A DNA stretch of 64,000 nucleotides from IMG/VR virus record IMGVR_UViG_3300028883_000048, positions 1-64,000 of that record; one strand, 5' to 3'. The first letter of the stretch is position 1; each line of letters starts with the position of its first letter. The DNA is from a virus. Positions 1 to 64,000 of this stretch are shown in pieces. The translations under genes were made by a program, and so were the position numbers. Below the pieces are notes generated by a model. It did not search any database. It worked only from the letters and a program-made list of their open reading frames with translations, and was not told where the DNA came from.

Positions 1-417
1 AATATCGCTGACAGCGCTACTGACTGGATTTCATTTCCGGTACAGATGTTAAGAGAGGTTAATGCTGACATTAATAAAATAAGCGGTGATGCTGTCGCGG
101 CGACAATGATGGAACAGTTGTTTGAGAATACTACCTCGGTTAATAACATGGAAATATTTTTTGATAACTCAGGTACCTACAAATTGCAATACATCAGCAG
201 TAACCTGACTGATATATATACTCATGTTAGAAACCTCGCTTTATATAATGGCGCTGTCGATGGCTGTACGCAAAAGTTTTTTCAAACAGACAATGTGAGC
301 GACTCTACAGTGACCTTTATTGCCGGGGATGATAAATATCAAATCAGATGGTACTATCGAATATTGCCCGACAATTCGGTCATCCTTGATTCGTCAATAG
401 TTGATAACAGGGAATAA
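1..417 (+). CDS. Partial tail-module protein of unknown function (5' end outside window)
   Basis: The reading frame is open from base 1, so this gene begins before the window; the first ATG at 46 is probably internal. It ends 5 bases before the P2 I-like tail gene, which places it among baseplate or fibre genes. The visible part is hydrophilic, with a central stretch rich in Asn, Tyr and Thr and no recognised motif. I do not recognise a family. A baseplate accessory or fibre segment is the likeliest role from position alone. Confidence 0.6.
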   Translation, partial: NIADSATDWISFPVQMLREVNADINKISGDAVAATMMEQLFENTTSVNNMEIFFDNSGTYKLQYISSNLTDIYTHVRNLALYNGAVDGCTQKFFQTDNVSDSTVTFIAGDDKYQIRWYYRILPDNSVILDSSIVDNRE

Positions 418-422
418 AAATT

Positions 423-1646
423 ATGCCTTTCGGAAAGCGCAAACCAAACACATCTCTGCCATGGCAGTTTATGCCCTCAAGGTCTGTTGAGACCGCTTAT
501 GCCAGCGAGGAACCGACTGAGAGAGAGTTTGTTGAGCCGTTGTTCTTACCCGATAAGGACAGTGGAAGCGAACAGCTTAATCGGTTTCTCAGCATCTTTG
601 AGGATAAACATCAAGAGCTTGAGACCTTCGCTCGCGATTTAAATAAGCTGTTATGGTATGATCGATGCCCCGCGAAATATATTTTTCGGGTTGCTCAAAA
701 TTTAGGTTTTCCTCTGCTGGATTCCCCTTATGCCTCTGAGTCGGAACGGCGTAATTTTCTAAAATGGACAACTTGGATATGGTTGAGAAAGGGCTCGGCT
801 CAAGCCCTTATTAAGCTCATAAATATCTTATGTTATAGTCTGGCTTTTAGCGAGAGCATGGCTGAGGATTTTATACTCAACTACCATAAAACCTATGACC
901 TTGAAAGCCGATTTCTCGAATCTGATCTCCATCAATTTAATGGCTCGGCTGATGGCTGGGCTAAGGAGGCATCGGGTTCTTCATGGACGCTATCGAGCAA
1001 CCGATATGTCGGCGTGGGTGATGGGACTGATGATAGAGATAACTGCTCACTGGTCGATAATGATTATCAAAATTTTTATGTTGAGACCGACTTTCAAATC
1101 CTTGGTGGGAGTGGAACCTACTATCCCTATTTTGGTATTATGCTCGCCTATACTTCAAGGGGCTATAATCTTGGTGTTTTTATTTATTCTGATGGTGGCA
1201 ATGATTACCTGAGAATATCTGGCTGGTATATGGGTTTTGAACTAATTCCAACTGGCTATAGGCTTCACGATATAACCGGGATGGTTGATTATAAGTCAGG
1301 CGTTCATAGATTAAAGGTTCATCTTAATAAGGAAAAGTTTAGTGTCGCCATCGATGACACGACTTTGATAACGCCGTTTACTTTCGAGGGTATTAATACA
1401 GCGTTTCACTTTGAGAGGAAAGGTTTATTCTCCAATGAATCAACCGAGGTTGCTTTTGATAATTTTAAGGTTGGAAAGCTCAGACCCATGGGGGTTCCTC
1501 GGTTATTAGGTGATGGCGCTGAAAAGAGTATTCGGCTTCGGCTTATAGGGTCTCCCGATAACGACACCGCAAAGCGGGCTTATCTGGCTGATGTTGTGCC
1601 AAGATATTTTGTGCCCTACGGTGTCGACGTAGAATGGATTACATAA
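423..1646 (+). CDS. P2 gpI-like tail/baseplate protein with inserted LamG-like domain
   Basis: The N-terminal 140 or so residues (Leu/Asp-rich start, then FLSIFEDKHQELETFARDL and a segment around YIFRVAQNLGFPLL) look like the phage tail protein I / TIGR02242 family, which links the baseplate to the fibres in P2-like phages and in contractile injection systems. The middle (about residues 165-345) is beta-rich with a pattern typical of concanavalin/LamG-like sandwiches (FYVETDFQI, GVHRLKVHLNKEKFSVAIDD, VAFDNFKVG). The C-terminus (VPRYFVPYGVDVEW) resembles the usual family end. P2 gpI is about 180 residues, so at 407 residues this is an expanded version with a probable glycan-binding insert. It is followed by fibre genes on the same strand. 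Confidence 0.72.
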   Translation: MPFGKRKPNTSLPWQFMPSRSVETAYASEEPTEREFVEPLFLPDKDSGSEQLNRFLSIFEDKHQELETFARDLNKLLWYDRCPAKYIFRVAQNLGFPLLDSPYASESERRNFLKWTTWIWLRKGSAQALIKLINILCYSLAFSESMAEDFILNYHKTYDLESRFLESDLHQFNGSADGWAKEASGSSWTLSSNRYVGVGDGTDDRDNCSLVDNDYQNFYVETDFQILGGSGTYYPYFGIMLAYTSRGYNLGVFIYSDGGNDYLRISGWYMGFELIPTGYRLHDITGMVDYKSGVHRLKVHLNKEKFSVAIDDTTLITPFTFEGINTAFHFERKGLFSNESTEVAFDNFKVGKLRPMGVPRLLGDGAEKSIRLRLIGSPDNDTAKRAYLADVVPRYFVPYGVDVEWIT

Positions 1647-1665
1647 TAATAGAATAGAGGTATAT

Positions 1666-2904
1666 ATGGCTGATATAACAAGAGATCATTTCTTAGAGAG
1701 CCGAGGGGTTTTAAAAAAGATATTTCAAAAAAACATACCCTTGCTCGATGCTGATCTTAACGAGCAGATCGATATTGTCAACACAAGACAGATGAGATTT
1801 CTGTCGGCTATGACCGAACAGGGACATAGGCGCTTTGGTGAGGGTTTTAATGTCATTCCCGATACCCCGGCGGGCAATACCTGTGTTGTCAAAGCTGGTT
1901 TTATAGCCGTCGAGATCGATACGGATTTATCGGTTCTGATACGACTGGCAACTGACACCGATGTGACTGGCTGGACTACACCCTCAGGTAACAGAACCGA
2001 TTACCTATATGTCGATGTCTCCTTTGATGAGATCGACTCAACCGAAGATTCTAATCTAATTAACCCCTCTGCCGACTGTGAAACCGCTATTGATTATCGA
2101 ATGTCATGGCAGTTTGTGAAATCACAGGGAGGCACAACCAGCCCACCAAGCGGTCATGTCTACGTGGCTCTGGCGCAAATCCAGCGCGGTTCAGGTGATT
2201 CACAAATAACCTCTGATGATATTACGATGCTTGTTGATGATATTATTACAGATCGGGCTGAGTTTAATATCGCTGGTGATTTATTTGTCGGTAATGATAT
2301 CGACTGCGATGGGGCTGTTAATATTCTTGAAACCCTTGATATCTCGGGTAAAGTGACAATCGATGATGATCAGGATATAACAGGCAACCTCGATGTCGAT
2401 GGCACGGCTAATATTGCTGAAAATTTGACTTGCCAGAACGATATCATATTGAGCCCAAGCAATACTGTCGATGGTGTTGATGTCAGTGCCTTAGGTGATA
2501 TAATCTACTCTATGCCTCTATTGGTTGATATCTCGTCATCAAACAATGGCGTTGAGGCCGTATGGTCTGCCGCGACCGATAGTTATCCGGCTTTTACATC
2601 TGTATCGGCTTCCGGTGAAGAGGTTAAGGGTGTATGGATGTATGTCAAGCAATCTCAGCATAATAAGATCAAAGCCTATGTCGAAAACTACTCGACCGAT
2701 ACTGTTGGGCATATAATTCTCCGGGTGGGCTCATCTGCCGAACACGATATAACCTCAACAATCGGCGGGACTTGGAACGGTCATACATTTACGGTTGATA
2801 TATCGAGTTTAACTGATGGTCAACCCTACGAAATCAAATTTATCCACAAGAACGGCAATACCCTAAGGAGCCGTAAACTTGTTATTTGGGCAACCTACGA
2901 ATAA
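1666..2904 (+). CDS. Tail fibre / baseplate-attached protein with DUF6519-like N-terminus
   Basis: Starts after a good ribosome site (AGAGG upstream of 1666). The first 40 residues (ITRDHFLESRGVL...PLLDADLNEQ) resemble the baseplate-binding N-terminus of DUF6519/DUF4815-type tail proteins, where a 'Q..VPLLDADWNE' segment is typical. Residues about 190-270 form a run of short beta-strands alternating with Asp/Gly/Asn turns (IDCDGAVNI, LDISGKVTI, ITGNLDVDGTANI), typical of a fibrous beta-helix shaft. The C-terminal 130 residues look like a beta-sandwich tip. It lies directly downstream of the P2 I-like gene, the usual place for a fibre. The family call is by N-terminal pattern only. Confidence 0.6.
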   Translation: MADITRDHFLESRGVLKKIFQKNIPLLDADLNEQIDIVNTRQMRFLSAMTEQGHRRFGEGFNVIPDTPAGNTCVVKAGFIAVEIDTDLSVLIRLATDTDVTGWTTPSGNRTDYLYVDVSFDEIDSTEDSNLINPSADCETAIDYRMSWQFVKSQGGTTSPPSGHVYVALAQIQRGSGDSQITSDDITMLVDDIITDRAEFNIAGDLFVGNDIDCDGAVNILETLDISGKVTIDDDQDITGNLDVDGTANIAENLTCQNDIILSPSNTVDGVDVSALGDIIYSMPLLVDISSSNNGVEAVWSAATDSYPAFTSVSASGEEVKGVWMYVKQSQHNKIKAYVENYSTDTVGHIILRVGSSAEHDITSTIGGTWNGHTFTVDISSLTDGQPYEIKFIHKNGNTLRSRKLVIWATYE

Positions 2905-2915
2905 GGTTCTTATCG

Positions 2916-3434
2916 ATGTCAATAGCTGTATTTGATTATCTAAAATGTATCGGCGAAAACGCCGAAACTGAAACTAATTGCTATAAACATCCTTGTTTCT
3001 TGAGCTCCGATCTGGTGAGTATCGAGACAGGCGACTACCCGGTTCCTAAACCACAATCAGGCTCATATAGTTATAGTTTTGAGATCAGAATCAGAATGAA
3101 GGCCACAACTTTACCGGATAATAAATGTGAAAACTTTGAGATATGGGTTGAATGGGAAAACCCGCCTCGGGATGGTTTAACGGTCTTTGCTGGTAATGAT
3201 TCTGGCTCTCATACCCCTACCGACAATCAGTCCTCTTATGCTACTCATGATTTATATGATGATCATAATGGTCAATCAAACGGTCTTACTTGGGATAGCA
3301 CGACCGAGATAACATCGGGCGGGGGCTCAAATCAAAAGACCATCACGTTGGTTTTACAGGCTCGCATCGATAATACTGTCATACAGGGTGATGTTCCTAC
3401 AATGCATATATGTATAGGGTACGATGAATATTAA
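2916..3434 (+). CDS. Hypothetical fibre-region protein
   Basis: I chose the ATG at 2916 because AAGGT lies 8 bases upstream; the longer frame from 2886 overlaps the previous gene. The product (172 residues) is beta-rich with many Asp, Ser and Gly and no membrane segment. It has a cysteine-containing N-terminus (YLKCIGENAETETNC). No family is recognised. Tight spacing on both sides suggests an operon with the fibre genes, perhaps as a tip or fibre-associated subunit. Confidence 0.5.
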   Translation: MSIAVFDYLKCIGENAETETNCYKHPCFLSSDLVSIETGDYPVPKPQSGSYSYSFEIRIRMKATTLPDNKCENFEIWVEWENPPRDGLTVFAGNDSGSHTPTDNQSSYATHDLYDDHNGQSNGLTWDSTTEITSGGGSNQKTITLVLQARIDNTVIQGDVPTMHICIGYDEY

Positions 3435-3780
3435 CAATAACGAACTTTATGTTTGGGAGATCGAGTTCTCGGATGGCTCGGTTATTACCCGGGCAGACAA
3501 CGAAAAGGCCTCGAATACCGATAGACATATAAACCCCAATGACCCGCCAAAACAGGCTGTGCAAATAAGATTTAAATCGATAAGCTTTGAACCTGTTGTT
3601 GTTGATATCCCGGAGGGTGCTCAGCCCGTCTGTAGCTTGTTTAACTGTACTCGAGATGGTATTCGCTATGGTGTTATCCTAAAAGCGGGCTATCGGTTGA
3701 ATGGTATCAGGTTTTATCTGAAAAGGTATATCGGTCTCGAAGATAATAAGACCGAGTTGATTACGGAGTTTGATATATAA
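3424..3780 (+). CDS. Hypothetical small fibre-region protein
   Basis: 118 residues, overlapping the previous gene by 11 bases and the next start by one base (TAATG), so translation is probably coupled. The N-terminus reads like a short beta-strand domain (YVWEIEFSDGSVI). No recognised family. The position just before the giant adhesin suggests a structural or chaperone role, but that is only inference from order. Confidence 0.5.
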   Translation: MNINNNELYVWEIEFSDGSVITRADNEKASNTDRHINPNDPPKQAVQIRFKSISFEPVVVDIPEGAQPVCSLFNCTRDGIRYGVILKAGYRLNGIRFYLKRYIGLEDNKTELITEFDI

Positions 3781-6700
3781 TGTCTGATCAATTAACGCTC
3801 AGGCCATGTTCAGACGGGACATTTATCGATTGGGGGTGCTATCCCACGGGTGATAAATACGCCACCATCGACGAGGTTACCCCCGATGATAGTGATTATA
3901 TATCTGCCTCGATAGCTTTCACGGCCAAGAAAATCACCTTCGGCATAGACTCAAGTCAAACGGGCGTATTGGATGGCGCAACCATTAATAAGGTTACGCT
4001 TAAATGGAACGGAAAATTCACAAAGACAATGGGGGGTGACCCTTTTGTCTATCCTCTCACCTATGATGGCTCTAATACAGATCAAGGCTCTGGTGTCGTA
4101 ATGGACAATGGTACTTACGATGATCATCAAGCAGATTTCGAAGATGCTCCCGATGGAGGGGATTGGTCAAAATCAAAAATTGATTCGGGTGAGTTTGGTT
4201 TTAATACGAGCACAGGTTTTGGCTCTACCTTATTTATCTGCCAGTTTGAAATCATAGTTGATTACGATGGTGGCTCATCTAATTACCCGGCTCCCACGTC
4301 CCTACAAGCGGACAGATCAACAAACCCTACCTCTTGCTCGGAGGTTCCGGGATTCACAGCAGTATTTAATGATGGCTCTCGAGGCGATACCGTCGATCGT
4401 TGTCAGATACAGGTATCAGAACAATCCGATTTCTCGGATGATAATGTATGGAACGACTCTCCGGGCGATGACCCTACTGGCGAGGATTGGAACGATATAG
4501 ACGATCTGACTGATGGCAATACCAGCCAAGCAGTTCAATATGGTGGCTCATATTTAGAGAACGGTAAAATCTATTACTGGCGTATTCGCTTTGGGCAATT
4601 TACGGGAGATCATAATATCTCTGACTGGTCTACAGGTACGGCAACTATAGCAGGGCCATGGAAACGTCAATGGGAATATCCCGATTATGGCCGACGGAAT
4701 CGATTAATCTTTGGAGAATTTCATCCTGCTATACCAGCGGGTGCGTCTGTTAGCTTTCCGCTTCCAACAGGATTACGAAAAGAAATATCTGGCAATCGTG
4801 GTTGTTGTGATGAATCAGTGCAGGATTCTGGCGGTTGGATGGATATCGGCGTTCATAATAATATTCATTATTGGTTGTTCTTATCAAAACCAGAGGATAA
4901 TGGTAATTACGCGATATACATACAGGCTCAGAACCTACTAACCCAAGAGTTTGGAACGCCCTATAAGATCGCTGATAGCGGTGCATCATCTGACACTCAT
5001 TACTTCCCCACTGGTGTAATAGACGCTGATGGCTATATTCATGTATTTTATGGCTGTCATACGTCATCAATAAAATATAGGCGTTCGGCTGTTGCCGGTG
5101 AATCAGGATGTTTTGATGGTGAGACCTCTGGCTGGTCAGCAATGAGTGATATTTCGGGTATGTATACGTATCCACAAGCGTTTATAATCCCCTCTGATGG
5201 AAGGATATATTTATTCGCGAGACAGAATAAGCACGCATTTTGTTTTTTTTACAGCGACAACAATGGCACATCTTGGGATGGGGCGCATACAGTTCTCGAT
5301 GATGATACTCAAAACAGAGTTTATTGTTATGGTACTCGCTTTGACCCCGATACCGAAACATTCCATGTCGCTTATACATGGGTTTATTCAAACCCGCCAA
5401 CAAACGACAATGAACAGTATTATGATACCGTCTGTTATATGCAAAGCACTTATGACCCCGAAGAAGATGATGGTTTTGTAAAATGGTATGGTCTTAATCC
5501 CTCTATAGTTGGATTTTTGGTCTCTGTTGGTACAACCGATACTGATGTAATCAATAGGGCCGGTTCGTACACAATAATAGACGCTGAGGATTCTATTGTG
5601 CGCGGTGGCCGGGTACATCAGTATTTTGTTATCAGTATGATTCTCTATAGTGATAGTGGTGTAATGCGTCCGCTAATATTTTATATCGACAAATTTGGCG
5701 AGCCTCCCGGGAGTTTTGCCGATAAGGTCGCTGTCAATTGTGTTAAATTCGACTGGATAGTTCCATCTGATGGCTGGACAACCACTCGCATCTCTGAGGA
5801 TTTAGATCAATATCTGGTGGCAACCCGACAAAACGCAACTGGCAATCAAAACTCTGATACCAAAGAGATCAAGGTATATATGTCAACTCAGGGCAATAAT
5901 TACCTTCATCAGATACCCGACGGAGATATCTCATCATCTAACTGCACTCCTAAAACTGGCTCTGATAATTATGCGATGGTTGATGAAGCGCCTTTTGAAT
6001 GTGATGGTGATGATCAATATATCTCATTAGCGAATCAGGCTCATTGTCTGTTATCGAGCTCCAAAGATTCAACCAACTCTGATATTAATCTCGATGATTA
6101 TAAAATACTTGGAATCGAGGTTGAGGCTGTTGTCAGGATGTTTAACTCTACCACTGGGGGTAAGATCAAACTCTATCTCAATGATGGTTCGACCGATGAT
6201 GAGGGCGACGAACAAAATGTTGAGAATGATAAATATGCCGTGTTTAAAGACTTCTGGCAGGGCGACCCTTTCGAATCAACCGACTGGACATTCTCAACCG
6301 GGAAGTCGGTCTATTTTGGAATCAAACAAACCGTAACAGGCAAGGGCGTTCTGGTCACACGATTGATAAAAAAATATTATGTGACCAGCGCCATCGATCC
6401 TAAGTACAACTCATCAAAAATAATTGAAATGATATCTGATGATGAAGGTGATACATGGTCTTATAGAATGCTTGAAGGTGATTGTCTGGCTGGTGTTCCG
6501 ATTATAACAACCGCTCATCACCTGATCAATAAACAGATCAGTATTATGTGGTGTGCTGGCAATAAGGTCTTTACCTCAACTGATGCTTGGGAACAATGGA
6601 CGAAGGTTCGACCCGATGGCCTTGATGTAAAAGTTGATTCTGGTGGTACACAGATTGACAGGGTAATCGATTATCCCAATACTGTTGATTCCCGGGTTCA

Positions 6701-9700
6701 GATCAAACTCCCTGTTGCTGTCGCTGAGAATGAAAAATATCCACCTAAAGATATATTTGTATACACCACAAAACCCAGCGAGACAACTGACCCTCAAGGT
6801 GACCCCGATGATTCTTATAATTACTGGGAGAGCTTTGAAGATATTGATGAAGATGAGGGGCTTGCGACCTATGACGCAACGTGGACTGTAAGTTCGGGTT
6901 CATTCAAGGGCTATAGAAATCCTCCTAATCATGCCAATAAAAGATATTCCGGTCAAGGTGCTATTGAGTCCCAAACCAGCGCCGTCTCGCTGGCATACAA
7001 AAATATAGACGCAACTGGTTTAACCGATGTGATGTTCATTGCATCTTTCTGGTGCGAAAGTGCTGGTGATGATTATCGTTGTTGGATTGGCATCAAGGGC
7101 GATACGGGTAAAGAGTTTAGAGTTGGAATAATCACCTCAAGCGGATATGGTTGTTATTATGATGGGAGCTCATGGCATAACAATACATCTCAATCGATTA
7201 AATATCAACAGATGCACATTGCTAAAATACAGGTTACCTCAAAAGGTTGTTCGGCGTGGATTGATGATTATCAAATTTGTGAGGAAGTTCTCGAAGCAAA
7301 TACACCTGTTAAGCTGAAAGATATTTATCTCAGGGCTCCCGGCCAATCATTCTTTGATGCGTTACGCATAGTGACCAATATAGAAAAATCCAGTGATGAA
7401 CAAACGATCGCTCAAGCCGATGTAACGAACAAAAATGTTGAGGTTAGGGTTGCTGGCTATTCTGATGCTGAATATGTTGCAATGCTTGATGGCAAGATGG
7501 ACTTCACCGAGGATGAGTATTGCGAATATATAACAGAAATCAAATTAAAAATGAGAGCAAAAGACGCCTCTTTTGATAATAATGGAACTGTCAAATTAGA
7601 TATCTATGTCAGTAATGATGATATTTATGATGAAGATGATCTTGATACTACAGTATATGATGCGACCATGACAAGCGTGGACAGTGACTGGACATCACAG
7701 ACCTTTACTCTCGGTTTAACAGAAAGCGGAGATTACGAGATATCATTAACTCAAAATAAATCTCTCAAGGTCTCAGCCGTTTATTCGTCGGGTTCGAGTA
7801 CGGATATAGAAATCGAGGAAATAAAATATACCTATAAGATACAAGATGTTAATATCACGCTTGACGATGAAGAACAAAACGGGCTCTCTTGTGATATGAC
7901 TGTTCTTGGTGAGGGTAATGATTATCTGCTTATAGATATGAATATCAATGGCGAGCTGATGTTATTGGAAAACAAACTACCCGTCGAATATCAAGGTTCC
8001 CTTAATACCTCAGATATGATTGTCATCGAAGCCCTCAAGAGGATATTTAACACCGACCGTCTGTTAATAGATCAACTGCGAGCCATCCCGGTTGTTAATG
8101 AGTTATTGGTTTCTCACCTACTGGCGGTTACAGGCGAAAGTAAAATCAACATCGACAATCAGAAAAGTGAAGCCATAATAAACAAGACGATCTTGGATTT
8201 TATAGAAACGCTGATAACCGCAAAAAGTTTTAAGGTAGATATCGGTTCCCAGAGTTCTCTAACATATAGTCTGCCGATCGATCATCTTAAGGGGGTAAAA
8301 AACCTCGATAGTTATCCTATTGAATGGAAAGCCCCATTGACCACCAGTAAATGCTTATTCATTGAGAATAAAAAACCTTATCTGAGCAGAGAGACAATCC
8401 CGGTCGAGAACCTAAAGACCTATATTGTCGATAATGACATTTCGATCGAATGTGCTGACAGGGCATTAACCTACGATCAGCTTCCTGTTGAATGGAAAAA
8501 CCCAATAGATAATGATTTTAAATTGCCTATTGAGTTTAAGGGTCAATTTCAAACCGAGCAGACTATTCCACTTGAAAGCCTGAAGACAACCGAGGATTTA
8601 TTTAAAACCTCAATATCATTCTCTGGCTATCTAACAACCGATAATCACCTCCTGACCGAATGGGCGAAGACCAATACGATCGTCCGGCGCTTTATCATCG
8701 ATGCGACCGAGAGGGTGAGCTCGTCTTTTAAATTGCTTGTTGATCATTTAAAATACTATTCAGCTCACAGCTCTACACCGATCGACCTCAATAGGCTTGT
8801 CGCTATTGTTCAAAAGCTTCCACTCGAGTATAAGGGCAGTCAGCAAGTCGAGGCCTTTTTGCGGATGCCAATCGACTGGCGTGTCTCGTTAGATACTGAG
8901 AATAGGCTGAGAGTTGAAACGACCTCAACTTCATCATCGGTCTATCAATTAAGACACGAATATATCAAGGGTATATCCAGCGTGATCAGGGCGCCGATTG
9001 AATATCGGGCAATCACTTCTATATTGTCACGAATCACGACCGATTGGGCAAGACGAATACAGACCGATAACAAACTCCCGATCGATTATTCCGGCTTGTC
9101 ATCATCTGATTTTAAAATCCCGATCGAGAACATTAAGGGATTAATTCAAGATCATAAATTGCCCATCGAGTTCTCGGGTTCGACTTGGATATTAGGGGAG
9201 TTTGCACTCCCGATCGATTGGCGTAATCACCTGAGCACCGATGATAAAATATCAATCGATCTTTCTAACCGGATAAAAACCTATGATCGTTTGGTGGTTG
9301 ATTATGGTGTGGGTGTTGAATATAACATAAAGCTCCCGACCGATTATCAGAATATTGTTACCTCTTGTGAGAGGGCGATCATTCACTGGCTTGAGAGAAT
9401 TCAAGCAATTGCTCACCTGTCTATCGAATGGGCTGGCTCATTAACTGTAACAGATTCCTCTCTGAGACTAACAATCGATTACGGTAACGGCGTTGCAACA
9501 ACCAGCTCAATATCAATCGAATATCTTAGGGCTATATGTCAGAAATATAATATACCCCTCGAATGGGCTGGAACTCTCTATGCGTTTATTTCTCATCTCG
9601 AGGCCAGCTTGATTCTCCCGGGTACTATAAACGTAGAGATAAAAACCCCATGCCTGTCATCTGCGATATTAAGAGCCGGGAGTATTACGGTTAAAGAATT

Positions 9701-9830
9701 ACGACAAATCGCGGCCGATCAGCTCTCTCAAACAATAATGAAATCAGACGGTTCGATAACAGCTCAGTTGAGAGATGCTAATGCGACAAACTTCTCAAAA
9801 ACATATAGAGGCAACAATAACAAGGAATAA
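3780..9830 (+). CDS. Giant tail adhesin (2016 aa): beta-sandwich, FN3-like, propeller, LamG-like and 14-residue repeat shaft
   Basis: This is the largest protein of the window. Residues 1-160 are a beta-sandwich-like domain. Residues about 165-290 look like a fibronectin-III/Ig domain (proline-rich start, ending in YYWRIRFG). Residues about 340-960 have the recurring strand-turn pattern of a BNR/sialidase-like propeller (for example GVIDADGYIHVFYG and DDEGDTWSYRML, an Asp-box-like turn). Residues about 1030-1200 resemble a LamG/concanavalin sandwich. From residue 1399 to 1938 there are 38 tandem copies of a 14-residue unit (listed separately), followed by a 78-residue tail. No catalytic sialidase residues could be assigned. 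The likely role is host-surface binding as a long side fibre or tail-tip adhesin. Confidence 0.75.
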   Translation: MSDQLTLRPCSDGTFIDWGCYPTGDKYATIDEVTPDDSDYISASIAFTAKKITFGIDSSQTGVLDGATINKVTLKWNGKFTKTMGGDPFVYPLTYDGSNTDQGSGVVMDNGTYDDHQADFEDAPDGGDWSKSKIDSGEFGFNTSTGFGSTLFICQFEIIVDYDGGSSNYPAPTSLQADRSTNPTSCSEVPGFTAVFNDGSRGDTVDRCQIQVSEQSDFSDDNVWNDSPGDDPTGEDWNDIDDLTDGNTSQAVQYGGSYLENGKIYYWRIRFGQFTGDHNISDWSTGTATIAGPWKRQWEYPDYGRRNRLIFGEFHPAIPAGASVSFPLPTGLRKEISGNRGCCDESVQDSGGWMDIGVHNNIHYWLFLSKPEDNGNYAIYIQAQNLLTQEFGTPYKIADSGASSDTHYFPTGVIDADGYIHVFYGCHTSSIKYRRSAVAGESGCFDGETSGWSAMSDISGMYTYPQAFIIPSDGRIYLFARQNKHAFCFFYSDNNGTSWDGAHTVLDDDTQNRVYCYGTRFDPDTETFHVAYTWVYSNPPTNDNEQYYDTVCYMQSTYDPEEDDGFVKWYGLNPSIVGFLVSVGTTDTDVINRAGSYTIIDAEDSIVRGGRVHQYFVISMILYSDSGVMRPLIFYIDKFGEPPGSFADKVAVNCVKFDWIVPSDGWTTTRISEDLDQYLVATRQNATGNQNSDTKEIKVYMSTQGNNYLHQIPDGDISSSNCTPKTGSDNYAMVDEAPFECDGDDQYISLANQAHCLLSSSKDSTNSDINLDDYKILGIEVEAVVRMFNSTTGGKIKLYLNDGSTDDEGDEQNVENDKYAVFKDFWQGDPFESTDWTFSTGKSVYFGIKQTVTGKGVLVTRLIKKYYVTSAIDPKYNSSKIIEMISDDEGDTWSYRMLEGDCLAGVPIITTAHHLINKQISIMWCAGNKVFTSTDAWEQWTKVRPDGLDVKVDSGGTQIDRVIDYPNTVDSRVQIKLPVAVAENEKYPPKDIFVYTTKPSETTDPQGDPDDSYNYWESFEDIDEDEGLATYDATWTVSSGSFKGYRNPPNHANKRYSGQGAIESQTSAVSLAYKNIDATGLTDVMFIASFWCESAGDDYRCWIGIKGDTGKEFRVGIITSSGYGCYYDGSSWHNNTSQSIKYQQMHIAKIQVTSKGCSAWIDDYQICEEVLEANTPVKLKDIYLRAPGQSFFDALRIVTNIEKSSDEQTIAQADVTNKNVEVRVAGYSDAEYVAMLDGKMDFTEDEYCEYITEIKLKMRAKDASFDNNGTVKLDIYVSNDDIYDEDDLDTTVYDATMTSVDSDWTSQTFTLGLTESGDYEISLTQNKSLKVSAVYSSGSSTDIEIEEIKYTYKIQDVNITLDDEEQNGLSCDMTVLGEGNDYLLIDMNINGELMLLENKLPVEYQGSLNTSDMIVIEALKRIFNTDRLLIDQLRAIPVVNELLVSHLLAVTGESKINIDNQKSEAIINKTILDFIETLITAKSFKVDIGSQSSLTYSLPIDHLKGVKNLDSYPIEWKAPLTTSKCLFIENKKPYLSRETIPVENLKTYIVDNDISIECADRALTYDQLPVEWKNPIDNDFKLPIEFKGQFQTEQTIPLESLKTTEDLFKTSISFSGYLTTDNHLLTEWAKTNTIVRRFIIDATERVSSSFKLLVDHLKYYSAHSSTPIDLNRLVAIVQKLPLEYKGSQQVEAFLRMPIDWRVSLDTENRLRVETTSTSSSVYQLRHEYIKGISSVIRAPIEYRAITSILSRITTDWARRIQTDNKLPIDYSGLSSSDFKIPIENIKGLIQDHKLPIEFSGSTWILGEFALPIDWRNHLSTDDKISIDLSNRIKTYDRLVVDYGVGVEYNIKLPTDYQNIVTSCERAIIHWLERIQAIAHLSIEWAGSLTVTDSSLRLTIDYGNGVATTSSISIEYLRAICQKYNIPLEWAGTLYAFISHLEASLILPGTINVEIKTPCLSSAILRAGSITVKELRQIAADQLSQTIMKSDGSITAQLRDANATNFSKTYRGNNNKE
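7974..9593 (+). repeat. 38 tandem 14-residue (42-base) protein repeats in the giant adhesin
   Basis: Aligning residues 1399-1938 gives 38 consecutive units. Thirty-four are exactly 14 residues, and the few others carry 1-3 extra residues. The consensus is [K/R/S]-[L/I]-P-[I/V]-[E/D]-[W/Y/F/H]-x-x-x-[L/I]-x-[T/S]-x-[N/D]; examples are KLPIEFKGQFQTEQ and KLPIDYSGLSSSDF. The hydrophobic-acidic-aromatic core alternates as in beta-strands. The DNA copies have diverged, so the array is old and held by protein structure, not recently duplicated. Confidence 0.9.
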
Positions 9831-9835
9831 AGATC

Positions 9836-10207
9836 ATGCCAGACCCTATAAGAATAATAACCACTGTAAACGAGGGTTCGAGTAGCGCATTTGATTGTTA
9901 CGTCAGAGATCGAAATAATGATCTCGTTTATAGTGATAATGTTGACTCGGCGGTTATGACCCTATACAACAAAGCCGACAAGTCTGTAATTAATGATCAG
10001 GAAGATATCGATATCAGCTCGCTGTTTAACGCCGATGGAGATGTGAGCTGTACGATTGTTTTAACCCCTGATGATAACTGCATCGTCGATACTACGAGTA
10101 ATCATCGATACGAAACGCATTCTCTATTTTTAAAGGTTGTGACCCTAAGTCCAGCCTGTACTATAACCGAGGAAATAGAATTTAAAGTAAGAAATTTAAC
10201 AATATAA
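9836..10207 (+). CDS. Hypothetical beta-rich fibre-region protein
   Basis: 123 residues, starting 3 bases after the giant adhesin stop, with AAGGAATAAAG as ribosome site. The composition (many Asp, Val, Thr; pattern RIITTVNEGSSSAFDCYV then MTLYNKADKSVI) suggests one immunoglobulin-like sandwich, similar in style to the N-terminal domains of some phage baseplate upper proteins. I do not assign a family. It belongs to the fibre operon. Confidence 0.5.
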   Translation: MPDPIRIITTVNEGSSSAFDCYVRDRNNDLVYSDNVDSAVMTLYNKADKSVINDQEDIDISSLFNADGDVSCTIVLTPDDNCIVDTTSNHRYETHSLFLKVVTLSPACTITEEIEFKVRNLTI

Positions 10208-10281
10208 TCATCTTAATTACCTACCACGTTAGTTGCTAACATATACCTCATTAACTACTTATTGATAAGAGAGGCTAAGAA

Positions 10282-11292
10282 ATGGGCATAAAAAAACATG
10301 AGATAATTGTCTATGGTTCAGCAACCAGAGACTATGATGGAACAACCTTAAATATTGGCGGTGCCGAAGACACGGCACACAGGCCAGTATTTACCGACCC
10401 GTCATCGGCTATGGAGTTTGAGGCAGTATCGGAATCAGCTTCTGATACCAGTCAGACAATAACAATCACTGGCCGTCGAGCCGCGGGTGCGATTGTTAGT
10501 GATTCATTTACCTTAAACGGTCAGACACCAGCTCAAGCGGGCTCCCCTAATACCCTTGAACGATTGATGAAGGGAACCATTTCGGGTGCCCATACCGGGG
10601 CTGTTGCTATTATGGGCGTAACGAACGTTACTACGGGGACAGCTCAGGGCGGTGATGATTATCAGATCACTCTCGCGGCGGGGGCTTCTGCTGTTGATGA
10701 TTATTATAAAGATATGATAATCCGAACAACTGGCGGTACAGGAGCAAATCAGATTAGACGAATTATCTCCTATAATGGCACAACGAAGGTGGCAACCGTC
10801 TGGCCTTGGACTGGTGATAACCCGTCGACCGATACAACCTATGAGATCGCTCCCGGGATGTTCCTCGACAAAGTTCCTTATCAGGTCAATGAGGTCTCTC
10901 GTCAACCTTATGATATTGCAACCCCCGAAGATGGCGAATCCGATATCACTATTTACAGCAAGGGTTTTATCCATAACTGTTCACAGGATGACCCTGCGAA
11001 AGACTATACTAATGCCAAGGTCTCAGAGGTTGCTGGTGGTCTGGCTGATCAGTGCGCTTTTGCTCTCGAGACCTCTCACGATGGTTCTGGGACAAACGGC
11101 GCGGGTAATGACCGAGAGACAGCTCCCTCGTCTGGCGTCGGTTCGTTTAATTCTGATGAAAAGGATATGGCAAACTCGGGTGTTTTGGAACCCGACACAG
11201 CTCAAGGAATTTGGTGGGCTGTTACTCTTGCCGATGATGATAGCGCGACCAATTCATATTATGAGGTCAAAACCCGGGGCATGAGTGTATGA
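10282..11292 (+). CDS. Hypothetical structural protein (336 aa)
   Basis: Preceded by an untranslated leader of 74 bases (10208-10281) and a strong site (GAGAGG at 10269). The leader is poor in G, like the one in front of the capsid gene, which hints at high expression. The protein is rich in Gly, Thr, Ala and Asp with a repeated beta-strand style and no membrane segment. It overlaps the endolysin gene by 4 bases (ATGA). No family recognised; a tail-fibre or virion-decoration protein is possible. Confidence 0.5.
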   Translation: MGIKKHEIIVYGSATRDYDGTTLNIGGAEDTAHRPVFTDPSSAMEFEAVSESASDTSQTITITGRRAAGAIVSDSFTLNGQTPAQAGSPNTLERLMKGTISGAHTGAVAIMGVTNVTTGTAQGGDDYQITLAAGASAVDDYYKDMIIRTTGGTGANQIRRIISYNGTTKVATVWPWTGDNPSTDTTYEIAPGMFLDKVPYQVNEVSRQPYDIATPEDGESDITIYSKGFIHNCSQDDPAKDYTNAKVSEVAGGLADQCAFALETSHDGSGTNGAGNDRETAPSSGVGSFNSDEKDMANSGVLEPDTAQGIWWAVTLADDDSATNSYYEVKTRGMSV

Positions 11293-11666
11293 TCAAGTCG
11301 TTTGATTATGATCAGGTTCAATTCAAGTCTCAAAAGCTATTATTCGAGTTTGAGAACGATTTAAAAGGCCATGTCCGGCAGATGGTATTGACAATCGCCA
11401 ACCGTTTTTATCAACTCTACGGAATACCGTTTATCATAACATCGGTTATCAGAGATGGTAGTGGTGATCACTCGACTGGTCTCGCTGTTGATATCCGGGC
11501 AAAAACCCTCTCAGCTCAAGTTATATCAGAGATTGTAAATCGATTCAATGAGTTTTATCCTCGATCAAAGAAGATCAGACTCGGTAACGGTAAGGAGATA
11601 ATAGCTCGTACTGCATATGCTCATGGTACTGGAAACAGCTTTCATATCCATGTAGCACATGAATAA
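11289..11666 (+). CDS. M15-type peptidase endolysin (D-Ala-D-Ala carboxypeptidase-like)
   Basis: 125 residues with the M15/hedgehog zinc-peptidase signature: GDHSTGLAVDI (His61, Asp68) and a C-terminal HIH (His119/His121). These residues bind zinc in L-alanyl-D-glutamate or D,D-endopeptidases that cut peptidoglycan stem peptides. No signal peptide, so release would need the holin candidate encoded 48 bases downstream. Start overlaps the previous stop by ATGA. It could instead be a virion-associated lysin, but the location at the end of the late operon next to a membrane protein favours host lysis. Confidence 0.8.
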   Translation: MIKSFDYDQVQFKSQKLLFEFENDLKGHVRQMVLTIANRFYQLYGIPFIITSVIRDGSGDHSTGLAVDIRAKTLSAQVISEIVNRFNEFYPRSKKIRLGNGKEIIARTAYAHGTGNSFHIHVAHE

Positions 11667-11714
11667 CAATAAAGCGCTCTGGTCTCAGGGCTCTTTACAG
11701 AAAGGATTATAAGA

Positions 11715-12098
11715 ATGGAAACAATTTTTGATTCAATTATTTCAAATCTCGGTGGGGTCGCTGGCATCATCATCGCCATTGTCGGCTGGGTGGTAACAAA
11801 ATATGTTCTACCTCTGATCAAGAGCCAGAAGGCCGAGGTCATGGCTCGTCATATAGCCCTAATCGCTGACGATGTGACCGATTCTCTGGTGATGAAATAT
11901 CCGGAGAGTAAATGGGCTCAGATCGCTGACGAGGCTATCGATCAGATTATGGCAATCTGTGACATTAACAAACAAGTCGCCGAGCGTGCGGCTCAAGCCG
12001 CGATGGGCAGAAAAAGCCTGATGGTTGTTGAGGGTGGGACTCTGGCTGAGACCAAAACCGAACAGACATTAACCTCGCCTGACAGCTCGATCGATTAG
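11715..12098 (+). CDS. Putative holin (one N-terminal transmembrane segment)
   Basis: 127 residues. Residues about 13-35 form one clear hydrophobic segment (GVAGIIIAIVGWVVTKYVL); the rest is a soluble amphipathic helical domain (residues about 40-95) with a polar C-terminus. Good ribosome site (GAAAGGATTATAAG). Position between the endolysin and a strong terminator, plus the topology, suggest a single-TM phage holin of the LL-H/phi-type. Known families of this type are about this size. The function is inferred from topology and context. Confidence 0.6.
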   Translation: METIFDSIISNLGGVAGIIIAIVGWVVTKYVLPLIKSQKAEVMARHIALIADDVTDSLVMKYPESKWAQIADEAIDQIMAICDINKQVAERAAQAAMGRKSLMVVEGGTLAETKTEQTLTSPDSSID

Positions 12099-12192
12099 AA
12101 ACCTATTCAGATCCCACCCGAGGGCTCGATCGCTTGATATTAACGCTTATTAACGGCTTATTTGTGAGTTATAATAAAGGGTGGTATTGACA

Positions 12193-12229
12193 AAAAAGCC
12201 CGGTCAGTTATTATCTGACCGGGCTTTTT
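12193..12229. terminator. Bidirectional rho-independent terminator between convergent operons
   Basis: A perfect 15-base-pair stem (AAAAAGCCCGGTCAG pairing with its complement) around a TTATTAT loop. One arm starts with an A-run and the other ends with a T-run, so it can stop the + strand late operon and the - strand accessory operon. It lies between the holin stop (12098) and the stop of the convergent gene (12246). Confidence 0.93.
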
Positions 12230-12245
12230 GATCATGTGGGGGGGC

Positions 12246-12683
12246 TTATTCTTTGCCCATTGTTTTTTTGATATATTCTTTAATCGGCCAATCTTTGTCT
12301 GTTCCATGCCAATAACCATGAGCCCAAAGTTCAATCACAGCTCTTTGAAACAGAGAAAGGTCTTTTATTTTTTTAATCAGACTCGCGGCTGGGACTTTCC
12401 AGTTTTTGTCCAACCCGTAGAGGGTTATGCTATCAGAAACGCTTGGCATTAAATGCTGTCCGGCGAGCCCGGGGGTTAAGGCCATACCGTTAAAGGCATC
12501 GAGGAATAAGCCAAGCTCTCCATGCTCAAATTTGTCTTTTAGGTCATTGATTGTTCTCATATATAGAGCCTCCCACGACCCTATTAGATACTCAGCGCCG
12601 GGGCTGAGTTTGTCGAAGTGAGAGAGTACCCATTTCTGGGTACCCTCTGATAAGACTGGATAAGTTCGTTTGGTTTTGGTCAT
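12246..12683 (-). CDS. Hypothetical accessory protein (145 aa)
   Basis: I start at 12683 (GGGAG 7 bases upstream) and not at the longer in-frame ATG. The product has a basic N-terminus (MTKTKRTYPVL), then mostly helical sequence and a C-terminal segment with WAHGYWHGTDKDW. No family recognised. It is the last gene of the - strand operon before the shared terminator. Confidence 0.55.
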   Translation of the reverse strand: MTKTKRTYPVLSEGTQKWVLSHFDKLSPGAEYLIGSWEALYMRTINDLKDKFEHGELGLFLDAFNGMALTPGLAGQHLMPSVSDSITLYGLDKNWKVPAASLIKKIKDLSLFQRAVIELWAHGYWHGTDKDWPIKEYIKKTMGKE

Positions 12684-12696
12684 TTTGATCTCCCTG

Positions 12697-13134
12697 TTAA
12701 ATGATCTTTGCAATCCGATAAGTGCCCCAAAAATATTTGTTATCTTCTTCCTCATAGTCGCTGACCAGCTCATCGGCGTTTGGCTGATGAGTAACCCCAC
12801 CAGACAAGACCTCAGGTAGATATTGAAAAAATAAGCTTTTGCCGTTTTTTTGTTTTAATACCAAGGTCGCGACCTTCAGGTTCATCTTTTTGCTGTTTAT
12901 ACTCCCCCCATTACTGACCTGAATACTCTTTGATTTTTTAGCGATATCCCAAAGCGCATCGAAACTCAGATGATGAAATATCAATCTGCCCTCAAACAGA
13001 CAATCGATGCCTGTATCCTTGATGATCTCAACATATTGATAATCGACTTTTGCCTTATGATCATGCTTCTCATAAACCAGAACGGCGTGACCGTCTTGGT
13101 AAAGATAAACACAATTTAATTTTGCTCTGCTCAT
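12697..13134 (-). CDS. Hypothetical accessory protein (145 aa)
   Basis: Start chosen at 13134 because AAAGGAGATCAAA lies directly upstream; the same ribosome sequence precedes several genes of this operon. The sequence alternates strands and Lys-rich turns (VYLYQDGHAVLVYEKHDHKAKVDYQ) and ends with an acidic patch (SDYEEEDNKY). Not recognised. Its leader has a 10-base-pair hairpin (13151-13174). Confidence 0.55.
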   Translation of the reverse strand: MSRAKLNCVYLYQDGHAVLVYEKHDHKAKVDYQYVEIIKDTGIDCLFEGRLIFHHLSFDALWDIAKKSKSIQVSNGGSINSKKMNLKVATLVLKQKNGKSLFFQYLPEVLSGGVTHQPNADELVSDYEEEDNKYFWGTYRIAKII

Positions 13135-13150
13135 TTTGATCTCCTTTGTT

Positions 13151-13174
13151 TCGGGCGGGACGATTCCCGCCCGA
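13151..13174. other. Leader hairpin upstream of the 13134 gene
   Basis: Stem TCGGGCGGGA with its complement around a 4-base loop (CGAT), ten pairs. On the - strand it lies between the TTTGAGAACAT box (13178-13188) and the AAAGGAG ribosome site. There is no T-run after it on either strand, so it is more likely an RNA leader or stability element than a terminator. Confidence 0.7.
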
Positions 13175-13189
13175 TCGATGTTCTCAAAT

Positions 13190-13405
13190 TTACTCATCTG
13201 TCTTGATGCGATCGATTAACGTTCCAAGTTCCCGCGCACAATGAGTCCAATAGTCATAATCTTCATCAGAAACCATCGGGCTATTAGACTTATGATAACA
13301 GACCTGTTCAATCAGCTCTAAGGTCTTTACGATGCCATGCTCATCAATATAATCTTCCTCGATGGCATACTCAAGTTCTTGATCTGTCGGCTTTTGGTTT
13401 AACAT
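13190..13405 (-). CDS. Hypothetical acidic protein (71 aa)
   Basis: Start at 13405 chosen for its site (AAAGGAGAGATCAAA). A small acidic helical protein (EYAIEEDYIDEHGIV, SDEDYDYWTHCARELG). Small acidic early proteins of phages often inhibit host enzymes or mimic DNA, but nothing here identifies a target. The intergenic gap to the upstream gene is only 16 bases. Confidence 0.5.
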   Translation of the reverse strand: MLNQKPTDQELEYAIEEDYIDEHGIVKTLELIEQVCYHKSNSPMVSDEDYDYWTHCARELGTLIDRIKTDE

Positions 13406-13421
13406 TTTGATCTCTCCTTTA

Positions 13422-14066
13422 TTAATGTTCCCAAACATCGGCATCAAAAGCCGATGTTTTACTTGCCCATTCATCCAGTGCGTCGCTGGCGTTGCTTGCG
13501 TCTTCATTGAGAATGCCCTTATGATTTGAGCCATCCCATTTCTTGGTATATCCGGCCAAAATCCGATTAACCAGCTCGGTAAATTCTCGGCTGTCTAACA
13601 TATCGGCCAGATCGGAACCCTTGACGTATGATGAAATTTCATATCTTAAGGTTCGGCCATGATAAACATTTATTGGGACGGCGTTTCCGATTTCATCATC
13701 AAAACCCGCCCAAACTGTTTTAGCGTCGCAATCGATTTCGATCATTGCTGGCTGAGGTTGTGACTGGCTCGGGTACTTATTATAAACCGGAACCAGCGTA
13801 TCTCTCATCTCTTTCAGATCGTTAATGATTTTAAAATGTCGGTGAATAATTGGCTCATAAGGGGCTGGCTTAAAAACCTTTAAATGATCTGTTGCGTGGT
13901 TGATCTCATATTCGTCGATCTTCTTATTTAGATCGTCCGAGCGATACACCAATACTGTAGCCGGGCAACCGTTTTTGATTGATAACCGATAAGCTTCCTT
14001 GTCAGCATCGTCTTTTTTCTCAAACCAGATTCCAGCGACCTGATAGTTTCTTTTTTCTTCTGTCAT
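13422..14066 (-). CDS. Hypothetical accessory protein (214 aa), first gene behind a consensus promoter
   Basis: Start at 14066 follows AAAGGAGAGATCAAAAG. The product is soluble and mixed alpha/beta; the middle (MIEIDCDAKTVWAGFDDEIGNAVPINVYHGRT) looks like a small beta-domain. No family recognised. It is the first gene after the promoter at 14111-14139, so it should be well expressed, perhaps constitutively in the lysogen. The 3' end of the gene itself holds an inverted repeat (AAACATCGGC and complement) just before the next ribosome site. Confidence 0.6.
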   Translation of the reverse strand: MTEEKRNYQVAGIWFEKKDDADKEAYRLSIKNGCPATVLVYRSDDLNKKIDEYEINHATDHLKVFKPAPYEPIIHRHFKIINDLKEMRDTLVPVYNKYPSQSQPQPAMIEIDCDAKTVWAGFDDEIGNAVPINVYHGRTLRYEISSYVKGSDLADMLDSREFTELVNRILAGYTKKWDGSNHKGILNEDASNASDALDEWASKTSAFDADVWEH

Positions 14067-14110
14067 CTTTTGATCTCTCCTTTGTTAATGTTCTCAATCA
14101 TCATGTAATC

Positions 14111-14139
14111 ATTATAATATTATTATCGGCTTTTGTCAA
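14111..14139 (-). promoter_or_regulatory. Consensus sigma-70 promoter for the 14066-12246 genes
   Basis: On the - strand: TTGACA (14139-14134), 17-base spacer, TATAAT (14116-14111). Both hexamers are perfect. The predicted start is near 14104, giving a short leader with TTGAGAACAT and AAAGGAG. The -35 overlaps the T-run of the upstream terminator. Confidence 0.9.
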
Positions 14140-14140
14140 G

Positions 14141-14177
14141 AAAAAAATCAGATATTTTTCCGAAAAATATCTGATTT
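14141..14177 (-). terminator. Rho-independent terminator after the ribbon-helix-helix gene
   Basis: On the - strand a 15-base arm (AAATCAGATATTTTT) pairs perfectly with its complement around a CGG loop and is followed by a T-run (14144-14141). It separates the upstream part of the accessory operon from the promoter at 14111-14139. Confidence 0.88.
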
Positions 14178-14220
14178 ATTATGGAGGTCTGGTTAAGTCG
14201 TTATATAATAACAGGTTAAA

Positions 14221-14430
14221 TTATATTATGTCCTCTGGATGTACCTTGATTTTTATCTCAATTCCATGAGACAGGTGATGCCTGATTATCATTCTAACCA
14301 GCTCTGACATACTCAACCCGTTTTCCTTGGCGATTGCCATTAAACTCTCGCGCATCTCAACTGGGAGCAAGATATTGGTATTAACATAGTCGCCCGGGGC
14401 TGGTGATTTATCTGGTTTTGTTTTTGCCAT
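14221..14430 (-). CDS. Ribbon-helix-helix (CopG/Arc-like) regulator
   Basis: 69 residues. The segment VNTNILLPVEMRESLMAIAKENGLSMSELVRMIIRHHL fits the RHH fold: a short strand (NTNILLP), helix, then SMSELVRMIIRHHL as second helix. These bind DNA as dimers. Start follows TAGGAGATATAA. It could regulate the accessory operon or be an orphan antitoxin; no toxin partner is apparent next to it. Confidence 0.7.
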   Translation of the reverse strand: MAKTKPDKSPAPGDYVNTNILLPVEMRESLMAIAKENGLSMSELVRMIIRHHLSHGIEIKIKVHPEDII

Positions 14431-14531
14431 TTATATCTCCTATTTTAGACTTGATCTGTTTCTGATTTCAGTTATCTTGAGATCGCTCAACTTAGGGCTT
14501 GATCTTGTCCTTTGTTGATGTTCTCAAACCT

Positions 14532-14565
14532 CGGCGGGCGACTGATCATCGCCCGTCGGTTTTTT
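14532..14565 (+). terminator. GC-rich hairpin with T-run on the + strand
   Basis: Stem CGGCGGGCGA pairs with TCGCCCGTCGG (one G-T pair), then TTTTTT at 14560-14565. By shape it is a + strand intrinsic terminator, yet the genes here run on the - strand, where it lies between the 14571 stop and the next leader. It may block antisense transcription or act as a - strand leader structure. Confidence 0.6.
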
Positions 14566-14570
14566 AATAT

Positions 14571-15041
14571 TCATTCCTTTCCCATCAGCCAAAATCCCAA
14601 AACCCTGAGTCCGAAGGTCAATATCATAGATAACACCAATACAAGAACCTCTGTCCAATAGCCGTTAAAGAGAGAAGCGACTATTCCAATAGGCACTACT
14701 CCAACTCCCATGATGAATAGGCCAATAATGACAGGCCATACTCCCCAAATAATTAGCGTGGTTAATAGTCCCAAAAACCATGCTGTCAATCCAAAGATAT
14801 AGCTTGAGATAAAGAATCCGAGACCGCCCCAAACGCGAGTCCTCGGGATGAGGGCAAGCGGTAAAAAGATGACAACATTTACCCCAAAAAACAGAAAAGA
14901 TATTAACATCAGCCAAGGGAGAATTTTTGCCGCAATAGCGGTTCCGGAAATAATAAGTAAAAATAAGGCAAATCCAGCTATTGATATAACCGTCGTAAGC
15001 GTGATCTTCCCCACACTTACAATTGTATCTTTGACGCTCAT
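14571..15041 (-). CDS. Multi-pass inner-membrane protein
   Basis: 156 residues, nearly all hydrophobic: four to five membrane segments starting near residues 13, 38, 70, 95 and 130 with short polar loops (ALIPRTRVWGG). Start overlaps the preceding zinc-ribbon gene by 4 bases. No family recognised. Membrane proteins in accessory or lysogenic phage operons often serve superinfection exclusion; that is inference only. Confidence 0.6.
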   Translation of the reverse strand: MSVKDTIVSVGKITLTTVISIAGFALFLLIISGTAIAAKILPWLMLISFLFFGVNVVIFLPLALIPRTRVWGGLGFFISSYIFGLTAWFLGLLTTLIIWGVWPVIIGLFIMGVGVVPIGIVASLFNGYWTEVLVLVLSMILTFGLRVLGFWLMGKE

Positions 15042-15247
15042 GTTCTCATCTCCTTAAAGTAGGTTTCAATTCGTTTATCTTGTTCAGCCTCACACTCAGG
15101 ACATCGAGCTGGCAGGTCTTGAGCTTTGGCAAGATGCGAGACTGGCTCGTCAGAAACCAGTCTCCCACAAACCTCACAAGCCTTATAGAACTTGGGATTA
15201 TTAATATCCCTGTTCCAATATATTCTGCTGGGTTTATATTTGGTCAT
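15038..15247 (-). CDS. Small zinc-ribbon protein
   Basis: 69 residues with two Cys pairs, CEVC and CPEC, spaced as in a treble-clef or zinc-ribbon knuckle. The start at 15247 has GGAG with 6-base spacing and overlaps the upstream stop (TAATG). Such small zinc proteins in phages are often adaptors to host polymerase or nucleases; no specific partner can be named. Confidence 0.6.
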   Translation of the reverse strand: MTKYKPSRIYWNRDINNPKFYKACEVCGRLVSDEPVSHLAKAQDLPARCPECEAEQDKRIETYFKEMRT

Positions 15248-15519
15248 TATATTCTCCATCCTCCTTTAACCTCAGGGACTTTTCTGAGTGCCCTACCGTC
15301 CTTATAGGCTTTGATTGGTTTGTAATTCCTGAGATCAATGTCGTTCGAGAAGACATAATTGTTCTTACCTCCCCAAGCGACAAGAAACCAATCGAGGAAA
15401 ACATCATCCTCTTTTTTGTCAATTTGCTCTATAACCAGATAAGTAAATATATGATCTTTTGACTGCTCTCTTGCCTGTTTAAAGGCTCTTTGCTTAAGTT
15501 GGTTTATTAGGTTATCCAT
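15247..15519 (-). CDS. Hypothetical protein (90 aa)
   Basis: Soluble, starts with a basic amphipathic helix (MDNLINQLKQRAFKQAREQSK) followed by a strand-rich part (HIFTYLVIEQID, FLDWFLVAWGG). Overlaps the zinc-ribbon start by TAATG and follows the HExxH gene by 9 bases, so it is coupled in the operon. Not recognised. Confidence 0.5.
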   Translation of the reverse strand: MDNLINQLKQRAFKQAREQSKDHIFTYLVIEQIDKKEDDVFLDWFLVAWGGKNNYVFSNDIDLRNYKPIKAYKDGRALRKVPEVKGGWRI

Positions 15520-15528
15520 ATCAGTTAT

Positions 15529-16419
15529 TTATTCCTCTCTCGTCTCTGGCTCTAAGCTCTCGCCATTACAGCGATCAATAACATCCTTCAGGTCGGTACA
15601 GCATTTTATCGTTGTACCATCACAGACAAACATCATGCCCTCGGGAGCTAAAACATCATAGAGATCGCCGTACTCGACGGCGCATCGATGACCATCAACC
15701 TCAATCCAGCCATAGATTGAACAGCCTCTTTCTGCTCTATATTGTTCGGCCTCCTTATCGGTTGCCAATTCAATCGGTTGTTTTTTGATCGGCTTATCTG
15801 GCTTGATATGACCTTCCCGAACCAAATAGTTATAGAACTTGGATTTAACTGCCAGCTTCTCATAATGATCAACCATCTCATCGGCGAGTTTATCGAAAGC
15901 CTTTTTGATATTGGCTGGCAGTCCCTTCTCTCTCAGCTCTTTAATAGCCAGTGTATCGGTTATGTTCGCCCGGCGTTCATGGATTCGGTTGTCATGGCGA
16001 CGATTATATTCTCCGAACTTCCGACGAGCCTGCATATCAGCAACGTGCTTGGTCTCGTGAATCACAACCTCAAAAAACGACCATAGAGTATTATATGCCA
16101 TTGTTCGGCGACCATCTTTATCGGCATTAAAGAACCGTTTCATCGTGAAGGCTCGACTACCGTTCGGCATACTTACCCAATAGAAACCCCTGTTAGTATA
16201 TTGAGAATTAAACTCTGATTTGCTTGCCCCGGGTATAAAGTAGTTCATATTGACCAGATCACAGGATAATGCCTTGCCACCAATCTTATAATCCGATGGC
16301 TTGACGATAACCACAATATTGGGTTTACATTCAGTTCGCCTACACGCCCATTGAGCTAAGACCTTAAAAGGCGCATCGCTAAGCTTTGTAAAGTTATATA
16401 GTTTGATTCCTTTTGTCAT
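15529..16419 (-). CDS. Putative zinc metallopeptidase-like protein (HETKH motif)
   Basis: 296 residues. Residues 119-130 read VIHETKHVADMQ, an HExxH zinc motif (His121, Glu122, His125) in a helix, with a downstream acidic helix (ERRANITDTLAIKELRE) that could supply the third ligand. Cysteines at both ends (CRRTEC, CKPN; CCTDL) may bind another metal. No signal peptide. HExxH domains in cytoplasmic phage/plasmid proteins occur in ArdC-like anti-restriction proteins and in uncharacterised phage peptidases. I cannot place it firmly in either. Start at 16419 follows TAGGAGATCAAG. Confidence 0.55.
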   Translation of the reverse strand: MTKGIKLYNFTKLSDAPFKVLAQWACRRTECKPNIVVIVKPSDYKIGGKALSCDLVNMNYFIPGASKSEFNSQYTNRGFYWVSMPNGSRAFTMKRFFNADKDGRRTMAYNTLWSFFEVVIHETKHVADMQARRKFGEYNRRHDNRIHERRANITDTLAIKELREKGLPANIKKAFDKLADEMVDHYEKLAVKSKFYNYLVREGHIKPDKPIKKQPIELATDKEAEQYRAERGCSIYGWIEVDGHRCAVEYGDLYDVLAPEGMMFVCDGTTIKCCTDLKDVIDRCNGESLEPETREE

Positions 16420-16438
16420 CTTGATCTCCTATATATAA

Positions 16439-16465
16439 GACTGGCTCTCTGATCGGGAGCCAGTC
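16439..16465. other. Leader hairpin upstream of the HExxH gene
   Basis: GACTGGCTC and its perfect complement around a 9-base loop. It lies between the DUF932 stop (16479) and the next start (16419). No T-run follows on the - strand (TTATATATAGGAG), so it is probably a leader structure. Confidence 0.65.
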
Positions 16466-16478
16466 CATAAACCTCCAA

Positions 16479-17597
16479 TTAGTTATTAGCGTTCTCCATC
16501 ATAACCTCCCACTCGGCATTGGTGAGGTTGATAACCCGGTTGGCAAGTCTCTCGAGCTCAACCTGTCGATCGTAACTTGATGATTCCTTAGCGATCTCGG
16601 TCATCGCGTTGGTCAATCCCCAGCAGGTCATATCGCCGTGACTCATTAGTGACCTCAAAATGCTTTTGCTCTCATGCTCTCTGAACTGGGAGCCAATACG
16701 CTGGTCAGTCAGTTCGATCAGCTTGGCGGGATTGGCTTCGATCTTCCGATCGGCTGAGTCTCTCAGTTTGTCGATCTCAGCCTCAAAAATATCTCTGCTG
16801 AACGTTCCCTCAACAATATCGCGGACTTTCATCCAGAACGCCGAGTCGATCGCCTTCATGGTCTCGTCTTTTAAAAATTCGGTTATACCATCATCATTCC
16901 CGAACTTTGAGCCGAGATGATATTTCCTGATTGCGTGACTGGTAATCAACCCGTTTTGACAAACCAATCTCCAAATTAGAGGCTCAATCTTCAGCGAGCC
17001 ACTTCCAACCTCGCTGTTGCTGATGATGATACCGGCCTGAACCATATCACCAACTCTGATGTCGGCGGTCAATCTCTCGGTCACTCCCTTGATATACATC
17101 CGACGCTCAGTTATGGCCGCCTGTTTGATCATCACCTTGTTATTGGTCAATGTCGGCGAGACCGCCGAGATCAGATCGAAATTGTCAAGCGGTCGATAAC
17201 TGCTTGACAGGATGGCTCTGGCTCTGCCATCGACCGTTCGGACAAAAGTCTCTTTCGGCTCGTTCTTAAACCAGTGCTGAATATTTTCTCTCAGCAGTTC
17301 CGGTGCCTCAACCATCATGCGATCATAATACCTTTTTGGTATCTTGACCTTGCTTGCGATCTGGCTGTGACAGTGATTTGTGATCTGGAATCGGCTGTCA
17401 CCAATCCTCATGTTGAGATTGTCGTCGATTTCAAAACCATCGTGATCGGTACTGACGTTAAAATCCCGGGCTGTACTGGCAATCCGATCAAGCTCTGAGA
17501 TAAAGCCGGGTAGTTGGGCTTCGTTATAAACCTGATCATTAATTCCATCGTCGTACTCGGCGACGATCTCGGGGTTACGGGTTAATTCTGTTGACAT
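16479..17597 (-). CDS. DUF932 family phage/plasmid-like protein
   Basis: 372 residues from 17597, chosen because AAGGAGG lies 6 bases upstream and because the promoter at 17688-17716 would start transcription near 17681, too late for the upstream ATG. The order of conserved blocks fits DUF932/TIGR03299: an N-terminal MRIGDSRFQITNHCHSQIA segment, PKRYYDRMM, a central FVRTVDGRARAILSSSYRPLDN block, and IEPLIWRLVCQNGLIT. The family is common on phages and plasmids and its function is not established. It leads the accessory operon, so it should be the most strongly transcribed of its genes. Confidence 0.82.
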   Translation of the reverse strand: MSTELTRNPEIVAEYDDGINDQVYNEAQLPGFISELDRIASTARDFNVSTDHDGFEIDDNLNMRIGDSRFQITNHCHSQIASKVKIPKRYYDRMMVEAPELLRENIQHWFKNEPKETFVRTVDGRARAILSSSYRPLDNFDLISAVSPTLTNNKVMIKQAAITERRMYIKGVTERLTADIRVGDMVQAGIIISNSEVGSGSLKIEPLIWRLVCQNGLITSHAIRKYHLGSKFGNDDGITEFLKDETMKAIDSAFWMKVRDIVEGTFSRDIFEAEIDKLRDSADRKIEANPAKLIELTDQRIGSQFREHESKSILRSLMSHGDMTCWGLTNAMTEIAKESSSYDRQVELERLANRVINLTNAEWEVMMENANN

Positions 17598-17687
17598 CTC
17601 AAACCTCCTTAAACTTAGGTTGTGAGCCAGATTAATTTCCGGCTCGTTATTGATCTTGTCTGTTATGTTCTCAACTATCATGTCATT

Positions 17688-17716
17688 ATTATAATAATTA
17701 TATAAAATAATGTCAA
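17688..17716 (-). promoter_or_regulatory. Consensus sigma-70 promoter for the DUF932-led operon
   Basis: On the - strand: TTGACA (17716-17711), 17-base spacer, TATAAT (17693-17688), both perfect. An AT-rich sequence shared with the switch region (TTATAATATTTTAT, 17735-17748) lies just upstream of the -35. The transcribed leader begins with a CATGAT/TTGAGAACAT block also found behind the 14111 promoter. Confidence 0.9.
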
Positions 17717-17954
17717 GTGATATTTTAAATTATTTTATAATATTTTATTAATATATCGTCAAGTCCAGAGCAAGACTTTAGCGATATTTCGATTTTTCGC
17801 TAAGTTTTTTAGGTTGTTAAAATGTTGTCGGTTAATGAGTTGGGTGTCGGTTATCGATTTTTCACAATTTATTTACGATTCCCGAATTATATATATACGC
17901 TATTTCATTATAATAATAAAGAATGTTATAATACAGGGCATAACTCACAATAAT
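17717..17954. other. Intergenic region after the integrase gene; candidate attP
   Basis: No coding frame. It contains a direct repeat TGTCGGTTA (17826-17834 and 17845-17853, start-to-start 19 bases), a second direct repeat CGATTTTTC (17791-17798 with preceding C, and 17855-17863) and an imperfect inverted repeat around TAGCGA/TCGCTA near 17779-17800. Large serine recombinases usually have attP next to their gene, so this is the best place to look. The exact crossover cannot be set from sequence alone. Confidence 0.4.
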
Positions 17955-19448
17955 TCAATGCCTTAACTCTCGCGCTCTAACGGCGTGTACGCCCCTTGGT
18001 GGCAGATTGAACTCGACCTCGGTTTTTGGCAAATATCTATAATCAATTATTATCATTCTGCTATATATAATTATTTTTTTGATAGCTGTCATGTAGTATT
18101 TTGTTCTAATGTCATCTGGCACATCTAACGAAAAATCCTGAAACCTGTCGATCAGCTCATCAACATCAAGAATCAGGCTGTCTGATCTAATATCCCTTTG
18201 CTGTAGCTCGTCGATCTCTGTTTTTATTTTGTCGATGTTTCGCTTACAGTCATTGAGATCAACTACCCCTGCTTGAATCGCGTCGACCAGATTATTTTTT
18301 TGTTTTATCAATTCCTGTAATCTTAACCGATCGCCTGTCAGATCGGTCTTATTATATTCTCTGATCTTCGCATCGAGTAATCTCTTTAGCTTCTTTTTGT
18401 CCCCAGTCTGGCTCCTGATGTTATTATCGATCGCCTGATTTATCAACCATTGAGGTCTGCTCGATGATCTCGGGCAAGCCCGCTTACCATTACGGAAAGC
18501 ATTATAACACCTATAACCGAGATATCTATGGGGGTAACCATGACTCCCCCCAGCGCTCATGGCGATAATTCGGCTCCCACAATATCCGCAAATCATCATC
18601 GGAGCTAAAAGGGATTTTTGCCTCGGTCGATGTACTCTTGTTTTATAGGATTCAAGTCGATTTTGCAGGTCAAAAAATTCATCCTCTGATATTATTGGCT
18701 CATCGATCTGAACGCATTTTATGTACTGTCCATCAATATTTATAAGGCCCGCGTATAGCGGGCGTCTGAGCATCAAGCTCACCTGATAACCATATATGTC
18801 AATTCCCGCCCCCCTGAGCATCGAACCAACAGTAATATAATCATGGTCGAAGCCAGCGACAAAGACCCGGCGAACAATATCAGCATCCTTGCCTTGAATG
18901 ATCTTATTTCTCTTTTTGCCCCCCGGGGTAAGAATATAATGATTGCGATCGTATTGATAACCGATCGGCAATCTGCCATGAATATAGCCCTGTTGCAACC
19001 TGATTTTCCTGCCCTCGCTACACAAATCCTTAATATATCTTCTCTGATGCTCTGATATAACCCCTTTGATCTGAGCAAACATCTGACCATCTCGGCTTGA
19101 GAGATCAAGCTCACCATATTTTGTTATTACCTTTATATTATGATCTTCTAATCGAGGGAATATCCTGCCAGTCAGGTCTTTTACCGATCGGGATAACCGA
19201 TCTTGATCATAGACAAATAATGATGACCCGTCGACCTCACCTGTATCAACCTGAGCTAATAGAGCTATGAGCTGAGGTCTGGCCGTGATGTTCTCTGCTG
19301 ACAGCCCGGGTTCTCTATAGAGATCGATAGCCGATTTATGGGCTCCGGCCTGTTTACATTGGGCGAGTGCCCATTTCTCTTGTTTTTCGAGAGATGTATT
19401 TTTGATCTGATCTGGTGTGCTGACTCTTATGTATATCAGATATCTCAT
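17955..19448 (-). CDS. int: Large serine recombinase (phage integrase)
   Basis: 497 residues. The resolvase domain starts at the N-terminus (YIRVSTPDQ, catalytic Ser10) with YREPGLSAENITARPQL and YDQDRLSRS holding the conserved arginines. The recombinase domain follows (about residues 150-260), then a zinc-ribbon (MICGYCGSRII ... CPRSSS, about residues 288-335) and a long helical coiled-coil region (about 345-420) typical of large serine integrases. It should integrate phage DNA into the host chromosome at attB. It is on the - strand, downstream of the OB-fold gene and away from the repressor. Confidence 0.95.
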   Translation of the reverse strand: MRYLIYIRVSTPDQIKNTSLEKQEKWALAQCKQAGAHKSAIDLYREPGLSAENITARPQLIALLAQVDTGEVDGSSLFVYDQDRLSRSVKDLTGRIFPRLEDHNIKVITKYGELDLSSRDGQMFAQIKGVISEHQRRYIKDLCSEGRKIRLQQGYIHGRLPIGYQYDRNHYILTPGGKKRNKIIQGKDADIVRRVFVAGFDHDYITVGSMLRGAGIDIYGYQVSLMLRRPLYAGLINIDGQYIKCVQIDEPIISEDEFFDLQNRLESYKTRVHRPRQKSLLAPMMICGYCGSRIIAMSAGGSHGYPHRYLGYRCYNAFRNGKRACPRSSSRPQWLINQAIDNNIRSQTGDKKKLKRLLDAKIREYNKTDLTGDRLRLQELIKQKNNLVDAIQAGVVDLNDCKRNIDKIKTEIDELQQRDIRSDSLILDVDELIDRFQDFSLDVPDDIRTKYYMTAIKKIIIYSRMIIIDYRYLPKTEVEFNLPPRGVHAVRARELRH

Positions 19449-19653
19449 TGACGGTATCTCCTACGAGGGTATCTATCAGCTTAAACAACGTGATATATAA
19501 TACCCGATCGCGCAGACGCTTGTTTTCCGGTGACCCATCGCTCTCGATAAACTTCTCCGGTTCCCGATTGCGAAGCCGGAGTAATTCAACGAGTGCGCCC
19601 AATAATGTCAGTCCGTCACTTTGACAAAGAATCTGCAAAATAACAATCCTCAA
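19354..19653 (-). CDS. Possible small protein overlapping the integrase start
   Basis: An open frame of up to 99 residues that covers the 167-base gap between the OB-fold gene and the integrase and then overlaps the integrase by 95 bases. The ATG at 19653 lies inside the upstream gene and has no good ribosome site. The sequence (LLGALVELLRLRNREPEKFI, KRLRDRVLYITLFKLIDTLV) looks helical and plausible. It may be a small regulator or just the untranslated leader of int. Confidence 0.25.
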   Translation of the reverse strand: MRIVILQILCQSDGLTLLGALVELLRLRNREPEKFIESDGSPENKRLRDRVLYITLFKLIDTLVGDTVNEISDIHKSQHTRSDQKYISRKTREMGTRPM

Positions 19654-20074
19654 AATAGATCGTACTGCCGATTAACCCATGACATTCACCTATTAGGGTA
19701 ACCCGGGAACAGGGAGATAACTTAGCGAGCCGATCTCTGGCAGAACCATCGAATTCACATTTTATGCGCGGAGCCGTTTGAAGTATGATATAATACTCAG
19801 CACTGCTCAGCGCCTTGGTGACAACATCGGCCTTGCCTATCTTATATATTTCTCCGGTGATCTCAATGATCTTGTCTTTATAGTCAGCCTCAGCCCGCAC
19901 AACATTGTTATCAAAATGCTCTGCTAATAGATTGGCATTAATAGAAAGCTCTGTCTTTGGTATTATTTTTGGCGGTTTTTCATCTGTTGCCAATATAGCG
20001 ATCGCCATCAAGCCCATAAACATTAGCGCCAATACCATCGCTGAGATTTTTAATACATTTCCGATCAACCTCAT
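19616..20074 (-). CDS. Membrane-anchored OB-fold (tRNA_anti-like) protein
   Basis: 152 residues. Residues 8-29 are a hydrophobic signal or anchor (VLKISAMVLALMFMGLMAIAIL). The rest follows the tRNA_anti-like OB-fold pattern: ANLLAEHFDNNVVRAEADYKDKIIEITGEI, then a strand IILQ..PRIKCEF, RVTLIGECHG and a final Cys-containing strand (YFEDCYF). Such proteins lie in or outside the inner membrane and bind ligands not established. Position beside the integrase and repressor suggests expression from the prophage, for example as a lysogenic-conversion or exclusion factor. It overlaps the upstream gene by 95 bases, which is unusually long. Confidence 0.6.
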   Translation of the reverse strand: MRLIGNVLKISAMVLALMFMGLMAIAILATDEKPPKIIPKTELSINANLLAEHFDNNVVRAEADYKDKIIEITGEIYKIGKADVVTKALSSAEYYIILQTAPRIKCEFDGSARDRLAKLSPCSRVTLIGECHGLIGSTIYFEDCYFADSLSK

Positions 20075-20453
20075 TTATACTCACAATCGAACAGCGTTTA
20101 TTATCAATTCTTATCGGTTTTATACCCAGAGTCAAAGACCTACCGTCATTATGGTGCACCTCGAGTATATACGGATCACTCTGTATCATTTTCGGTATTG
20201 TCTCTAACTGACTCTTTGTATCTATAAACTCAAAGCCATGTCGACCGACAAGACATTTATTTTTTATAATATCATTCGCCGGTGATGTGGCTGAGACTAT
20301 CCAACCATTTCTACATAATAATAGTGCCTGATCTTCAAGACCAGCAAAATAAGTTTTGAGCTGTTTCATCATTTTGGCGTTTGGCTTTCCTTTTTTTAAC
20401 CTACTAATTATTTCTAACCACCCTGTAATCAGATCAAAATCATCTATGGTCAT
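19980..20453 (-). CDS. Possible PAS-like sensory or regulatory protein
   Basis: 157 residues. The part LEDQALLLCRNGWIVSATSPANDIIKN resembles the start of a PAS domain, followed by GFEFIDTKSQLETIPKM and a strand pair (ILEVHHNDGRSLTLGIKPI). No kinase or DNA-binding domain is attached. Start at 20453 follows AAAGGAG with a 12-base gap. The C-terminal 30 residues overlap the OB-fold gene's membrane anchor, so one of the two ends may be a frame artefact. Confidence 0.45.
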   Translation of the reverse strand: MTIDDFDLITGWLEIISRLKKGKPNAKMMKQLKTYFAGLEDQALLLCRNGWIVSATSPANDIIKNKCLVGRHGFEFIDTKSQLETIPKMIQSDPYILEVHHNDGRSLTLGIKPIRIDNKRCSIVSINEVDRKCIKNLSDGIGANVYGLDGDRYIGNR

Positions 20454-20502
20454 TCCGTGATGCTACTCCTTTAAAGATGAGTGCTACTAATCCTAATTTA
20501 CT

Positions 20503-20943
20503 TTAATCATTTTTAAACAACTCACTATAATCTCTAATTAGCTCATATATTTTCTTCTTCCTTTCTGGCTTCATGTCTGCCGTTAACTCGCGTATTTTCT
20601 TATCGAGTTCATTCTCGTTGTTTGTCGTCGAGTCTATGATTTCCCGAAATCTGCTCATAAATTTCGTTAATTCGGCTCTGTCGACTGCCTGAGATATTCC
20701 GGTGATATAATAATCCAGACTATCGGGAAGAACTCGAGCCAATACAACCCATGTCTCAATCGATGGCGATGTTCCACCAGATAATATTTTCCGGAGCCCT
20801 ACCAAAGATATATCAAAGCCGTTCCCCCCGGCCTCTAACATCGCCTGTCGTAGCGCGACATCGGTATCGTAACCCCCTTTGAGCTTGCCCTGTCTAAGAC
20901 GATCAGCAACCTCTTGTCGTAGTTTGCTGTTTTGTTTTGGCAC
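20503..20943 (-). CDS. Phage repressor (CI-like, helix-turn-helix)
   Basis: 146 residues, GTG start at 20943 fixed by AGGAGG 9 bases upstream. The N-terminal part fits a lambda-repressor-like HTH (FDISLVGLRKILSGGTSPSIETWVVLARVL: recognition helix near SPSIETW). The C-terminal part is a helical, charged region (DKKIRELTADMKPERKKKIYELI), probably for oligomerisation; no LexA-type protease domain is present. It is divergent from the 21175 HTH gene and flanks a perfect operator-like dyad, the usual arrangement of a lysis-lysogeny switch. Confidence 0.75.
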   Translation of the reverse strand: MPKQNSKLRQEVADRLRQGKLKGGYDTDVALRQAMLEAGGNGFDISLVGLRKILSGGTSPSIETWVVLARVLPDSLDYYITGISQAVDRAELTKFMSRFREIIDSTTNNENELDKKIRELTADMKPERKKKIYELIRDYSELFKND

Positions 20944-20966
20944 GTCGTTTTACCTCCTAAGACATC

Positions 20967-20995
20967 ATATATCGACAACTGTTTATTTCTGTCAA
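20967..20995 (-). promoter_or_regulatory. Promoter of the repressor gene
   Basis: On the - strand TTGACA (20995-20990), 17-base spacer, ATATAT (20972-20967), then a short leader with AGGAGG and the GTG start at 20943. The -35 is a perfect match. Confidence 0.75.
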
Positions 20996-21020
20996 GGGAA
21001 TTTTTATAAAATATAAAATA

Positions 21021-21035
21021 ATACCATTATGGTAT
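21021..21035. promoter_or_regulatory. Operator-like perfect dyad in the switch region
   Basis: ATACCATTATGGTAT: two 7-base arms with perfect twofold symmetry around one central base. It lies between the repressor promoter and the + strand early promoter region, where a CI or Cro-type dimer would bind. Confidence 0.75.
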
Positions 21036-21076
21036 AGATTTTTATCTGTCGGGGTAACTTGTTGTTATATAATAAT

Positions 21077-21139
21077 ATTATAAAATAATTAGAATTTTTC
21101 CTTGACAAGGTTATAATATTTTATAATTTGACGATATAA
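21077..21139 (+). promoter_or_regulatory. AT-rich early promoter and repeat region
   Basis: Contains TTGACA (21101-21106) and three TATAAT-like hexamers (21111, 21121, 21134). None has the ideal 17-base spacing from that -35, the closest being 14, so the exact promoter is uncertain. TTATAAAATA-type half repeats occur at 21004-21013, 21077-21086 and, inverted, in TTATAATATTTTATAA (21110-21125). It should drive the early operon starting at 21175. Confidence 0.55.
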
Positions 21140-21174
21140 TTTAATAGCAGAGAATAATGACCTGATATGGAATT

Positions 21175-21534
21175 ATGACAGAAAATAACAAAATATTAGT
21201 TGATTGTAATAAAATCCGATTACTTTGGGATATATGCGAATTGTCCACCAGACGGGTGGCCTCGGCCTGTGAGTGTAGCAATGTCTATGCGTGGCAGATA
21301 TATAGAGGGAAGCGCAACGAGGTTACCAAAAAGTTTATCAGAATGTTCTCTGATTTTATTAAAACCGAAATCCAAAAGGTGCTGTCACCAGCAACCTTTT
21401 TATATCATTTAGATCAATCCTCCTTGTCGTCGAGCGCCAAGGACTCCATGAACGGCGCCCGGTCAGAATCCAGCCGGGCGCCTACTTGTATTTGTAAGGG
21501 CAGTTATAGTTATGAAGAATGTCAAAATAAATGA
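21175..21534 (+). CDS. Cro-like / early regulator with helix-turn-helix
   Basis: 119 residues. Residues about 8-60 (KIRLLWDICELSTRRVASACECSNVYAWQIYRGKRNEVT) have the spacing of an XRE-type HTH with the recognition helix near ECSNVYAWQIY. The C-terminal half is Ser-rich and poorly ordered and the DNA there holds a strong hairpin (21454-21482). It is the first + strand gene opposite the repressor, as Cro is in lambda. Ribosome site is weak (GGAATT). The C-terminal end may differ from the frame shown. Confidence 0.6.
   Translation: MTENNKILVDCNKIRLLWDICELSTRRVASACECSNVYAWQIYRGKRNEVTKKFIRMFSDFIKTEIQKVLSPATFLYHLDQSSLSSSAKDSMNGARSESSRAPTCICKGSYSYEECQNK
21454..21482 (+). other. Strong GC hairpin in the first early gene
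   Basis: GGCGCCCGG pairs perfectly with CCGGGCGCC around an 11-base loop. It lies inside the 3' part of the 21175 gene and has no T-run after it. It could be an attenuation, nut-like or RNA-processing element. Confidence 0.6.
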
Positions 21535-21706
21535 TATATCCTGCCATGAAGATTGTGTGGCAGAGTTTTTGTTTTCTCTCGCATTACATGAACATCAAAA
21601 AAACCATACTCAGACAGACAGAAGGGAGGTGTCCACCGGACTAAGAAAACACAAACTTGAAACTGTTGATAGACATAAGCCAATATGTAGAAAGGCCAGC
21701 GTGTAG
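21512..21706 (+). CDS. Hypothetical small early protein (64 aa)
   Basis: Overlaps the 21175 gene by 23 bases. A charged protein rich in His, Cys and Arg (ISCHEDCVAEFLF, HEHQKNHTQTD, HKPICRKASV), which might bind a metal. Its stop lies inside the following hairpin. No family recognised, and the ribosome site (AAGGGCAG) is moderate. Confidence 0.4.
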   Translation: MKNVKINDISCHEDCVAEFLFSLALHEHQKNHTQTDRREVSTGLRKHKLETVDRHKPICRKASV

Positions 21707-21733
21707 GAATCGGTTTCTCGCGCTGGCTTTCTC
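21691..21733 (+). terminator. Possible early attenuator/terminator hairpin
   Basis: GCCAGCG (21695-21701) pairs with CGCTGGC (21721-21727), extended by AAA with TTT, and followed by TTTCTCT. It is an intrinsic-terminator-like structure between the regulatory and recombination genes. Because the operon continues downstream, read-through or antitermination would be needed. Confidence 0.5.
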
Positions 21734-21754
21734 TATTGGCAAAAGGAGATCAGA

Positions 21755-21979
21755 ATGTATGACCATCACGCAATTAATCAGATTAGACAGAGATCAGCAG
21801 ACAGGCTCAAGCTCTATCACGAGATAAAGGCCGAGGGCTTAGAGCCCCGGACTTGTGCCAGATGTTTAAGATCAACCTGCTGGCCTGACCCCTACCGAGA
21901 CAAAAACGCCATTAGCAATTTAGGGAACGAGATTTGTTCTCTATGCGCCCAAGAAGTAACGCAGGAGGTTCATGGATGA
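21755..21979 (+). CDS. Small zinc-finger early protein
   Basis: 74 residues with Cys pairs TCARC (C..C) and CSLC plus STCWP, the spacing of a small zinc-binding knuckle. N-terminal half is a basic helix (INQIRQRSADRLKLYHEIK). Ribosome site AAAAGGAGATCAGA is excellent. Function unknown; possible nucleic-acid or polymerase binding. Confidence 0.6.
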   Translation: MYDHHAINQIRQRSADRLKLYHEIKAEGLEPRTCARCLRSTCWPDPYRDKNAISNLGNEICSLCAQEVTQEVHG

Positions 21980-22212
21980 GATTAAATATTTTTAATTTGG
22001 TCATAATGACCAAACGTGAATACAGACGACACAGGGCTATGTTACAAAAAGAGGCTGTTGAGGAATTTGCTAATATAATTAAGGAAGCTCAACAACCAAA
22101 GCCCACCAGAGAGGTCAAACTGGTTAATATGCCTTTCGCTGATGATGTCAAACGTGATCAGGAGGTCAGACATAGTTTGGCCCATACCTACAACTCTGGC
22201 AAAGCCAATTAG
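21976..22212 (+). CDS. Hypothetical basic helical protein (78 aa)
   Basis: Start at 21976 follows AGGAGG and overlaps the previous stop (ATGA). A second in-frame ATG is at 22009 (MTKREYRRHRAML). The product is mostly a charged helix (KREYRRHRAMLQKEAVEEFANIIKEAQ), perhaps binding DNA or RNA. Not recognised. It comes just before the recombination genes. Confidence 0.5.
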   Translation: MRLNIFNLVIMTKREYRRHRAMLQKEAVEEFANIIKEAQQPKPTREVKLVNMPFADDVKRDQEVRHSLAHTYNSGKAN

Positions 22213-22225
22213 GAGGTTTGAGAAC

Positions 22226-23239
22226 ATGACAAAAGACAGATCAATATTAGATAAGTTGCCCGATCGGGTGACTCATCGAGATTTACAAAAACCCGAAATC
22301 AAAGAGCAGGTTAATAGCCTGCTCTCATCGGGTCATTTTAATATCGCGGCACCTGCCAGATATATCAATCAGATACCCGAGGACATTGAACTCGTTTTTC
22401 TCTACACACAACTAAGCATCGAAAACAAAGATTATTATCCGTTGGAATCATATTATAAGGAAGGTAATAGCTGGAAAAAAACTCTACAAGGTTATTGCCT
22501 CACCTTTAATGGTCTTAATCAATTATCACAGCTCGCCGGGTTAGTGATGAGGATTAACGAGATACCGGGTTCTATTGCTCGCGATAAGGACAATCGATTG
22601 ATTGAAATCGGCTATGAGGTAGAGGCCGCGGTTTTAGGTTATGATGGGACGGCTCGTAACTGTCCTGACCAGAAGTGGTTTGATTTTGCCGAGATGGAAT
22701 ATCAGGCCAATCAGATCAATAAAGAGGCCGATCGACTTAAGGCCTATAATCGCATAAATAAAATACGTGAGCACTCGAGAACCAGAGCTCTCTCAGGGGC
22801 AAAAGCTCGAGTTATAAGGCGAGTCCTGTGTATTCCTATTATCATGCAACCCAAAGACCTTGACAAGCTATGGGTTGTGATTAAAGCGATACCTCGAAAT
22901 ATAGTTAATCTCAATGATCAGATATTACTCTCTAAGGCCAGTAACGCTCAGCGTTTATTGACCGGAAACCCAATCGAGACAGCTCAACCCACCGAGGCCG
23001 AGATCATCGAACCACAACCGACACCAAAGCCAGAGCCTCAGCCTATTCCCGAGAAGCCGAAAGTTGATGATGATATTGATGACCAGCTTAGGGCTCTCAT
23101 GGCCGATACTGGCTATCAACCTAAAACACCGATCGATAGGATGACCGGGCAACGCAAGCTGGAATTCAGGGATTTTTTAATTGACCTGAAAAAATCACAG
23201 ACAGATCAGGGAGGTCAAGATGCAAAACAATCCGCTTAA
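22226..23239 (+). CDS. Putative single-strand annealing recombinase (RecT/Rad52-like)
   Basis: 337 residues from the ATG at 22226 behind AGGAGGTTTGAGAAC. The pattern LNQLSQLAGLVMRINE near residue 110, a strand-turn region with GYEVEAAVLGYDGT, and the Arg/Lys-rich helix RTRALSGAKARVIRRVLCI (about residue 185) are like phage annealing proteins, whose core ends in a helix of this type. The C-terminus is a Pro/Glu-rich linker and a short helical tail. It stands just before SbcD and SbcC genes, matching phage recombination modules where an SSAP works with an exonuclease. The family call is by pattern and context. Confidence 0.5.
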   Translation: MTKDRSILDKLPDRVTHRDLQKPEIKEQVNSLLSSGHFNIAAPARYINQIPEDIELVFLYTQLSIENKDYYPLESYYKEGNSWKKTLQGYCLTFNGLNQLSQLAGLVMRINEIPGSIARDKDNRLIEIGYEVEAAVLGYDGTARNCPDQKWFDFAEMEYQANQINKEADRLKAYNRINKIREHSRTRALSGAKARVIRRVLCIPIIMQPKDLDKLWVVIKAIPRNIVNLNDQILLSKASNAQRLLTGNPIETAQPTEAEIIEPQPTPKPEPQPIPEKPKVDDDIDDQLRALMADTGYQPKTPIDRMTGQRKLEFRDFLIDLKKSQTDQGGQDAKQSA

Positions 23240-24422
23240 AATAATAACCTTTTCTGATCTTCATGCTCGACGTGATAATCTGTTCAAGGTCGAGCGAGTG
23301 CTCGATAGTATAATAAATAACGCAAAATCATTACAGCCTGATATGATCTTGTTCGCTGGTGATCTTTCAGATGGAGAAGTAATTGTCAATGCCAGTTCAC
23401 CATTATATATTCTAATTGATAAAATTGTCGAACTGAGCCAGATAAGCCCGGTCTACCTTTTACAGGGAACGCCCTCGCACGATCGACCGGGCTTTCTGGA
23501 TATTTTTAAATTACTACCTCAATCCGGGAAGACAATTCATATTCTTGACCGGCTTGGTCATATTGTTAATGTCGAATTAGGTGACTACTTGGTTCAGATA
23601 TTTGGCGTACCGGGATTAACGAAATCAAACCTGATACAGGAGGCGACTGCCCGGGGCTTAAGGCTCTCGACCGAGGAAACAAATCAGGTTTGCGCTGATC
23701 TCTTAAAAGAAACCCTATTACTCAATCAGATTGCCCATCACGAGGCTATTAGAGAAAATTCGAATGTTATAAATATTCTCTTGGGTCATTTTTCTGTTGG
23801 CGGTTGTAGGTTGTCAACTGGACAATCTCTTTTGGGCGGTGATATCTCAATACCGCTTTCTGATCTCCTAATGGCCGAGGCAGACCTATACTGTCTCGGC
23901 CATATTCATGAACCCCAATATTTGGCTAAAAACGTATATTATAATGGTTCATGCTTTCCATGTAATTGGGGTGAGGTTGGTCGGAAGAGTGCCTATTATA
24001 TCGAGATGCTACCCGGGGAGATCAGGCTCATGAAAGAACTTGATCTGCCATATCCACCGATGCTCGACCTGCCTATAACTATCCACGATAATGGAAAGGT
24101 CGATGTCACCTATACAGAAGCAATAACAGGTTTTGTAGGAGAAGTTAGGGTTAAAGCCACCTGTCAACCTGAGATCAGCTCAGTTATCGACAAGACGTGG
24201 ATAGAATCGTTTTTAAAGGATATCGATGTCAATCCCATTACTTTAAAGATCGAAAAGCTGGTTGAGACCCCCTATCGGGCTCGCTGTGAAACAATATCAA
24301 AACTCAAGACCAATACCGACAAGCTAAGGGCTTGGGGTCAAGTATATGAAAGAGATATCCCCTATACGGTTATAAAACGGCTTGAAGAATTTGAGGAAAC
24401 AGGAGGCGGTCATGCGTCTTAA
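23220..24422 (+). CDS. sbcD: SbcD/Mre11-like DNA nuclease
   Basis: 400 residues. All metallophosphatase motifs are visible: FSDLHARRDN near residue 12, FAGDLSDGE (about 45), GTPSHDR (replacing the usual GNHD, about 84), LGHFSVGG (about 190) and GHIHEPQ (about 228). With the SbcC partner encoded next it makes a nuclease that processes DNA ends and hairpins. It overlaps the preceding gene by 20 bases and the SbcC start by 11 bases, so the set is co-translated. Mre11's GNHD Asn is not kept (TPSHD), which may affect activity. Confidence 0.88.
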   Translation: MQNNPLKIITFSDLHARRDNLFKVERVLDSIINNAKSLQPDMILFAGDLSDGEVIVNASSPLYILIDKIVELSQISPVYLLQGTPSHDRPGFLDIFKLLPQSGKTIHILDRLGHIVNVELGDYLVQIFGVPGLTKSNLIQEATARGLRLSTEETNQVCADLLKETLLLNQIAHHEAIRENSNVINILLGHFSVGGCRLSTGQSLLGGDISIPLSDLLMAEADLYCLGHIHEPQYLAKNVYYNGSCFPCNWGEVGRKSAYYIEMLPGEIRLMKELDLPYPPMLDLPITIHDNGKVDVTYTEAITGFVGEVRVKATCQPEISSVIDKTWIESFLKDIDVNPITLKIEKLVETPYRARCETISKLKTNTDKLRAWGQVYERDIPYTVIKRLEEFEETGGGHAS

Positions 24423-26688
24423 ATCATTGAGACTCAGGGGAGCAATCGGATTAAAGAAGGTCGGCGACGAGATTGAAATCGATTTCAATAAATTTTCGCC
24501 GGGTCTAATTTGTCTGATTGGCGAGAACGGAGCTGGTAAAACAACACTGGTTGAGAACCTACATCCGTTTCCGCGCCTGATATCTCGATCGGGTGCCCTG
24601 TATAATCATTTTTATTCTGCTGATTCTTATCGTGATCTGACCGTTGAGATCGATGGAGCTGAATGGCGGTTCTATCTGGTCATCGATGCCGAGAGACAAA
24701 AGACGGAATCCTATGTTTATAAAAACGGTCTGGCAATGAATGATGGAAAGCGACCGTCTTATGAGCGTATTGTCGAGGAATTGTTTGGCGACCCTGAGCT
24801 ATATTTTAAATCAGTTTTTACAGCTCAGGGCGAAACCGGATTGCTGGGCATCCCGGCCAGTAAGCGCAAAGAGCTGTTTTCTAACCTGCTTGATCTTAAT
24901 CAATATCAACCAATCCACGAATGGGCGAAAACAGAGCTCACTGGTGCCAGATATTATCTTGATGTGATTAATAAAAAAATCGGCGAGTACAGAGAGAAAC
25001 TAAAAAACCGAGAGACCATCATCAATGACCTTGATGATATTAATAATCAAATTGAGTTCTATAACAACCAGATCGCTGATCTTAAGCAAGATCTGCATAA
25101 CCATGAGGCAATGCGTGATGAGGTTAATGGGAGAGTTGTTCAACAAAAACAACTCTTGCAAAGACGGTCTGAACATGAGGTTAATATCCAGAGTCTTGAG
25201 ATTGATAGCGAAAGACAGATAAGCGAGCTCAGAGATCACAATGCCAGCCTTGATCAGAAACGCATTCAACTCCAATCAAAAGCAAAGCTCTATGAGACTC
25301 GCTTAAAGATCAGGGTAACCGACGAGATGATCGAAAAAGAAAACGAGTATAGGCGTTTGACCAGTGAAATGACTGATCTAAAAAATCAACTCTCTGAACT
25401 GGGGATAAAGTTTACAACCGAGATCGATAACCTAAAAGATCGAATCACTGTTAGAAAAAAGCGTTACGCCCGGGCTGAAGCTGATTTAAAAAACAAACAA
25501 GCACTGACACAGGCTCTCACTGAGGTTCCATGTTTCGATCATAAAGAGTTTGTCTCTGTTTGCCCATATTTAGAAATGGCTCGAAAGGCTGAGCTTGCGT
25601 TGCCGGACATTAAAGACGGGCTGAATATGATTTGTGGCTCCCTTAAGGGATTAGAGGACGAGCTTGGTGTTCATCAAGAGGTTTATCGATCTGAAAGAGA
25701 CGAAATTAAAAACAAAATAGACCATAATTTTGATGCGCTCGAGCTCCTTGGTTATAAGGCTCCTACTCATGGTGTTAGCTGGCATGACCTTAAAGCTCAA
25801 TATGACCAAGCTGATGTGTTATTAACAGAAACCCAAAGCTCTATAAATGACTTAACCGAACAGGTTAATAATAATCTTCAAAAAATGTCAGATGTCCAGC
25901 GTGATACAATGAGCAAGGTCAATAAATCGAAAGTCGAGATACAAAATCTTAACAGTTTAATAGATACCAATCTATTAAAAAATGTTACTGATTTAGATGC
26001 TCAAATCGATGCAATCAAAACAGACATCGATAACGCTCAGACAAAACTCCAAACATGGGAACGGTCAAAGGGCTCAACCGAAAATGAACTCAAACAGCTT
26101 AACGAACTCAAACAACAACTCAAACAAGATCAAAAAGACCAGATCGAGTTATTGGAAAAGGTCAGAGATTATGATCTTCTTAAGACAGCGTTTGGTCAAA
26201 AAGAGGGTATTCCGGCCTTAGAGCTGGAAAACGCTTTGCCGTCAATAGCTGAGATCGCTAATGATATCCTATCAGGATTTGATAAGAGCCTGAGAATCCG
26301 GTTTGATCTAACAAAACCAACTGCCGATGGCAAGAAACAGCTTGAGACCCTCGAGATAATGATCATTAACAGCGATGACAACGAACTGAGATTAGAAAAC
26401 CTCTCTGGTGGTGAAAAGGTCTGGATAATAACCTCGATTCAAAAAGCGATCGCGGTATATCTCAGAGACTACTCTGGTCATATAACTGAGACCGTGATAG
26501 CCGATGAATGTGATGGACAACTCGACCCGCAAAGAGCGATGGCCTACTACGAAGCAACCAAACAGGCTCACGAACTGACTGGCGCATATCATACGATCTT
26601 TATAACCCATCGACACGAAATCGCCATGGCCTGTGATCAGCGTATTGAGCTCGTTTGTGATGGTTGCGGGGTTAAGGAGGTTTATTAG
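24412..26688 (+). CDS. sbcC: SbcC/Rad50-like ATPase
   Basis: 758 residues, ATG at 24412 behind AGGAGG. Walker A IGENGAGKTT (about residues 36-45), ABC signature LSGGEKVWI and Walker B/D-loop region VIADECDGQLDPQ near the C-terminus, H-loop ITHRHE. Between them lie long coiled coils. Rad50 proteins normally carry CxxC at the hook tip. Here the middle has C374-F-D-H377 and C384 instead, with no CxxC. It should power and clamp the SbcD nuclease. Size is short compared with bacterial SbcC (about 1000), as in phage gp46-type proteins. Confidence 0.9.
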   Translation: MRLKSLRLRGAIGLKKVGDEIEIDFNKFSPGLICLIGENGAGKTTLVENLHPFPRLISRSGALYNHFYSADSYRDLTVEIDGAEWRFYLVIDAERQKTESYVYKNGLAMNDGKRPSYERIVEELFGDPELYFKSVFTAQGETGLLGIPASKRKELFSNLLDLNQYQPIHEWAKTELTGARYYLDVINKKIGEYREKLKNRETIINDLDDINNQIEFYNNQIADLKQDLHNHEAMRDEVNGRVVQQKQLLQRRSEHEVNIQSLEIDSERQISELRDHNASLDQKRIQLQSKAKLYETRLKIRVTDEMIEKENEYRRLTSEMTDLKNQLSELGIKFTTEIDNLKDRITVRKKRYARAEADLKNKQALTQALTEVPCFDHKEFVSVCPYLEMARKAELALPDIKDGLNMICGSLKGLEDELGVHQEVYRSERDEIKNKIDHNFDALELLGYKAPTHGVSWHDLKAQYDQADVLLTETQSSINDLTEQVNNNLQKMSDVQRDTMSKVNKSKVEIQNLNSLIDTNLLKNVTDLDAQIDAIKTDIDNAQTKLQTWERSKGSTENELKQLNELKQQLKQDQKDQIELLEKVRDYDLLKTAFGQKEGIPALELENALPSIAEIANDILSGFDKSLRIRFDLTKPTADGKKQLETLEIMIINSDDNELRLENLSGGEKVWIITSIQKAIAVYLRDYSGHITETVIADECDGQLDPQRAMAYYEATKQAHELTGAYHTIFITHRHEIAMACDQRIELVCDGCGVKEVY

Positions 26689-26883
26689 ATGACAGCAAAA
26701 GAAATAAATAAACGTATATGTCCCGGTTATGGAAAATATGAAGGAAAATGTGGCAGACCCGCAGGAACACCTTGGACACCGTTTTGGTGTCCGAGGTGTG
26801 ATGAACTTCGCAGAAAGAGAATCAGAAAACAACTGGAAAATATTAGTGATGAGTTAAAGGCGGAGGGGGAGAACGATGACTAA
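26689..26883 (+). CDS. Small zinc-binding protein (64 aa)
   Basis: Starts after AAGGAGGTTTATTAG, 1 base after the SbcC stop. Cysteines in CPGYGKYEGKC and CPRCDE fit a treble-clef-like zinc site. The rest is a charged helix (LRRKRIRKQLENI). It overlaps the next gene by 8 bases. Function unknown; its place suggests a role in recombination or replication. Confidence 0.6.
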   Translation: MTAKEINKRICPGYGKYEGKCGRPAGTPWTPFWCPRCDELRRKRIRKQLENISDELKAEGENDD

Positions 26884-27559
26884 ACTAAAACCCAAGGTGA
26901 AAAAATGGAACCATGAGGACTTAGTTCAAGACCTTGCTGAATGTAAGGGGACATTTTTTTACAATGTCCCCCTCGGTAGTGTCTTGTTTGGTATCTATGC
27001 GGGAAAAGGTCAAGGTACTCCAATCGCCGATGTGCTGGTCGTTAAACCATCGTATACTCAATTCTGTGTATCCATATTCGAGATCAAGGTCACTCGAGCC
27101 GATTTCATGTCTGATATCAGATCAGAGAAATGGCGCAAATATCTACCTCATTGTCATCGGTTTTATTTCGCTACCCCTCAGGGATTGGTTCACAAAAAAG
27201 AGATACCCGACGAGGCCGGGTTGATAATCAGGAGTGACAAGGGATGGACGACTACCAAAATGGCATGGCCTCAAACAGAAATCGAAATCCCCTATGAGAC
27301 AATGATGGCATTGGTGTTTATGAAGAACCGATCTCTACGCCGAGAGAGAGCTGTTGAGGATGTCGGCTATTGGAAACGATATCAACGCAGTGTTAGAAAC
27401 ACTACTAAGAGGTTTGGTAAAAAACTCGGTTACGCCTATGGCAAGCAAAAAGCGTATGAGGAACAATGCGATTGGGTTAAGATGCTGGTCAGGGAGTTAG
27501 AGGAAAAGAAAAACCTATTAGACGAGCAACTTAAGCGAAAGGAGGCCAGCATTGTTTGA
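26876..27559 (+). CDS. MmcB-like PD-(D/E)xK nuclease-fold protein
   Basis: 227 residues. The centre IADVLVVKPSYTQFCVSIFEIKVTRADFMSDIRSEKWRKYLPHCHRFYFATPQGLV matches the MmcB/DUF2138-like DNA repair family in arrangement (key residues D, then E-x-K at EIK, and the downstream RxD/KWxxYxxxCxxFYFA block). This fold cuts DNA. The C-terminal part is a long charged helix. Next to SbcC and an SSAP, it likely serves DNA repair or recombination in the phage. Confidence 0.7.
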   Translation: MTKLKPKVKKWNHEDLVQDLAECKGTFFYNVPLGSVLFGIYAGKGQGTPIADVLVVKPSYTQFCVSIFEIKVTRADFMSDIRSEKWRKYLPHCHRFYFATPQGLVHKKEIPDEAGLIIRSDKGWTTTKMAWPQTEIEIPYETMMALVFMKNRSLRRERAVEDVGYWKRYQRSVRNTTKRFGKKLGYAYGKQKAYEEQCDWVKMLVRELEEKKNLLDEQLKRKEASIV

Positions 27560-28436
27560 TCGAATCGATAAAGGTCTCTATTGGGACAGGGCTTGGTATC
27601 TCGTTCATGGCTGTACGCCTGTATCAGATGGTTGTGATAATTGCTGGGCGGCTAAAGCATCCTGCATGAGGGCAAAACAATCAAACCCGAAAATCAGTCA
27701 GGTCAATAGTGGCCTGACTGATGATGGGGGGAAGTTTAACGGCAACATCAGGTTCATGGATAGAAATTTAGGTCTCCCGATTAAGACAAAGAAACCAACT
27801 GTTTGGGCGATCTGGAATGATCTATTTCACGAAGATGTCGATTATAAGTTTATCTCTAAGGCGATCTGTGTAATGGCATCGACAAGCGGTTACCCTTATA
27901 ATCGTAATCATATTTATTTATTATTAACAAAGCGACCTCATATCCTATTAGATTATTTTCGTTGGTGTAGAGAAAACCCCGAGCAGTTTATTCCCCCTGA
28001 CATCCCCGGCTTATCATCTAATAATCATATTCGTATAAATATGCCTATGTCTAATATATGGCTCGGGACATCAATCGAGGACAACGAGTCAGCGTCTTAT
28101 CGACTGCCAGCTTTATATGAGGCTAAACAAAACGGTTATGCTGGTAAGATATTCGTATCGGTTGAACCAATACTGGAACAGGTCGATCTCACTGGCTGGT
28201 ATGAGCATCTTGATTGGGTTATTGTCGGTTGTGAGACCGGGGCTAATCGTCGGGCTTGTAATTATCAATGGGTACAAAACATAGTTGATGGTTGTGTTGC
28301 CAATAAAGTGCCATGTTTTGTCAAACAGTTACCGGTAACAACTGATATGAAGCACTGGAAGATATCAAAGAAAATCGATGAGTTTCCGCTATTTTTACAA
28401 CGTCGAGAGATACCGGAGATCGGGGGCTCACGATGA
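27552..28436 (+). CDS. Phage Gp37/Gp68 family (DUF5131) protein
   Basis: 294 residues, TTG start at 27552 behind GGAGG with 6-base spacing, overlapping the previous gene by 8 bases. N-terminal GCTPVSDGCDNCWA (Cys20, Cys27, Cys30) and WYLVHGC, WNDLFHEDV, LLLTKRPH, LGTSIEDNE, VSVEPILEQVDL and VIVGCETG are hallmark blocks of this family. It is common in phages, has Cys spacing reminiscent of radical-SAM enzymes, and its reaction is not established. Here it follows DNA repair genes. Confidence 0.88.
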   Translation: MFDRIDKGLYWDRAWYLVHGCTPVSDGCDNCWAAKASCMRAKQSNPKISQVNSGLTDDGGKFNGNIRFMDRNLGLPIKTKKPTVWAIWNDLFHEDVDYKFISKAICVMASTSGYPYNRNHIYLLLTKRPHILLDYFRWCRENPEQFIPPDIPGLSSNNHIRINMPMSNIWLGTSIEDNESASYRLPALYEAKQNGYAGKIFVSVEPILEQVDLTGWYEHLDWVIVGCETGANRRACNYQWVQNIVDGCVANKVPCFVKQLPVTTDMKHWKISKKIDEFPLFLQRREIPEIGGSR

Positions 28437-28597
28437 GCAAGAAATCAATTATCCGCGAATCCCTTGATCTGGCTGAAAGCATAATCTTATGCTTAATAGG
28501 AATAGTCTTATTTCTGGCAATGATTGTCAGTATGCCAATCACGATGGTAAATCGATGGCTGAAAGAGCTAAAAGAGGATATTAGAAATGACCATTAG
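28433..28597 (+). CDS. Small single-pass membrane protein (54 aa)
   Basis: ATG overlaps the previous stop (ATGA). A hydrophobic stretch of about 24 residues (SIILCLIGIVLFLAMIVSM) lies between a charged N-terminus and a basic helix (NRWLKELKEDIR). It also overlaps the next start by 11 bases. Function unknown. Confidence 0.5.
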   Translation: MSKKSIIRESLDLAESIILCLIGIVLFLAMIVSMPITMVNRWLKELKEDIRNDH

Positions 28598-28964
28598 AGA
28601 GAGGCTTGTGAAGGCCTTAAAAACTCTCAAGAGATTAGAGCGAACCCCTTATAGTCATATTTGCGGAAGTGCCCATATCATCCAAGGTGTTCGTAAATTA
28701 GCGCGTGAAGCATTAAAACAAACCGGCAGGAAGGTGATTATGGATATAGAATTAGACCCTTTACCCTATGTTGTTATTCAGCTTGGGGACAATGCAGACG
28801 AACAACATTACTGCAATACAGTTGACGAAGCCATTGAGAAGATTGAGGAAATACGCGCCGGTCGCCCCCTCGATTGGGTTTATCTTTATAAAAACGTCCC
28901 TATAAAAGTAACAACCTCGGTTAAGGTAGAGGTTGTTGATGACAACATATCCTCAAGAGGTTGA
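28587..28964 (+). CDS. Hypothetical early protein (125 aa)
   Basis: Helix-rich basic N-terminus (MTIRERLVKALKTLKRLERT) then a mixed alpha/beta part (PYVVIQLGDNADEQHYCNTVDEAIEKIEEIRAG). Start has GAGGATATTAGAA upstream and overlaps the small membrane gene. Not recognised; coupled in the early operon. Confidence 0.5.
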   Translation: MTIRERLVKALKTLKRLERTPYSHICGSAHIIQGVRKLAREALKQTGRKVIMDIELDPLPYVVIQLGDNADEQHYCNTVDEAIEKIEEIRAGRPLDWVYLYKNVPIKVTTSVKVEVVDDNISSRG

Positions 28965-28996
28965 GAGCTTTAGGTATGATAGAGAGAGGAATGACG

Positions 28997-29452
28997 ATGA
29001 AAGACAATAAAAGAAAATTGGTTGTCGGTATAATGTTAGACCCTGTGGCGTCGGACATGGAAACGGTAGAAGATGAATTTACACATTGGGAAAGAGACAT
29101 TATAGACTATTTCGACGATAGAGAATTCTTGTTTTTGTCATTGGCTCCCCATGAGCTAATGGGACATCAAATGGATGTTTTGTTATTTGATTATGGTGGA
29201 ATAATGCCCGGGGCACAGGGAATGAAAGATGATTTCGCGAGATCGGTATGGGAATATAGGGAAAATAATCCTTCTGTGAAAGTGGTGGCTTTAACGAATA
29301 TGACCTATGAGGACTGTAAAGATTATTATGAGCAGGAAGATTTAGATATAGGGATTGTATATAATGCTGGTGATTGGAAAAAACACCAGTCGTCTTTGGG
29401 TTGCTTAGAGAAAGTATTTAAAGAAATAGACATGGAGGATGATTGTAGATGA
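28997..29452 (+). CDS. Hypothetical protein with receiver-like fold pattern
   Basis: 151 residues, start at 28997 behind AGAGAGG (7-base gap); earlier in-frame starts lack a good site. The pattern KLVVGIMLDP, DVLLFDYGG, VKVVALTNMTYED recalls the alternating strands and Asp of CheY-like or other Rossmann-like domains, but the canonical phosphoacceptor set is not clear. Function unknown. Confidence 0.45.
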   Translation: MKDNKRKLVVGIMLDPVASDMETVEDEFTHWERDIIDYFDDREFLFLSLAPHELMGHQMDVLLFDYGGIMPGAQGMKDDFARSVWEYRENNPSVKVVALTNMTYEDCKDYYEQEDLDIGIVYNAGDWKKHQSSLGCLEKVFKEIDMEDDCR

Positions 29453-29586
29453 ATACAAACAGCAAAATAGATGAGGTTTATATCTTCGGTTTACTATCGG
29501 TCTGCCTGTTCGCGGTGGTGATGATAACCGAGATAGGAATCTGGAAGGAGGTTAAAGGATGGATTGTTTCGATCCTGTCGATGTAA
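29449..29586 (+). CDS. Small single-pass membrane protein (45 aa)
   Basis: Starts as ATGA overlap with the previous gene. One hydrophobic segment (VYIFGLLSVCLFAVVMI) and a second short amphipathic end. The stop lies inside the next gene, whose start at 29559 is read in another frame. Second tiny membrane protein of the early operon. Confidence 0.45.
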   Translation: MNTNSKIDEVYIFGLLSVCLFAVVMITEIGIWKEVKGWIVSILSM

Positions 29587-29807
29587 TTGAATATCTTGAA
29601 TGGGCGAGAGATAAATATATCAACCGCCTTGACAAACAGAAAGAGAACATTAATCTCATCGAACCCCAAATCATTCGATTATCAAACGAGATCGCTATAG
29701 CCAGACATAACATTAATCAGACTATAGCCATTATCAACCACCTTGATAATCTGGAATGGGAGAAGCGAAAAAACAAAAACATTGCAACGAAAGAGATACC
29801 GGCTTAA
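29559..29807 (+). CDS. Coiled-coil early protein (82 aa)
   Basis: Start at 29559 has AAGGAGG upstream. Nearly the whole sequence is a heptad-like helix (RLDKQKENINLIEPQIIRLSNEIAIARHNI). Likely oligomeric. No family recognised. Confidence 0.55.
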   Translation: MDCFDPVDVIEYLEWARDKYINRLDKQKENINLIEPQIIRLSNEIAIARHNINQTIAIINHLDNLEWEKRKNKNIATKEIPA

Positions 29808-29823
29808 GGAAGGGTTTGAGAAC

Positions 29824-30255
29824 ATGAACACAAAAGCAGGACTAAAACAATTTGAGGCCTTTCTGGTTGATAAAAAACCAGTGAGATTTAAAGAACATGC
29901 CCTACCTGTTATTGAGCAGATTGTTAGAGAATCAAATAACCCTAAGGCTATGACCAAGGCATTGATTCACAGGTGGCGTGAATATAAGGCTGAGCAACGA
30001 CGGATATATCGAGGGCGATATTATTCTCAGCATAGAAATAAATGGACTCGTTCGGGTGGTTATAATGATCAGGCTAAAAACCGGGTTAACAGAGACCGTA
30101 GCAAAACCCGTCTGTCGATCATAAAGCGCATGACCCTACCGAAGCGAGCCTATACCGCTCACGACCTACAAGACTTGCCACCAGACAAGCTTGGGCGGGT
30201 TATAAATCAGATTACCAGAGGAACATCAACATTTTCACTTCAAGTCAGGGGATAA
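29824..30255 (+). CDS. Hypothetical basic protein (143 aa)
   Basis: Start at 29824 lies in the TTTGAGAACAT box with GGAAGGG upstream. N-terminal part is a small domain (KQFEAFLVDKKPVRFKEHAL); the middle is very basic (RWREYKAEQRRIYRGRYYSQHRNKW, KNRVNRDRSKTR), suggesting nucleic-acid binding. It is immediately before SSB (3-base gap). Function unknown. Confidence 0.5.
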   Translation: MNTKAGLKQFEAFLVDKKPVRFKEHALPVIEQIVRESNNPKAMTKALIHRWREYKAEQRRIYRGRYYSQHRNKWTRSGGYNDQAKNRVNRDRSKTRLSIIKRMTLPKRAYTAHDLQDLPPDKLGRVINQITRGTSTFSLQVRG

Positions 30256-30258
30256 GAT

Positions 30259-30675
30259 ATGTCAGGAGTAAACAAAAAGATCATCTTAGGACGTTTGGGC
30301 AAAGACCCTAAAACCGGAACAACAAAGTCGGGTAAGCCCTATGCGCTGTTCTCAATAGCAACATCTCAGAAATGGACAGACAAACAAACCGGAGAGGTTC
30401 AGGAAAAAACCACTTGGCATAACTGTCAGGCATGGAACCGACTGGCTGAGCTGGTTAGTAAGTATCTAAACAAGGGCTCACAGGTTTATCTCGAGGGTTA
30501 TACCGAGAATCAGGAGAACGAAAGCGACGGTACAAAGTATTATCGTGATATAATGATAATACAAACCATGCAATTTGTGGGCAGTAAATCAGACAACCAG
30601 TCGAACGGGAAATCAAGCGAACCTGATGAGCCACCATTCGCTGGCGATTCAGATGATGATGACCTTCCGTTCTAA
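30259..30675 (+). CDS. ssb: Single-stranded DNA-binding protein
   Basis: 138 residues. OB-fold SSB sequence: NKKIILGRLGKDP, FSIATSQKW, TTWHNCQAWNRLAELVSKYLNKGSQVYLEG. The acidic tail ends in DDDDLPF, the conserved interaction tip that recruits host and phage replication proteins. Typical length for a phage SSB. It lies in the replication part of the early operon, before the initiator. Confidence 0.95.
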   Translation: MSGVNKKIILGRLGKDPKTGTTKSGKPYALFSIATSQKWTDKQTGEVQEKTTWHNCQAWNRLAELVSKYLNKGSQVYLEGYTENQENESDGTKYYRDIMIIQTMQFVGSKSDNQSNGKSSEPDEPPFAGDSDDDDLPF

Positions 30676-30710
30676 CACGGCAGACCATAAAACGATAAGG
30701 AGATCAAATT

Positions 30711-31001
30711 ATGGGATTGTCACCAACTACAGCAGGATATTTTACATTAAAACTCAGCCGGGCTCAGGTCTGTTCTGATATTGGCATGCAGTTTATCAAT
30801 GAGCTTAAAGAAATAGTACCTTGGGGGCGATTTACAGACGATTATGGAAGAACCCACACGATCAGAGACTATGACCCCGAAACCCACCTATGGACAATAA
30901 GCTCGCTCTATCGAGATGAGGTTGAACGGCTATGGAAGAAATACTTTGTCTCTGACTGCTATGATCTGTTTGGGGATGAAAGGGGAGCTCAGGATGGGTA
31001 G
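30711..31001 (+). CDS. Hypothetical protein (96 aa)
   Basis: Start after AAGGAGATCAAATT. A small soluble protein; the central part (RFTDDYGRTHTIRDYDPETHLWTIS) is strand-rich and the C-terminus acidic. It overlaps the initiator gene by 8 bases. No family recognised. Confidence 0.5.
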   Translation: MGLSPTTAGYFTLKLSRAQVCSDIGMQFINELKEIVPWGRFTDDYGRTHTIRDYDPETHLWTISSLYRDEVERLWKKYFVSDCYDLFGDERGAQDG

Positions 31002-31953
31002 GCAAAAAAAGCGTGGGATATATAGATCGGTTTATACCGTGATCTTTGACAGCCCTGAATTTTTAAATCTCTCGAGGGATGCCAAACAGCTATTAATCAC
31101 CTTAAGATTAAGTAGGTTGACAAACATGGCACATATATTTTTATGTGACACCGGGGCAATATATACCCTATCTGATCAAACCGGGATGACAACCGAGGCC
31201 ATAGGAAAGGCTATCGATGAGCTATGCGATACCCATTGGATAGCCTATCGAGACCGTATCTTATGGGTACGGAATGGCTTAAAATACGAACCATGTTATT
31301 CCGAAAACAACCCAAAACACCGATCTCATGTTCAAGACCTGATCGATGCCCTGCCGAAATCCAAGGTCATAGTTGATTTTTGTGAATACTATGGCTATAA
31401 GATACCATTCGATTGGTCTGAGGATGACAATCGAAAGGGTATCGATAGGGTATCGGATACCCTATCGAATGGCAATCGAGAGCCTATCGATAGCCAATCG
31501 ATAGCCAATCGAAACAAAGAACAGGAACAGGAACAAGATAAAGAACAAGATAAAGAGATTACGCCGAACAAGTCGGCGCCCGCTCTCAAATCAAAGACGG
31601 CTGATAAATCTGTTAAGACCATTCCTGACACTGAACATCATAACATCATAGCCTTATTCTGTGATAAGTATAAAGATCGGTTTGATGTTAAATACTCGTT
31701 TACTGGCTCAAGAGAAGCCCCGATTGTCAAAAAGCTTTTAGCTGATTATGGTTATAATGATCTAAGTCGGATGATAGAAATGTATTTTGAGATCACAGAC
31801 GACCAATGGCTTTTAGATAAGGGCTTTACCGTCGGGAATTTTAAAACCAAAGCCATCGCATTGGCACAAAAGTTGAAAGGAGATCGACTTGATGGAGATA
31901 AAAACAGAAGATTTAGTAAAGATCGTCGAGATAGCGGTAGAGTCACACTCTGA
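30994..31953 (+). CDS. Replication initiator / DnaD-like protein with internal origin
   Basis: 319 residues, ATG at 30994 behind AGGGGAG. The N-terminal half is a winged-helix-like region (FLNLSRDAKQLLITLRLS ... TLSDQTGMTTEAIGKAIDELCDTHWIAY). The middle is a charged Glu/Lys/Gln linker, and the C-terminal part (TGSREAPIVKKLLADYGYNDLSRMIEMYFE) is helical like DnaD/phage replisome organiser domains. Eight iterons lie inside the linker-coding DNA, as in lambda O. The DnaC-like loader gene follows and overlaps it. Confidence 0.68.
   Translation: MGRQKKRGIYRSVYTVIFDSPEFLNLSRDAKQLLITLRLSRLTNMAHIFLCDTGAIYTLSDQTGMTTEAIGKAIDELCDTHWIAYRDRILWVRNGLKYEPCYSENNPKHRSHVQDLIDALPKSKVIVDFCEYYGYKIPFDWSEDDNRKGIDRVSDTLSNGNREPIDSQSIANRNKEQEQEQDKEQDKEITPNKSAPALKSKTADKSVKTIPDTEHHNIIALFCDKYKDRFDVKYSFTGSREAPIVKKLLADYGYNDLSRMIEMYFEITDDQWLLDKGFTVGNFKTKAIALAQKLKGDRLDGDKNRRFSKDRRDSGRVTL
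31428..31516. other. Putative replication origin: eight iterons with 11-base phasing
   Basis: The core ATCGA (once ATCGG) starts at 31430, 31441, 31452, 31464, 31475, 31486, 31497 and 31508, so spacing is 11 bases except one 12. The consensus 11-mer is about CWATCGAWAGS, and GGGTATCGGATACCC (31449-31463 region) is a dyad. An A-rich, purine-rich stretch follows (31513-31560). An 11-base period is one helical turn and is not a multiple of 3, so codons do not explain it. Location within the initiator gene matches lambda-type origins. Confidence 0.85.
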
Positions 31954-32707
31954 CGATGTATATTATAATCACCCTAAACTTGGCGAGATGTATTTCGATT
32001 CTTGTTTGTTCCCGGTCGGCAGTGTGGGGCAATATTGCTTTTATCTAAAACAACTAAGCGAAAATGATCGCAAGAGTTTTATAAGACATGGATTCCTGCC
32101 AGAGCATGTTATGTACCCGGTTTTAAAGCAAATTGGTATTGGGAGAAAATATTACCCCTGTGATCTCAGCTTGTTTGATAAGAATGTGTTTAAAGAGATT
32201 TGTGGTTGCGTTAGAGAGTTATTAAATGATGGTTGCCGAGGTCTCTTGATAATGGGGGATCCCGGGACAGGCAAAACGACAATCATGAGATATATCATAG
32301 AGCGCTTGGTGGTCGGAAGTGAATGTCGGATTCAACCCGGCCAGCTCTTGTTTCTGTCAATCGATCGACTATATGAGGCGATCTTTGACCGTAATGATAA
32401 GATCATCTCAAGGATCAGATCAGTCAAATATTTATTTATCGATGATCTTGGTCAGGCCTATGAATCGGAATTTGCTTGTTCAAAATTTGAATCAATAATG
32501 AGTGATCGATACAACGATCTACTACCAACATTTTTTACGACCAATAAAACGGTTAGTGAGCTGAAAGACAACCGGGCTATGCGTCGGCTTTATGATCGGC
32601 TGAGAGATCGTGACTGGATATATGCAACCCTGCAGGTTTGCGGTGAATCAATGAGAGGGGAAAAACAGATAACAAATAAACCGGAAAGGAGCTCTATGAC
32701 AGTTTAG
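31892..32707 (+). CDS. DnaC-like helicase loader (AAA+ ATPase)
   Basis: 271 residues, ATG at 31892 with AAAGGAG upstream, overlapping the initiator gene by 62 bases. Walker A GDPGTGKT (residues about 122-129), Walker B YLFIDDLG (about 180), sensor-type TNKTV and a C-terminal RLYDRLRDR arginine motif fit the DnaC/IstB family. It would load a host replicative helicase at the neighbouring origin, since no helicase gene is visible in the window. The N-terminal part, with Cys-containing segments, probably contacts helicase. Confidence 0.85.
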   Translation: MEIKTEDLVKIVEIAVESHSDDVYYNHPKLGEMYFDSCLFPVGSVGQYCFYLKQLSENDRKSFIRHGFLPEHVMYPVLKQIGIGRKYYPCDLSLFDKNVFKEICGCVRELLNDGCRGLLIMGDPGTGKTTIMRYIIERLVVGSECRIQPGQLLFLSIDRLYEAIFDRNDKIISRIRSVKYLFIDDLGQAYESEFACSKFESIMSDRYNDLLPTFFTTNKTVSELKDNRAMRRLYDRLRDRDWIYATLQVCGESMRGEKQITNKPERSSMTV

Positions 32708-32783
32708 GATTGTTCATTCAAAAAAGTGGAAATCTGATGTACTAATTACAAGAGTAAGTTGAATCAAGTTATACCTACAGTAT

Positions 32784-32813
32784 CCGGCGGCATAGTTCGC
32801 CCTATGTCGCCGG
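32784..32813 (+). other. Leader hairpin upstream of the 32836 regulator
   Basis: A 12-base-pair stem (CCGGCGGCATAG with its complement, one G-T pair) around TTCGCC, followed by GGATTAAGAAAGG and the start at 32836. No T-run after it. Probably an RNA leader element. Confidence 0.7.
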
Positions 32814-32835
32814 GGATTAAGAAAGGAAGCTGATT

Positions 32836-33558
32836 ATGATAACAAATAACAGGAAGTTTGATACCGGGGCGATGGCGAAAGCCTTGGAGTATTTTCGGCA
32901 AAAGAGAGAGTTAAGCCAGAGGGATATGGCGTTGTTATGTGATGTCTCGGGCACGTCGATTCATCGGCTTGAGACCAATCAGGTCAATAGGATTCACTTT
33001 AACACCTTAAAGCGAATCTATAAAGGCCTTGACTTTTTAAACAACAATGCCGGGCTCACCAATCACGAACTATTTAAGCAAGCTCTTGCGATGCCTGAGC
33101 TGAGACCCACCAGCACGCTCACAACCAAAGACGTTGACTATATCCGCGAGGTTGTCAGACAAGACAGACGCTCCCGGAGGATGGGACGAGCTCAATATGC
33201 AAATTGTTTTAAAATCAACACGAGATTGATCTGGCGTTTAGAATCAGAAGGGTTTACCCGGATGGCCGAAAACGTCTTTGAGAAAGCCAAGACCTTACAT
33301 GAAGCTATATATCAAGCTCATACCGTAAAGGTTATGCCCCCCGCTCCCATCGACAAGAGAACATCAGATATGGGGCTTGACGTTCAATGGTCTAAAGACC
33401 CTCAGGATGACCCGATTGTGATTGTTAAGCTCAAACTATCAGAGATTAAGACCTTGAGCTCAATCCTCGAAAAGGTTAAGATGGCCGTTAAGAACATAAG
33501 ACCCCTTTCACTACCATTAGACACAACCGTTGCTGAAGCATGGCGAGGACAAACATAA
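32836..33558 (+). CDS. XRE-type helix-turn-helix regulator
   Basis: 240 residues. Residues about 14-70 (LEYFRQKRELSQRDMALLCDVSGTSIHRLETNQVNRIHFNTLKRIYKGL) are a clear lambda-repressor-like HTH. A second segment (RRSRRMGRAQYANCFKINTRLIWRLESEGFTRMAENVF) looks like a second, degenerate HTH. The C-terminal part is strand-rich. It sits alone behind a leader hairpin, and may control middle or late transcription. Confidence 0.65.
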   Translation: MITNNRKFDTGAMAKALEYFRQKRELSQRDMALLCDVSGTSIHRLETNQVNRIHFNTLKRIYKGLDFLNNNAGLTNHELFKQALAMPELRPTSTLTTKDVDYIREVVRQDRRSRRMGRAQYANCFKINTRLIWRLESEGFTRMAENVFEKAKTLHEAIYQAHTVKVMPPAPIDKRTSDMGLDVQWSKDPQDDPIVIVKLKLSEIKTLSSILEKVKMAVKNIRPLSLPLDTTVAEAWRGQT

Positions 33559-33573
33559 GAAAGGATTTTGAAC

Positions 33574-34029
33574 ATGGCTATATATAAAAAAACATATTCT
33601 GACCCCCCGGGTGATGACACCTATGTTGTGATAGGCAGAGCTGAACCAATCCCGGCTGATAAACTCGACCCGGGCAACAAGTACGATGACGGTAAAGTTA
33701 GATATGATCTTATTCCGCCTTATGTTTTAAATCAGATCGCTCAGGTTTTTACCTATGGGGCGAATAAATATGATCCCCATAATTGGGAGAAGGGGATTAG
33801 ATGGTCGCGGCTTATAGGGGCTATCTATCGACATATCGAAGCATTCAGGAACGGCGAGGAAATTGACCCGGAGTCTGGCCTACCTCACCTGTCTCACGCT
33901 CTTACCGAGTTGGTCATGCTCGCCCAGATGGTCAAGATATTCCCCCAAGGTGATGATCTTGAGATTAAACCAATTACGGATGTTAAATTTCGGATGGATT
34001 TCGACAATGAGCCCGACCTCGCATACTGA
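33574..34029 (+). CDS. dATP/dGTP diphosphohydrolase-like protein (DUF5664/MazG-like)
   Basis: 151 residues from the ATG at 33574. The core KVRYDLIPPYVLNQIAQVFTYGANKYDPHNWEKGI ... LIGAIYRHIEAFRNGEEIDPESGLPHLSHALTELVMLAQM matches the N-terminal dATP/dGTP diphosphohydrolase domain of phage proteins, with His and Asp/Glu metal ligands (H and E in RHIEAF, E and D in GEEIDPESG, H in HLSHAL). It would hydrolyse purine deoxynucleotides, lowering host dATP/dGTP or adjusting the pool. The 7-deazaguanine genes lie 1.4 kb downstream. Confidence 0.75.
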   Translation: MAIYKKTYSDPPGDDTYVVIGRAEPIPADKLDPGNKYDDGKVRYDLIPPYVLNQIAQVFTYGANKYDPHNWEKGIRWSRLIGAIYRHIEAFRNGEEIDPESGLPHLSHALTELVMLAQMVKIFPQGDDLEIKPITDVKFRMDFDNEPDLAY

Positions 34030-34528
34030 TAAGCTTCCGGTCATGTTAAAATTCCCGGCTATTCCCAAGTCGGGTAACGCCTATAAGATCGGTTCCCGGG
34101 GACAAGCTAAAGCTCTAACCGAATATCATAAACAATGGCAACTGCTCTGTCAGGTCGCTCATAACAAGGCCGGGCGCCCGTTAATTCGAGTGCCCGTGAT
34201 CTGTACGCCTGTCTGTGTTCGATGGCATAAACGTTACTGGTATGATGATCAAGACCTCTGGTGGGGGTTAAAACCCATCATCGATAATTTGACAATGCCG
34301 AAGAAGAAAAACCGCAGGGGTCAGATGACTTTCGGGCTCGGGATGTTGGAAGACGATAAACATAATCAGTTTAAGACCGGGGTGCCAGTTTGGATAAAAC
34401 CATCACAAAAAGAAAACGATCGGATGATACTGTTCTTTGATCGAATATCAATCCAAGACCATCAAGGCCTATGGCCGGAGGAATATTTTAATAAGGTTTG
34501 GAACAACAACAAAGGACAAGAGAGATGA
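34007..34528 (+). CDS. RusA-like Holliday-junction resolvase
   Basis: 173 residues from 34007 (a shorter start is at 34043); both have weak ribosome sites and overlap the preceding gene. The motif DDQDLWWGLKPIIDNLTMP ... GMLEDDKH holds the acidic residues and Lys typical of RusA (D-x-D-x-x-N/DNxxK). The Cys-containing part CTPVCVRWHKRYW precedes it. It would resolve branched DNA after recombination by the SSAP/SbcCD set. Confidence 0.72.
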   Translation: MSPTSHTDKLPVMLKFPAIPKSGNAYKIGSRGQAKALTEYHKQWQLLCQVAHNKAGRPLIRVPVICTPVCVRWHKRYWYDDQDLWWGLKPIIDNLTMPKKKNRRGQMTFGLGMLEDDKHNQFKTGVPVWIKPSQKENDRMILFFDRISIQDHQGLWPEEYFNKVWNNNKGQER

Positions 34529-34542
34529 TAAGGAGGTTCAAA

Positions 34543-34806
34543 ATGACCAAACATCTATCAAGTAAATGCCCTGTTTTTGTTTATAAGGGATATCGGGGTA
34601 AGAAGCGGTTACCCCGAAAGAGCCCATCGTATATGTTTCTAAACGAGACCGACAAAGAGGGTTATTTCCTATTGTTAGCTCGCGCTTGGGATGAAGACGA
34701 GGAAATGGCATTCTTTTATAGCGAAGAAATTACGCCAGAGGATTTGGCTAAAGACTTTAAAGTCTTTAAGGAAATGACAATTAATGAATTTATAAAGGCC
34801 GAATAA
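34543..34806 (+). CDS. Hypothetical protein (87 aa)
   Basis: Start at 34543 behind AAGGAGGTTCAAA. Basic N-terminus (KGYRGKKRLPRKS) and acidic middle (WDEDEEMAFFYSEEITPED). Not recognised. It overlaps the next minigene by one base (TAATG). Confidence 0.5.
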   Translation: MTKHLSSKCPVFVYKGYRGKKRLPRKSPSYMFLNETDKEGYFLLLARAWDEDEEMAFFYSEEITPEDLAKDFKVFKEMTINEFIKAE

Positions 34807-34979
34807 TGAGAGGACGAAGGGCAAACAAAGAGATAGAAGAGCGCAATCAGAGACTGAGAGAAGAATTTGAATCCCGTATGGGAGCCGAGGTTAATACTCA
34901 TGCGCTGGCTCGTAAGCTGATACGTAAACACCAGCTTAACATCAGCGTTCGACACCTGTTGAGGATATGCGGTTATTAA
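34806..34979 (+). CDS. Small basic protein (57 aa)
   Basis: ATG overlaps the previous TAA. Very basic and helical (RGRRANKEIEERNQRLREEF, ARKLIRKHQLNIS). Resembles small phage DNA- or RNA-binding proteins but no family is recognised. It is the last + strand gene before a run of - strand minigenes. Confidence 0.5.
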   Translation: MRGRRANKEIEERNQRLREEFESRMGAEVNTHALARKLIRKHQLNISVRHLLRICGY

Positions 34980-34996
34980 ACATAGACAATTAATTC

Positions 34997-35014
34997 ATGT
35001 CAGAGTTCTGACAT
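34997..35014. promoter_or_regulatory. Perfect 18-base palindrome
   Basis: ATGTCAGAGTTCTGACAT has 8-base arms with perfect symmetry around GT. It lies at the end of the convergent minigene on the - strand and just after the early operon. It may be an operator or the core of a transcription stop, but it lacks a T-run. Confidence 0.55.
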
Positions 35015-35092
35015 TATATCAATTAATAATTGCGCAAAGTCTCTGACCTTTTTACGCTGGTCATATATAAATGGAGCCATAGGCTCTGACAT
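35000..35092 (-). CDS. Possible minigene (30 aa)
   Basis: ATG at 35092 behind AAAGGAGAACACA. The product (MSEPMAPFIYDQRKKVRDF, then a helix) is very small. The end of the frame overlaps the palindrome at 34997-35014. Coding status is only suggested by the ribosome site. Confidence 0.35.
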   Translation of the reverse strand: MSEPMAPFIYDQRKKVRDFAQLLIDIMSEL

Positions 35093-35142
35093 TGTGTTCT
35101 CCTTTGCTAATAGATGGAGAGAGTCGCTATGACCAGCGTTGT

Positions 35143-35238
35143 TTACAGTGATGCTTGCTTATCCGACCAAAGCGATGGGTTTACCCCCCTGCCCATCGGT
35201 GATAATAGTTCCTTTTTACGTCGTTTATTTTCTGTCAT
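35143..35238 (-). CDS. Possible minigene (31 aa)
   Basis: ATG at 35238 behind AAGGGGTTAGT. Basic start (MTENKRRKKELLSPMGRG). Part of a chain of three tiny - strand frames with ribosome sites. Confidence 0.35.
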   Translation of the reverse strand: MTENKRRKKELLSPMGRGVNPSLWSDKQASL

Positions 35239-35248
35239 ACTAACCCCT

Positions 35249-35311
35249 TTATTTACCCGCTTTTTTCATCATGGCGACTCTCAATTTGATGTCACTGATG
35301 CTTTTCTTCAT
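35249..35311 (-). CDS. Possible minigene (20 aa)
   Basis: ATG at 35311 behind AAAGGAAAGAGAG. A short basic amphipathic helix (MKKSISDIKLRVAMMKKAGK). If translated it would be the first of the three - strand minigenes. Confidence 0.35.
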   Translation of the reverse strand: MKKSISDIKLRVAMMKKAGK

Positions 35312-35345
35312 ATAAATCTCTCTTTCCTTTTGTGTAGGGTTAATT

Positions 35346-35379
35346 ATCGCTGGCTGATCCTCTCGGGTTGGTCAGCGAT
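35346..35379 (+). other. Long RNA hairpin in the leader of the ParB-like gene
   Basis: ATCGCTG and CAGCGAT enclose an inner arm; pairing continues through G-T wobbles to a TCTC loop, giving about 15 pairs. The wobbles only pair if the RNA is copied from the + strand direction, so it should work in the mRNA of the 35398 gene. The start ATG is 19 bases after it. Confidence 0.65.
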
Positions 35380-35397
35380 TTCTTCTCGAGGTTGTTT

Positions 35398-36042
35398 ATG
35401 ACAACTAAGAAAAAACTATTGACCAGAACAAAGAGCAAGGCAAAGCCCGATAATCCTCTTGATGTTAAGATCATCGAGTCGGTTGATATTGACATCAATA
35501 GCCTGAAACCTCATCCCCTACAGGCTGATTGTCGGACAATAAGTGAGGCTGAATTCAATGCCCTTGTTGAGCATATTAAACTCCGAGGTTATGGCGACCG
35601 AATAAAGGTCAATGTCAAGACAAACCGGATTATTGACGGACATTCACGTTGGAAAGCCCTTAAGAAATTAGGATTTAAGACCATCCCGGTTGAGGCCTAT
35701 GACCTTCATGGACTTGAAGAGGATGCGGCCTTTATATCCTTCAATGGCAATATGTTTCGAGGTCATTTCAAACCAAAGATCGGAGAGATTTTAAACGAGA
35801 TAGAGGCCGGGCTCCCTGACCTATACGCCGATCTGTGCTTTGAGACCGTCAAGCTCGATATCGTAGTTGATGAATGGCAAGCTGATATCGATAAGATGGA
35901 AAATCTTGAACCCAAAGACAGCCTTGATGATGGTCTGGTGACCGTTAAATATATGATGCCCCCTGAGGTGAAGGATGACTTTCTGGCCTCGGTTGGTAAA
36001 ATCCTCAACAATAAGCTGTTTCGGGAGGTCAAGGTCGCATGA
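35398..36042 (+). CDS. ParB/Srx-like domain protein
   Basis: 214 residues. ParB-like nuclease-fold signature: INSLKPHPLQADCRTISEAEFNALVEHIKLRGYGDRIKVNVKTNRIIDGHSRWKALKKLG, with DGHSRW (residues 80-85) as the active-site-like motif. There is no ParA gene, so it is not plasmid partition. It overlaps the DpdA gene by ATGA, so the two are co-translated. In the bacterial dpd cluster DpdB is a related ParB/DndB-type protein; I infer a helper role for DNA modification. A weak ribosome site precedes it. Confidence 0.8.
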   Translation: MTTKKKLLTRTKSKAKPDNPLDVKIIESVDIDINSLKPHPLQADCRTISEAEFNALVEHIKLRGYGDRIKVNVKTNRIIDGHSRWKALKKLGFKTIPVEAYDLHGLEEDAAFISFNGNMFRGHFKPKIGEILNEIEAGLPDLYADLCFETVKLDIVVDEWQADIDKMENLEPKDSLDDGLVTVKYMMPPEVKDDFLASVGKILNNKLFREVKVA

Positions 36043-36860
36043 TAGCGAATGTATTGGTCTCTTATGCTTATTGGAATGATCAGGTTCTGGAACTTAAAAA
36101 GATACCTGAGGACAATCTTAGGCTTGTTATTGATAGCGGGGCTTTTACAGCTCATACATCGGGCAAGCCCATAAAACTCGACGACTATTGTCATTTTATA
36201 AAGAATATACCGATCAAACCATGGCGATATTTTAATCTCGATGTAATCGGTGACCCCAAGGCGACTTATGAAAATTATAAGATCATGCTCGATCGGGGTT
36301 TTAAGCCGATTCCTATTTTTACTCCCGGCGAAGATTGGTCGATGTTTGATAAATTTTATAAAACCTCAGATGTTGTCGGTATTGGGGGACTGGTTGGTTC
36401 GGGGAAAAAGAAAATTAATTACATTAAGCGAGCCATGCAGGTTGTCGGTGATCGCCGAGTTCACCTGCTTGGTGTTTCTCATGGTGATATTATTGCTTAT
36501 TTTAAGCCCTATATGTGTGATTCATCCGATAACAGCACAGCTCGCAGGTATGGTGTCCTCATGCTTTATCATGGTAATAATGTTTGGAGTAAAATTAAAA
36601 GAAAAAGTATGAGCGATTTACCTTCGCCCCAAATTCAAAGAGCTATAAGGTCGTATGGCTATGACCCCGTAATGCTGGGCAGGGAACATAATTGGCGGGG
36701 CACATGGTCTTATGCTAATTTACTCACAAGGCAGTGTTATTTAAGGTATAGTGTTGAAGTGGAAATTATATTTAATACTCGATATTTCATGGCAATACAA
36801 GGGAGTGAAATCCCTGAGATTGTAGAGGTGTTCAATAGAGAGGTGAAACTTGCCGCGTAA
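36039..36860 (+). CDS. dpdA: DpdA-type DNA 7-deazaguanine transglycosylase (phage TGT-like)
   Basis: 273 residues. Homologue of tRNA-guanine transglycosylase adapted to DNA. VIDSGAFTAHTSG (residues about 30-42) is the substrate-pocket strand with the catalytic acid, and FNLDVIGDPKATYENY (about 65-80) carries the nucleophile Asp block; GVLMLYHGN and GVSHGD form further barrel elements. No CxCxxC...H zinc site of classic TGT is present and it is short, as in phage DpdA. It should swap guanine in DNA for preQ0 made by the following genes. It overlaps the ParB-like gene and QueC. Confidence 0.85.
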   Translation: MIANVLVSYAYWNDQVLELKKIPEDNLRLVIDSGAFTAHTSGKPIKLDDYCHFIKNIPIKPWRYFNLDVIGDPKATYENYKIMLDRGFKPIPIFTPGEDWSMFDKFYKTSDVVGIGGLVGSGKKKINYIKRAMQVVGDRRVHLLGVSHGDIIAYFKPYMCDSSDNSTARRYGVLMLYHGNNVWSKIKRKSMSDLPSPQIQRAIRSYGYDPVMLGREHNWRGTWSYANLLTRQCYLRYSVEVEIIFNTRYFMAIQGSEIPEIVEVFNREVKLAA

Positions 36861-37578
36861 ATCTGAAAAGGTTGATAAGCTTATGCTCCCGGATAAGATA
36901 TTTCTCGAAGAGGGGGCAATCGTTTTACTGAGTGGCGGTCTGGACTCCACGACTGTTTTGGCTTATGCTCAAAAGCTTCATGGTGCGATATTGGCTATAA
37001 GTTTCGATTACGGCCAGAGACATAAAATCGAATTACAAAGAGCCAGTAAAATAGCATCTAAATATGGCGTTGCTTATACTGTTGTTAATCTCCCGTTTTT
37101 TAAAAAGATCGGGCACTCTGCCTTAACTGATCTCAAAATTGATGTCCCCGAAAATAGATCAGAGATCGGTGATGATCTTCCGGCAACTTATGTTCCAGCT
37201 CGAAATATTGTGTTTCTCTCAACCGCTTTAGCTTATGCTACAGCTTTACACGCCAAACGGATTTACATCGGTGCTAATGCTCTTGATTATTCCGGTTACC
37301 CTGATTGCAGACCAAATTTTATAAAACAGTTTGAAACAATGGCGAGACTTGGAACCGACAGCGATATCGTAATTGATGCCCCCCTGATTGATCTCACTAA
37401 AGCGGAAATTATAGAGCTCGGCACCCGGCTGGGAGTTGATTATTCAATGACTTCAAGCTGTTATAATCCTCAGGGTGATCTGGCTTGTGGGGTTTGTGAT
37501 AGCTGTTTGCTGAGGAAAAAAGGATTTGCTGAGGCTGGAATTCCAGACCCGACAAAATACATGGAGGCGACTTGTTAG
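36850..37578 (+). CDS. queC: 7-cyano-7-deazaguanine (preQ0) synthase QueC
   Basis: 242 residues. Probable TTG start at 36850 behind GAGAGGTG, overlapping DpdA by 11 bases; an ATG at 36883 is an alternative. PP-loop motif LLSGGLDSTT (residues about 26-35), SFDYGQRHKIEL, YVPARNIVFLS, and a C-terminal zinc cluster CYNPQGDLACGVCDSC. It converts 7-carboxy-7-deazaguanine to preQ0 with ATP and ammonia. There is no fused glutamine amidotransferase (Gat) domain, which argues against archaeosine-type DNA. Confidence 0.95.
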   Translation: MPRKSEKVDKLMLPDKIFLEEGAIVLLSGGLDSTTVLAYAQKLHGAILAISFDYGQRHKIELQRASKIASKYGVAYTVVNLPFFKKIGHSALTDLKIDVPENRSEIGDDLPATYVPARNIVFLSTALAYATALHAKRIYIGANALDYSGYPDCRPNFIKQFETMARLGTDSDIVIDAPLIDLTKAEIIELGTRLGVDYSMTSSCYNPQGDLACGVCDSCLLRKKGFAEAGIPDPTKYMEATC

Positions 37579-37988
37579 TAACTAAAGAGTTTCAGTTTTG
37601 TGCGGCTCATCGATTGCTTGATTACGCGGGCGCTTGCGCTAACCTACATGGTCATAATTATAAGGTTCATGTGACCCTTATGGGAGAACCCGGGGCTAAT
37701 GGTATGGTTGTTGATTTTAAAGAGATTAAAAGGGTTGTTGGTCGTCTTATAGATACCCTTGATCATAATATCCTGATCAACAACAGAGATCAGGCGTTGA
37801 TCGATTTTGTCAATAAGGAATATGAGGCAGGGCGACTTAACAAAACCCCGATGGTTTTAAACTCAGACCCAACTGCCGAATATATTGCTGAGCTGATCAA
37901 AGAATACGCGACTGTTAATCTGCCCGATCACGAGGTTTATGGTGTCAAAGTTTGGGAGACAGATACCTGTTATGCAGAAGCGGTATAA
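37572..37988 (+). CDS. queD: 6-carboxy-tetrahydropterin synthase QueD
   Basis: 138 residues, TTG start at 37572 behind GGAGG and overlapping QueC by 7 bases. Zinc ligands His13, His26 and His28 in ACANLHGHNYKVHV, catalytic Cys22, and the conserved MVVDFKEIK and LDHNILI blocks. It converts dihydroneopterin triphosphate to 6-carboxytetrahydropterin, second step from GTP to preQ0. Confidence 0.95.
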   Translation: MLVTKEFQFCAAHRLLDYAGACANLHGHNYKVHVTLMGEPGANGMVVDFKEIKRVVGRLIDTLDHNILINNRDQALIDFVNKEYEAGRLNKTPMVLNSDPTAEYIAELIKEYATVNLPDHEVYGVKVWETDTCYAEAV

Positions 37989-38613
37989 AATAAACGAAAT
38001 ATTTAGATCGATTCAGGGAGAGGGATATCTGGCTGGAACTCCCTGTCTGTTTATCCGCTTTGCTGGTTGTAATATGGCCTGTCCGTTTTGTGATACCGAT
38101 CACTCGGTCAAGATGGAATTGACGGCCAATGAGATTTATGGTCGCCTTGTTGAACTCAATCCCAAGGCCAATATCTATTGGGTTGTTCTGACTGGTGGCG
38201 AACCTCTTTTACAGGTCGATACCGGGCTCTTAGAACTGCTTGGCGAATCTTATGAGATAGCCCTTGAGACAAACGGGACAGTAAAATTAGATGGCGAGCT
38301 GATGTTTGAGCATATTGCTTGTTCCCCAAAAGCTCAGCCAAAGGATTTACAGCTCTCGTATTGCCATGAGCTTAAGGTGCTATACCCGCCGATTGAGGAC
38401 AAAAACGGAAATCCCATTATCCCCGAGAGCTTTGATGATACGACTATTAGTGTTGATGGGGATTGTTTTTTGCAACCAGTTCAACCAATCAATCAAGGTC
38501 AGGTTGATCATAAAGCTTGGCAGGATAATATCCAGTCGACGGTCGAGAAAGTTCAGGAGCTCCCGGGCTGGCGATTGAGTTTGCAAATTCACAAAATGAT
38601 AGGACTGAGATAA
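37972..38613 (+). CDS. queE: 7-carboxy-7-deazaguanine synthase QueE (radical SAM)
   Basis: 213 residues from the ATG at 37972, which overlaps QueD by 17 bases. The [4Fe-4S] motif is CNMACPFCDTD (Cys33, Cys37, Cys40) after FRSIQGEGYLAGTPCLFIRFAG. Conserved LTGGEPLLQ and ALETNGT follow. It makes 7-carboxy-7-deazaguanine from the QueD product. The ribosome site (GGGAG) is 13 bases away, so translation is probably coupled to QueD. Confidence 0.94.
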   Translation: MQKRYKINEIFRSIQGEGYLAGTPCLFIRFAGCNMACPFCDTDHSVKMELTANEIYGRLVELNPKANIYWVVLTGGEPLLQVDTGLLELLGESYEIALETNGTVKLDGELMFEHIACSPKAQPKDLQLSYCHELKVLYPPIEDKNGNPIIPESFDDTTISVDGDCFLQPVQPINQGQVDHKAWQDNIQSTVEKVQELPGWRLSLQIHKMIGLR

Positions 38614-39555
38614 ATGCGAAAAAGATTTGTAACATGGGACGAGATCGACGAGATCATAAAAAAAGGTTTTTTAGATGTCTTTAATAGCGCATACGAAGCG
38701 AGTAAAAAGGGAAATCCCATCAGGCGTATTCCATCTATTTATGCTATCCCTCGCGGTGGTCTTTATGTGTTGAACCGGATAAGGGAAATATATCCGAAAT
38801 TAGATTACCGGGTTATTGACTCCCCTGAATATGCAGACTTGGTTGTTGATGATTTGATTGATTCCGGCAAAACGCTCGATGAGATTCTTCGTGTCAATCG
38901 TTCATTTACCCCCTTTGTCTTATTCGATAAACGACAAGACAACGAAAAAACCTACTACGTTTTTCCGTGGGAAGATGTTGACAAGGATGCTCAAGACCTT
39001 GTGACCCGAAGAATTGAAATGATTGGCGAAAATCCTCTCAGGGAAGGTCTTGTAAAGACCCCTGAGCGTGTTGTTAGGGCTGATAATGAGTTGTTCGCTG
39101 GTTATGAGGTAGATACCAAGGGAATGATCGACAAAGCCGTTTTCTCAGACGGCGGTGATCAGATGATTTGTCTTAACAACATCGAAATATACTCAACCTG
39201 TGAACATCATATTTTACCCTTTACAGGTGTTGCTCATGTTGGATATATACCCCGTGATGGTAAGGTCGTAGGCGTTTCCAAAATTGCCAGGGTGATCGAT
39301 GCCTTTGCCCGACGGTTACAGATTCAAGAGCGAATAACAGAACAGACCGCTAAGGCCTTATTTGACAACGAAAAACTTAACCCCCAAGGTGTTGGTGTTA
39401 TTATCGAGGCCTTCCATCTCTGCATGAGAGCCAGAGGCGTCGGTAAACAAAGATCGGTTATGACCACTTCGGCGATGCTCGGCTGTTTTCGAGACAACAT
39501 CGAGGTCAGAGAGGAATTCATGAGCCTGATCAAACTGACAAAGGCAGGTGTATAG
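38614..39555 (+). CDS. folE: Phosphoribosyltransferase-GTP cyclohydrolase I (FolE) fusion
   Basis: 313 residues in two parts. Residues about 1-120 look like a type-I phosphoribosyltransferase-like domain: YAIPRGGLYVLNRI and the PRPP motif VVDDLIDSGKT (77-87). Residues about 126-309 are FolE-type GTP cyclohydrolase I: zinc motif CEHHILPF (Cys196, His198/199), GYIPRDGKVVGVSK, LCMRARGV (Cys270), and VMTTSAMLG. FolE makes dihydroneopterin triphosphate from GTP, the first step of the preQ0 route. The start lies 1 base after QueE. The role of the N-terminal domain is not known. Confidence 0.9.
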   Translation: MRKRFVTWDEIDEIIKKGFLDVFNSAYEASKKGNPIRRIPSIYAIPRGGLYVLNRIREIYPKLDYRVIDSPEYADLVVDDLIDSGKTLDEILRVNRSFTPFVLFDKRQDNEKTYYVFPWEDVDKDAQDLVTRRIEMIGENPLREGLVKTPERVVRADNELFAGYEVDTKGMIDKAVFSDGGDQMICLNNIEIYSTCEHHILPFTGVAHVGYIPRDGKVVGVSKIARVIDAFARRLQIQERITEQTAKALFDNEKLNPQGVGVIIEAFHLCMRARGVGKQRSVMTTSAMLGCFRDNIEVREEFMSLIKLTKAGV

Positions 39556-39558
39556 GGT

Positions 39559-40071
39559 GTGGCAAGAAAACTATCTGACAAAAAACGTGAGGAGCTTTTT
39601 CAGGCTTGGTGTGAACGTCAAAGTGTTACGTTTGTGCGAAAAAAGTGTCGGGTTCATAACACAACTGTCAAACGCTATAAGAAAATCGATCAATGGGATA
39701 AACGACTTGAAGAGGTCAATCGGGAGACGCAAAGAAACCTCCATCAAACAATGGGGCAAAGGCGGGCTCAGGATATCGAGCTCGCGAGAAATATGCGACT
39801 TGGGATTTATAACGAAGTCGCTCAACGAATTAGAAATAGGCGCTTAGAAGATGTTAAATTCTCAGAACTGGTTACGGCTTATGTCCAACTTCACAAAGAC
39901 GAGCTCTTGCTCGAGGGCGAGGCGACTGAGCGTACTGATACTGCTGGCAGTGATGACAGCCAGCGTATTCGCGATGCCATCGAGCCAGTCCTATCAGAGC
40001 TTACACCAGATCAACAAAAACGACTCGCGGATAGAATTGCTGATGACTTCGAGCTTAGCGAGCAGGAATGA
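39559..40071 (+). CDS. terS: Terminase small subunit
   Basis: 170 residues with a GTG start at 39559 (site AGGG). The N-terminal part (KREELFQAWCERQSVTFVRKKCRVHNTTVKRYKKIDQWDKR) is an HTH-type DNA-binding region, the middle is helical for oligomerisation, and the C-terminal part is acidic. It overlaps the next gene, a terminase large subunit, by 29 bases. This order is typical for packaging modules. It recognises phage DNA for packaging. Confidence 0.7.
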   Translation: MARKLSDKKREELFQAWCERQSVTFVRKKCRVHNTTVKRYKKIDQWDKRLEEVNRETQRNLHQTMGQRRAQDIELARNMRLGIYNEVAQRIRNRRLEDVKFSELVTAYVQLHKDELLLEGEATERTDTAGSDDSQRIRDAIEPVLSELTPDQQKRLADRIADDFELSEQE

Positions 40072-41683
40072 GATTGATTCCGAAACCGGAATAGCTCAAG
40101 ATATTATAACAGCGATGACCCGGACAAAGTTCGGGCGCCATTGGCTAACCGAGCGATCGGTTAAATGGTTTGCGAAATATTATCTTGGAATCAACCTCTA
40201 TCCCCATCAAGTTGATTGGATAAATCATCTACTTAAACATCGACGGGCTGGTGTATTGGCTCCGGTCTCACATGGCAAGACCGTTGCTTTGTCAGAGGTT
40301 TTGGCTCTTTATCTGGTTGTTCAAAACCGTAATATCAGGATATTATATCTCTCGGCGACTGATGACCTTGCCAAAAAGAACCTGTCTGTTATAGCTCATC
40401 ACCTAAAATATAATGAACGATTAATTGAAGATTATGGCGCATTTTATCACCGGGACAAAACTTGGGAAGCCCGCAAATTAACTGTTGTTAGAGATCGGAT
40501 ATTAAAGGATTGTACCGTTGAATCGATTGGCGCAACTGGTGAAAAGACTGGTGGTCGATATGATGTTATCATCCTCGATGATGCTGTTACTGAGAAGAAT
40601 AGTAACACCGCGGCACAGAGGCTTAAACTACATAATATCATATTGGGTACCATAATTCAGCGTCTTGATCGACCCGGCTGGTTTTGGTTTATCGGTACAC
40701 GCAAAGATTACGCCGATCTATATAGCGAGTTCTTGGCTCTTAAGGGTATCTGGAATGTCATGATCAATAAGGCCATTATCCGATACCCGGAAAAATATGA
40801 GCTGGTTGAACTCCCAGAACCTATTGAACACGAAGACGGCACAACCGAAACCCATAGGCTGATCATCGAGGGCGACCCCGGGGAAGTTCTTGACCCGATT
40901 AATCGACCGATGGAATACCTGTTGCTGGAAAAAATGTCTCAGGGTTCCCGGCTGTTTGAGCGTGAATTTCAAAACAATATTACTGATAATGAAAATGCAT
41001 TATTTAAACTCGAATGGCTTGAACAGTGTCGTGATGAGAAGTTTAGCTATGCCAGTTTGGATTATAACATGACAGGCGGTAAGGTCATTCAGACAGGTTC
41101 ATTCCCTGATGCCAGTCACGATATTAATAATTATATCGCTAAGATATGTGGAACCGACCCCGCTATTGTAACCGATGAGACCGAGGCTGAGACCTCTGAC
41201 AGCTCATATTTTGTAAACTTCACGCTTGGCGTTCATAAGAACGGTAATGTCGATATCTTACACATATTTAAACACCGGGGCATGACCCCGAACCAAAAGG
41301 TTGAGTTTACAAAACAACATGATCTGGCTGTTGAACCTGATTATCATATGTACGAGAAAAACGCTTTCGGTTCGATGGATATCTGGAAGATCAGAGATGA
41401 GACCAATGTTCCGATTGTTCCCCATCATACTGGAAAGAACAAAAACTCCAGCTTTGAGGGCGTTCCCTATGTCTCTGTTCGGTTCGAGAACAAGAAGATC
41501 AAGTTGCCATATAAGACAACCCGGGATAAACATATAACGAATGATATGATCTCAGAGCTTAACAGGTTCCCGGGCGGTGATCACGATGATATGGTAATGG
41601 CGTTGTGGATTGCTATGGCTGGCGTAAAGCGCTTTATGCGCTTACAGGAAAAGAAGGCTAAAAAAGCGAAACGGGTAGCATAA
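40043..41683 (+). CDS. terL: Terminase large subunit (packaging ATPase/nuclease)
   Basis: About 546 residues from the ATG at 40043; the frame is open further upstream but that part overlaps the small subunit. Walker A-like LAPVSHGKT (residues about 72-80), Walker B VIILDDAV (about 175), RTKFGRHW at the N-terminus and a C-terminal RNase-H-like nuclease region (DPAIV ... FPGGDHDDMVMAL, acidic residues). Typical length. It pumps DNA into the procapsid and cuts it. Confidence 0.88.
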   Translation: MTSSLASRNEIDSETGIAQDIITAMTRTKFGRHWLTERSVKWFAKYYLGINLYPHQVDWINHLLKHRRAGVLAPVSHGKTVALSEVLALYLVVQNRNIRILYLSATDDLAKKNLSVIAHHLKYNERLIEDYGAFYHRDKTWEARKLTVVRDRILKDCTVESIGATGEKTGGRYDVIILDDAVTEKNSNTAAQRLKLHNIILGTIIQRLDRPGWFWFIGTRKDYADLYSEFLALKGIWNVMINKAIIRYPEKYELVELPEPIEHEDGTTETHRLIIEGDPGEVLDPINRPMEYLLLEKMSQGSRLFEREFQNNITDNENALFKLEWLEQCRDEKFSYASLDYNMTGGKVIQTGSFPDASHDINNYIAKICGTDPAIVTDETEAETSDSSYFVNFTLGVHKNGNVDILHIFKHRGMTPNQKVEFTKQHDLAVEPDYHMYEKNAFGSMDIWKIRDETNVPIVPHHTGKNKNSSFEGVPYVSVRFENKKIKLPYKTTRDKHITNDMISELNRFPGGDHDDMVMALWIAMAGVKRFMRLQEKKAKKAKRVA

Positions 41684-43299
41684 TGACCGATGATATAAAA
41701 TTAAAAAATGGTGGGCGCTTAGTTGATGTCAAAGCATATTTCGCTGGTAAGATAAATCCCCCGGTTGTCAAACATGACCGATCGACTCAGACCGATATCT
41801 ACGACAACCAGACCGAAGATTTGCAACTGATCTCTCACCAGTTTGACCCCGAGTTTCATTCGAAACTGCCGAAGTATATGGGCATCCTCGGCGTTTGCGT
41901 TGAGGCCATGGAGACAAACGTCGGCGGGTTGGGTTATGATTTTATCCGTCGGGTTCCTGAGAAGGATATGACCGATCAGGAGAGGGCTGAGGCCGATGAG
42001 GAATATGATGCCCTGATCAGCCTGTTTGATCATATCAACCCCGATCTGACTTTTATTGATCTCAGGCGTCGGATGCAGAACAATAAAGAGTTAACAGGTT
42101 TTTCGGCCATCGAGGTCATAAGGGATAATGTTGGTGATGTCAGGGAATTTCATCTCATACCCTCACTAAACTTTTTTATGACCCGTCGGGATGACGAATT
42201 TACTGACTATGACGAATTGATCAGAAATAAGCAGACCGGGCAATATAATGTTCAGATCAGACGCAAGCGGTTCCGTCGATATGTCCAGCAGATAAATTCC
42301 AAGAAAATATATTTCAAAGAGGTTGGCGACCCGCGACCGATTTCGGCCATTGACGGTAAACCTCGGTCAGGAGATTTACAGGCCAATGAGGTTATCTTTG
42401 ATAATAATTACTGTAATTATTGTCCCTATGGCATACCCCGTTGGGTTGGTAATTACCTGAGGATATTAGGTCATCGCAAATCAGAGGAAACAAACTATTT
42501 TTATTTCCAGAACCGGGCAATGCCCGAATATGTCATTATGGTCTCAGGAGGTCATCTAACAGATGCGTCTATCAGAATGTTAGAGACCCGTCTGGAACAG
42601 CTCAGAGGTTCGGAAAATTGGGGCAAACCCCTTGTGATCGAGGCAGAGGGCGAAGACATTGGTGCCATGCAGGGTGAATCGGTTACTCCGGTTCGCATCG
42701 AATTAAAACCCCTCACGGCTGACACAATAACCGATGCTCTATTTCAAAATTATCAAAAAAGCGCTGAACAGGCTGTTCGTTTATCGTTCAGGCTCCCACC
42801 TATATTTATCGGCGCTTCCGAAGATACCCGATATGCTAACGCTTTACAATCGATTAATGTGGCCGAGAATCAGGTGTTCAGACCTGAACGGCTGTCATTC
42901 GATTCTAAGATCAATCGATTTATTCTCCCATCGCTGGGTATCAAGCATTGGGATTTCTCAACTCTCGGCAACAAGACGGTTGATGATGCTGAGGTTGCTA
43001 AGGCTCTAATTGGTTATCGTGATGCCATGACCTTAGAACAGATTAACAAGATCATAAGTCGGGCAACTGGTGACCCCGTAGAAGACCCGCCTGAAGAATA
43101 TTCTAATGTGCCATTTATAGCCATAAGAACGGCCATTACATCGGCTATGAGCCAAGATAATCCTGATCAACAGCATGAGCAACCTGATGAAGAAGATGTT
43201 GAGCCCGATGAGATCGACGAGGCCAAGAAGGTTATTAAGGCCGTTAGGCTGTTAAATGAAAAGCTTAAAACTCTTAAGAGTGTGAGAGATGGAAGATAA
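41683..43299 (+). CDS. Portal protein
   Basis: 538 residues, start overlapping the terminase stop by one base. Portal family blocks: DPEFHSKLPKYMGILGVCVEAMETNVGG, LTGFSAIEVIRD, HRKSEETNYFYFQNRAMPEYVIMVSGG, RYANALQSINVAENQVF. These resemble portal proteins of PBSX/P2-like phages. It forms the dodecameric ring at one vertex of the capsid. The Glu/Asp-rich C-terminus is typical. Confidence 0.88.
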   Translation: MTDDIKLKNGGRLVDVKAYFAGKINPPVVKHDRSTQTDIYDNQTEDLQLISHQFDPEFHSKLPKYMGILGVCVEAMETNVGGLGYDFIRRVPEKDMTDQERAEADEEYDALISLFDHINPDLTFIDLRRRMQNNKELTGFSAIEVIRDNVGDVREFHLIPSLNFFMTRRDDEFTDYDELIRNKQTGQYNVQIRRKRFRRYVQQINSKKIYFKEVGDPRPISAIDGKPRSGDLQANEVIFDNNYCNYCPYGIPRWVGNYLRILGHRKSEETNYFYFQNRAMPEYVIMVSGGHLTDASIRMLETRLEQLRGSENWGKPLVIEAEGEDIGAMQGESVTPVRIELKPLTADTITDALFQNYQKSAEQAVRLSFRLPPIFIGASEDTRYANALQSINVAENQVFRPERLSFDSKINRFILPSLGIKHWDFSTLGNKTVDDAEVAKALIGYRDAMTLEQINKIISRATGDPVEDPPEEYSNVPFIAIRTAITSAMSQDNPDQQHEQPDEEDVEPDEIDEAKKVIKAVRLLNEKLKTLKSVRDGR

Positions 43300-44254
43300 T
43301 ACAGTCATTGGTTTTAGCAGGTTAGACGTTGTTGACCCTGATAAAACAACTGTACTTGATCAAATAATATATGATGAGGTTTGTGCTCTCGAGCATAATA
43401 CCCAGCAGGTTATTAAGGCCGGAGAGGGCTCAGATTTTCCTCATGAGGCTGACTTTCTTAATAAGCTATTGAATGAATGGTCAAAGAAAGGCCGGGCATC
43501 GATCGAGGAAGTTTTACAAATCTTAAAGGATGATCTTGGTCTCGATGAGCAGACGGCTCGCGAGGTCATGTATACTTTTGATAAACATCTTAAAACAAAT
43601 TTCACGGCCTCGGTTGAGACCTCTACAAAACAACTGCTCGATCGATCTTATCAAGATGCTCGTTTACGGGTTTCAATCCCGGCCAGTCTACCACTGGGAC
43701 TTGATCTCATCGATGAGACAACAATCGAATGGTTGCAGAACCACCATCTTTATTGGATAAAATCATATTATAATAAAAAGCTTTCCGGTCACATATCGGA
43801 TATTGTTACAGAAGGGCTCAGGGAAGGGCTCGGCCGGAAAGATGTCGGTAATAATTTAAAAGAGTTTTTCAAGAATTATAAGGGCGTGTCATCTAAGCCA
43901 GACGTATACTGGCGCGGTCTCGCGGCTAATGCCATGAATCGTTCTCGACAATTCGGAATGATTGAAGGGTATGAGCGAGCTGGTGTAAAGCGTTTACGGA
44001 TTATGGCTGTTATGGATGAACGAACCTCGGCTATTTGTAGAGAGATGAACGGTCGGATTATACCTATTGATCAGGCCGTTCGTCAAAAGAAAAACATTAT
44101 CGGGGCGTCTGACCCCGAGGATATTAAGCAGATGGCGCCTTGGCCGAAGATCGACGAGATTAAGGGGCTTGAGACCGAGCAGATTATGGCTAAAAATGTG
44201 GTTCTTCCCCCTTATCATTTTCACTGTCGAACAACCGTTGTGAGTGTTACATGA
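43289..44254 (+). CDS. Phage head morphogenesis protein (SPP1 gp7/Mu gpF-like)
   Basis: 321 residues. The C-terminal half ends in the conserved MuF-type block: MDERTSAICREMNGRIIPI and LPPYHFHCRTTVVSV. N-terminal half is helical. It overlaps the portal gene by 11 bases. Such proteins help head assembly and go into the virion with the DNA. No toxin domain is fused here. Confidence 0.85.
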   Translation: MEDNTVIGFSRLDVVDPDKTTVLDQIIYDEVCALEHNTQQVIKAGEGSDFPHEADFLNKLLNEWSKKGRASIEEVLQILKDDLGLDEQTAREVMYTFDKHLKTNFTASVETSTKQLLDRSYQDARLRVSIPASLPLGLDLIDETTIEWLQNHHLYWIKSYYNKKLSGHISDIVTEGLREGLGRKDVGNNLKEFFKNYKGVSSKPDVYWRGLAANAMNRSRQFGMIEGYERAGVKRLRIMAVMDERTSAICREMNGRIIPIDQAVRQKKNIIGASDPEDIKQMAPWPKIDEIKGLETEQIMAKNVVLPPYHFHCRTTVVSVT

Positions 44255-44337
44255 GCGAGCGGATTGATATATCGTCTGCGGTAATAGGGAGAGGAAAAGA
44301 CCTCTCCCCGCACACCAATTATAAAGCAGGTGAATAA
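44251..44337 (+). CDS. Possible minigene (28 aa)
   Basis: ATG overlaps the previous stop (ATGA) and the frame ends just before the next ATG (TAAATG). It covers the leader hairpin (44287-44308). Product MSERIDISSAVIGRGKDL... has no recognised family. Its role may be only translational coupling. Confidence 0.3.
   Translation: MSERIDISSAVIGRGKDLSPHTNYKAGE
44287..44308 (+). other. Leader hairpin upstream of the 44338 gene
   Basis: GGGAGAGG pairs perfectly with CCTCTCCC around AAAAGA; eight pairs. No T-run after it. Similar hairpins occur in front of several other genes. Confidence 0.6.
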
Positions 44338-44964
44338 ATGACTGATTTAGTTAAACCGATTCAGCAATTAGTTCAAGGCTCATCGATTGTCAGGGTTTAC
44401 CCTCAGGCTTCTTATGAGATATTAGAGAGTGGAACTTCCAACGTGGTTGTCTCAGGTGTCGCCGACGATGATGGTATAATAACCGTTCAGACATTGGCTT
44501 CAGGTGTATATGATCTGAGGGTTGACAACACAATTATTGAGACCTTTCAGCATATAACTTATGATTATGCCTCTAAGTTTGCTCGACCGTTTGACTGGTT
44601 TATATCTGGCTCAATCAGCTCTGACAGCGGTGGCGCCAATGATATAAAGGTTTATAGGCCGGGCGTGGCTGGTAAAATAAAAGAAATCAATATTGTCGCT
44701 GAGCACGTCGATGCGACTGGTGATCTAACCGTTCATATCCTGAGGGGCACAGCTCCCGGGACATCAAGGTTGGCGGTTCCGGCTGATTCGATATATAGCC
44801 ATAGGGTTTATCCCCAAGCCGAACAATACCCCTATTCAAGCGGATTGGTCTTGCCCAGCCCCGAGCTCTCAATATCGGCTGATCAGTTTGTAACCATCGG
44901 CTGGGATTATACGGCTGGAACGGTTGAAGGTCTCGGCGTATATGCGATATTTAAACAATCATAG
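44338..44964 (+). CDS. Hypothetical head-region structural protein
   Basis: 208 residues, start after GCAGGTGAATAA. Beta-rich, with a C-terminal part of alternating strands (LTVHILRGTAPGTSRLAVPAD) that looks like a jelly-roll or decoration-type domain. Between head morphogenesis and the protease. Function unknown; perhaps a head fibre or decoration protein. Confidence 0.5.
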   Translation: MTDLVKPIQQLVQGSSIVRVYPQASYEILESGTSNVVVSGVADDDGIITVQTLASGVYDLRVDNTIIETFQHITYDYASKFARPFDWFISGSISSDSGGANDIKVYRPGVAGKIKEINIVAEHVDATGDLTVHILRGTAPGTSRLAVPADSIYSHRVYPQAEQYPYSSGLVLPSPELSISADQFVTIGWDYTAGTVEGLGVYAIFKQS

Positions 44965-44976
44965 GAGATAATTATT

Positions 44977-46311
44977 ATGAGTGTAAAGGGTGCGCGATAT
45001 TGGCTTAAGGATTACAACGTCGAAGAAGTGACTGTTGTGGTTGAGCCGTATACTCCTTGTATGCCCCTTGCTCTGGTAGAGGTCGCTAAGGCCAAGAGAT
45101 CAGAACGTCGGCCAGTTGTCAAGTTTGGTCAACCTAAACCCCCCGATAATGCCAAACGGGTAAATATGCGCTTTGAAATCCTCAAAGCCGATGAAGCCAA
45201 ACAAGAGGTTTATGGTTATGCCTACGTTGCTAATGAGGCTGATCTTGATACTGATGCTATGACACCGGAGGAGCTAAAAAAGGCGGCTCATAGCCTGATG
45301 GAAAACCTCAGCCGAGGGACACAGAAAGGCACAGGCGCCGGGGTAAATCATGAAAAATTTGAAAACATTGGTCACCTTGTCGAGAGCGCTTATGACATAG
45401 ATGGCTCACTTGGTAAAGCTCATGGCTTTGTTAACCCCCTACCAGATGCTTGGTTTATTGGGATGAAGCTATCAGACGAGACATGGAAGCTCTATAAAGA
45501 GGGTAAGGTCACTGGGTTCTCGATCGGTGGTTACGCTGACAGGGTGCCGATTGATGATGAAAAGAAAAATAATGTCATTTCTAATCTGGTTAATAGGTTT
45601 AAAAGAAACGACAAAGATTTCGCCTCTGATTATACGTTTGATCAGATGGCTGGCAAGATCGATGAACTGATCTGGATATTACATGATACGCTGATCTGGA
45701 TATTGCTGGACAGCGAAGTCACAGACAAACGAGAAGCAATCAGCGAATCGATTAGGCAGTTTAGGGCAGTTATGATCGACTCCTATAACCTGTTGCCAGA
45801 TTTTAATGACCTCGACAAAGCAAAAGAGATCGTAGAGCTAATAGAAAAACTTAACAAGACTGGAATAGTAAATATCGATCTAAAAGATCATAACCAAGGA
45901 GATATGCTCATGGAAAAATCAGACGTAAAAGAACTGATTATTGATGTTCTTAAAGCCGAGGGGCTTTATAGGGACAAGGATGACAACAAGGTCGCTAAGG
46001 CCGACTTCCAGAAAGCCATTGATGACATGACTACAACTGTTACTGAGGCCAACAAAAAGCTGGAAGGCCACGAGGCGTCGATTACTGAACTAACCGAGGT
46101 TGTTACCAAGTTGAGTGAAGGTATTGAAGCCATTGTTGACAAGATTAACAAATATTTCAAAACCCCGGGCATTCGCAAGTCGGATGATGACCCGATCGAC
46201 GATAATGAACCAACCAAGAAAACCAAAGATGGGGTTGCCGTCGATAAAGAGGGCAACATCGACTGGAAATCCATCATGAAAGGAACTGTTGTAGATAAAG
46301 CTACTCTTTAA
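44977..46311 (+). CDS. XkdF-type prohead protease with C-terminal scaffold domain
   Basis: 444 residues, start behind GGAGATAATTATT. The N-terminal 190 residues fit XkdF/S78-like serine proteases: VYGYAYVANEADLDTDAM, GTGAGVNHEKFE (His124 candidate), FSIGGYADRV (Ser182 candidate). From residue about 312 it is a helical coiled-coil with Lys/Glu and acidic end, typical scaffold. A middle helical part (FDQMAGKIDELIWILHDTLIWILL) links them. It would cleave itself and head proteins in procapsid maturation. A nested start at 45910 would give scaffold alone. Confidence 0.82.
   Translation: MSVKGARYWLKDYNVEEVTVVVEPYTPCMPLALVEVAKAKRSERRPVVKFGQPKPPDNAKRVNMRFEILKADEAKQEVYGYAYVANEADLDTDAMTPEELKKAAHSLMENLSRGTQKGTGAGVNHEKFENIGHLVESAYDIDGSLGKAHGFVNPLPDAWFIGMKLSDETWKLYKEGKVTGFSIGGYADRVPIDDEKKNNVISNLVNRFKRNDKDFASDYTFDQMAGKIDELIWILHDTLIWILLDSEVTDKREAISESIRQFRAVMIDSYNLLPDFNDLDKAKEIVELIEKLNKTGIVNIDLKDHNQGDMLMEKSDVKELIIDVLKAEGLYRDKDDNKVAKADFQKAIDDMTTTVTEANKKLEGHEASITELTEVVTKLSEGIEAIVDKINKYFKTPGIRKSDDDPIDDNEPTKKTKDGVAVDKEGNIDWKSIMKGTVVDKATL
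45910..46311 (+). CDS. Nested scaffold protein from an internal start
   Basis: ATG at 45910 in frame with the protease gene, 8 bases after AAGGAG. The product (133 residues, MEKSDVKELIIDVLKAEG...) would be the coiled-coil scaffold domain alone. This mirrors lambda Nu3 within C. It is directly upstream of the capsid gene, as a scaffold usually is. Confidence 0.65.
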   Translation: MEKSDVKELIIDVLKAEGLYRDKDDNKVAKADFQKAIDDMTTTVTEANKKLEGHEASITELTEVVTKLSEGIEAIVDKINKYFKTPGIRKSDDDPIDDNEPTKKTKDGVAVDKEGNIDWKSIMKGTVVDKATL

Positions 46312-46416
46312 TATTATGATAATCCAGCAGGTGGCATTTTTTTAAATCCTACCACAAATCATCTACCACCTAAACCTGCTAATTAATTCTCACCTAATAA
46401 ATGAAGGGCTTTTATT

Positions 46417-47730
46417 ATGAGCAAAAAAGGCTTACATCCCGATCTCAAAGAGAAGGTCGAAAAATTTGCGGACGGCCTCAATATCCCGGACGTTAAAACC
46501 CTAAAGGCCGACCCGGGAATAATTGATCAAGACAGCGCAACCTATGGGGGCACTCTCCCGCGTGATGCTGTTCTCGGCCTGATCAGGACTATGGAAGATC
46601 ATAGTCTGTTGTTAAAATCTATTGACCTCAAGCGCGTATCGGCTAAAACCGGCCATGTCCCGATTCAGAGCATTGATAGTCCGGTGTCTCAGGCTGTTAC
46701 TGAGAATGACCCGACTATTGTTGACAACCTGCTTGAGACCTCAATGGTACCTTATAGCTGTAAAAAGCTAAAAGCTAATATCATCGTCACAACTGAGATG
46801 ATTGAATCTGCGGGTGAATCCGGCATGGGAAATTTCGAATCTAACCTGATGACCGATTTTGCTAAAGCCTTAGCAAACGATTTATCTCATCTGGCTATCA
46901 GGGGCGATTCCTCTTTACCAGCAACTACTAAGTGGAACAAGCTTCTCAGGCGTTGCGATGGCTTGTCAAAGCTCTGTGATGACAATGGTGCTAATGTCAT
47001 TGACGCCGCGGGCAAGGGTATCGGTCTCGGCACCTTTGCTGTTATGAAACGGCTGTTACCTCCGCTGTATGCGCAAAACTTAACTCTTTATCGCTGGTTA
47101 TTTAATTCCTCTGTTGAGGATGTATATAGGTCGATGTTCGCTGATGAGCGTGAGACCGATACTGGCGATGCGTTCCTGAGCCGTCGGCCAGACGTAACCC
47201 CTATGGGAATTAAACCCATCATCACCAACACGATTCTCGATTCCCTTGGTGATACCCCGGTTGCCCCGACTGCCGTTGTTGATGATACCGATGGTACCAT
47301 GACCGTTAGGGTTGCAACCGTACTCCCCGACTCGACTGATTCTTCTGGTCGCTTGGTGACCATCACTTGTAAGGCAACTGGCTTGAGTGAGACCTGTGAG
47401 GTCGATTATAATGGTTCATCTCAGAACATTATTGAGACCACCACCGCACTTGGTCAGGACACTATCTCGACAACCCAGAGCGACTATACTGTTGCTGTTG
47501 CCGACCAGACTCAGGTTTATCTGATGGATCCCAAGCGATACGCTCTGGTGTCAACCACTCACAACTGGCGTTCATATCGCAAGTTCAATGAACAGGCTGA
47601 CCGCTATGAGTTTACTTTCTATTATTGGATTGATAGTCTGCTCGCTGAGCCGGAATCAATCGTCAAACTCGACAACCTGACTCTCCCGCAACTGACCGAC
47701 TGGACTGCGTGGACTGGTCTCGCAAGTTAA
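46417..47730 (+). CDS. Major capsid protein (HK97-type fold), with Ig-like insert
   Basis: 437 residues directly after the protease/scaffold gene. The N-terminal region is helical, followed by VPYSCKKLKANIIVTTEMIESA and FAKALANDLSHLAIRGD, typical of the capsid core (N-arm, spine helix, P-domain). Residues about 285-365 look like a beta insertion. It ends with PKRYALVSTTHNWRSYRKFNEQADRYEFTFYYW, the conserved A-domain segment. It is preceded by a G-poor leader (46312-46416). Confidence 0.82.
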   Translation: MSKKGLHPDLKEKVEKFADGLNIPDVKTLKADPGIIDQDSATYGGTLPRDAVLGLIRTMEDHSLLLKSIDLKRVSAKTGHVPIQSIDSPVSQAVTENDPTIVDNLLETSMVPYSCKKLKANIIVTTEMIESAGESGMGNFESNLMTDFAKALANDLSHLAIRGDSSLPATTKWNKLLRRCDGLSKLCDDNGANVIDAAGKGIGLGTFAVMKRLLPPLYAQNLTLYRWLFNSSVEDVYRSMFADERETDTGDAFLSRRPDVTPMGIKPIITNTILDSLGDTPVAPTAVVDDTDGTMTVRVATVLPDSTDSSGRLVTITCKATGLSETCEVDYNGSSQNIIETTTALGQDTISTTQSDYTVAVADQTQVYLMDPKRYALVSTTHNWRSYRKFNEQADRYEFTFYYWIDSLLAEPESIVKLDNLTLPQLTDWTAWTGLAS

Positions 47731-47741
47731 GGCGGTGATTT

Positions 47742-48257
47742 GTGAGGATAATTAGAGGAAAACCAAGAGAGCAAAACTTTTTAGTCAAGCTCAATTCATC
47801 TCGTCTAACCGTGGTAGGTGTAGGGTCATTCGATAAGGGGTTTACCAAGGTGGTAAGCCCCAGTGACCCGATGCTACTATTTTTTAAAAAACATAAATGC
47901 TTTACGGTGAAAACTACCTTCGAGCCCGTTCAAGGTAAGATCATAGAGGTTAAGCCTGAAAATCTGCCCCATGAGAGTATTGACATCGACCCCTTACACA
48001 ATCCCGATGATGGTCTTGAACCGGAACCGACCCCCGATGATGAGGCTAAACAAGATGCCAATTTTGAGGATGACCCTATAGAGGTCTTAGGGCTCGACAA
48101 AGACACCATCGAAGCGCTTAAGAAAAACGGTCTTACCAGTATCGCCCATATATTTGATCTCGATGATGAGGCATTGATGGAATTTAATGGCATTGGTGAA
48201 GCCCGTGCAACTAAGATCATCCAAGCCATAAACGCTTGGGAAAATAATAAGGAGTAA
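47742..48257 (+). CDS. Helix-hairpin-helix domain head protein
   Basis: 171 residues, GTG start behind AAGGCGGTGATTT. N-terminal part is a small beta-domain (NFLVKLNSSRLTVVGVGSF), then a Glu/Pro/Asp-rich linker. The C-terminal 45 residues are an HhH motif: LKKNGLTSIAHIFDLDDEALMEFNGIGEARATKIIQAI. HhH binds DNA without sequence preference. It follows the capsid gene, so it may be a decoration or connector that touches packaged DNA. Confidence 0.65.
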   Translation: MRIIRGKPREQNFLVKLNSSRLTVVGVGSFDKGFTKVVSPSDPMLLFFKKHKCFTVKTTFEPVQGKIIEVKPENLPHESIDIDPLHNPDDGLEPEPTPDDEAKQDANFEDDPIEVLGLDKDTIEALKKNGLTSIAHIFDLDDEALMEFNGIGEARATKIIQAINAWENNKE

Positions 48258-48263
48258 CCTGTT

Positions 48264-48788
48264 ATGGGAAATAAATCTGGCTCTGGAAAAATCGGGTTCA
48301 ACAAACCCAATGAGTTGAGTGTTAATACTCATCTATTTGAAAACCGGGTAATTCAGGGGATGATGTTCACCGATGGAACTACTGGCTCGTCAATTACAGC
48401 CGACCCCACACATGACTTTAACTGCGATATCTCAGCTGGTATCGTGGCTGTCAATGGCGTGGTCAAGGAATTTGCGGCTCAGGCTGATTATGACATCTCT
48501 CACGCGGCTGATGCCGCGCTGTTAGCCGATGGCGAAGCCATTTACTATACCTTTATTGTATATTGGTCTCCTGAACTCCCGACTACCGTTGCTATGAGGA
48601 TGTTCACTGGCAGTATCGATGCTGTTGCCGATGCAGTACCGGTTACAAAGGCTGAAATCGATGCTAAGTTCTCTGACGAGGCGGTATGGTTTGAGCTCGC
48701 AACTGTTAAGTTCCATCGAACCAATGCGACAACCGGGTTGACCGTCACTGTCGATAACGCTATCAGACCGTCTCTTATCCCGGCATAA
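48264..48788 (+). CDS. Hypothetical head/tail-joining region protein
   Basis: 174 residues, start after AAGGAGTAACCTGTT. Soluble, beta-rich, Ala- and Asp-rich (AADAALLADGEAIYYTFIVYW). No family recognised. Position between the HhH protein and connector genes suggests a decoration or connector role. Confidence 0.5.
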   Translation: MGNKSGSGKIGFNKPNELSVNTHLFENRVIQGMMFTDGTTGSSITADPTHDFNCDISAGIVAVNGVVKEFAAQADYDISHAADAALLADGEAIYYTFIVYWSPELPTTVAMRMFTGSIDAVADAVPVTKAEIDAKFSDEAVWFELATVKFHRTNATTGLTVTVDNAIRPSLIPA

Positions 48789-48792
48789 GATC

Positions 48793-49389
48793 ATGTATGT
48801 TACTGTTGCTGATATAAGAGCCTATGACAGTGAAATAACTCTGGAGAGTTATTCTAACGATGCTGTCACTGACGCGATATTAGAAGCGGAACAGTATATT
48901 AATACTCGTACCCGTCAATACTTTGAGCCTCGCGATACAGTCCTCATATTGGCGGGTGCGGGGATTAAAGACCTTCTATTACCTGTTCCGGTTATTGAGA
49001 TAACCGAGCTGACTGTTAATGATACAGAATATATAGAAGATACTGACTTTGAATATCTGGCTCCCGATGGTAAGATGTGTCCGTTCCTCAGACATCTCAC
49101 ATCCGTCTGGCGTAACCGATCTGAAATTAAAATAACCGGGACTTTTGGCTATACTGAGCTCGATGATGAAGATCACGTTGCCCCGCTTTTGATTCAAAGA
49201 CTTTGTAAGATAATAGCAACCAAAATTCTAAAGGGCGAAGCCGATAAAGGTGGCGGTTTGATCTCTGAAAAGATCGATGATTATTCTTATACCAAATCCG
49301 AGAAATCGGCTCCCCGAGAATGGTTTGGTAGCGTTGAGGCCAATCGTATTGCTTCGATGTTTACCCGGCCAGTCATAAGGACGTATTGA
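48793..49389 (+). CDS. Head-tail connector (gp6/gp8-like)
   Basis: 198 residues. N-terminus (VTVADIRAYDSEITLESYSNDAVTDAILEAEQYINTRTRQYFEPR) has the two-helix pattern of HK97 gp6/phiE125 gp8-like adaptors, which bind the portal. It then has a beta-domain with a loop and a C-terminal helix. Follows the capsid by three genes, in the usual position. Confidence 0.75.
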   Translation: MYVTVADIRAYDSEITLESYSNDAVTDAILEAEQYINTRTRQYFEPRDTVLILAGAGIKDLLLPVPVIEITELTVNDTEYIEDTDFEYLAPDGKMCPFLRHLTSVWRNRSEIKITGTFGYTELDDEDHVAPLLIQRLCKIIATKILKGEADKGGGLISEKIDDYSYTKSEKSAPREWFGSVEANRIASMFTRPVIRTY

Positions 49390-49393
49390 CATC

Positions 49394-49684
49394 ATGAGCG
49401 ATCACAATTGCTATCAATCTGATAGAATTAAGAACATTGAGGATGATGTTCGTGCGGTAGATCAGAAAGTCGACAATCAGACTAAGGCGATTTATGACAA
49501 ATATAATGGTCAGATCAGAGAGTTCCACAAAGAGTTTATCGACTTTAAAGACCAAGCACTTGGGTTGTATTCTGGTTTAAAAACCTCAACCGCTATTGCC
49601 AATCTCAAGATCGGTTTGATTGTCTTTATCGCTACGATCATCGCCACGTCGTTAGCATCAATCATATTGGAGAGAGTGATTTGA
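49394..49684 (+). CDS. Membrane-anchored coiled-coil protein (XhlA-like)
   Basis: 96 residues: residues about 8-55 are a charged coiled coil (IKNIEDDVRAVDQKVDNQTKAIYDKYNGQ) and residues 72-93 a C-terminal membrane segment (IGLIVFIATIIATSLASIILE). The arrangement resembles XhlA hemolysin-like proteins. It lies inside the head-tail connector genes, an unusual place for a lysis or membrane gene. Confidence 0.6.
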   Translation: MSDHNCYQSDRIKNIEDDVRAVDQKVDNQTKAIYDKYNGQIREFHKEFIDFKDQALGLYSGLKTSTAIANLKIGLIVFIATIIATSLASIILERVI

Positions 49685-50100
49685 AACCCACAAGCAGATT
49701 AATCAACAATCATAAACAGATGTTTAGAGATAAGTCTGTTACGATATCATATCAAGGTAGATCGAACGATCAAACCGTATATGACGAGCTGACCGGTGAC
49801 CCTCTAATTTCGTATGATGATACATATAATACCGCCATTGAGTTACAGGCCATCATTAAAAAGAAGGCCTCGCCATTACCTGAAAATAATGAGAAGGGCG
49901 AGAACGAGCATATTGACGCTATTATCAGACTATTGATTGATGATGTTCTCGATGCTGGTATTATTTTTCAATTAGGTGATAGATTTATTCTCCCCAATGA
50001 TAACCAGAATTATTACCTAAAGAAAATTACTGAGCAGAAGCACGTTTACGATCAATACCTTGAATATTATATCGCTGTATCGACAAAAGAGGGGCGTTAA
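49681..50100 (+). CDS. Head-tail stopper-like protein
   Basis: 139 residues with TTG start at 49681 behind GGAGAGAGTGA, overlapping the previous stop. A beta-rich small domain (KSVTISYQGRSNDQTVYDELTG ... YLKKITEQKHVYDQYLEYYIA) as in SPP1 gp16/HK97 stopper proteins. The function is inferred from size, style and order. Confidence 0.55.
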   Translation: MKPTSRLINNHKQMFRDKSVTISYQGRSNDQTVYDELTGDPLISYDDTYNTAIELQAIIKKKASPLPENNEKGENEHIDAIIRLLIDDVLDAGIIFQLGDRFILPNDNQNYYLKKITEQKHVYDQYLEYYIAVSTKEGR

Positions 50101-50102
50101 TT

Positions 50103-50600
50103 ATGTCACGGGGCGATGTATTTATTGAAGATTGGGACAAGCTGGAACGTGACCTCAAGAAGTTCCCCGATCTTTTAGATCGTAATATAAAGAAAGCAAC
50201 TAAGGCCTCAGCTATATCAGCCAGAGATCACGTTAAGGTATATATCAACCTTGGTGGTAGAGATTGGCCTCCACTAAAAGAGGCTACTATTAAACGTAAG
50301 GGAAGCTCTAAACCCCTTATCGATCATGGTGATTTGCTGAATTCTGTTGTCTGTAAAATGATTACGGGTTATATGTTTTTTGTTGGCGTCCCACGGAACG
50401 TAAAGAAGAAAAATAAAAAGATGGTCAACATCGCGGCCGTTCATGAATATGGGGCGCCCGATCAGAACATTCCTGCCCGACCGTTTATCGAACCCGGCTT
50501 AGAGAGCGCCACCAAGAGTATTATCAATAGATATAAAATAGGACTTCTATCAACCTTAAGAGGGCGTTTATATAATGACTCTGTTCGTGGACTTGATTGA
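50103..50600 (+). CDS. Virion morphogenesis / tail completion protein (gpS or gp10-like)
   Basis: 165 residues. N-terminal helical part (DWDKLERDLKKFPDLLDRNIKKATKASAISARDHVK), then GGRDWPPLKEATIKRKGSSKPLIDHGDLLNSV and HEYGAPDQNIPARPFIEPGL. These blocks match the phage virion morphogenesis/HK97 gp10 families (HEYG...IPARPFI). It is needed for joining the tail. Confidence 0.82.
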   Translation: MSRGDVFIEDWDKLERDLKKFPDLLDRNIKKATKASAISARDHVKVYINLGGRDWPPLKEATIKRKGSSKPLIDHGDLLNSVVCKMITGYMFFVGVPRNVKKKNKKMVNIAAVHEYGAPDQNIPARPFIEPGLESATKSIINRYKIGLLSTLRGRLYNDSVRGLD

Positions 50601-51189
50601 GGACATTGACCAAGCGATAATCAATTATTGGAAGGATAAGTTTAAAGACTTCCCTTGTGATAATGATGTTGTTGTTGAATTGGCTTTTAAGCAAGAGCCA
50701 CAAGACGAAGATGTTCCCCGTTCTCGTACCTATCCGCGATTGCTTCTCTCGATGATTGGAACAGCAATCGATCATTGGCGGGCGCATAGTATAATGTCCT
50801 CTGTCGTGTCTGAGAATGATGATGATACTGTTAATGTTCAAGATGTCCCGGTGCCCTTTAACATCACCTACCAATTAGACGGATATTTTACTGACAGACG
50901 ACAGGGCTGGCGGGCTCAACTCATAATGTCTCAAGAGCTCGGCTCTCGCTATAAAACAGATATTGAAACCCAAAAAGGCCGAGTGATATCTCTCAAAGAG
51001 ATACCTGATGCTCTTGATGGTATTGATCATCCAGAGGATGATGACTATAACTCAAAGCTCTGGCGAAAGACAGTTCGCTTTGTAGTTGAGACAAATTTAG
51101 AGTCAGGTGTCTTAATCACTTCCAACATAATCCTGACCCGTCAATTCGATGTTAATGATATTTCTGTAATAGATACTACGGAGGAATAA
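50575..51189 (+). CDS. Tail terminator-like protein
   Basis: 204 residues, overlapping the previous gene by 26 bases. Its position just before sheath genes and its mixed alpha/beta layout (LFVDLIEDIDQAIINYWKDKF; ITYQLDGYFTDRRQGWRAQLIM) fit minor tail/terminator proteins, which cap the tail tube. No strong sequence family is recognised. Confidence 0.5.
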   Translation: MTLFVDLIEDIDQAIINYWKDKFKDFPCDNDVVVELAFKQEPQDEDVPRSRTYPRLLLSMIGTAIDHWRAHSIMSSVVSENDDDTVNVQDVPVPFNITYQLDGYFTDRRQGWRAQLIMSQELGSRYKTDIETQKGRVISLKEIPDALDGIDHPEDDDYNSKLWRKTVRFVVETNLESGVLITSNIILTRQFDVNDISVIDTTEE

Positions 51190-51444
51190 ATGAATAAAAA
51201 CAAGCGGAGCTTTAAGATCAAGAACTTAAAGCGCACGTTTCTTACTATTCCATTAAAAACGAAATCTATCGCCTTATGCTCAATGAGCGAATCTGATGTC
51301 TGGTTTCCTGAGACCGAGATGACCCCGGGCATTAAGCGGTTCGAGAAAATGGGTTATATCGTTTTGGAATGGAGGGAAGAAACCGTTAAGATCGATTCCC
51401 CGGTTGGCCGGGTAAAAATCGAGAAAACAGACAAGGACGGTTAA
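51190..51444 (+). CDS. Hypothetical small protein (84 aa)
   Basis: Start right after the previous stop, with GGAGGAATAA as site. Basic N-terminus (MNKNKRSFKIKNLKRTF), rest alpha/beta. Directly before the sheath gene (3-base gap). No family recognised. Confidence 0.45.
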   Translation: MNKNKRSFKIKNLKRTFLTIPLKTKSIALCSMSESDVWFPETEMTPGIKRFEKMGYIVLEWREETVKIDSPVGRVKIEKTDKDG

Positions 51445-51447
51445 TCT

Positions 51448-53172
51448 ATGGGCAATTATAAAGTTGGTGTTAATGTTATAGAGGGGAAATCCATTTCTCC
51501 TATAGCTGGTATGGCAACAAACGTATCTGCCATTATCGGCAACTTTGAGAAAGGTGCTGTCAATACCCCGACTCTGGTGGGTTCGATGGCTGATTTTATA
51601 TCAAAGTTTGGCGACAAACCTGCGACGGGTACAACTGGCTGGTTATCCGTTAAGGGTTTTTACGAATCAATGGGGAATGGCTTTGCTCCCTTATATATTG
51701 TTCGTATAGCCTCTGATTCTGCCACTGCATCATCAAAGATGCTCGTTGATCAGAATGGTACCCCGGCTAATACCTTAAAGGTTGAGGCCAGCTCCCCGGG
51801 AACTTGGGGAGACAATTTACAGATTGCTGTAAATCAAGACAATTATCTAACAACCTCTCCGGCTGTCAACATCGATGCTTCGGCTGAATCTGCTACCCTA
51901 AAATCGGTTTCCAATTTACAGATCGGCTCGTATATCCAGTTCGACAATGGCTCACAGCAAGAGATTGTTCAACTCACAGGTGTCAATTCGGCTACTAAGG
52001 AAATCGCTTGGTCAGGCGGGCTGACCTATGCTTACACAACCGCAAACGGAACTATCACCTCACTTGAGTTTGAAATCGTTGTTTATAAGAACGGTTTTGA
52101 GGTCGAGAGATGGCCGAACCTGTCAATAGTTGATACTGTTGATCATTATTGCGAAACCATCATCAATGGTAATTCTAATTATATCACTGTTACCGATCAG
52201 AAGGTCAGCGATGTTGACGAGAACGATATCCCTGCAACCTTGATAAAGACCTCGCTGACTGGCGGGGATGATGGCCTTGATGATGTTGAGGGCTCAGACT
52301 ATGAGGGAGTTCAGGCCAGTAAGACAGGCATCTATGCTCTCGATGGTATTCCAAACCTGACAAGATTCTGCATCCCCAACCCTGAGCTGACAGATGTTGA
52401 TGCTGACGCGGCTTATCAGTCATTAGTACAAGCCGGAATTGATTATGCTGAGAGTCGTAGTACGGTGATGTTTTATTTCGATGTCCCGGCTGGCAAGACC
52501 CCGACTGAGGCCGTAACTTTCAGAAACAATTTTGAATCTAAAAATGCCGCGCTGTTTTATCCCTGGCTGACTGTCAATGCCTTTAACGCTGAGACCGATG
52601 TACCTCCCAGCTCGTTTGCCTTAGGTGCCGCGGTTAAGAAAGATTACGTCAGGGGAATTCACAAAAACATCGGCAACACCAAGCTCGCTTGGGCGATTGG
52701 TCTGGAATATGATCTGTCGGTTGCTGAGGCCGAAACAACCAATGATGCTAACATCTGTAATATTAGAGCCTTCGCAGGTTCTGGTATTAGGGTTTATGGT
52801 GGACGTACCCTGTCAAACGAGACAGCTTGGCGCTTTATTCACTATAAAGAGATTTGGAATTATATCGCTTCGTCGATCATGGCCTCAACACAGCCGTTTG
52901 TTTTTGAAACCAATGACTTGGGAACATGGCAAGCGGTTAAGCGGGTGTTGACTGTATTTTTGACCAATGAGACCCGAAAGGGTGTATTGGCCGACCCATC
53001 TAACCCGGGCAATCTGCCCTTTACGGTTGTTTGCGACGAGACTGTTAATCCCTCTGGTGATGTTGCGCTTGGAATTATGCACGCGGTTGTTGAATATGTT
53101 CCGGTCTCGACTGCCGAAAAGTTTGTCGTCACATTGACGAGTTCACCGCTTGGCTTAGCTGTATCGGCTTAA
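51448..53172 (+). CDS. Contractile tail sheath protein
   Basis: 574 residues. The domain order is that of phage tail sheath proteins: an N-terminal region (KVGVNVIEGKSISPIAGMATNVSAIIG), a central insert, then the conserved core (LTRFCIPNPELTDVD, FYFDVPAGKTPTEA, ALFYPWLTVN, GAAVKKDYVRGIHKNIGNTKLAWAIG, IRVYGGRTLS, WRFIHYKEIWNYIASSI) and a C-terminal strand that links subunits. It contracts to drive the tube through the host envelope. Followed by two gp19-type tube genes. Confidence 0.95.
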   Translation: MGNYKVGVNVIEGKSISPIAGMATNVSAIIGNFEKGAVNTPTLVGSMADFISKFGDKPATGTTGWLSVKGFYESMGNGFAPLYIVRIASDSATASSKMLVDQNGTPANTLKVEASSPGTWGDNLQIAVNQDNYLTTSPAVNIDASAESATLKSVSNLQIGSYIQFDNGSQQEIVQLTGVNSATKEIAWSGGLTYAYTTANGTITSLEFEIVVYKNGFEVERWPNLSIVDTVDHYCETIINGNSNYITVTDQKVSDVDENDIPATLIKTSLTGGDDGLDDVEGSDYEGVQASKTGIYALDGIPNLTRFCIPNPELTDVDADAAYQSLVQAGIDYAESRSTVMFYFDVPAGKTPTEAVTFRNNFESKNAALFYPWLTVNAFNAETDVPPSSFALGAAVKKDYVRGIHKNIGNTKLAWAIGLEYDLSVAEAETTNDANICNIRAFAGSGIRVYGGRTLSNETAWRFIHYKEIWNYIASSIMASTQPFVFETNDLGTWQAVKRVLTVFLTNETRKGVLADPSNPGNLPFTVVCDETVNPSGDVALGIMHAVVEYVPVSTAEKFVVTLTSSPLGLAVSA

Positions 53173-53186
53173 AGGAGATATATATT

Positions 53187-53645
53187 ATGAGTCAAAACGT
53201 ATTTGGAAGATCGACGCCGGGGGCTGAGAAATATCTCAATAACAGATATGCTTTATTTGTTGATGATATCCAGCTCGGCGATTACGATAAAGTTGATATC
53301 CCTGAAATGGTCTGGAACGATATTGAATACCGTGACAGTACCGGAGACTCCACCAAGACCTCAACCACCACAACCAAACAGATGGTTGAAATCGCATTTC
53401 ATAAAGATATGCGTGTTGGTAATCAAGAGGATATGGACGAGCTTCACGATTGGTTTGAAGCCGGGAGCGCCGATAAGCGATCGGGTTCGATTGTTGTTTA
53501 CGACAAACAAAACAACGAGATCAGACGCTGGAATTTCTCTGATGCGTACCTGATTAAGTTTAAACCGCCTGACCTCGAGGCCGGAGATGGTGAAGGGCTC
53601 AATCACGTATTTACGATGAAGGTCTCGGAGATCAAGAGGGCTTAA
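53187..53645 (+). CDS. Tail tube protein (gp19-like) 1
   Basis: 152 residues, AAGGAGATATATATT upstream. T4 gp19/Hcp-like pattern: YALFVDDIQLGDYDKVDIPE, MVEIAFHKDMRVGNQEDMDELHDWFEAGSADKRSG, WNFSDAYLIKFKPPDLEAG. Forms the rigid tube inside the sheath. The following gene encodes a second, related protein, as in contractile injection systems. Confidence 0.82.
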   Translation: MSQNVFGRSTPGAEKYLNNRYALFVDDIQLGDYDKVDIPEMVWNDIEYRDSTGDSTKTSTTTTKQMVEIAFHKDMRVGNQEDMDELHDWFEAGSADKRSGSIVVYDKQNNEIRRWNFSDAYLIKFKPPDLEAGDGEGLNHVFTMKVSEIKRA

Positions 53646-53646
53646 T

Positions 53647-54204
53647 ATGTCGATATTCTCTTTACCAGAGGATATATTAGGTAAGATCAATCCCGTCGAT
53701 CTGCCACCTATAACAAATTTTAATTTTGTGGTGCAGGTCGATGGGATGCTTCCGGGTCAATCGATTGTGGCGGGCTTTAAGTCGATTAGCGGATTAACCC
53801 AAAAGATCAGACAAACACAGATTCGATCGATGGGTTATAGTTATCCTATTAAGATCAATAATGGGATTGAATCTTCTCCTGTCACATTAACCAGAGGCCT
53901 TACTCTCAGCAGGTTTTTAAGCGATTGGTGGAACGATACAAAGAGCTGGCAGAGAGGACAGCCGGATTATCATCGTAACGTAACCATCATTAGCTTAGCG
54001 AATTTTAAACCAGATATAAAATTTCAAGCGTGGACTTGGCAACTCATCAAGGCCTATCCGGTCTCTTGGGATGCCCCCGAGCTTGATGTTGATAATGAAC
54101 AGATTGCCATCGAATCACTGACACTGGACTGCATGAATATTAAAACAGTTGAGTCGGTCTTTGATGGTCTGACAGGTGAAATACAAAGTCTTTTAAATGT
54201 ATAG
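53647..54204 (+). CDS. Tail tube-like protein (gp19/TIGR02241) 2
   Basis: 185 residues, 1 base after gene 1. Blocks PPITNFNFVVQVDGMLPGQSIVAGFKSISGL, LTRGLTLSRFLSDWWNDT, FQAWTWQLIKAYPVSWDAPELD and IAIESLTLDCMNI match the conserved phage tail/TIGR02241 protein of CIS and contractile tails. Likely a second tube type or a tube-initiating baseplate protein. Confidence 0.82.
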   Translation: MSIFSLPEDILGKINPVDLPPITNFNFVVQVDGMLPGQSIVAGFKSISGLTQKIRQTQIRSMGYSYPIKINNGIESSPVTLTRGLTLSRFLSDWWNDTKSWQRGQPDYHRNVTIISLANFKPDIKFQAWTWQLIKAYPVSWDAPELDVDNEQIAIESLTLDCMNIKTVESVFDGLTGEIQSLLNV

Positions 54205-54215
54205 CGAGGTAAAGT

Positions 54216-54635
54216 ATGGATGATCTAATTCACGTTTTTAAGGAATTTACGCTTCCCGTCGGCATAATACGGGCGGGTAAGATGATCAAGAAAGGCCGAA
54301 TCCGTTTGATCACAAACCGGGACATCTTAGAGATGAACCAAGAGATTAATGATGACCCGGAGATCAAGGCCATCGCCGATGAGGATATCATTTTACAGGA
54401 TGGTAAAATCTCTTTCGGTAAAGCGCTTATGAGCCTAAAGCTCAACGTGATGATGGCGACCATAACTCTGCCAAAACTGGTAGAGCTTGACGATGAACCG
54501 CTTACCAAAGATGACATCCTAAACATGAGCTCGGTTGATACACAATTTCTTATGGATTTAAAAGAAAAAATGGATGAGGAATCGGGAGAGAAAAAGAGTG
54601 AGAGTGATCGCCCTTTTCAGTCAGAGAGCTCTTAG
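54216..54635 (+). CDS. Tail assembly chaperone, frame-0 product
   Basis: 139 residues, between tube and tape measure, the fixed place of tail assembly chaperones. N-terminal alpha/beta, C-terminal helical and acidic (LKEKMDEESGEKKSESDRPFQSESS). Near its end, CCCTTTT at 54611-54617 is an in-frame slippery site leading to the longer product. Confidence 0.75.
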   Translation: MDDLIHVFKEFTLPVGIIRAGKMIKKGRIRLITNRDILEMNQEINDDPEIKAIADEDIILQDGKISFGKALMSLKLNVMMATITLPKLVELDDEPLTKDDILNMSSVDTQFLMDLKEKMDEESGEKKSESDRPFQSESS

Positions 54636-54796
54636 ATAATTACCCTTATCCCCCGGCGGTATTATTTAAGGAGATGTATATCTTAATACAGATCGGCTTA
54701 ACAAGAAACGAATCTTTAAGCATTACCCATGCTGAAACTTTGGTCTGGCTAAAGATTCACCATGAGGCTAACAAACCAGCAGACGAGGTTTCCTGA
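54216..54796 (+). CDS. Tail assembly chaperone, -1 frameshift fusion product
   Basis: At 54611-54617 the sequence C CCT TTT is a perfect X XXY YYZ heptamer in the reading frame. Slipping back one base puts translation in a frame that continues for 59 residues (starting SVRELLDNYPYPPAVLF, ending HHEANKPADEVS) and stops at 54794-54796, overlapping the tape-measure start by one base. Fusion is 193 residues. This is the classic gpG/gpGT arrangement; here the downstream part is too short and out of frame to be listed as its own gene. Confidence 0.85.
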
Positions 54797-56832
54797 TGTT
54801 ATCACTTAGTAGTAATTATGGCTTGGGCATGGTTATCAAAGCCCATAACAGAGCCTCTCGGGTAATCAAACAGGTTCAAGGTGATCTGACTGGCTTTAGA
54901 AAGGCCGCGTATCGTGATCTTAAGAGCGTTAGAAACAGGTTTGCCCGGTTTGGAAACGAGCTGACAAATCTAAGAGCTGGTGTCTTTAAGGGTATGCAGA
55001 TAACTGGTTTTGGGGCATTAATGGCCGCGCCTTTAGTGTTAATGAATAAGGCCGCGATCGAATCCGAAGATCATCTATCTAATGTCAGATCACTATTAGT
55101 CACCTCTCTGCCAACCGATCAGATCGACAAGTCGATGAAACAGATACAAAAGGCTATATTTCAGACTGGCAATAATATCAGAGTCCCTCTTAGGGAACTT
55201 GAACTCAGTATGTATGATCTGGTTTCGGCTGATCTGTCTGTCGAGGAAGCCATCGGCGCACTTAAACCGACTGCTATGCTGGCCGTTGCTGGCTTGGGTA
55301 CGATGGATGATGCTGTCAGAACGAATGCTGTCCTGTTAAACACCTATGGTAAATCATGGGGTAATGTTATGACCCCGATGGAAAAGACAATCAAGATCAG
55401 TAACATATTGGCCGGAACGGTCGCTGGTTATAAAACAACCTTACCAGAATTATCTCAAGCCCTACAATATTCGGTTGGCTCAGCTAAGGCGCTTAATGTC
55501 CCATTGGCTGAATTAACTGCAACTATTGGCGCGGCTCAGACCAGTGGCCTACAAGGTACCTTAGCGGGTACGGCCTTTAATGCGTTTTTAAGATCAGCAA
55601 CAAAATTAACATTATCGACCGGAGAGGAAGTTGATGGCGCAAAGCTCAGTGAAGAAGAATATAGGGATGCTCTGTTAGATGGTGCAGAGGCCAGAACAAA
55701 AACAGCTCTTAAAAATCTACAACTTGTTGACTCGACTGGTAAACTCCTTCCGATTTATGACATCTTGGGCAAGATTGAGAAATCGTTTAACATCAACACC
55801 GAGGCCATCGCTGATGTTACAAAAGAGGGTCTTAAGGGCGAGGCCGCTTTGATCAAGATGGGGATATCGGCCAAACAAGCAGGTGAATTGCAGGCTGTCT
55901 TTGGTGATGAGGGCTCCCGGTTAATTGCAATCCTCTTAGGTCAGAGCGATGCCCTGAAAGAAAAAGTTAAATGGTTAGAACAGAGTAACAACCTCGAGAA
56001 GATGGTTAATGCCCGCCAAAGAAACATGGCGGCTCGACTGGCTATTACCAGAAATAAACTCAAGGCCTTAGTATTAACGGCAACTGAGGGGTTATTAGGA
56101 CAGGAACGAAACTGGCTCGAGAAGATCGGAGAGGGAATCGATAAGGTTACCATGTTTGTCGAAGGTCATCAAGGTCTTGTTGGATGGATATTAAAAATTG
56201 GTGGCGGTCTGGCCGGGCTTACTATGGCAACTGGTCTTTTAAAGATCGCCTTTATGGGATTAAAGTTTGTATTTTGGGGAGCTTTCGGAAAGATCGGTAT
56301 CGCTATTGGTCTGATCTCTATCGCCGTTCATCAGGTTATAAAACATTGGGATTCCATTAAAACCTGTGCTTCTATAGCCGCGCTCTATGTTCGTGAATAT
56401 TGGACAAAGAGCACCGAGGCAATAAAGCGGGTATGGACTGATGTTGTCGGTTGGATAGTTGACAAGTTTAATTATCTTGCTAATAAGGCTCAATGGCTGG
56501 CTGACAAAATTGCCTATCCATTTAAAATGATATCTGAATTCTTCGGTGGTCAGACAATACAACCTCTAACTGTTCCTCAGACAAATTTCTCGATGACTGC
56601 CCCCCCGTTGTTTGGCCGTACCCCCGAGCAATTATCAAATATGTATCGAGCCCATTACGGCCACTATAATAACCAACCGACCGAACAGGCTGTTGAGAAA
56701 AAAGTTACTCTTGATATAAACATCAATGGCAGTTCGAAGAATATAGGTGTCGGTATCTATGACACAGTAAGGCGGGCGGTAAATGATATTATCAGAGAAC
56801 AGAGAATCTTATCCCCAGCAGGTGAAATGTAA
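54796..56832 (+). CDS. Tape measure protein
   Basis: 678 residues, start overlapping the frameshift product stop. N-terminal region is helical; VGSAKALNVPLAELTATIGAAQTSGLQGTLAGTAFNAFL is the typical TP901-type block of phage tail tape measures. Hydrophobic stretches near residues 75-90 and 455-520 (GWILKIGGGLAGLTMATGLL, GKIGIAIGLISIAV) fit membrane-inserting segments. It sets tail length and enters the host envelope. At about 1.5 angstrom per residue this predicts a tail of roughly 100 nm (inference). Confidence 0.9.
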   Translation: MLSLSSNYGLGMVIKAHNRASRVIKQVQGDLTGFRKAAYRDLKSVRNRFARFGNELTNLRAGVFKGMQITGFGALMAAPLVLMNKAAIESEDHLSNVRSLLVTSLPTDQIDKSMKQIQKAIFQTGNNIRVPLRELELSMYDLVSADLSVEEAIGALKPTAMLAVAGLGTMDDAVRTNAVLLNTYGKSWGNVMTPMEKTIKISNILAGTVAGYKTTLPELSQALQYSVGSAKALNVPLAELTATIGAAQTSGLQGTLAGTAFNAFLRSATKLTLSTGEEVDGAKLSEEEYRDALLDGAEARTKTALKNLQLVDSTGKLLPIYDILGKIEKSFNINTEAIADVTKEGLKGEAALIKMGISAKQAGELQAVFGDEGSRLIAILLGQSDALKEKVKWLEQSNNLEKMVNARQRNMAARLAITRNKLKALVLTATEGLLGQERNWLEKIGEGIDKVTMFVEGHQGLVGWILKIGGGLAGLTMATGLLKIAFMGLKFVFWGAFGKIGIAIGLISIAVHQVIKHWDSIKTCASIAALYVREYWTKSTEAIKRVWTDVVGWIVDKFNYLANKAQWLADKIAYPFKMISEFFGGQTIQPLTVPQTNFSMTAPPLFGRTPEQLSNMYRAHYGHYNNQPTEQAVEKKVTLDININGSSKNIGVGIYDTVRRAVNDIIREQRILSPAGEM

Positions 56833-57371
56833 TGCTATATATACCGAGCCCAAGATTGTCATATCGAACAGATTTTTCAGAGGTTCCGGTTAAGACCGGA
56901 CAGCTCTATAACCTCGATGATGACAAATCAATTTCATTTCAGTTTAACCCCTCTGAATTTTCATGGCAGGAAGAACATAACTGGTCAACCCAAAAATATA
57001 CCGGCAATCCCGGTAAGCAATTGCAATACCTCGGTTGCACGGGCCGGGTGTTTACTCTCGAGTTGGAATTTCATGCTGACCCTTGGTTCCCACGAGTTCA
57101 GTTAAGCGGTGATGTTGACCCATCGATTACGCCTGACCCTGATCGAACCGCTGTCGATTTCGATAAGCTGGTTGACGAATTTAGATCATGGATAAAAGAG
57201 AGGCCGGATAAAAAACGGCCATCATATATAAGAATCATATTACCAAACAAAGAAGAATTTGACGGTATAGTCAGATCAGCCACAAAACAAATTCTATCAG
57301 TATATGCTGATGGGGTTGTTCAGCATGGCAAACTTATATTCAACTTTGAAGAATGGAAGGAGATTAGCTAA
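56832..57371 (+). CDS. CIS tube/LysM-adaptor-type baseplate protein
   Basis: 179 residues, overlapping TMP stop by one base. The segment KSISFQFNPSEFSWQEEHNWS is the FxFNPxE start typical of the CIS_tube/Afp7-type N-terminal domain, followed by a beta-domain (TGRVFTLELEFHADPWFP) and a second strand set (GKLIFNFEEW). In Afp7-like proteins a LysM domain follows in the same chain; here LysM is a separate gene 491 bases downstream. Connects tube and hub. Confidence 0.65.
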   Translation: MLYIPSPRLSYRTDFSEVPVKTGQLYNLDDDKSISFQFNPSEFSWQEEHNWSTQKYTGNPGKQLQYLGCTGRVFTLELEFHADPWFPRVQLSGDVDPSITPDPDRTAVDFDKLVDEFRSWIKERPDKKRPSYIRIILPNKEEFDGIVRSATKQILSVYADGVVQHGKLIFNFEEWKEIS

Positions 57372-57838
57372 TGAAAAAGGGTTTATGCCTTTTATTTCTA
57401 TTGCTAATGATGGTTACCCCTACTATCTCGGCTCAGGCTCAATCCGATCAGGACACAACTAAGAGCTTGATGTTGATGGTTGGCGGTGAGGATATCGGCA
57501 ATACCACCTTTAATGTCGCTATGGCGTTTGAGGTCTCTGGTGCTATTGAGATGATAGCACAGCTTGGAACTGACGATGAAGGTCAGGCCACAACTGGTCT
57601 CGGTCTCGGTTTTCGTCTTACTGATAATATTTGGGCGATGACAAGTTATAACCCTAAAGAAAACGAATCCGAAAAGGACTGGAATTTCTCTACCGGAATT
57701 GTCGGTCTCGCTTATGAACTCCCTCAGTATAATATCGGGGTGTATGTCGGATATTTATGGGATTTCGGCGAGAAAGAAGCCGGCGAGCGTGATCATACTT
57801 GGCAGTATAAGTTTTATTACAAAATCCCAATCAAATAG
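57371..57838 (+). CDS. Secreted outer-membrane beta-barrel-like protein
   Basis: 155 residues, start overlapping the previous stop by one base. N-terminus is a Sec signal peptide (KKGLCLLFLLLMMVTPTISAQA, cut near AQA). The rest has amphipathic strands, alternating Gly and aromatic residues (TGLGLGFRLTDNIWAMTSY, FSTGIVGLAYELPQYNIGVYVGYLWDF), ending in strands that resemble an 8-strand barrel. Lom-like or exclusion proteins in phages look like this. Its placement inside the baseplate operon is odd: it may alter the lysogen surface or be a receptor-masking protein. Confidence 0.65.
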   Translation: MKKGLCLLFLLLMMVTPTISAQAQSDQDTTKSLMLMVGGEDIGNTTFNVAMAFEVSGAIEMIAQLGTDDEGQATTGLGLGFRLTDNIWAMTSYNPKENESEKDWNFSTGIVGLAYELPQYNIGVYVGYLWDFGEKEAGERDHTWQYKFYYKIPIK

Positions 57839-57861
57839 CCCTGAGCAGATTGGTATCTGAT

Positions 57862-58038
57862 ATGTCAAACACTACTGAAAAGAGATTTGCGACCGTCGGC
57901 TATGGCGAACGGATTGACCAATTAGCTGGGCGATTACTCGGCGACCCGAACCGTTGGCGGGAAATCGCTCAGTTAAACCCCAATCTTGACATTAAACAGC
58001 CGAAAGCCGGGCAGGTGATACAAGTGCCCAGTGAATAG
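57862..58038 (+). CDS. LysM / tail protein X-like baseplate protein
   Basis: 58 residues from the ATG at 57862. The sequence ATVGYGERIDQLAGRLLGDPNRWREIAQLNPNLDI...PKAGQVIQVP is a complete LysM domain (Y/F-G at the start, N-P near the middle, final Gly-x-x-I-x-V-P). In P2 this is gpX; it sits at the hub. Weak ribosome site. Confidence 0.85.
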   Translation: MSNTTEKRFATVGYGERIDQLAGRLLGDPNRWREIAQLNPNLDIKQPKAGQVIQVPSE

Positions 58039-58050
58039 GCGATCATCATC

Positions 58051-58070
58051 TTATTAACGCTTATTAACGC
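58051..58070. repeat. Tandem TTATTAACGC decamer, also near 12.14 kb
   Basis: Two adjacent copies of TTATTAACGC in the leader of the 58086 gene. The 17-base core ATTAACGCTTATTAACG occurs again at 12139-12155, after the holin gene. The two sites lie in gaps on the late + strand transcript. Possibly a regulator or processing site. Confidence 0.55.
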
Positions 58071-58085
58071 ATTAGAGGCGATATC

Positions 58086-59198
58086 ATGGAACGGGTAGCC
58101 CCCCAAAGATACTTGAAACTAAACAATCAACCGCTAAGCGACCTTGCTCCGGTTGCTAATTCCTCAATCAGCTCTATATCTGTTGAGGAAGCGATTGGAC
58201 ATACTGGTAAATGTGAGATTGTTTTTAATGATACTATCGACTTTGATCTGAAACCCAACCATACAAAATTCAAAACACAGTTGTCATTGTCTTTGGGGTA
58301 CCCGTCTTATTTAAGGCAGGTCTTTTACGGCCTTGTCGTTAGTAGGGAATTAAATTGCGATCAGAGTGATAACGCCAAGATGGTATTAACCGCTTATGAT
58401 CTCAGCCACCAGATGAAGATCAAACCCCCTGACCGGATATTTAAGGAGACAAATTTATATAATGTCATCAAGAAGATTGTCGACCTCAATGGCCTTAAAT
58501 TCTACACCGACGATGCTGAACCTCTCAGATCAATGAAGCTCGAGGATGGTAAGGATATAGCTCAGGTTAATATGACAGATTGGGAATTCTTATCAGAGCT
58601 GACAAAGATAGTCAATTATAGATTGTTCTGTCAAGCCGATACAGTTTATGCTGTGAGCGAAAAATATACTTGTGGTGATAGTCTGACCTTTATCTATTCG
58701 CCTAAAATTGATGAGATCGATATGACCAAAAAGTTCCCGATCTTATCGATCAATCCCCGGGCAGGTATGATCGATCAAAGACAGGTCGTCGAGGTCATAA
58801 GTTGGAGTGAGGTTAAAGAAAAAGAGTATGAGTATGGAAAGCAAAACCTTGACAACCTGTCGGATGGCTCTCAAGGTTATACTGATATAAAAATTCAAAC
58901 CGATGCGGTCGAGACCCTTCGGGTAAGCGGAGTTGCGACAAACAGCGCTCAAGCCAAGAGGATGGCCGAGGCTGAATTAAGGCGACGGGCAACCGATCTT
59001 GTCAGTGGCGATGTAACTCTGATCGGCGACCCCTCTATAAGTATCGCGAATAAACATCATTTTAAGATCAATGCCTTTGGCCTCTCAGGTCAAGAGTTTG
59101 AAGGTGATTATACAGTTTGGGGAGTTCGTCACGTTTGGGATGGTGACGGATTTAGAACAGAGCTTGATCTTAAAAACAATAAGATGAAGAAAATATAA
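58086..59198 (+). CDS. Baseplate hub protein (gpD/VgrG-like)
   Basis: 370 residues. N-terminal half with a hub-like beta fold (KCEIVFNDTIDFDLKPNHTKFKTQLSLSLGY), and a Leu/Asp segment LPDRIFKETNLYNVIKKIVDLNGL which matches the phage late control D family. The C-terminal part has the repeated turn pattern RVSGVATNSAQAKRMAEAELRRRA and the end domain (GEFEGDYTVWGVRHVWDGDGF). It sits under the spike (next gene, overlapping by one base). Confidence 0.82.
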   Translation: MERVAPQRYLKLNNQPLSDLAPVANSSISSISVEEAIGHTGKCEIVFNDTIDFDLKPNHTKFKTQLSLSLGYPSYLRQVFYGLVVSRELNCDQSDNAKMVLTAYDLSHQMKIKPPDRIFKETNLYNVIKKIVDLNGLKFYTDDAEPLRSMKLEDGKDIAQVNMTDWEFLSELTKIVNYRLFCQADTVYAVSEKYTCGDSLTFIYSPKIDEIDMTKKFPILSINPRAGMIDQRQVVEVISWSEVKEKEYEYGKQNLDNLSDGSQGYTDIKIQTDAVETLRVSGVATNSAQAKRMAEAELRRRATDLVSGDVTLIGDPSISIANKHHFKINAFGLSGQEFEGDYTVWGVRHVWDGDGFRTELDLKNNKMKKI

Positions 59199-59794
59199 TG
59201 AGAAATATTTTAGATAAAACCAAAGGTGTTAAACACCATGCTCGCGTGAAGAACATTAACGACCCTGAGGATATGGGCAGAATACAGGTTGAGCTAATTG
59301 GCTTTGATGAACGGTTTAACAAAAGCCCTTGGTGTTTGGCCTGTGTTCCCATCGCTGGTGATGGCTATGGTTTTTGGGTACCGCCACAGATCGATGATGA
59401 GGTATGGGTTGAATTATCTGCTGATGGTCAATGGCTAATATCTGGTTATATGTGGACTGGTCGTCGCAATAAACCCTCAGCAGGAACCGCCACCTGTCGG
59501 GTGTTAGTTACCCCGGCTGGTCATCGATTAAAATTTGATGAGTCTGGTGATGTCGAGCTAAAACATCAAGGCGGTGGCCGGATTACCCTTGCCAATAGCG
59601 GAACCATTCAGATATACCCGCCATCCGGTCAGGAGGTTCATATAAACGGAACCTCTAAAGGTGTGATCAGAACAGGTGATGTCTCTGTTCAACATACTCA
59701 TCAGGCGACTTGCACAAAAGGCGGGGTAATAACTATTAATCCGCAAACAGTAACATTCGCTCAAGGTAGCGAGACAGTAATGGCAGGAGATTAA
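59198..59794 (+). CDS. Baseplate spike protein (gpV/Gp5-like OB-fold)
   Basis: 198 residues. N-terminal OB-fold (HARVKNINDPEDMGRIQVELIGFD), CVPIAGDGYGFWVPPQIDDEVWVELS and a beta-helix-like shaft (GDVELKHQGGGRITLANSGTIQIYP) with a C-terminal HTHQATCTKGG that resembles a metal-binding tip. This is the pattern of gpV-type spike proteins. It punctures the outer membrane. Confidence 0.85.
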   Translation: MRNILDKTKGVKHHARVKNINDPEDMGRIQVELIGFDERFNKSPWCLACVPIAGDGYGFWVPPQIDDEVWVELSADGQWLISGYMWTGRRNKPSAGTATCRVLVTPAGHRLKFDESGDVELKHQGGGRITLANSGTIQIYPPSGQEVHINGTSKGVIRTGDVSVQHTHQATCTKGGVITINPQTVTFAQGSETVMAGD

Positions 59795-59798
59795 TATT

Positions 59799-60038
59799 AT
59801 GGCTATGGATAAAAATAGATTAGCAATCGCTATGCAGACAAAAGTCGACGATGCTCTTGCGGTGTTAAACCTCGGCACCTTTAACGCCTCGGACGCCAAG
59901 AGTGCTTTTTATACAGGTATCGCCGAGGCCGTAATCGAAGAATTTCAAAATTATGCTGAGATTAGAAATATAGCTGTTCAGGTTGATTCTGCAAGTGGTA
60001 TTGGACAGACCGAGGAAGCCTCGGGAGTGTTGTTATAA
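59799..60038 (+). CDS. Hypothetical baseplate-region protein (79 aa)
   Basis: Small helical protein (MAMDKNRLAIAMQTKVDDALAVLN). Between spike and gp25-like wedge. No family recognised. Its stop overlaps the next start by one base. Confidence 0.5.
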   Translation: MAMDKNRLAIAMQTKVDDALAVLNLGTFNASDAKSAFYTGIAEAVIEEFQNYAEIRNIAVQVDSASGIGQTEEASGVLL

Positions 60039-60406
60039 TGCTAAATATACGGGGCTTTAAATATCCCTTTAGAATAGAGAATGGCCGGGTGGCTGTTACC
60101 GAGGGTCTTGATAAGCTTAAGGAAAATATCATTCAGATCATCAAGACCAGACCGGGCGAGATATTACTTAAACCCGATTGGGGTTGTAAGATTAACAACC
60201 GGGTATTCGACCCTGTTAATGTCTCGTCATTGGCAACAAGTGATATTAAAACTGCAATCGAAAAATATGAGCCTCGGGTAACCATCAAGAACATAGAGGT
60301 TGGATATGATCAGGCCTCTCAAGGCATATTAACCCTCTCGATCTTGTTTACACCTAAAGGTCAGGATAATAATACAGCCGAAGTGCTGGTTACGATGGGG
60401 AGTTAA
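60038..60406 (+). CDS. gp25/GPW-like baseplate wedge protein
   Basis: 122 residues. Conserved KENIIQIIKTRPGEILLKPDWGCKINNRVFDPVN followed by IKTAIEKYEPRVTIKNIEV and a strand ILTLSILFTPKG match gp25/gpW-like wedge proteins. The EPR motif (YEPRV) is present. It triggers sheath attachment to the baseplate. Confidence 0.88.
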   Translation: MLNIRGFKYPFRIENGRVAVTEGLDKLKENIIQIIKTRPGEILLKPDWGCKINNRVFDPVNVSSLATSDIKTAIEKYEPRVTIKNIEVGYDQASQGILTLSILFTPKGQDNNTAEVLVTMGS

Positions 60407-60408
60407 AT

Positions 60409-61908
60409 ATGGCAATAATTAGACGAACTGACAGAGGTTTTGCAAGTCAGGAAATCAGAAATTTAGATCAAAATATTGATGATGCCTTTCAAAGCCTATT
60501 AGACTTAAGGCGAGTTAATTGCCCTGAATGGACTGATGAGAATCGTACCGACTTAGGCGTTCAATTATTATGGCTCTATGCCGTCAAAGTCGGTATGCTC
60601 TTCGAGGAAATAAATTGGGTATCTAAGAACTGTTACCTCCAAACGGTTGTTGATAGAATGTCATTAAAGAGGTTGCTTGATTTAATTGGTTATAGCTTAG
60701 GTCAGGCAACACCTGCATCGGTTATAGTTACTTTTGCTCTTGAAGATGGTCATCCTGAATTTACTATCCCTCAGGGTACACAGGTCTCAACCGAAGAAAC
60801 CCCCGAAGAATCCTTAATAATGTTTGAAACCTCTGAGGACATGCTGGTTGTTGCCGGGGTATCTACCATTGAGATTGTTTGTCTCGAAGGTCAAACGATC
60901 TCAAATGAGATTTTAGGTTCATCTGATGGAAGTGCAGATCAGAGCTTTGAGGTCGGCAATAGTCCGGCAATATGGGAATCGGAAACCATCGAGATTTATA
61001 CCGATGGAGTTTGGGTTGAATGGACGAGGGTTGATGATTTTGTCGATAGCGAAAGTACCTCTTTACATTATCGAGTTGAGTTGGACTCTGAGCGTAAATA
61101 TTATATCGTTTTCGGCGATGGCATCAATGGCAAAATTCCCGAAACCGGAACAAACAATATACGATGCACTTATCGAATTGGCGGGGGCTCTGATGGTAAT
61201 GTGTCTGCTGATACGATTGTCGAGCTGGTTTCTAACATCGATTACATCGATAGCGTCACTAATAACAACCCGGCCTCGGGCGGCGCCGACTGGGAGACCA
61301 TAGAGCAGGCTCGGAAGTTTGCACCCGCGAGCTTAAGATCATTAAACAGAGCTGTTTGTAAGAATGACTTTAAAACCTTAACCGAGGCCTATGTCTCTCC
61401 TACCTATGGTGCTATTGCTAAAGCTTGCATACAAGAACAAGGCCTGTCAATTACGGTTAGAATAGTTCCGGCGTCAGGTGGTCAACCTTCAGACGGGCTT
61501 AAGAGCGATCTTCAAGATTATCTTGACAGCGTGAGATTGATCGGGACTTATGTTGAAGTTGATGACCCTGTTTATCAAACAGTAAATATCGATGTTGATA
61601 TATATATAAAAAACGGCTATAACCAGAGCACGGTTGTTCAGGCGGTCAGATCAGCTCTTTCAGCTCATCTCTCCCCTACCTATCAAGACCCAACTACAAA
61701 ACTTTACACTCACGAATTTGGTAGAGATGTTTACCTCTCTGATCTCTATGACATCATCGACGGTATTGAGGGTGTCGATCATAGTGAGGTCACAACCCCG
61801 TCTGGTGATGTCGAGATCGAAGAAAACGAGATTGTCGCTATAGGAACGCTGGATATAACAGCCTATCAGGGCGGTGACAGCTATAGCTATTTAGATTTGG
61901 AGACATAG
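60409..61908 (+). CDS. Baseplate J-like protein
   Basis: 499 residues. N-terminal region (VDRMSLKRLLDLIGYSLGQATPASVIVTFAL), internal strands (FTIPQGTQVST) and a C-terminal region (DWETIEQARKFAPASLRSLNRAVCKNDF, VTTPSGDVEIEENEIVAIGTLDI) match the baseplate J family. Forms wedge arms with gp25-like protein. It is followed by a fibre/spike gene that runs off the window. Confidence 0.9.
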   Translation: MAIIRRTDRGFASQEIRNLDQNIDDAFQSLLDLRRVNCPEWTDENRTDLGVQLLWLYAVKVGMLFEEINWVSKNCYLQTVVDRMSLKRLLDLIGYSLGQATPASVIVTFALEDGHPEFTIPQGTQVSTEETPEESLIMFETSEDMLVVAGVSTIEIVCLEGQTISNEILGSSDGSADQSFEVGNSPAIWESETIEIYTDGVWVEWTRVDDFVDSESTSLHYRVELDSERKYYIVFGDGINGKIPETGTNNIRCTYRIGGGSDGNVSADTIVELVSNIDYIDSVTNNNPASGGADWETIEQARKFAPASLRSLNRAVCKNDFKTLTEAYVSPTYGAIAKACIQEQGLSITVRIVPASGGQPSDGLKSDLQDYLDSVRLIGTYVEVDDPVYQTVNIDVDIYIKNGYNQSTVVQAVRSALSAHLSPTYQDPTTKLYTHEFGRDVYLSDLYDIIDGIEGVDHSEVTTPSGDVEIEENEIVAIGTLDITAYQGGDSYSYLDLET

Positions 61909-64000
61909 ATGGATAGATTAAAATCGAATGTAAACAGATTTCTCATTTTGTTGGTATTTATATTTATATGCCAACAAAACGTGATGGCAGGTTACGATGT
62001 TGACCAGAACTTCCTTGATAGTGTGGGTAATGTTTTTGATCAAGATAGCACGACCTATACGCTAATCGAAAATGTTGTCTCTGATTCTTTTGGTATAATA
62101 TTTGCCTGTCATGCCTGTTCTCTTGATGGTCAGGGATATACAGTTACCTTTGCGGGCGCTGATACAACGGCGGTCAATAACAGTGGTTTTGAAACCCAAG
62201 ATGCTGTCAATGATTCACTTCCGGAATCATGGGATTTTACTAATGCGCCGGATTTTATCAGAGACACCGGCTGGTATCTCGTTAATGGTACAAACTTCTG
62301 GCGTATACCTCCGACACTCTGGGCAGGCGATTACTCATTACAGGCCAGAACGCCATTGTCGCAAAAGAACACTATTGTCTCAGATGATAGTTATACCTTT
62401 ACAGCTGGGATGTCATACGCTGTATCAACAATGGCCTATAATAAAATTTATTACGGTGATTCCATTGAGCTGAGAATCGGACTACTTGACGGAACAGATA
62501 CCGCTTATGTCGATAGCCGAATGGGGAAATTTATGCGAGGCTTCGTCCCCCTCGACTTACAATTTACAGCCCCCGATTCCGGTGATGTCACATATAAAAT
62601 ATTTCTCGAGGCAGATTATGCAACTATGGCCGATTCCGTCTATGTTGGTGGCAACTGGTATCTCCCAGTAACTTATGACATGGAAGACACTCTCGATTAT
62701 GGTTATCTCTGTTTTGATGATGTCTTAATACAATTTAATAACATTCACGGTCTTGTAATCGGTACTGATGCGACGGAGCAAAATTATCATTATCCGATGA
62801 TGGAAAACTGGTATGGGGTTAGTGAGGTTTATATCGATGATGTTGTTGTTGAGCCCGCGACAAACCTGCTTTATGATTGTCGTGGTGTTTACATGCCTTA
62901 TACGGTAAGCGGTACCCAAATACATAATTCTAATATCACAATCAGGGGGGCTTTAGGTAAAAACATTTACTCTCGAAATGCGCGAGATGAGACTTATACT
63001 AATGACAGTCTATTTAATCTCTGTACGGTTGGCGGTGAGCGTGATTATATGACTGTCTGTTATATGGATTTAACAGGGTCTGGCGTTGGTGGTGGATATA
63101 ATGACTCTCTTGATAATATATATTGCTATGGCTCTATCCATGCTGGCATATTGTTTGGAATGGCCGGAGACACAAGCCTACCCGCCGACCACGATGTTCA
63201 TGTCATCCGCAATTCGACAATCTATTTGAGCAGTAAATATATAAATGGGTTTGCGCTCTATACCTATGGTGGAGCTTATCGGGCTGATAATGTTCGTATC
63301 TATGCTAACAGTGATAGCACCTATGGCCGAGGCATATATTTATTAAATGGCGCCACTACAGTTTATGAAAGTGAGATCAAGAATTGCTTTGTCCATACAT
63401 GGCAAAAAGACACTATACAAGAATATGAGTATGTTTCGTCCAGTTACGGAATACAATTAGAAGAAGCCAATAACGTAACAATTGAGGCTTGTAGTGTTAT
63501 CGTTCGAACAGATAATGAACGATATAACAAAGAGGGTGGTTTAGACCATAGGGCTGGTAGAGCTTTGAGGATTGGTGGGACGGCAACCCCTTCATCGAAT
63601 GTGGTGATCAAAGATTCATATTTCGGGGGATTTGCCGAGGGGCACGATTGGGCGATTGCCGTTAATTTTAATAATGCAAATTATGAGGGCTTGACTTTTG
63701 AGAATAATACTATTTCAACTAATGATACGTGGCTCGAGGGTATATTTGAGACCGACTCAGTAAGATTTTATAATTGTATATGGGAGATCGATACCTCTAC
63801 CGGGACATTAAAAACCTCGGGCGGAAAATTCTCCGCGCTTCACGCCCCCCATGCTTACGGGAGCAATAATTATTTTAGGCATATCAATAACATCTTCGCT
63901 GATGAGTATGCTCAAAGTTTATATGATAGTTCATATTTTAGAGGAAGTTCATCTTCTAAATGGTATACATCTGCTGGTTATGCGACTGGTTGGTATGTCG
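61909..64000 (+). CDS. Partial tail fibre/tailspike-like protein with signal peptide (3' end outside)
   Basis: Open from the ATG at 61909 (overlapping no gene) to the last base, at least 697 residues. It starts with a basic residue patch and a hydrophobic stretch (FLILLVFIFICQQNVMAG), a Sec signal peptide or anchor. Then beta-rich Asp/Ser domains, and from about residue 330 a right-handed beta-helix style with repeated turns and short strands (VIRNSTIYLSS, ADNVRIYANS, YESEIKNCFVHT, NVTIEACSVIV, VVIKDSYFGGF). This is the layout of a tailspike depolymerase or adhesin. A signal peptide on a tail fibre is unusual. No family certain. Confidence 0.6.
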   Translation, partial: MDRLKSNVNRFLILLVFIFICQQNVMAGYDVDQNFLDSVGNVFDQDSTTYTLIENVVSDSFGIIFACHACSLDGQGYTVTFAGADTTAVNNSGFETQDAVNDSLPESWDFTNAPDFIRDTGWYLVNGTNFWRIPPTLWAGDYSLQARTPLSQKNTIVSDDSYTFTAGMSYAVSTMAYNKIYYGDSIELRIGLLDGTDTAYVDSRMGKFMRGFVPLDLQFTAPDSGDVTYKIFLEADYATMADSVYVGGNWYLPVTYDMEDTLDYGYLCFDDVLIQFNNIHGLVIGTDATEQNYHYPMMENWYGVSEVYIDDVVVEPATNLLYDCRGVYMPYTVSGTQIHNSNITIRGALGKNIYSRNARDETYTNDSLFNLCTVGGERDYMTVCYMDLTGSGVGGGYNDSLDNIYCYGSIHAGILFGMAGDTSLPADHDVHVIRNSTIYLSSKYINGFALYTYGGAYRADNVRIYANSDSTYGRGIYLLNGATTVYESEIKNCFVHTWQKDTIQEYEYVSSSYGIQLEEANNVTIEACSVIVRTDNERYNKEGGLDHRAGRALRIGGTATPSSNVVIKDSYFGGFAEGHDWAIAVNFNNANYEGLTFENNTISTNDTWLEGIFETDSVRFYNCIWEIDTSTGTLKTSGGKFSALHAPHAYGSNNYFRHINNIFADEYAQSLYDSSYFRGSSSSKWYTSAGYATGWYV

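Follow-up and report, generated by a model that had tools for sequence, protein, structure and literature searches.

What is the function of a run of short, helically phased repeats inside the coding sequence of a phage initiator? The question is raised by a viral DNA stretch of 64,000 nucleotides (positions 1 to 64,000 of IMG/VR record IMGVR_UViG_3300028883_000048, hereafter 'the window'), in which a preliminary description had noted iterons within an initiator gene and read them as a lambda O-type origin. We propose that the array is a phage theta-type origin located inside the gene of its own initiator, bound by this initiator and assisted by the adjacent helicase loader; we give this reading a probability of about 0.85.

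Table 1. Features of the proposed origin and of its surroundings in the window
Feature	Coordinates	Strand	Description
SSB gene	30259..30675	+	Same module, upstream of initiator; PF00436, 1.9e-26
Initiator gene	30994..31953	+	319 aa; predicted winged-helix N-domain aa 1-135, linker about aa 137-205, C-domain
Second array	31209..31255 (starts 31209, 31221, 31232, 31243)	-	Four sites; weight matrix
Ninth site	31404..31416	-	CCAATCGAATGGT; weight-matrix score 12.1
Main iteron array	31427..31517 (starts 31427, 31438, 31449, 31461, 31472, 31483, 31494, 31505)	+	Eight 13-bp sites; consensus about CWATCGATAGS; core near-palindromic
Perfect dyad	Arms 31442-31454 / 31456-31468	.	TCGATAGGGTATC / GATACCCTATCGA; inverted-repeat search; within main array
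Purine/A-rich tract	31513..31564	+	Strand-asymmetric; 30 A and 11 G of 52; candidate unwinding region
Hairpin	31561..31579	.	ACGCCGAACAAGTCGGCGC; directly 3' of tract
DnaC-like helicase loader gene	31889..32707	+	phrog_50, 2e-22; phrog_3277, 6e-22

Phased iterons in the initiator gene

Eight ATCG cores, at 31430, 31441, 31452, 31464, 31475, 31486, 31497 and 31508, lie within the CDS at 30994-31953 and follow each other at steps of 11, 11, 12, 11, 11, 11 and 11 bp. The preliminary description had announced eight ATCGA cores with 11-base phasing. All eight positions are exact, but the third core (31452) reads ATCGG, and six of the steps are 11 whereas one is 12. It had correctly noted that an 11-base phase is not a codon multiple and that the sites contain dyads, as GGGTATCGGATACCC was found at 31448-31462.

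With a strict step of 11, the longest ATCG run in the window has five cores; at the other steps from 6 to 20, no run is longer than three on either window strand. Shuffling the synonymous codons of the CDS 20,000 times never produced a chain of eight cores at steps of 11 or 12; the maximum was seven, reached once. In these shuffles codons were permuted within the gene, and the test is conservative because the codons of the iterons stayed in the shuffled pool. Among the 61 ORFs of the window, a significant lag of 11 or 22 was found only in the initiator ORF. Over the whole 66.6-kb (66,583-bp) IMG/VR record, the phased three-core pattern was confined to the main array, and the reversed control pattern had no match.

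A second array and a ninth site

A weight matrix built from the eight sites of the main array was scanned across the window, where its matches cluster most densely at the initiator-gene arrays and at a ninth site. Both the ninth site, which precedes the main array by 23 bp (two turns), and a second array of four sites had been missed earlier. The sites of the second array are separated by steps of 12, 11 and 11 bp and fall within the codons for aa 72-88, where the recognition helix and the wing are predicted. Their four-site chain arose in none of 3000 synonymous shuffles, and the rest of the window lacks it; the threshold used was set after the sites were known, and a laxer one led to the same outcome.

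Several other initiators (L359, L366, L369, L416 and L442) have an 11-bp periodicity at about nucleotides 150-175, in winged-helix coding DNA, a place that resembles that of the second array in the window.

The tract, the hairpin and the neighbouring genes

That the array is followed by an A-rich region and then by a DnaC-like loader gene, as previously described, was borne out. The tract is 79% purine and belongs to the top 0.1% of the window by strand asymmetry; its melting energy is not extreme (z about 0.6-0.7). The 5' part of the loader gene overlaps the end of the initiator gene, and the loader also matches PRK08116 (8.6e-21, under that model's curated cutoff). The GC-skew check leaves the array locus unmarked, and the shift seen near 21 kb tracks gene orientation and is uninformative.

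Two side observations concern these regions. In L357, L394, L406, L432 and others, a 7-bp repeat, GGGAACA, often makes up the tract that comes after the iterons; its coding strand is rich in purines, and the iteron cores of these phages are unrelated. In the window itself, genes for QueC, a 6-pyruvoyl-tetrahydropterin-synthase-like protein, a QueE-like radical SAM protein and GTP cyclohydrolase I stand in a row at 36850-39555, which suggests that the phage may carry out 7-deazaguanine DNA modification.

The initiator protein

The linker of the initiator, at about aa 137-205, is encoded by the iterons and the tract. The best profile matches of the protein in PHROGs are weak, namely DnaD-like phrog_1701 (1.1e-6) and O-like phrog_391 (9.9e-4). 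No match was obtained with the lambda O models PF04492 and TIGR01610, to which lambda O itself, used as a positive control, matches at 5.7e-36 and 5.4e-39, respectively; nor was the RepA_N Pfam domain matched, up to E = 1.

A structural model of aa 1-144, computed from an alignment with six distant homologues found by pattern scan, is a winged helix (pLDDT 84.6, pTM 0.77). An AlphaFold prediction made without alignment reached a pLDDT of 37 and was discarded. In a Foldseek search, the nearest solved structures include the RepA_N initiators 4pta and 4pql and the Rep-DNA complex 5kbj, all weak matches (E 0.02-0.05, TM 0.4-0.5). Phage replisome organizers are among the closest viral models (E 2e-6).

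Searches for close relatives of the initiator, the loader and the terminase returned none or nearly none. Among about 10 analysable, unselected genomic homologues from the initiator's own loose family, three had a lag of 11. The array of L455, a genomic homologue from Pseudomonadota, contains TATCGATACCC, which is nearly the window iteron.

One-turn arrays in other initiator genes

IMG/VR was scanned with the pattern (ATCGA N6)x4, that is, four cores at period 11. This yielded 45 stretches. About 18 fall within O- or DnaD-like initiator ORFs (an assignment made partly by eye in the pattern scans and backed by PHROG counts), where the array precedes an acidic or purine-rich linker. As controls, period 10 gave 17 stretches, 0 of 17 in initiators, and 36 stretches matched a scrambled core at period 11, with 1 of 36 in an initiator. 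At period 12 there were 111 loci; most were protein repeats of a codon-multiple length, and about six initiator-like ORFs were included. The same ATCGA scan in bacterial genomes returned mostly intergenic tandem repeats, so that a pattern match alone is no evidence of an origin. Bacteroidales and other genomes (L049-L164) are rich in such intergenic 11-bp ATCGA tandems, with several contigs per genome in RUG737.

The possibility that the 11-bp period was an artefact of the choice of ATCGA was countered by collecting initiators by protein similarity alone. For the family designated IRTIKPEFW, 55 non-redundant members were gathered in this way. A significant lag of 11 was present in 27 of the 55, and of 22 in 17; neighbouring ORFs, taken as a control, gave 0/131 at either lag. 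The cores vary among phages (TCGACGA, TCACTGA, TTCCAAG, TACCGTA and others) and are more often palindromic than column-shuffled controls (19/48 at p <= 0.05). In isolates, the initiator genes of this family precede loaders, helicases or lambda-P-type genes. Unselected members of related DnaD-like and replisome-organizer families also carry intragenic periodic repeats; in an O-like initiator from a gammaproteobacterial genome (L342:1240-1977), the intragenic repeat is of 10 bp and not 11. One-turn spacing recurs across many phage initiators that are unrelated and whose cores differ, and this class of spacing is not peculiar to the window phage.

The repeat core follows two initiator residues in one family

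Within the IRTIKPEFW family (L356-L435), the repeat core can be predicted in 47 of 48 cases from two residues of the motif HQxx[DN][RK]P. DR goes with TCGACGA (17/18), NR with TCACTGA (13/13), DK with TTCCAAG (10/10) and NK with TACCGTA (7/7); L416 is an exception, and L411 (DH with CTCGCGA) was omitted from this four-core table. Mutual information between core and residues is highest in the recognition helix and in this motif, which lies just past the wing. When pairs with an identity of 60% or more outside the masked columns were compared, motif and core differed jointly in 69/69 and agreed jointly in 78/78. Such pairs are non-independent, and the changes counted on a tree are a better measure: at least 13 core changes were found on a tree built without the masked columns. 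One member, L396, illustrates this clearly: it has the backbone of the TCACTGA clade, yet carries SIRR/DRP and, with it, an array of TCGACGA.

The rule also held for 6 of 6 gammaproteobacterial loci, from phages and prophages, that had been kept out of the analysis; two of these are closely related, and one, Tyrion, rests on two core matches. The rule fails in distant actinobacterial members, since MooMoo and PFR1 are DK with CTCGCGA and L461 is NK with another core, and it is ambiguous in the actinobacterial Austintatious and pMLP1. The idea that the codons of the motif themselves form the iteron does not hold in the DK, NR and NK groups. That the core follows the residues of the initiator favours the view that the protein itself reads the iterons in its gene, and is strong, if indirect, evidence that initiators of the IRTIKPEFW type bind their own arrays. 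The residue-core rule comes from this family and is not transferable to the window protein.

A proposed origin and its alternatives

In the proposed mechanism, the winged-helix N-domain would bind the ATCGAT iterons with one set of contacts per helical turn, aligning the bound initiators along one face of the DNA. The resulting complex may strain or open the adjacent purine/A-rich tract, after which the C-domain and the DnaC-like loader would recruit the replicative helicase. The near-palindromic one-turn units may be half-sites, readable in either orientation. We infer that the window protein binds the array, that the tract opens, that the helicase is loaded there and that replication starts at the array.

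Three other explanations were weighed. The array could be an operator or a parS-like partition site, bound by a phage repressor or a ParB-like protein, and serve in regulation of the module or in prophage segregation. Candidate binders are indeed close by, with HTH proteins at 20503-20943 and 32836-33558 and a weak ParB N-terminal match at 35368-36042 (PF02195, 5e-4, under cutoff), and parS in mycobacteriophages is also marked by short direct repeats (PMC7157519). We nevertheless hold this to be unlikely. As in lambda, the array is placed midway along the initiator gene; arrays of this type are found again, and specifically, in the initiators of unrelated phages; and the repeat core of one family tracks the initiator's own residues.

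A recent tandem duplication, or a general ATCGA-rich repeat of the intergenic type that reached the initiator gene by chance, would agree with the bacterial 11-bp ATCGA tandems, of which only 2 of 116 loci are initiators. It becomes very improbable when one considers that the units have diverged, with only core and phase retained, that a second array is present on the opposite strand, and that viral contigs show a high rate of matches in initiators. Lower still do we place the idea that the repeats have no function at the DNA level and stem from selection on the protein, or from codon bias, within a low-complexity linker. It could draw on the repetitive EQEQEQDKEQDKE linker encoded by the downstream tract, but it is largely refuted: a period of 11 bases leaves the peptide unrepeated from unit to unit, synonymous shuffles retain the peptide and abolish the pattern, and the second array falls within coding sequence for the ordered winged helix.

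Significance for phage origins

Most phage origins are unmapped. If one-turn intragenic iterons are general, origins would become readable from sequence for thousands of phages, that of the window included. We lean towards the existence of a large, undescribed class of phage origins, in which near-palindromic iterons spaced by 11 bp lie in the genes of winged-helix initiators and in which core and specificity switch together, through a two-residue code in the IRTIKPEFW family; the window would be a member with the core TATCGATA. Neither 11-bp intragenic arrays as a class nor the residue-core rule was found in the open-access literature searched, which does not establish priority. The joint switching of core and residues makes origin recognition of the lambda O kind testable by small binding assays. 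It touches on a long-standing question, namely how specificity evolves while initiator and origin share one stretch of DNA.

Comparison with known systems

Lambda and the RepA_N plasmids already provide cases of an origin that lies within the gene of its initiator. Ori-lambda lies in the middle of gene O (PMC7466680, PMC6022878), and lambda resembles the window in having iterons mid-gene (349-433 of 900 nt, compared to about 434-524 of 960 nt in the window), an A-rich tract downstream and a helicase-loader gene next. The annotated 18-bp iterons of lambda, at 39034, 39054, 39078 and 39101, are followed by the A-rich tract and then by P. Applied to lambda as a positive control, the lag test recovered them at lag 23/24, which indicates that the method works on a textbook case. 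The two systems differ in the sites themselves: the four iterons of lambda are inverted repeats of 18 bp, spaced by 20-24 bp, and each takes up one O dimer (on dimer binding, PMC5043065), whereas the window has nine plus four short sites, mostly 11 bp apart and at steps of 11-12 bp within the arrays, one turn compared to about two. The loader also differs, being P in lambda and DnaC-like in the window. The reading as a lambda O-type origin, put forward earlier, thus stands for the anatomy (mid-gene iterons, tract, hairpin, loader next, SSB upstream), of which it is the best-supported interpretation, but the protein fails PF04492 and TIGR01610. As far as sequence can tell, the origin would work like ori-lambda with an initiator that is, by these two models, no homologue of lambda O.

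Iteron plasmids such as P1, F, RK2 and R6K likewise have direct, helically phased initiator sites next to an A+T-rich region, and plasmid iterons are typically in phase with the helix (PMC5043065). In contrast to the window, their iterons are larger and usually lie outside the rep gene, and host DnaA boxes are present. The DnaD-like and replisome-organizer initiators (phrog_1701, phrog_391) are akin to the window protein in being its best, if weak, profile matches; the experimentally studied TP901-1 Rep has no such array by the lag test. For a mycobacteriophage repA, an origin inside the gene was suspected by the authors, who reported no repeats (PMC7157519).

The initiators of the RepA_N plasmids pSK41 and pTZ2162 have a winged-helix N-domain, a DnaD-like C-domain and an origin in the middle of rep that encodes the linker, to which the predicted N-domain, the putative DnaD-like C-domain and the proposed origin of the window would correspond. 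These plasmids differ in being plasmids rather than phages and in having four Rep boxes instead of phased 11-bp sites. In pSK41, the origin is central in rep and encodes the linker between the N- and C-domains of a Rep of 319 aa (PMC5703833). This is the layout of the window initiator gene, whose product is also 319 aa long. Judged against lambda and the RepA_N plasmids, the array is most likely a functional origin placed, as in both, inside the gene of its initiator.

Follow-up and report, generated by a model that had tools for sequence, protein, structure and literature searches.

Among the phage cassettes for 7-deazaguanine DNA modification, the closest described relative of the locus examined here is that of mycobacteriophage CRB2 (cluster B), in which the genes for a ParB-like protein, DpdA, QueC, QueD, QueE and FolE are followed by TerS and TerL, with overlapping genes, and for which the authors proposed ORF1 as a dpdB homolog (PMC6392294). 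Rosebush, from the related subcluster B2, contains dPreQ0 in its DNA (PMC6884629). A second arrangement is represented by the dPreQ0 or dG+ cassettes of the Queuovirinae (CAjan, NP1, VpKK5), which comprise the same enzymes in the order QueE-QueC-QueD-FolE-DpdA, located beside clamp and DNA polymerase genes and with no ParB-like gene annotated next to DpdA in the regions examined; NP1 carries a Gat-QueC. Both Rosebush and CAjan encode this enzyme set with no amidotransferase and have DNA that carries dPreQ0, accounting for about 28% (Rosebush) and 32% (CAjan) of G, and deletion of the CAjan DpdA abolishes the modification (PMC6884629). Protection in dPreQ0 phages is partial and depends on the enzyme: EcoRI and SwaI digest CAjan DNA completely, BamHI gives partial cleavage and HaeIII leaves it uncut (PMC6884629).

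Purine phosphoribosyltransferases (PRTases) are also relevant to this comparison. The tubercidin pathway, which includes GTP cyclohydrolase, QueD-like and QueE-like enzymes, contains the purine PRTase TubE, a separate protein that makes the CDG ribotide for an antibiotic, in a pathway lacking DpdA (PMC6112128).

The locus described here lies in a window of 64,000 bases (bases 1–64000 of a virus contig record of 66,583 bases, which may be incomplete). On the grounds of homology and synteny, it is likely to be a complete cassette for 7-deazaguanine modification of phage DNA, of the dPreQ0 type; the PRTase domain that it includes is graded separately below with respect to its role. This kind of cassette is already known, and the architecture is distinct in that it combines the CRB2-type gene order with a PRTase-FolE fusion, unlike CRB2 itself, whose FolE has about 188 aa and no PRTase domain.

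Gene content and surroundings of the cassette

Six packed genes occupy positions 35398–39555 of the + strand, with junctions that are either overlaps of a few bases or abutting. The original prediction had listed the same six genes and a complete enzyme set from GTP to preQ0, and the open reading frames, profile matches and motifs agree with it. The features are as follows.

35346..35379, + strand: hairpin of 15 pairs followed by a T-rich stretch (consensus scan), putatively terminator- or attenuator-like, just 5' of the ParB-like gene
35398..36042, + strand: ParB-like protein, 214 aa, ATG start, directly 5' of dpdA
36039..36860, + strand: DpdA, DNA guanine transglycosylase, 273 aa (phrog_887, CAjan homology)
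36850..37578, + strand: QueC, preQ0 synthase, 242 aa, TTG start (PF06508 1.3e-77; TIGR00364 above cut-off)
37572..37988, + strand: QueD, 6-carboxytetrahydropterin synthase, 138 aa, TTG start (PF01242, PTPS, 5e-34; TIGR03367 above cut-off)
37972..38613, + strand: QueE, CDG synthase, radical SAM, 213 aa from the ATG at 37972 (phrog_2076 7.4e-33)
38614..39555, + strand: PRTase-FolE fusion gene, 313 aa
38614..38988, + strand: Gpt-type phosphoribosyltransferase domain, residues 1–125 of the FolE gene
38989..39555, + strand: GTP cyclohydrolase I (FolE) domain (PF01227 6.1e-64 at residues 129–306)
39559..41683, + strand: putative terminase small and large subunit genes, directly 3' of the cassette, in CRB2-like order

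QueE also matches TIGR04508 (6.4e-33, under the curated cut-off) and has an alternative in-frame ATG upstream at 37939, and the FolE domain is matched in Foldseek by the GTP cyclohydrolase I of T. thermophilus (1e-23, 52% identity). The catalytic motifs are intact in QueC (SGGLDS and four Cys), QueD (HGHNY), QueE (CX3CX2C) and FolE (CEHH). Five enzymes with profile E-values of about 1e-32 to 1e-77, together with these motifs, exclude chance as an explanation for the cassette. The putative terminase large subunit has a weak profile match only.

The hairpin is situated within about 0.5 kb that hold no convincing gene. An Rfam search upstream of the cassette gave no match, and on this basis known RNAs, a preQ1-type riboswitch among them, were ruled out there; a scan for tRNA genes found none. 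Further 5', 1.4 kb from the cassette, a gene at 33568–34029 (+) encodes a dATP/dGTP diphosphohydrolase N-terminal domain (PF18909, 2.6e-32), which could influence dGTP supply. The window also encodes a portal protein, a Mu F-like protein, a prohead protease, a tail sheath and a tape-measure-like protein, which indicate a contractile-tailed phage. The phage may be temperate, as suggested by a large serine recombinase at 17955–19448 (−) (Resolvase 1.1e-21 plus recombinase zinc ribbon) and repressor-like HTH genes at 20503–20943 (−) and 32836–33558 (+). An SbcD/SbcC-like pair at 23220–26688 (+) consists of a calcineurin-like phosphoesterase and, after it, an AAA_23 ATPase, and a DUF5131 family protein (PF07505, 1.2e-44) is encoded in the early region at 27552–28436 (+).

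DpdA, its ParB-like partner and the predicted base

The 273-aa protein is, by homology, clearly a phage DpdA. It matches phrog_887 ("queuine tRNA-ribosyltransferase") at 5.5e-34 and is 29% identical to CAjan DpdA over 191 aa (E 1e-22) and 27–30% identical to CRB2 DpdA (30% over 223 aa). Four residues, D32 (in DSGAF), D68, H142 and D161 (in CDSS), do not vary among 34 aligned sequences and also occur in the CAjan and CRB2 proteins; by analogy with tRNA-guanine transglycosylases (TGTs), we take D32 and D161 to be the likely acid/base and nucleophile. The AlphaFold model (pLDDT 93.6) superposes in BFVD on named phage DpdAs with TM up to 0.84 and on one uncultured-phage protein with TM 0.95. Among solved structures, unspecific remote TIM barrels were the best matches and solved TGTs matched poorly. 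The protein has no Pfam match in the profile search, the TGT profile PF01702 included, and lacks the CxCxxC zinc site; membership in the classical TGTs was accordingly rejected. Bacterial DpdA models match it only weakly.

The absence of the zinc site and the small size had been singled out in the original prediction, and both are real, but neither is unusual. CxCxxC is likewise absent from the DpdAs of CAjan and CRB2, which rules out zinc loss as a special feature of this protein, and phage DpdAs have about 260–330 aa. Since the CAjan enzyme is needed for modification and also lacks CxCxxC, these are family traits.

Loci of the same DpdA type were collected with the three closest DpdAs as query, an alignment of all DpdAs being too divergent for this purpose; 38 viral loci were recovered, which together with L003 comprise 34 distinct DpdA proteins. 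The bacterial relatives amount to a single MAG contig, so that no host can be inferred. A related arrangement with a separate PRTase gene occurs in L004 (IMGVR_UViG_3300012936_002705), which encodes a DpdA 46% identical to the window DpdA over residues 4–252 and differs in gene order (ParB-DpdA-QueC-FolE-QueD-PRTase-QueE, then terminase). Tandem DpdA genes occur in L028 (7995–9577) and in Microbacterium phage Megan (L015; 670–2543), possibly serving two target sequences or two bases. Two ParB-DpdA cassettes (L018, L050) encode FolE, QueD and QueE, with QueC not detected in the flanks examined; without QueC from the host, their pathway would end at 7-carboxy-7-deazaguanine.

The original prediction had noted the ParB-like gene, though not that it is the conserved partner of DpdA: it ends directly before dpdA in all 34 distinct loci of this type. 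The protein matches ParB_N at 4.9e-4, under the cut-off, and phrog_498/8071 (ParB/methyltransferase N-terminus) at 6e-12 to about 1e-11, and its profile also matches gp1 of Megan (56.7 bits) and gp1 of CRB2 (32.3 bits), each located 5' of dpdA. PADLOC gave matches to type II methyltransferase models only. The term DpdB-like therefore refers solely to the position and superfamily of the protein, not to a match with a DpdB model. Domains similar to it make up the N-terminal part of phage DNA methyltransferases (phrog_498), which fits a DNA-targeting role, and the constant pairing raises the question of whether phage DpdA needs this partner for target choice.

The enzymes that define the second group of phages in Hutinet 2019 (dPreQ0 type), namely FolE, QueD, QueE, QueC and a DpdA homolog, are all encoded in the cassette. 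FolE, QueD, QueE and QueC would convert GTP into preQ0, which DpdA, probably aided by the ParB-like protein, would exchange for guanine in replicated DNA, and the resulting resistance to host restriction would be partial and vary with the site. The unqualified resistance to many endonucleases put forward in the original prediction is too broad in view of the CAjan digests (PMC6884629). As the same prediction had stated, QueC has no Gat domain, and a search by model for two enzymes, QueF (PF14489) and DpdC (PF03883), found neither in the 66,583-base record, which may be incomplete. dPreQ0 is for these reasons the best prediction for the DNA base, and the earlier assignment of this base is well supported by gene content, homology to the DpdAs of dPreQ0 phages and synteny.

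Two other outcomes have to be considered. The base could be a further derivative of preQ0 (e.g., dADG or dPreQ1) made by an unrecognized virus gene or a host enzyme: many genes in the window have no family match, and a later-acting enzyme could be encoded in the host or beyond the end of a possibly incomplete record. We regard this as unlikely given that the record lacks QueF and DpdC and that QueC lacks Gat. The cassette could instead increase the queuosine of host tRNA through its preQ0 and have no part in DNA modification, a role proposed for phages with preQ0 genes but without DpdA (PMC6884629); here the cassette includes a DpdA homologous to the one needed for DNA modification and always paired with a ParB-like partner, which makes a tRNA role very improbable.

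A phosphoribosyltransferase domain fused to FolE

The last gene of the cassette had been predicted as FolE, which is correct for residues 129–306 but overlooked the N-terminal domain; the gene encodes a PRTase-FolE fusion. The first ~125 of its 313 aa correspond to a Gpt-type (xanthine-guanine) phosphoribosyltransferase, the predicted structure of which has pLDDT mostly above 90. A profile of 33 relatives matches solved purine/xanthine-guanine PRTases (1vdm 8e-17, E. coli Gpt 1e-12), and the nearest solved relatives act on guanine, xanthine or hypoxanthine. The domain has the features of the Gpt family (PRPP-binding motif, RGG loop and base-site Lys/Trp), sharing with E. coli Gpt the RGG loop, the DDxxDxGxT PRPP motif, the base-site lysine and PW(D/E).

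Across 94 domains, R47 G48 G49, D79 D80, D83, T87, K106 and P118 W119 E120 are 90–100% conserved. D83, at the catalytic position, is Asp in 93% and Glu in most others, and the base-site residues K106 and W119 are conserved at 90–95%; S84 (in DDxxDSGxT) is less conserved than the other ligand-site residues. In contrast to E. coli Gpt, which has a 22-residue insert relative to the profile of the clade, the phage domain is about 22 residues shorter in the stretch that separates the RGG loop from the PRPP motif. The R-to-DD spacing is 23–38 residues and the segment is missing throughout the clade; in Gpt this segment holds the flexible loop that closes over the active site. As the pocket residues are conserved but the loop segment is gone, the pocket is apparently under strong selection, and catalysis is uncertain.

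The distribution of the domain was examined by searching viral contigs with a five-sequence alignment via a generic PRPP-motif pattern, which gave 180 relatives. FolE is beside or fused to the PRTase in 74 of the 75 distinct loci among the best 80 of these 180, a ranking that favors close relatives of the query and so describes this clade as cassette-bound, not all phage PRTases. In the same best 80, DpdA is also present, on the stretch of DNA available, in 61 of the 75 loci, most of the other 14 being short contigs. The PRTase is fused to FolE in 76 of 101 PRTase ORFs, including those of the isolated phages NP1, PaMx25 and VpKK5 and others, where the protein is annotated simply as GTP cyclohydrolase. 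Stand-alone forms occur within the cassette operon in about a dozen ParB-type loci (L004 among them), and Flavobacterium phage immuto has one that adjoins FolE. In the PRTase tree, fused and separate forms are split by one well-supported branch (100/98), so that a single fusion or fission event suffices; the window PRTase is a long branch among the fused forms, in a tree for which the domain is short relative to the number of rows. No mention of a PRTase in phage 7-deazaguanine cassettes was found in the literature searched, and it may have been noticed before.

Possible roles of the phosphoribosyltransferase domain

One guanine is freed per preQ0 inserted and one GTP is used per preQ0 made. 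With 28,541 G per genome, a replacement of about 30% would release about 8,600 guanines per genome, and an assumed burst of 100 would give about 9e5 guanines per cell, near millimolar. The PRTase domain may capture the guanine freed by DpdA and convert it with PRPP into GMP, which host kinases would return to GTP for FolE; guanine removal could also pull forward a DpdA exchange that is possibly reversible. Salvage of DpdA-released guanine, with GMP synthesis as the predicted reaction, is the role we favor for the domain, as a hypothesis that falls somewhat short of being probable. Its extension to the family, namely that many phage DNA-transglycosylation cassettes carry a dedicated guanine PRTase, fused to or beside FolE, that returns the guanine expelled by DpdA to GTP, is offered tentatively.

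Several observations weigh against guanine salvage. The active-site-loop segment of Gpt is missing and the domain may be non-catalytic, hosts usually have their own Gpt/Hpt, and FolE is short and devoid of a PRTase in the dPreQ0 phage CAjan and in the related CRB2, which indicates that the domain is not required for modification. The main rival reading is that of a sensor, which would bind PRPP, guanine or a guanine nucleotide and regulate FolE output. GFRP offers a parallel, as it regulates animal GTP cyclohydrolase I, and both the loss of the loop segment in the whole clade and the position of the domain, fused to or adjoining the committed first enzyme, are consistent with such regulation; the conservation of D83 and of K106/W119, on the other hand, exceeds what a PRPP sensor alone would seem to need, and we consider a purely regulatory domain rather unlikely. 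It is less likely still that the domain turns a 7-deazaguanine (CDG or preQ0) into a nucleotide, so that the modified nucleotide could form before replication. In HGPRTs, the residue equivalent to D83 contacts N7, an atom missing in 7-deazaguanines. The PRTase moreover travels with DpdA (61 of 75 loci among the best 80 of 180), and since DpdA acts on bases in finished DNA a nucleotide route would be unnecessary. The precedent in favor is TubE, a CDG-specific purine PRTase whose pathway begins with the same three enzymes (PMC6112128).

Phage genome protection of this class is known, and the cassette described here extends it by a deeply diverged representative from a contractile-tailed virus. 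Most worth following is the PRTase, which is recurrent and points to an unstudied step, either the fate of the guanine released by DpdA or the control of flux through FolE during infection. The question can be tested in the isolated phages NP1, VpKK5 and PaMx25, in which the annotation "GTP cyclohydrolase" conceals the fused domain.
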